Assembly (NCBI GenBank): GCA_009996555.1
Contig: JAACZX010000038.1
Span: forward strand, 1-11,046
From: Chitinophagaceae bacterium
Lineage (GTDB): Bacteria > Bacteroidota > Bacteroidia > Chitinophagales > Chitinophagaceae
Direction: 5' to 3'
DNA length: 11,046 nt
Of this stretch, positions 1 through 11,046 are shown piece by piece. The position numbers were made by a program, and so were the translations under genes. The notes below the pieces were generated by a model. It had not been told where the DNA came from. It did no database searches and worked only from the letters and a program-made list of their open reading frames with translations. Every line of letters starts with the position of its first letter. The stretch's first letter is position 1.

Positions 1-1
1 A

Positions 2-286
2 CAATGGTTAACACCTTACACCGACTATCGTTTGCGGGATATGCCAAAAGAAGGCATCAAAAAATTACTGATCCTTTGCCCGGCATTTGTAAGTGATTGT
101 CTGGAAACGCTGGAAGAAATTGCTGAACGTGGTAAAGAAACATTTATGGAAGCAGGTGGTGAAGAATATACTATGATCCCTTGCATGAATGTGCATCCGT
201 TATGGGTGGAAGCGATTGCAACTTATGTGGAAGGAGTGGCGAAGGGGAATAGAGAGATGGTGCTGCGACGAGGCGGTCAATGGTGA
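2..286 (+). CDS. hemH: Ferrochelatase, C-terminal part (5' end outside window)
   Basis: Ferrochelatase inserts Fe2+ into protoporphyrin IX, the last step of protoheme synthesis. Only the last 94 residues are present: the frame is open from base 2 and stops with TGA at 284-286. The visible part has the typical C-terminal pattern of the family: a WLTPYTD segment, then a 'G-x-K-x-L-L-I-L-C-P-A-F-V-S-D-C-L-E-T-L-E-E-I' stretch matching the usual 'PGF..D.LETL.EI', a GGEEYTMIPCMN segment and a final HPLWVEAI helix. The Cys in LCPAF and SDC are visible; some ferrochelatases bind a 2Fe-2S cluster, but these few Cys do not prove one here. The next genes, hemJ and hemN, belong to the same pathway, which supports the call. 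The stop codon lies inside a seven-base repeat described separately. Confidence 0.93.
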   Translation, partial: QWLTPYTDYRLRDMPKEGIKKLLILCPAFVSDCLETLEEIAERGKETFMEAGGEEYTMIPCMNVHPLWVEAIATYVEGVAKGNREMVLRRGGQW

Positions 287-296
287 GTGGTGAATG
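283..296 (+). repeat. Two seven-base repeats over the hemH stop (GTGAGTG, GTGAATG)
   Basis: Two adjacent heptamers, GTGAGTG and GTGAATG, start inside the last hemH codons and cover its TGA stop. The second is the exact reverse complement of the CATTCAC unit repeated three times about 90 bases downstream, so the two arrays could pair in the transcript or mark the ends of a small repeat element. Function unknown. Confidence 0.55.
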
Positions 297-410
297 CCCG
301 GCTAAATGAACAATGGGATCATAGAATTATTGTCTAAACTTTTACAACTTTAATTATAATGCTTGGTGGTTGTGTTATGTATTGACCATTCACCATTCAC
401 CATTCACAAC
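287..410 (+). promoter_or_regulatory. hemH-hemJ intergenic region with a possible promoter
   Basis: This 124-base gap is AT-rich in its centre and holds the heptamer arrays at its two ends. At 330-335 TTGTCT and 355-360 TATAAT resemble a classical sigma-70 promoter with a long 19-base spacer. The Bacteroidota -7 consensus TAnnTTTG is not present, so this promoter is weakly supported and hemJ may instead be read through from hemH. No intrinsic terminator for hemH is visible. Confidence 0.25.
387..407 (+). repeat. Three tandem copies of CATTCAC directly before hemJ
   Basis: CATTCAC occurs three times without gap at 387-393, 394-400 and 401-407, ending three bases before the hemJ ATG at 411. 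It sits where a ribosome-binding site would be, yet is pyrimidine-rich and unlike one. It is the reverse complement of GTGAATG at 290-296. Confidence 0.8.
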
Positions 411-953
411 ATGTATCTCTACATAAAAGCCCTCCATATCATTTTCATCGTTACCTGGTTTGCGGGTTTGTTTTACATGCCACGCCTTTTTATTTATAAT
501 GTAGAAGCAAATGCAAAAGATGAAACTGCACGCAAAGTATTGCAGGAGCAGTTTACTATTATGATGAAACGCCTGTGGTACGGCATTACCTGGCCATCGG
601 CAATTCTCACCTTGCTGTTTGGCATTTGGGTGTTGTTCGAAAGCGGTTATGCAAAAATTGTATTTGAACCTGCGGGGAGATGGATGCTCATTAAACTCAT
701 CTTTGTTCTCTTCTTATATCTCTATCATTTTTCGCTGCATAAAATTTTAAAGCAGCAGACATCAGGTGTGTTCCATTACACTTCGCAGCAGCTCCGCATC
801 TGGAATGAAGTAGCTACTGTTTTTTTGGTTGCTGTTGTAATGTTGGTGGTGGTAAAGCAAAACCTCAGTGCATTGTGGGGTGTACTTGGTTTGTTGCTAT
901 TTGTTGTATTGCTGATGAGTGCAATAAAAATGTACAAGTTGCTGCGTAAATAG
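411..953 (+). CDS. hemJ: HemJ-type protoporphyrinogen IX oxidase, membrane protein
   Basis: HemJ oxidises protoporphyrinogen IX to protoporphyrin IX in the membrane and replaces HemG/HemY in many bacteria. The predicted 180-residue protein begins MYLYIKALHIIF, the usual family start, with the conserved His at residue 9, followed by TWFAGLFYMPRLF (Arg25). Further family features are W61-P62 in the second membrane segment, Lys95 and His106 in the third, and the closing N-E-V-A-T-V-F-L-V-A-V-V motif before VVVK. About five hydrophobic segments are visible (roughly residues 5-24, 58-76, 92-107, 137-155, 158-175). The last follows the standard fold and makes the protein somewhat longer than the shortest family members. 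I chose ATG 411 because an upstream TTG at 363 would add 16 residues translated from the CATTCAC repeat. It lies between hemH, the next enzyme of the pathway, and a cytochrome. Confidence 0.9.
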   Translation: MYLYIKALHIIFIVTWFAGLFYMPRLFIYNVEANAKDETARKVLQEQFTIMMKRLWYGITWPSAILTLLFGIWVLFESGYAKIVFEPAGRWMLIKLIFVLFLYLYHFSLHKILKQQTSGVFHYTSQQLRIWNEVATVFLVAVVMLVVVKQNLSALWGVLGLLLFVVLLMSAIKMYKLLRK

Positions 954-966
954 ATGAGTGATGAGT
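953..966 (+). repeat. Two tandem copies of GATGAGT over the hemJ stop
   Basis: GATGAGT occurs twice (953-959 and 960-966), beginning at the last base of the hemJ TAG stop. Period and composition resemble the GTGAGTG/GTGAATG pair over the hemH stop, so the two sites may be members of one repeat family. Confidence 0.5.
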
Positions 967-1096
967 ACGTCCTCGTCTGACGGATTTATTCATGCAGGTG
1001 CTGAAACCACCCAAGGATTTTTTTTATGGTAGGGAAGGAAAATTCTTAGTTTTAGCGTCAAACAACTGCCATCTGGCAAAACCAAACCAAAAACTA
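967..1096 (+). other. hemJ-cytochrome gap with small inverted repeats
   Basis: This non-coding gap contains CGTC-T-GACG (about 975-983), TGCC-ATCT-GGCA at 1067-1078, and 8-base arms TTAGTTTT (1046-1053) and AAAACTAA (1090-1097) that reach the first base of the cytochrome start codon. TAGTTTTA at 1047-1054 matches seven of eight positions of the Bacteroidota -7 box. The frame is open from an ATG at 992, but the encoded stretch looks non-protein-like and would bury the lipoprotein signal. Confidence 0.35.
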
Positions 1097-1459
1097 ATGA
1101 AAAAAGCAATTCTTCTCTCGTCTATCTGTTTGTCATTTGTGCTCATCATTTTTTCCTGTTCACGTAAATCCTCTGCTGCTGCAACAACAAGCAAGAAAAT
1201 GGCAGCCGATGTTGCAATGTATGAAACCAGCGTAAAACCCCTGATTGCTGCAAAATGTGCACCCTGCCATTTTCCTGCAGAAGGTGGAAAGAAAAGAGCG
1301 CTGGATACTTACGACAGTGTAAAAGTGGTGGCAGCAGATATTGTTCGTCGTGTGGAATTAAATCCCGGCGAAAAAGGTTTTATGCCTTTCAAAAAACCAA
1401 AGCTTAGTGCTGAAGAAATTGCCGTATTTAAAAAGTGGGCTGAAGAAGTTGCCAGATAG
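1097..1459 (+). CDS. Small c-type cytochrome lipoprotein
   Basis: Predicted 120-residue exported protein with a single heme c site. The N-terminus MKKAILLSSICLSFVLIIFS followed by Cys21 reads as a lipoprotein signal peptide; the lipobox I-F-S-C has an unusual Phe at -2. A Ser/Ala/Thr-rich linker (about 22-37) leads to a compact domain with the heme-binding motif CAPCH at residues 54-58 and a probable distal Met ligand at 96 in the segment GFMPF. The C-terminal helix (LSAEEIAVFKKWAEE) is the usual closing helix of small cytochrome c domains. A CxxCH motif, a Met and flanking 'KPLIAAKCAPCH' resemble cytochromes of the Bacteroidota cell envelope. Its electron partner is not evident. It follows hemJ at 143 bases and ends before a strong terminator. 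The start at 1097 is chosen for the signal peptide, over the in-frame ATG at 992. Confidence 0.82.
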   Translation: MKKAILLSSICLSFVLIIFSCSRKSSAAATTSKKMAADVAMYETSVKPLIAAKCAPCHFPAEGGKKRALDTYDSVKVVAADIVRRVELNPGEKGFMPFKKPKLSAEEIAVFKKWAEEVAR

Positions 1460-1480
1460 TATTTCAAAATGACTATTTAT

Positions 1481-1518
1481 AAAAAGAACCCCATCTGATT
1501 AAGACGGGGTTCTTTTTT
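1481..1518. terminator. Bidirectional intrinsic terminator between cytochrome and hemN
   Basis: AAAAAGAACCCC at 1481-1492 is perfectly complementary to GGGGTTCTTTTT at 1506-1517, with a 13-base loop in which TC and GA can pair further. A T run closes the + strand side (1513-1518), and the A run at 1481-1485 gives the T run for the - strand. It therefore can end both the cytochrome transcript and the convergent hemN transcript. Confidence 0.93.
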
Positions 1519-1560
1519 AATATCATAAGCCCGGCTGATGCTCAGGGTTACTGCTCATCA

Positions 1561-2925
1561 TCAAATTGCTTTGCTGAACATAGGAAGTGCTGTATCTCTT
1601 TGGAGATAAAGATCAAATGCGCTGCAAATATTGCGGATGAACTGCCGTCCTTTCTCCGTTACAATCAATCCATCTTCACTCAGATAGATCAATCCGTCGG
1701 CAAGTGGTTGCTGCAATTGCGGCAATACATATTTGCTGATCAAACGTTGATCTTCTTTACGGAAGATAGCATTACCCCGGCAACTGATGCTGAGGATATA
1801 CTTACGGAAGGTCTTATCTTCTTCACTCAAAAAATACCCTTTAAAAACAGGTAATTCGTTTCGTTGAATACACTCGTAATATTCGTGTAATGATTTTTTA
1901 TTTTGCGCAAACGCCACACCAATATCGCTGATGCTTGATACGCCAAGCCCCAGCAGCATGGATGTATGTTGTGTGGTATAGCCCATAAAGTTGCGGTGCA
2001 GCTTGCCATGTTCCCATGCAAAGAAAAGGTCATCATCCTGCAAAGCGAAATGATCCATCCCAATATCATAATAACCTGCGGCCGTCAGCAATTCTTTTCC
2101 TTTCAGGTATAGCTGTAGTTTTTCTTCGGGTGATGGCAGGTCATTTTCATCAAACAGACGTTGCCCTCTGCTGGTCCATGGTACATGCGCATAACTGTAA
2201 AATGCAATACGGTCGGGGCGTAATGCAATTACTTCATTAATGGTACGAGTAATACTTGCCAGGGTTTGTTTCGGCAAACCATAGATGAGATCGTAATTCA
2301 CCGAAACAAAGCCAATGGCACGTGCTTCATCGGTTGCACGTTGTACGTTTTCAAGGGGTTGAATGCGGTTGATAATGCGCTGCACTTCGGGATCGTTGTC
2401 CTGCACACCATAACTGATGCGGCGGAATCCGAGGTTGTATAATGTTTCTAAATGTTCTTTTGTGGTATTGTTGGGGTGCCCCTCAATACTGAATTCATGT
2501 TGGGGATGAACAATGGAGCGATCAGTAATAAAATTGATCAGCCGTTCAAGGTGCGCTGGCGAAAAGAAGGTAGGCGTGCCGCCGCCAAGATGCAGTTCAC
2601 GGATCAGCGGTTTTTCCTTCAACAAGGAAAGGTAGAGTTCAAATTCTTTCTCAATAACATCCAGGTATTCCACTTCCACACCATGGTTGGTTGTGATCTT
2701 TTTGTTACACCCGCAATAGGTACACAGCGATTCGCAAAAAGGCAGGTGGATATACAGGCTGATGCCTTCCTTTTTATTATGCAGCTGAAATTGCTGTTGC
2801 AGGAGATGAATATACTGCTCCTTGTCAATTCCCTCTTTCCAAACAGGTACAGTTGGATAACTGGTATAGCGGGGAACAGGTTTGTTATACCGGCGGACCA
2901 AATGTTGAAATTCTTCAGATTGCAT
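1561..2925 (-). CDS. hemN: Oxygen-independent coproporphyrinogen III oxidase (radical SAM)
   Basis: HemN decarboxylates coproporphyrinogen III to protoporphyrinogen IX without oxygen, using S-adenosylmethionine and a 4Fe-4S cluster in the cytoplasm. The 454-residue length is close to the E. coli enzyme. Visible signatures are R-Y-T-S-Y-P-T at 19-25, Y58 and H60 before the radical SAM motif C64-x3-C68-x2-C71, the extra Cys73 (CGC) found in true HemN, and the SAM-binding G-G-G-T-P-T-F at 114-120. These features favour genuine HemN over the related heme chaperone HemW, which lacks the N-terminal RYTSYPT segment. It points toward the cytochrome and is divergent from ileS. Start: ATG on the - strand at 2925-2923. 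No recognisable -7 box was found on this strand, but a 12-bp inverted repeat lies 34 bases upstream. Confidence 0.96.
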   Translation of the reverse strand: MQSEEFQHLVRRYNKPVPRYTSYPTVPVWKEGIDKEQYIHLLQQQFQLHNKKEGISLYIHLPFCESLCTYCGCNKKITTNHGVEVEYLDVIEKEFELYLSLLKEKPLIRELHLGGGTPTFFSPAHLERLINFITDRSIVHPQHEFSIEGHPNNTTKEHLETLYNLGFRRISYGVQDNDPEVQRIINRIQPLENVQRATDEARAIGFVSVNYDLIYGLPKQTLASITRTINEVIALRPDRIAFYSYAHVPWTSRGQRLFDENDLPSPEEKLQLYLKGKELLTAAGYYDIGMDHFALQDDDLFFAWEHGKLHRNFMGYTTQHTSMLLGLGVSSISDIGVAFAQNKKSLHEYYECIQRNELPVFKGYFLSEEDKTFRKYILSISCRGNAIFRKEDQRLISKYVLPQLQQPLADGLIYLSEDGLIVTEKGRQFIRNICSAFDLYLQRDTALPMFSKAI

Positions 2926-2958
2926 GAGGCAAAATTCCCGGTTCCGGGGCTGTGGTTC

Positions 2959-2996
2959 ACTGATGGAAATGGCGGTAAAAGATGATTTCCATCAGT
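2959..2996. promoter_or_regulatory. 12-bp perfect inverted repeat in the hemN-ileS divergent region
   Basis: ACTGATGGAAAT (2959-2970) and ATTTCCATCAGT (2985-2996) are perfect reverse complements separated by 14 bases. There is no adjacent T run on the + strand, so a terminator is unlikely there. Position, 34 bases before the hemN start and 84 before the ileS start, suits an operator or a hairpin in the hemN leader. Confidence 0.6.
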
Positions 2997-3041
2997 TTGC
3001 AAAAAGCCCTTTTCCCGTGTTCATTCACCCACGAACTTCCG

Positions 3042-3049
3042 TACCTTTG
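3042..3049 (+). promoter_or_regulatory. Bacteroidota -7 promoter box (TACCTTTG) for ileS
   Basis: TACCTTTG matches the Bacteroidota sigma-ABfr -7 consensus TAnnTTTG exactly and lies 31 bases before the ileS ATG, implying a leader of about 25 bases. I could not place a convincing TTG box at the usual distance upstream (-33 region). Confidence 0.65.
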
Positions 3050-3080
3050 GCAACTTTAAAAATCAGACAGGGAAAGACTT

Positions 3081-6000
3081 ATGAGCGCTAAGTACAGGGA
3101 ATTTTCGCAGTTGAATCTGCCGTCGATCGAACAGGAAATACTGGCAAAATGGGATGCTGAACAGGCTTTTCAGAAAAGTATTGAGGTAAGGGACGGAGCT
3201 ACGCCGTTTGTGTTTTACGAAGGCCCGCCCAGTGCCAATGGTATGCCCGGCATTCACCACGTTATTTCACGTACGCTGAAAGATCTGGTTTGTCGCTACA
3301 AAACCATGAAAGGTTTTAAAGTGAACCGCAAAGGCGGATGGGATACGCATGGTTTGCCGATTGAGTTAGGTGTAGAGAAAGAATTGGGTATTACGAAAGA
3401 AGATATTGGCGTTAAGATCACCGTTGAAGAATACAACAAGAAATGCCGTGAAGCAGTATTGCGTTATAAAGACAAGTGGGATGAGATCACGAAGAAGATG
3501 GGTTACTGGGTTGACTTGAATGATCCTTACATCACTTTCGAAAATAATTACATTGAAACTCTGTGGTGGTTGTTGCAGCAGTTGTACAAAAAAGGATTGC
3601 TGTACGAAAGTGTAAGCATTCAACCTTATTCACCGGCTGCAGGTACAGGTTTAAGTTCGCATGAACTAAATCAGCCCGGTACCTATAAAGATGTGAAGGA
3701 CACCAGTGCAACAGTGATGTTCCGTGCAGCGCAGGATGAGAAGAGTAAATTTTTGCACGATGCTGTGCATGGTGCCGAAGTGTTCTTCATGGCTTGGACA
3801 ACCACACCTTGGACATTGCCAAGCAACCTTGGCTTAACGGTTGGACCAAACATAGAATATGTATTGGTTCAAACATTCAATCCGTACACGCATCTTCCCG
3901 TAAATATTGTATTGGCGAAAGATCTGGTGCACAAGTATCTGAAAGCTGAAGGAGAGAATGGTGATTTTGAGGGATACAATGGTGAACAGAAATTATTACC
4001 GTGGAAGATCATCACTTCATTCAAGGGCTTGCAACTCGAAGGTTTGCACTACGAGCAACTGTTGCCTTATGAAGCAAACAGTATGGAAGTAGTAAAACGC
4101 ATTACGCCCGATGCAGATCCTTTCCGTGTATTGATCGGTGATTTCGTAACGACTGAAGATGGTACAGGTATCGTACATACCGCTCCTGCATTTGGTGCAG
4201 ATGATTACCGTGTGGGTAAGAAATACAACATCGGTATTTTAACCATGGTGGATCGTGAAGGAAAGTTTGTTGATGGATTAGGTGAGTTCAGCAACCGTTA
4301 TGTAAAGAATTATAAAGACGAGAAAGATTATGTAGATGTGAATGTCGACATCTGCGTAAAACTGAAAAAAGAGAATAGAGCATTTAAAGTAGAGAAATAC
4401 GAACACAGTTATCCGCATTGCTGGAGAACTGATAAACCGATACTTTATTATCCGCTCGATGCATGGTTCATTAAAACAACAGCCATCAAAGACAAAATGG
4501 TGGAGTTGAATAAAACCATTAACTGGAAACCAAAATCAACAGGCGAAGGCCGCTTCGGCAACTGGTTAGAGAACATGGTTGACTGGAACCTGAGCCGCTC
4601 TCGTTTCTGGGGAACTGCATTGCCGATCTGGAAAACAGAAGATGGCGAAGAAGAAATTTGTATCGGTACTGTTGAAGAGCTGAAAGAAAATGCAGCAAAA
4701 GCAGATGCAACACTCGGCACCAACAATGCAAAATATTTAGGCAACGATATCGATCTGCATAAACCTTACGTGGATGAGATCATTCTCATCAGCCCAAGTG
4801 GCAAAGCCATGAAACGTGTACCAGACTTAATCGATGTTTGGTTCGACAGTGGTGCTATGCCTTATGCACAATGGGGATTGGATCATGAGAAAGTGAAGAA
4901 AGGAGAGAAGTATCCGTTCAAACTTCCTGCAGGTGTGGAAAAATTTGAGGATCTCTATCCGGCAAGCTTTATTGCTGAAGGTGTGGACCAAACACGTGGA
5001 TGGTTCTATACACTTCATGCGATCGCCTCACTGGTATACGATAGCGTGGCTTACAAAACGGTGGTGAGTAATGGTTTGGTGTTAGATAAGAATGGTAACA
5101 AAATGAGTAAGCGCCTCGGCAACGTGGTGAACCCGTTTGAAACCATTGAGAAATTTGGTGCCGATGCTACACGCTGGTATCTCATCACCAATGCATCGCC
5201 TTGGGATAATCTGAAATTTGATATTGAAGGCATCAAAGAAGTGCAACGCAAATTCTTTGGTACACTTTACAATACCTACCAATTCTTCGCTTTGTACGCA
5301 AATGTGGATGGCTTTGCGTTTAAAGAGGCAGCTATCCCGGTAAAAGATCGTCCTGAAATTGATCAATGGATCTTATCATCACTTCATACGCTTGTCAAAA
5401 AAGTGACCGATGCAATGGATGATTATGAACCAACGCAGGCGGGAAGGTTGATTGAAGAATTTGTTGATGAGCACTTAAGTAACTGGTATGTGCGTTTGTG
5501 CCGCCGCCGTTTCTGGAAAGGCGAGTACGAACAGGATAAGATCAGCGCTTACCAAACTCTATATGAATGTATTGAAACGGTGCTTCGTTTAATGGCGCCG
5601 GTTTCTCCTTTCTTCAGCGATGCTATTTTCACTGAACTGAATAAAGTAAGTGGCCGCTTTAATGCAGCATCAATTCACCATGTTGATTTCCCGGTTGCGG
5701 ACGCAAGCCTGATCGACTCAGCTTTGGAAGAGCGCATGCAGCTGGCGCAAGATGCTTCATCTTTGGTGTTATCGCTCCGCAAGAAAGTGAACATCAAAGT
5801 GCGCCAGCCTTTGCAGAAAATATTGATCCCGGTGTTAAGCAATGGTATGCAGGAGCAGTTCGGCAAGGTGGAAGATATTATTAAGAGCGAAGTGAATGTG
5901 AAAGAGATCGAATACCTCACGGCCGACAATACCTTTATTAAAAAGAAGATCAAACCCAACTTTGTGGCATTGGGCAAAAAGCTGGGTGCGAAGATGAAAG

Positions 6001-6467
6001 CGGTGTCCACTGCCCTTGCTCAGTTCAGCCAGGAACAAATTGCACAAATTGAACGTGAAACTGTTTATAATCTGTTAGTTGATAATGAAACTGTTCCATT
6101 ATATTTGACAGATGTAGAAATTCTCAGCGAAGATGTACCCGGTTGGATGGTAACGAATAAAGGAGCCGTAACCGTGGCGCTGGATGTGACGATAACCCCC
6201 GAACTGCTGAACGAAGGCAATGCCCGGGAACTGGTGAACCGCATCCAGAAGATCCGCAAGGAAAGCGGGTTTGAGCTGACTGACAGGATTGCGGTAGAGC
6301 TATCGTTTAACGAAGCCCTCGAGCCATCCATCACTCAATTTAAATCCTATATTTGCGCCGAAATTTTGGCAGACAGCCTCGATTTGGTTCCTGAAATTGC
6401 AGATGGAACGGAGATTGAGGTAAATGAAATCAACCTTAAAGTTCAAGTACACAAAAAAGGAGGATAG
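3081..6467 (+). CDS. ileS: Isoleucyl-tRNA synthetase, type 2, with GIHH in place of HIGH
   Basis: IleRS charges tRNA-Ile with isoleucine in the cytoplasm. At 1128 residues it is far longer than E. coli IleRS1 and lacks a C-terminal Cys zinc finger, as expected for the eukaryote-like type 2 enzymes. The N-terminal class I motif reads N-G-M-P-G-I-H-H-V: aligned without gaps to the E. coli segment N-G-S-I-H-I-G-H-S, the HIGH positions are Gly57-Ile-His59-His60. The editing (CP1) domain carries W239-T-T-T-P-W-T and, later, G-T-G-I-V-H-T-A-P-A-F-G. The second catalytic motif is K674-M-S-K-R-L-G-N, the KMSKR form typical of type 2. G-V-D-Q-T-R-G-W-F precedes it, and W-Y-V-R-L-C-R-R-R marks the anticodon-binding helical domain. 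The protein is complete. Transcription probably starts from the -7 box at 3042, and the next gene starts one base after the stop. Confidence 0.97.
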   Translation: MSAKYREFSQLNLPSIEQEILAKWDAEQAFQKSIEVRDGATPFVFYEGPPSANGMPGIHHVISRTLKDLVCRYKTMKGFKVNRKGGWDTHGLPIELGVEKELGITKEDIGVKITVEEYNKKCREAVLRYKDKWDEITKKMGYWVDLNDPYITFENNYIETLWWLLQQLYKKGLLYESVSIQPYSPAAGTGLSSHELNQPGTYKDVKDTSATVMFRAAQDEKSKFLHDAVHGAEVFFMAWTTTPWTLPSNLGLTVGPNIEYVLVQTFNPYTHLPVNIVLAKDLVHKYLKAEGENGDFEGYNGEQKLLPWKIITSFKGLQLEGLHYEQLLPYEANSMEVVKRITPDADPFRVLIGDFVTTEDGTGIVHTAPAFGADDYRVGKKYNIGILTMVDREGKFVDGLGEFSNRYVKNYKDEKDYVDVNVDICVKLKKENRAFKVEKYEHSYPHCWRTDKPILYYPLDAWFIKTTAIKDKMVELNKTINWKPKSTGEGRFGNWLENMVDWNLSRSRFWGTALPIWKTEDGEEEICIGTVEELKENAAKADATLGTNNAKYLGNDIDLHKPYVDEIILISPSGKAMKRVPDLIDVWFDSGAMPYAQWGLDHEKVKKGEKYPFKLPAGVEKFEDLYPASFIAEGVDQTRGWFYTLHAIASLVYDSVAYKTVVSNGLVLDKNGNKMSKRLGNVVNPFETIEKFGADATRWYLITNASPWDNLKFDIEGIKEVQRKFFGTLYNTYQFFALYANVDGFAFKEAAIPVKDRPEIDQWILSSLHTLVKKVTDAMDDYEPTQAGRLIEEFVDEHLSNWYVRLCRRRFWKGEYEQDKISAYQTLYECIETVLRLMAPVSPFFSDAIFTELNKVSGRFNAASIHHVDFPVADASLIDSALEERMQLAQDASSLVLSLRKKVNIKVRQPLQKILIPVLSNGMQEQFGKVEDIIKSEVNVKEIEYLTADNTFIKKKIKPNFVALGKKLGAKMKAVSTALAQFSQEQIAQIERETVYNLLVDNETVPLYLTDVEILSEDVPGWMVTNKGAVTVALDVTITPELLNEGNARELVNRIQKIRKESGFELTDRIAVELSFNEALEPSITQFKSYICAEILADSLDLVPEIADGTEIEVNEINLKVQVHKKGG
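6458..6464 (+). promoter_or_regulatory. Shine-Dalgarno sequence inside the ileS end
   Basis: AAGGAGG ends near 6463, five to six bases before the ATG at 6469. It is formed by the last Lys-Gly-Gly codons of ileS. A consensus Shine-Dalgarno is uncommon in Bacteroidota, and it decides the start of the next gene over an in-frame ATG at 6424. Confidence 0.75.
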
Positions 6468-6468
6468 A

Positions 6469-7326
6469 ATGGCAATCAAAAAGAAAGCAGCTAAACCGGC
6501 CCCAAAGAAGCCTGCTGCAAAACCAGCTCCCAAAAAGGCGGCTAAGCCTGCTGCAAAAAAGCCAGCTCCTAAGCCTGCCCCTAAAAAGGCGGCTGCTAAA
6601 CCTGTTGCAAAAAAGCCAGCACCCAAGCCCGTTGCTAAAAAAGCAGCTGTAAAACCGGCTGTCAAACCTGCGGTAAAGGCTGCAGTAAAACCAGCGCCGC
6701 CAAAAGCGGCAAAACCGGAAGTTAAAAAGCAAGCGCCGGCAGCAAAACCGGAAAGTGCAATTAAGCCCATCGTTAAACAAGCAATAAAAGATTTGAAAAA
6801 AGAAGCGAAAAAGCCGGCACCTCCTAAAGAGGTAAAGCCAATCAAAACATCGGTAAATACATCGGTGAAATACCAACCTGATTTTACCAAGTCAGTATTA
6901 GACAAAACAGTGGAAGAAAAACCTCAGGGTCCATTGGTTCGTTACAGTGATGCCGATCTGCAGGAGTTCAAAGAGCTTATTCAGCGCAAGCATGAAGCAG
7001 CGAAAAAAGAATTGAACTATTTGCAAGGTCTGATCACCCGCAAGGACGATCAGGGTGGTGATGGTGATGATGGCCGTTACATGACCATGGAAGATGGCAG
7101 TGTAAGTATGGAGCGTGAGCAACTGAGCCAGATGGCCAGCCGCCAGATCACTTACATTGATCACCTGGAAAAAGCACTGATGCGTATCGAAAACAAAACC
7201 TACGGTATTTGCCGTGTAACAGGCAGGTTGATCGATAAAGCCCGTTTACGTGCAGTACCTCATGCTACATTAAGCATTGAAGCGAAGATGGGAATCGTAA
7301 AAGGCCCTCAACCTTCAGGCGAATAA
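6469..7326 (+). CDS. DksA/TraR-like protein with long Lys/Ala/Pro-rich N-terminal tail
   Basis: Predicted 285 residues in two parts. Residues 1 to about 125 are almost only Lys, Ala, Pro and some Val, a strongly basic disordered tail like those of histone H1-like or AlgP-like proteins. From about residue 158 (RYSDADLQEFKELI) there is a DksA/TraR-type domain: a coiled coil whose turn holds an acidic stretch (DDQGGDGDDG), then M-x-x-E-R-E-Q-L-S-Q-M-A and the C-terminal segment Y-G-I-C-R-V-T-G. DksA proteins bind in the RNA polymerase secondary channel and usually hold zinc by four Cys; here only Cys248 remains and Thr251 occupies the second position, so zinc binding is unlikely. The form with CRVTG is, as I recall, usual in Bacteroidota. 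The tail may bind DNA or RNA; this is inference. It is cotranscribed with ileS (one-base gap) and followed by a terminator. Confidence 0.85.
   Translation: MAIKKKAAKPAPKKPAAKPAPKKAAKPAAKKPAPKPAPKKAAAKPVAKKPAPKPVAKKAAVKPAVKPAVKAAVKPAPPKAAKPEVKKQAPAAKPESAIKPIVKQAIKDLKKEAKKPAPPKEVKPIKTSVNTSVKYQPDFTKSVLDKTVEEKPQGPLVRYSDADLQEFKELIQRKHEAAKKELNYLQGLITRKDDQGGDGDDGRYMTMEDGSVSMEREQLSQMASRQITYIDHLEKALMRIENKTYGICRVTGRLIDKARLRAVPHATLSIEAKMGIVKGPQPSGE
6496..6654 (+). repeat. Tandem 51/54-bp repeats coding the Lys/Ala/Pro tail
   Basis: Three units follow each other in register: 6496-6546 (51 bases), 6547-6600 (54) and 6601-6654 (54). The last two code P-A-A-K-K-P-A-P-K-P-A-P-K-K-A-A-A-K and P-V-A-K-K-P-A-P-K-P-V-A-K-K-A-A-V-K. 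The first lacks one codon. The arrangement indicates growth of the tail by in-frame duplication. Confidence 0.8.
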
Positions 7327-7360
7327 GCAACGAAAGAATCCAGGCATTATAAGTTATACG

Positions 7361-7395
7361 GGGTTGTCAACATGTAAGCGTTGACAACCCTTTTT
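7361..7395 (+). terminator. Intrinsic terminator after the ileS operon
   Basis: GGGTTGTCAA (7361-7370) pairs perfectly with TTGACAACCC (7381-7390), and C7371-G7380 extends the stem to 11 bp. TTTTT at 7391-7395 follows directly. It ends the ileS-DksA-like transcript and separates it from the efflux locus. Confidence 0.95.
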
Positions 7396-7397
7396 AC

Positions 7398-7430
7398 TGT
7401 GCTGATGTTGATCACGATGGATGCAGCACA
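7398..7430. promoter_or_regulatory. Candidate TetR operator before the first regulator
   Basis: TGTGCTG (7398-7404) and CAGCACA (7424-7430) are perfect inverted arms with 19 bases between them. The interval holds TGATCA at 7409-7414. The site lies just after the terminator and 29 bases before the first TetR start, a normal place for autorepression. Confidence 0.35.
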
Positions 7431-7443
7431 TGTATTTTTTCAT

Positions 7444-7451
7444 TTACTTTG
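7444..7451 (+). promoter_or_regulatory. Possible -7 box before the first TetR gene
   Basis: TTACTTTG matches the Bacteroidota -7 consensus TAnnTTTG at five of its six fixed positions. It is only seven bases from the ATG at 7459, so a transcript from it would be almost leaderless. Confidence 0.28.
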
Positions 7452-7458
7452 GCATTCT

Positions 7459-8061
7459 ATGGCAGTGGATCAGAAACAGGAAATGATTATTGAAGCGGCG
7501 ATCAAACGGTTTGCACATTTTGGGGTAAACAAAACCACCATGAATGAAATTGCTGCCGATCTTTCCATTTCCAAAGCACTGCTGTATTATTATTTCCCTG
7601 ATAAGATGAGTTTGTTTGCAGCTGTGCTGGAACATATTACCTCAATGGCTGCAGAAGCAGTAGATAAACTGCTTGCCAAAGAAACCGATCCTATGAAAAC
7701 GATAATCGGTTTTCTTGACAACCGCACCGAATTCATCATTCGCTATCACAATATTATCGAATACCTGCGTGGTATGAAGCCCGCCAGTATGCCCAAAGAA
7801 CTGCAACAGCTATTCACCAATATCCGTAAACGGGAGCTTAGCCGGATTACCACTATTATGGAGCAGGGCAAAAAGCAAAAACTGTTTCAGGTGGAGAATG
7901 CTGCAAAAACAGCCGAACTGTATTTCGATTTCCTCGAAGGTTTCCGCATGGCCTTCTTTGTGCAAAACCCCAGCATCTTCCCCGATGAGAAGCAATTCCG
8001 GGCCATTCTTAAGCGTGAAAAAGAATTTTCTGCAATTTTTTTGAAAGGGTTAACGAAGTAA
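7459..8061 (+). CDS. TetR/AcrR-family transcriptional regulator (first of three)
   Basis: Predicted 200-residue DNA-binding repressor. The N-terminal TetR domain covers about residues 7-53, with the helix-turn-helix at roughly 27-46 (TTMNEIAADLSISKALLYYYF) and the usual D-K after it. The remaining helices form the ligand-binding and dimer part, whose ligand cannot be read from sequence. ATG 7459 was chosen because the in-frame codons before it cover the candidate operator and promoter, and because the length before the KQE motif then equals that in the second regulator. In the first 49 positions I count 28 identical to the second regulator, and the last 27 residues also align, so the two are full-length paralogues. 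It heads the efflux gene group and probably controls itself and the downstream genes; that is inference from position. Confidence 0.88.
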   Translation: MAVDQKQEMIIEAAIKRFAHFGVNKTTMNEIAADLSISKALLYYYFPDKMSLFAAVLEHITSMAAEAVDKLLAKETDPMKTIIGFLDNRTEFIIRYHNIIEYLRGMKPASMPKELQQLFTNIRKRELSRITTIMEQGKKQKLFQVENAAKTAELYFDFLEGFRMAFFVQNPSIFPDEKQFRAILKREKEFSAIFLKGLTK

Positions 8062-8075
8062 TTATTTTTTTGTCT

Positions 8076-8083
8076 TAATTTTG
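8076..8083 (+). promoter_or_regulatory. Bacteroidota -7 box (TAATTTTG) before the second TetR gene
   Basis: TAATTTTG is an exact TAnnTTTG match in the 70-base gap between the first two regulators. It overlaps by two bases the inverted repeat at 8082-8104, so a bound repressor there would block initiation. No convincing -33 box was identified. Confidence 0.5.
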
Positions 8084-8104
8084 ACTTTTAAATCAAAAAA
8101 GTCA
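8082..8104. promoter_or_regulatory. Candidate operator: TGACTTTT inverted repeat
   Basis: TGACTTTT (8082-8089) and AAAAGTCA (8097-8104) are perfect inverted arms around seven bases. A second pair, TTTTGAC (8079-8085) and GTCAAAA (8109-8115), overlaps it. AAAAAGT recurs at 8096, 8112 and 8120, with steps of 16 and 8 bases. The site covers the expected transcription start of the second regulator. Confidence 0.45.
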
Positions 8105-8131
8105 GTAGGTCAAAAAGTAAAAAAGTTAAAC

Positions 8132-8728
8132 GTGAAAAGTGCAGATAAACAGGAACAGATACTGGAAGCAGCCGTAAGGCGCTTATCGCATTTCGGGGTG
8201 CATAAAACCACACTCACCGAAATAGCCGATGATCTGAGCCTTTCCAAGCAGGCGCTTACCTATTACTATCACGATAAAACCGCATTGATTGCAGCAGTAG
8301 TCAGCAAAATTGCCGGCGATTACCTGGCCGATGTTGAAAAACTTGCAGCACAAGAGCAGGCCATTGAACAGCTGTTCATCAACCTGGTAGATATGCGGCA
8401 TCGCTTTTTTGAACGTTACAAACTGCTGTTTCTCCAAATGAACCTGGAAGATATCGGTCATAGTACTGATATACACGAAGCAAAAATGCAGGTGATAAAA
8501 GCGGAAGAAGCACTGCTGGTAAACGTATTGCAGGCTGCCATAGAGAAAGGGGAAGTAAGAAAGATTGATGCAGCGCATACCATACAGTTAATGATGGATA
8601 TGCAGGCAATGATCATTTATAGCGTGAAGCATGTTTGCCCTTTTCCTACAGAAGAACATTTTCTGCAACTCATGAAAAAGCAGAAAGAAGTTTTACAGCT
8701 GATGATTAACGGTATAATGAGTAAGTGA
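8132..8728 (+). CDS. TetR/AcrR-family transcriptional regulator (second of three)
   Basis: Predicted 198-residue repressor with the TetR domain at about residues 7-53 and the helix-turn-helix near 27-46 (TTLTEIADDLSLSKQALTYYY). No ATG is available at the front. GTG 8132 gives exactly the same distance to the KQE motif as in the first regulator and leaves the -7 box and inverted repeat outside the gene. TTG 8081 would add 17 basic residues but would begin inside that -7 box. The protein is a paralogue of the first regulator along its whole length. Its stop TGA (8726-8728) shares one base with the ATG of the third regulator (TGATG), which implies translational coupling. Ligand unknown. Confidence 0.85.
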   Translation: MKSADKQEQILEAAVRRLSHFGVHKTTLTEIADDLSLSKQALTYYYHDKTALIAAVVSKIAGDYLADVEKLAAQEQAIEQLFINLVDMRHRFFERYKLLFLQMNLEDIGHSTDIHEAKMQVIKAEEALLVNVLQAAIEKGEVRKIDAAHTIQLMMDMQAMIIYSVKHVCPFPTEEHFLQLMKKQKEVLQLMINGIMSK

Positions 8729-9336
8729 TGACAGCACGTATTAAACAGAAAGCACAACAATTGTTTTTTAAATACGGCATCAAAAGTATTTCGCTTGATG
8801 ACCTGGCAAAACATGCGGGTATTTCAAAGAAAACAGTGTACCTGCATTTTGCCGATAAGCAGGCAATTGTTCATGAACTGTTGAATACTGTATTGGAGCA
8901 ACATGAAGATGCATTTGCAGCATGTGCAAAAAATGCGACCAACGCAGTAGAAGAAATATGGAAGCAGGCACAGGTGGTTTATCCTGCATTACCCGATGTA
9001 AGCCGTTTGTTTTTTTATGATCTGCGCAAATATGATGCAGCAGGCTGGAGCAAGGTAAACAATTATCTCAATGGGTTTTTGCTGCCTTGTTTTAAAGCAA
9101 ACATTGAACGTGGTATGGCTGAAGAATTATTCAGAAGCGATCTGCAACCGGAGCTGACAGCAGAGATACGTATGCAGCAGGTAAACACCGTATTCGACAG
9201 CAATGAATTTTCTGTGCGGAAGCTACATGCTACTCAACTCATGAAAGATCTGTCGCAGTTTTATTTACATGCAATCACTACACCAAAAGGCAAAACAGTT
9301 TTAAAGAAATATACAAATCAAAAGGATGACAACTAA
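8728..9336 (+). CDS. TetR/AcrR-family transcriptional regulator (third of three)
   Basis: Predicted 202-residue repressor. Residues about 3-47 form the TetR domain, with helix-turn-helix S-L-D-D-L-A-K-H-A-G-I-S-K-K-T-V-Y-L-H-F at 22-41, followed by ADK. It is clearly more distant from the first two, so it is not a product of the same recent duplication. The effector domain has no feature that reveals a ligand. A GTG three bases upstream (8725) is an alternative start. Because it overlaps the second regulator by one base and tolC by up to 11 bases, it is probably translated in step with both, and it is the regulator closest to the pump genes. In many Bacteroidota a TetR gene directly precedes tolC-adaptor-RND genes. 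Confidence 0.9.
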   Translation: MTARIKQKAQQLFFKYGIKSISLDDLAKHAGISKKTVYLHFADKQAIVHELLNTVLEQHEDAFAACAKNATNAVEEIWKQAQVVYPALPDVSRLFFYDLRKYDAAGWSKVNNYLNGFLLPCFKANIERGMAEELFRSDLQPELTAEIRMQQVNTVFDSNEFSVRKLHATQLMKDLSQFYLHAITTPKGKTVLKKYTNQKDDN

Positions 9337-10720
9337 GCAACAATCACAAAACAAACGGTTTTCGATGAAAACAGCAGGCAGTGTTTTATTACTGCTGTTC
9401 TTCTTTGCACCGGGCATGGCCAGTGCGCAGGAACCGAAAACGCTTTCTCTCAAGGAAGCTTTGCAATATGCATTGCAGGCAAACAGAGATGCACGTAAAG
9501 CAAAACTGGATATTGAAAATGGTCAATACCAGGTTGATGAAGTAAGAGCAAGAGCCTTACCACAGGTGAGCGGCTCTGCATCTACAACGTACAATCCCAT
9601 TCTCATGTTAAGTGCAGTACCGGGCGAATTAGCCGGAAGACCTGGTGAAACGTTCCTGGTGGCTTTCGGACAAAAATGGAATGCAGGTGCAGGTATTTCA
9701 GTAAACCAAACCATTTTCGACAATTCGGTATTTGTTGGATTAAAAGCTGCAAAAACAACAGCAGAGTTTTACCGCATTAATGCACAGCTTACCGAGGAGC
9801 AGATTATGGAGCAGGTTGCAACAACCTATTACCAGGTGTTGGTGCAACGCCAGCAACTAACGGTAATTGACAGTACATTAAAAAACATGCTGACTACCAA
9901 AAATGTATTGCAGAGTTTGCTTGATAATGGACTGGCGAAGAAGATCGATCTCGATCGTATCATCGTTAGCATTTCCAACATGCAAAGCCGAAAACAACAA
10001 TTGCTGAATGGTGTGGCGCTGTTAGAAAACCAGTTGAAGTTTTATATGGGTATGCCCATCAACACAGCTATCATTGTTCCCGATATTGATTTAAAAAGCA
10101 TCAATCCGAAAGGCATTGCAAAAGCTGATTCAATTGATGTGAATAGTCGTACAGAAATGCAGGTGTTGCGTAAACAGGAGCAACTGCTCAACTATCAGAA
10201 AACATCAGTTAAAGGTGCCAATCTTCCAACGGTGTCGGTAGGTGGTAACTATTCTTACAATGCGTTGGGTAATAAATTTCCTTTGTTTAAAGGGGCAAGC
10301 CAGGGTGTTAATTGGTTCGATGTTTCATCCATCAATTTAAGTATTAAAGTGCCCATTTTCAATGGCGGTGCTACTAAAGCAAGAGTAAAGCAGGCAGATG
10401 TTGCTATTCGTAAACTGAACGAAGACATCAACTATACCAAACTGGCTTTGAATCTTGCATACGAAAATGCAAAAACAAAGATCAACAACAGCATCATTAC
10501 ACTCAATACACAAAATGAAAATGTAAAACTGGCAGAAGAAGTGTATTTCAATACCAGGAACAATTACAACAATGGATTGGCAACACTTACCGATCTGCTG
10601 AATGCTGAAAACTCTTTAACCGAAGCACAGAATAATTATTCCGCCGCTTTGCTTGATTACAAAGTATCGGAAATACAATTACTGAAAGCACAGGGCAACT
10701 TACAATCATTATTAAACTAA
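9326..10720 (+). CDS. TolC-family outer-membrane efflux channel
   Basis: Outer-membrane trimeric channel component of a tripartite efflux or export system; it would link the outer membrane to the adaptor encoded next. The 464-residue protein has a signal peptide with hydrophobic core VLLLLFFFAPGMA and a likely cut at ASA|QEP. The mature part opens with S-L-K-E-A-L-Q-Y-A-L-Q-A-N, the standard start of the outer-membrane efflux protein domain. Two long helical repeats follow; the second closes with Y-N-N-G-L-A-T-L-T-D-L-L-N-A-E-N-S-L, a typical TolC feature. Start is uncertain: ATG 9326 overlaps the third TetR gene by 11 bases with AAAAGG before it, while ATG 9365 gives a shorter, more ordinary signal peptide. 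Substrate cannot be inferred. Confidence 0.93.
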   Translation: MTTKQQSQNKRFSMKTAGSVLLLLFFFAPGMASAQEPKTLSLKEALQYALQANRDARKAKLDIENGQYQVDEVRARALPQVSGSASTTYNPILMLSAVPGELAGRPGETFLVAFGQKWNAGAGISVNQTIFDNSVFVGLKAAKTTAEFYRINAQLTEEQIMEQVATTYYQVLVQRQQLTVIDSTLKNMLTTKNVLQSLLDNGLAKKIDLDRIIVSISNMQSRKQQLLNGVALLENQLKFYMGMPINTAIIVPDIDLKSINPKGIAKADSIDVNSRTEMQVLRKQEQLLNYQKTSVKGANLPTVSVGGNYSYNALGNKFPLFKGASQGVNWFDVSSINLSIKVPIFNGGATKARVKQADVAIRKLNEDINYTKLALNLAYENAKTKINNSIITLNTQNENVKLAEEVYFNTRNNYNNGLATLTDLLNAENSLTEAQNNYSAALLDYKVSEIQLLKAQGNLQSLLN

Positions 10721-10731
10721 CAAAGCATACA

Positions 10732-11046
10732 ATGAAAAAGAATTCATTCGTAAAAATTATTACAACCATTGTTATCCTGGCTGCAGCCGTTGCATCAATT
10801 GCCTGGGTATTGAAACATAACAAAGCAAAGAACAAAGCAAAAACCGATGTAGTAGCACAGGCTGCAGGTGATGTTGCGGTGAAAACAAGCACGGTGCAAA
10901 ACCTTGCACTGGATCTTGATTTTGCTGTGAACGGAAATTTTGCGCCTTGGGCACAAATGGATTTTGCAGCAGAAAGTTCAGGTCGTGTTGTAAAACTGCT
11001 GGCCGATGAGGGTACTTATGTGAAAGTGGGACAAACACTCGCCATT
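10732..11046 (+). CDS. HlyD/AcrA-type membrane fusion protein, N-terminal part (cut by window end)
   Basis: Periplasmic adaptor that joins an inner-membrane pump to the TolC channel. The first 105 residues are present and the frame stays open to the last base. MKKNSFVKIITTIVILAAAVASIAW is an uncleaved membrane anchor or signal (hydrophobic about 8-26), followed by a Lys-rich linker (H-N-K-A-K-N-K-A-K). V-K-T-S-T-V-Q-N starts the membrane-proximal strand, and G-R-V-V-K-L-L-A-D-E-G-T-Y-V-K-V-G-Q-T-L at about 84-103 is the first half of the lipoyl-like barrel-sandwich domain, with the usual 'G-x-V-x-x-G-Q-x-L' ending. The gene starts 11 bases after the tolC stop. An RND-type pump gene probably follows outside the window; that part is inference. 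Confidence 0.92.
   Translation, partial: MKKNSFVKIITTIVILAAAVASIAWVLKHNKAKNKAKTDVVAQAAGDVAVKTSTVQNLALDLDFAVNGNFAPWAQMDFAAESSGRVVKLLADEGTYVKVGQTLAI

Follow-up and report, generated by a model that had tools for sequence, protein, structure and literature searches.

Organization of the locus

The window analyzed here is a stretch of 11,046 nucleotides from the draft genome of a Lacibacter-like member of the Chitinophagaceae. Its central open reading frame, ileS, contains no internal stop, encodes 1,128 residues as originally predicted, and scored 1,013.4 bits against the TIGR00392 profile (cutoff, 621.4), which identifies it as an isoleucine-tRNA ligase. It is the essential isoleucine-loading enzyme, an isoleucyl-tRNA synthetase (IleRS) of type 2 (Table 1). 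No RNA family reached its gathering score in the window, and no tRNA was found there.

Upstream is a heme-gene region. Its HemJ-like protein scored 106.9 bits, under the cutoff of 138.05, and its HemN scored 454.8 bits, over the cutoff of 324.95. The small protein between them carries CAPCH, a heme c-type motif, and had no Pfam match at an E value of 0.001. Downstream lies a gene for a DksA/TraR-type zinc finger protein with a long N-terminal part rich in Ala, Lys, and Pro. Judged by eye, this protein would begin at the in-frame ATG at 6469, just past the ileS stop at 6467, and for that reason the two genes may be cotranscribed. The remainder of the window, 7381 to 11046, is an efflux operon headed by three successive regulators.

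TABLE 1 Features of the window and DUF559-bearing frames elsewhere in the same genome
Feature	Position	Strand	Basis
Heme-gene region	363..953, 992..1459	+	
Heme-gene region, continued	1561..2925	-	
ileS, type 2 isoleucyl-tRNA synthetase, 1,128 aa	3081..6467	+	TIGR00392, PF00133, PF08264, PF19302; nearest PDB entry, P. megaterium IleRS2
Ser51, place of EcIleRS Tyr59 of type 1	3231..3233	+	Residue read here; marker from PMC4861432
GIHH codons, residues 57-60, swapped class I signature motif	3249..3260	+	Translation, pattern search, gap-free alignment, conservation
Longer loop at the HYPFE place, residues 599-620	4875..4940	+	Low model confidence
KMSKR, residues 674-678, second class I signature loop	5100..5114	+	Translation
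Anticodon-binding domain PF08264	5361..5822	+	Pfam match
C-terminal DUF5915 domain PF19302, no zinc finger found	5871..6455	+	Pfam match, no CxxC
DksA/TraR-type zinc finger protein	6424..7326	+	
Three consecutive TetR-family regulators	7381..9336	+	
Outer-membrane efflux protein	9326..10720		
Start of a membrane-fusion-like protein	10732..11046		By eye
LeuRS with in-frame DUF559	L003:334-2268		Pfam
MetRS with in-frame DUF559	L004:1489-3771		Pfam
Chorismate synthase with in-frame DUF559	L263:2-1114		Pfam

The class I signature motif is swapped

In place of the HIGH of class I synthetases, the window IleRS reads GIHH, with Gly in first place and His in third and fourth, and it thus belongs to the G/AXHH form. 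Translation confirmed the original prediction on this point, as did a search with a degenerate pattern (GPPxANG and, after it, the motif in its normal or swapped order), which matched the window once, at 3222 to 3260, and none of 200 shuffled sequences. In phmmer alignments the motif stretch ran without a gap against the IleRS2 of P. megaterium (PmIleRS2) and of T. thermophilus (TtIleRS2; 1ile). This bears out the claim that the first and third motif positions are exchanged; the catalytic HIGH does not lie elsewhere, an outcome that had been named as fatal to the prediction. The best PDB match of the window IleRS is 8c8w, in which PmIleRS2 carries GVHH, while 8c8v, 8c8u, and 8c9d carry HVGH; 8c8w is an engineered GVHH mutant deposited by the authors of PMC10485003. 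Gly57, His59, and His60 were invariant among 29 aligned full-length sequences of the phylum.

The enzyme is of type 2

Both sequence and structure comparison placed type 2 enzymes as the closest solved relatives of the window IleRS; with the predicted model, the type 1 structures 8c9e and 1qu2 scored lower. Residue 51, which we take to be the equivalent of E. coli IleRS Tyr59 on the basis of the GPPx context common to both, is Ser, neither Tyr nor Phe nor Thr. This place holds Tyr in type 1 and Phe or Thr in type 2 (PMC4861432). The C-terminal part matched DUF5915 and no zinc finger family in Pfam, and CxxC was absent after about residue 700 in all 29 aligned phylum sequences, in agreement with the original claim that a C-terminal zinc finger is missing.

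Two further motifs were less straightforward. HYPFE, given as a type 2 IleRS motif in PMC4861432, was looked for in the window IleRS and not found; its place is taken by a longer loop that contains KYPFK. The same longer KYPFK loop is present in Lacibacter cauensis (L064), the loops of L069 and L039 are also longer, and HYPFE is exact in 15 of the 29 aligned phylum sequences. We read the KYPFK loop as a probable change inside a HYPFE-bearing clade and keep the type 2 assignment on the other features. KMSKR is present as predicted, but it had also been taken for a type 2 trait, a reading that we rejected because PmIleRS2, TtIleRS2, and 7 of the 26 phylum loci with a readable loop carry KMSKS.

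A single ileS was found in the genome

We searched the draft genome (4.13 Mb, 801 contigs, 92.87% complete) for a second ileS with PF00133, with TIGR00392, and with the window IleRS itself. PF00133 matched five places, namely, ileS, a ValRS (C113), a LeuRS frame (C721, two places), and a MetRS (C643). The window ileS alone exceeded the TIGR00392 cutoff, and a 521-residue frame (C155) gave a weak match of 26.3 bits. As the draft yielded no other ileS, canonical or otherwise, the window IleRS is very probably the housekeeping enzyme, and the original suggestion to that effect holds; because the draft is 92.87% complete, a second copy in the missing part is still conceivable.

In 60 genomes of the family and 118 of the phylum, with at most six candidates scored per genome in the phylum search, no second full-length IleRS stood out among the matches listed. 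The matches that followed IleRS in those lists reached 98 bits in the family and 125 bits in the phylum, at 22 to 32% identity, below the 247 to 325 bits that type 1 structures give against the window IleRS. Some IleRS matches were split, others were truncated where a contig ended, and G038, G016, and G170 gave short N-terminal pieces.

The swapped motif is shared by the sampled genomes of the phylum

We read residues 57 to 60 from tblastn alignments of the loci. Among the best 80 of 582 relatives, the closest named genomes were L. cauensis (97% identity) and L. luteus (96%), both Chitinophagaceae, and GIHH was present in 79 of the 80 loci, the alignment of L142 not covering the motif; this count leans to near kin because the loci are the best 80 of 582. 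In the family sample, identity to the window IleRS was 62 to 82% over the matched parts, with one short piece at 57%. The motif was readable in 57 of these 60 genomes: 56 have GIHH, the window genome included, and one has AIHH. The remaining three comprise one without the N-terminal part (G043) and two without a clear IleRS match (G046 and G049). We rejected AIHH, read in relative L031, as a true variant; the locus sits at the edge of a contig and contains a stop, and a different contig of that genome (L316) carries GIHH. As a separate observation, the IleRS of four family genomes (G057, G047, G045, and G006; L295 to L298) occupies frames of 1,206 to 1,328 residues, with in-frame stretches of about 115 to 200 residues at the place that corresponds to about residues 519 to 558 of the window IleRS.

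All 118 genomes of the phylum sample, which spans 67 genera and is weighted to complete genomes and to a few genera, had a readable motif, GIHH in 86 and GVHH in 32, and none had HXGH. This total combines 113 genomes counted together with the window genome and four others (G004, G014, G031, and G034) counted with the family. Since every sampled phylum genome carries the swap, it is the inherited, ordinary form here and sets this organism apart less than the original prediction suggests.

DUF559 occurs in frame within conserved enzymes

The same genome holds four DUF559 (PF04480) domains, a family that we take to be a Vsr-like nuclease. Three lie in frame within conserved enzymes (Table 1), and the fourth is a separate ORF of 204 residues (L266). 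In the chorismate synthase frame, DUF559 precedes the second half of the enzyme, the first half being lost at the contig start. The inserts are bordered by Pro/Gly-rich peptides resembling translated repeats.

DUF559 was found in 27 of the 60 family genomes, in many of them as short separate frames. At 28 further family loci, a crude marker located the domain in 13, 3 of them short frames and 10 long ones, and the long ones were run against Pfam. All 10 held another enzyme or domain (L270, L271, L278, L280, L281, L282, L283, L285, L293, and L294), although picking long frames favors such cases: five are LeuRS frames, of which one has two DUF559 stretches, and the other five are single cases of MetRS, chorismate synthase, homocysteine S-methyltransferase, M23 peptidase, and adenine deaminase. 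Across the family, the domain thus turns up repeatedly in LeuRS, MetRS, and chorismate synthase. It was present in 11 of the 14 genomes of the genus sample, the window genome included, in varying number and frame length. DUF559 looks like a mobile in-frame insert, and no title on such inserts appeared among the literature matches listed. These inserts look more surprising and more novel than the GIHH finding.

Expected consequences for mupirocin binding

The original prediction pointed to a published subset of type 2 IleRS with a GXHH motif and much higher mupirocin resistance than normal type 2. That work exists and fits (PMC10485003). G/AXHH is present in 86 of the 163 IleRS2 in its tree. 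Exchange of the motif in three enzymes, in both directions, shifted the mupirocin Ki by factors of 175 (a ratio that we computed from Table 1 of that paper), about 430, and 823. The Ki of G/AXHH enzymes ranges from 35 µM to about 10 mM, and that of the HXGH-type IleRS2 of P. megaterium and T. thermophilus is 1.08 and 0.20 µM, respectively. In IleRS2, not in IleRS1, a shift of the tip of the motif helix leaves room for a His in the third place that does not displace the adenine; the side chain of this His occupies the site of the first His of HXGH, assumes its role, and was modeled to clash with mupirocin. GXHH in IleRS1 yielded an inactive enzyme (PMC10485003).

By homology with these solved and mutated enzymes, Gly57 would fill the first motif position, and His59 would take the part that the first His of HIGH plays when isoleucine is activated. 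His59 would also clash with mupirocin, for which reason the predicted Ki lies in the range of tens of micromolar to millimolar. Hyperresistance is thus predicted for the window IleRS from its sequence, though "hyper" may be modest here given the wide range of Ki among G/AXHH enzymes. A Gram-negative envelope could give whole-cell resistance in any case.

The available text of PMC10485003 names no measured IleRS of this phylum. No word beginning with "bacteroid" occurs in its main text, although its tree may well include such sequences, nor in the available part of PMC4861432; one table row in the accessible part of PMC10835994 concerns Ornithobacterium isoleucyl-tRNA synthetase and mupirocin. 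Among the literature matches listed, no title dealt with target-level mupirocin resistance in this phylum or with a phylum-wide swap.

Alternative explanations

We consider it highly likely that the window IleRS is the single housekeeping type 2 IleRS of a Lacibacter-like bacterium, with GIHH as its HIGH motif, predicted by homology to be mupirocin resistant. GIHH could otherwise stem from an error in sequencing or from decay of the active site. Nothing in the window points that way, and one relative (L031) does have a garbled motif context at its contig edge; that genome has a clean GIHH on its second contig, however, and the uninterrupted ORF, the invariant residues in 29 sequences, and the agreement of all 118 phylum genomes make this reading extremely improbable. 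We rejected it on grounds of conservation. The enzyme might also be an acquired resistance paralogue of the MupA/MupB kind, standing beside a canonical housekeeping IleRS. It does score 792.7 bits with the MupA profile and 759.9 bits with that of MupB, as expected of a type 2 IleRS, but both values are far under the cutoff of 1,900 and place it outside MupA/MupB. The identity to the Lacibacter enzymes, the presence of the enzyme in the family sample, and the lack of another ileS among the genome matches also argue against acquisition. Score and uniqueness led us to discard this very improbable alternative.

A third explanation concerns cause and is compatible with the preferred reading of a resistant housekeeping enzyme. 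The swap may be an old alternative active site, fixed in the phylum and kept for reasons other than mupirocin, with resistance as a by-product. Its presence in every phylum genome sampled, the absence of HXGH there, and the lack of a second full-length IleRS among the matches listed are consistent with this, as is the natural ALHH enzyme of Deinococcus, whose activity is no lower than that of its HVGH mutant (kcat, 45.5 versus 24.4 per s; Table 1 of PMC10485003). Against it, the authors of that work presume antibiotic selection, and introducing GVHH reduced kcat 4-fold in TtIleRS2 and 11-fold in PmIleRS2 and raised KM, so that the swap can have a cost. We regard this explanation as possible but somewhat doubtful. 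Equally tentative is its wider form, in which the whole phylum charges isoleucine tRNA with an IleRS devoid of the canonical HIGH order, an ancient, fixed class I alternative with hyperresistance as its by-product; if true, target-level resistance would be the default state of the phylum.

For the window organism itself, the finding is an ordinary one. The uniform result in the phylum suggests target-level mupirocin resistance as a default there. It provides a published mechanism with a large group of natural enzymes that carry the swapped motif and occur in single copy, and it offers natural enzymes in which to test a class I active site without its first His. It is a small addition, and the tree of PMC10485003 may already show it.

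Comparison with known systems

MupA and MupB are related to the window IleRS at 760 to 793 bits, under half of the curated cutoff; unlike the situation with those enzymes, no second ileS was found beside it here. IleRS1 (P. megaterium 8c9e, S. aureus 1qu2) shares the reaction and the class I core and differs by the Tyr59 marker and a zinc-binding C-terminal end (PMC10485003 and PMC4861432). The HXGH-type IleRS2 of P. megaterium (8c8v) and T. thermophilus (1ile) have the same fold and domain order as the window IleRS, PmIleRS2 also sharing the type 2 C-terminal domain, but they carry the canonical HVGH. The G/AXHH IleRS2 of Deinococcus radiodurans and Streptomyces griseus (Brkic et al. 2023, PMC10485003) share both type 2 and the swap of the first and third HIGH positions, a likeness that follows the description in that paper; the motif is ALHH in DrIleRS2 versus GIHH here. 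The swapped-motif kind is already in print, and the window IleRS is a further member.
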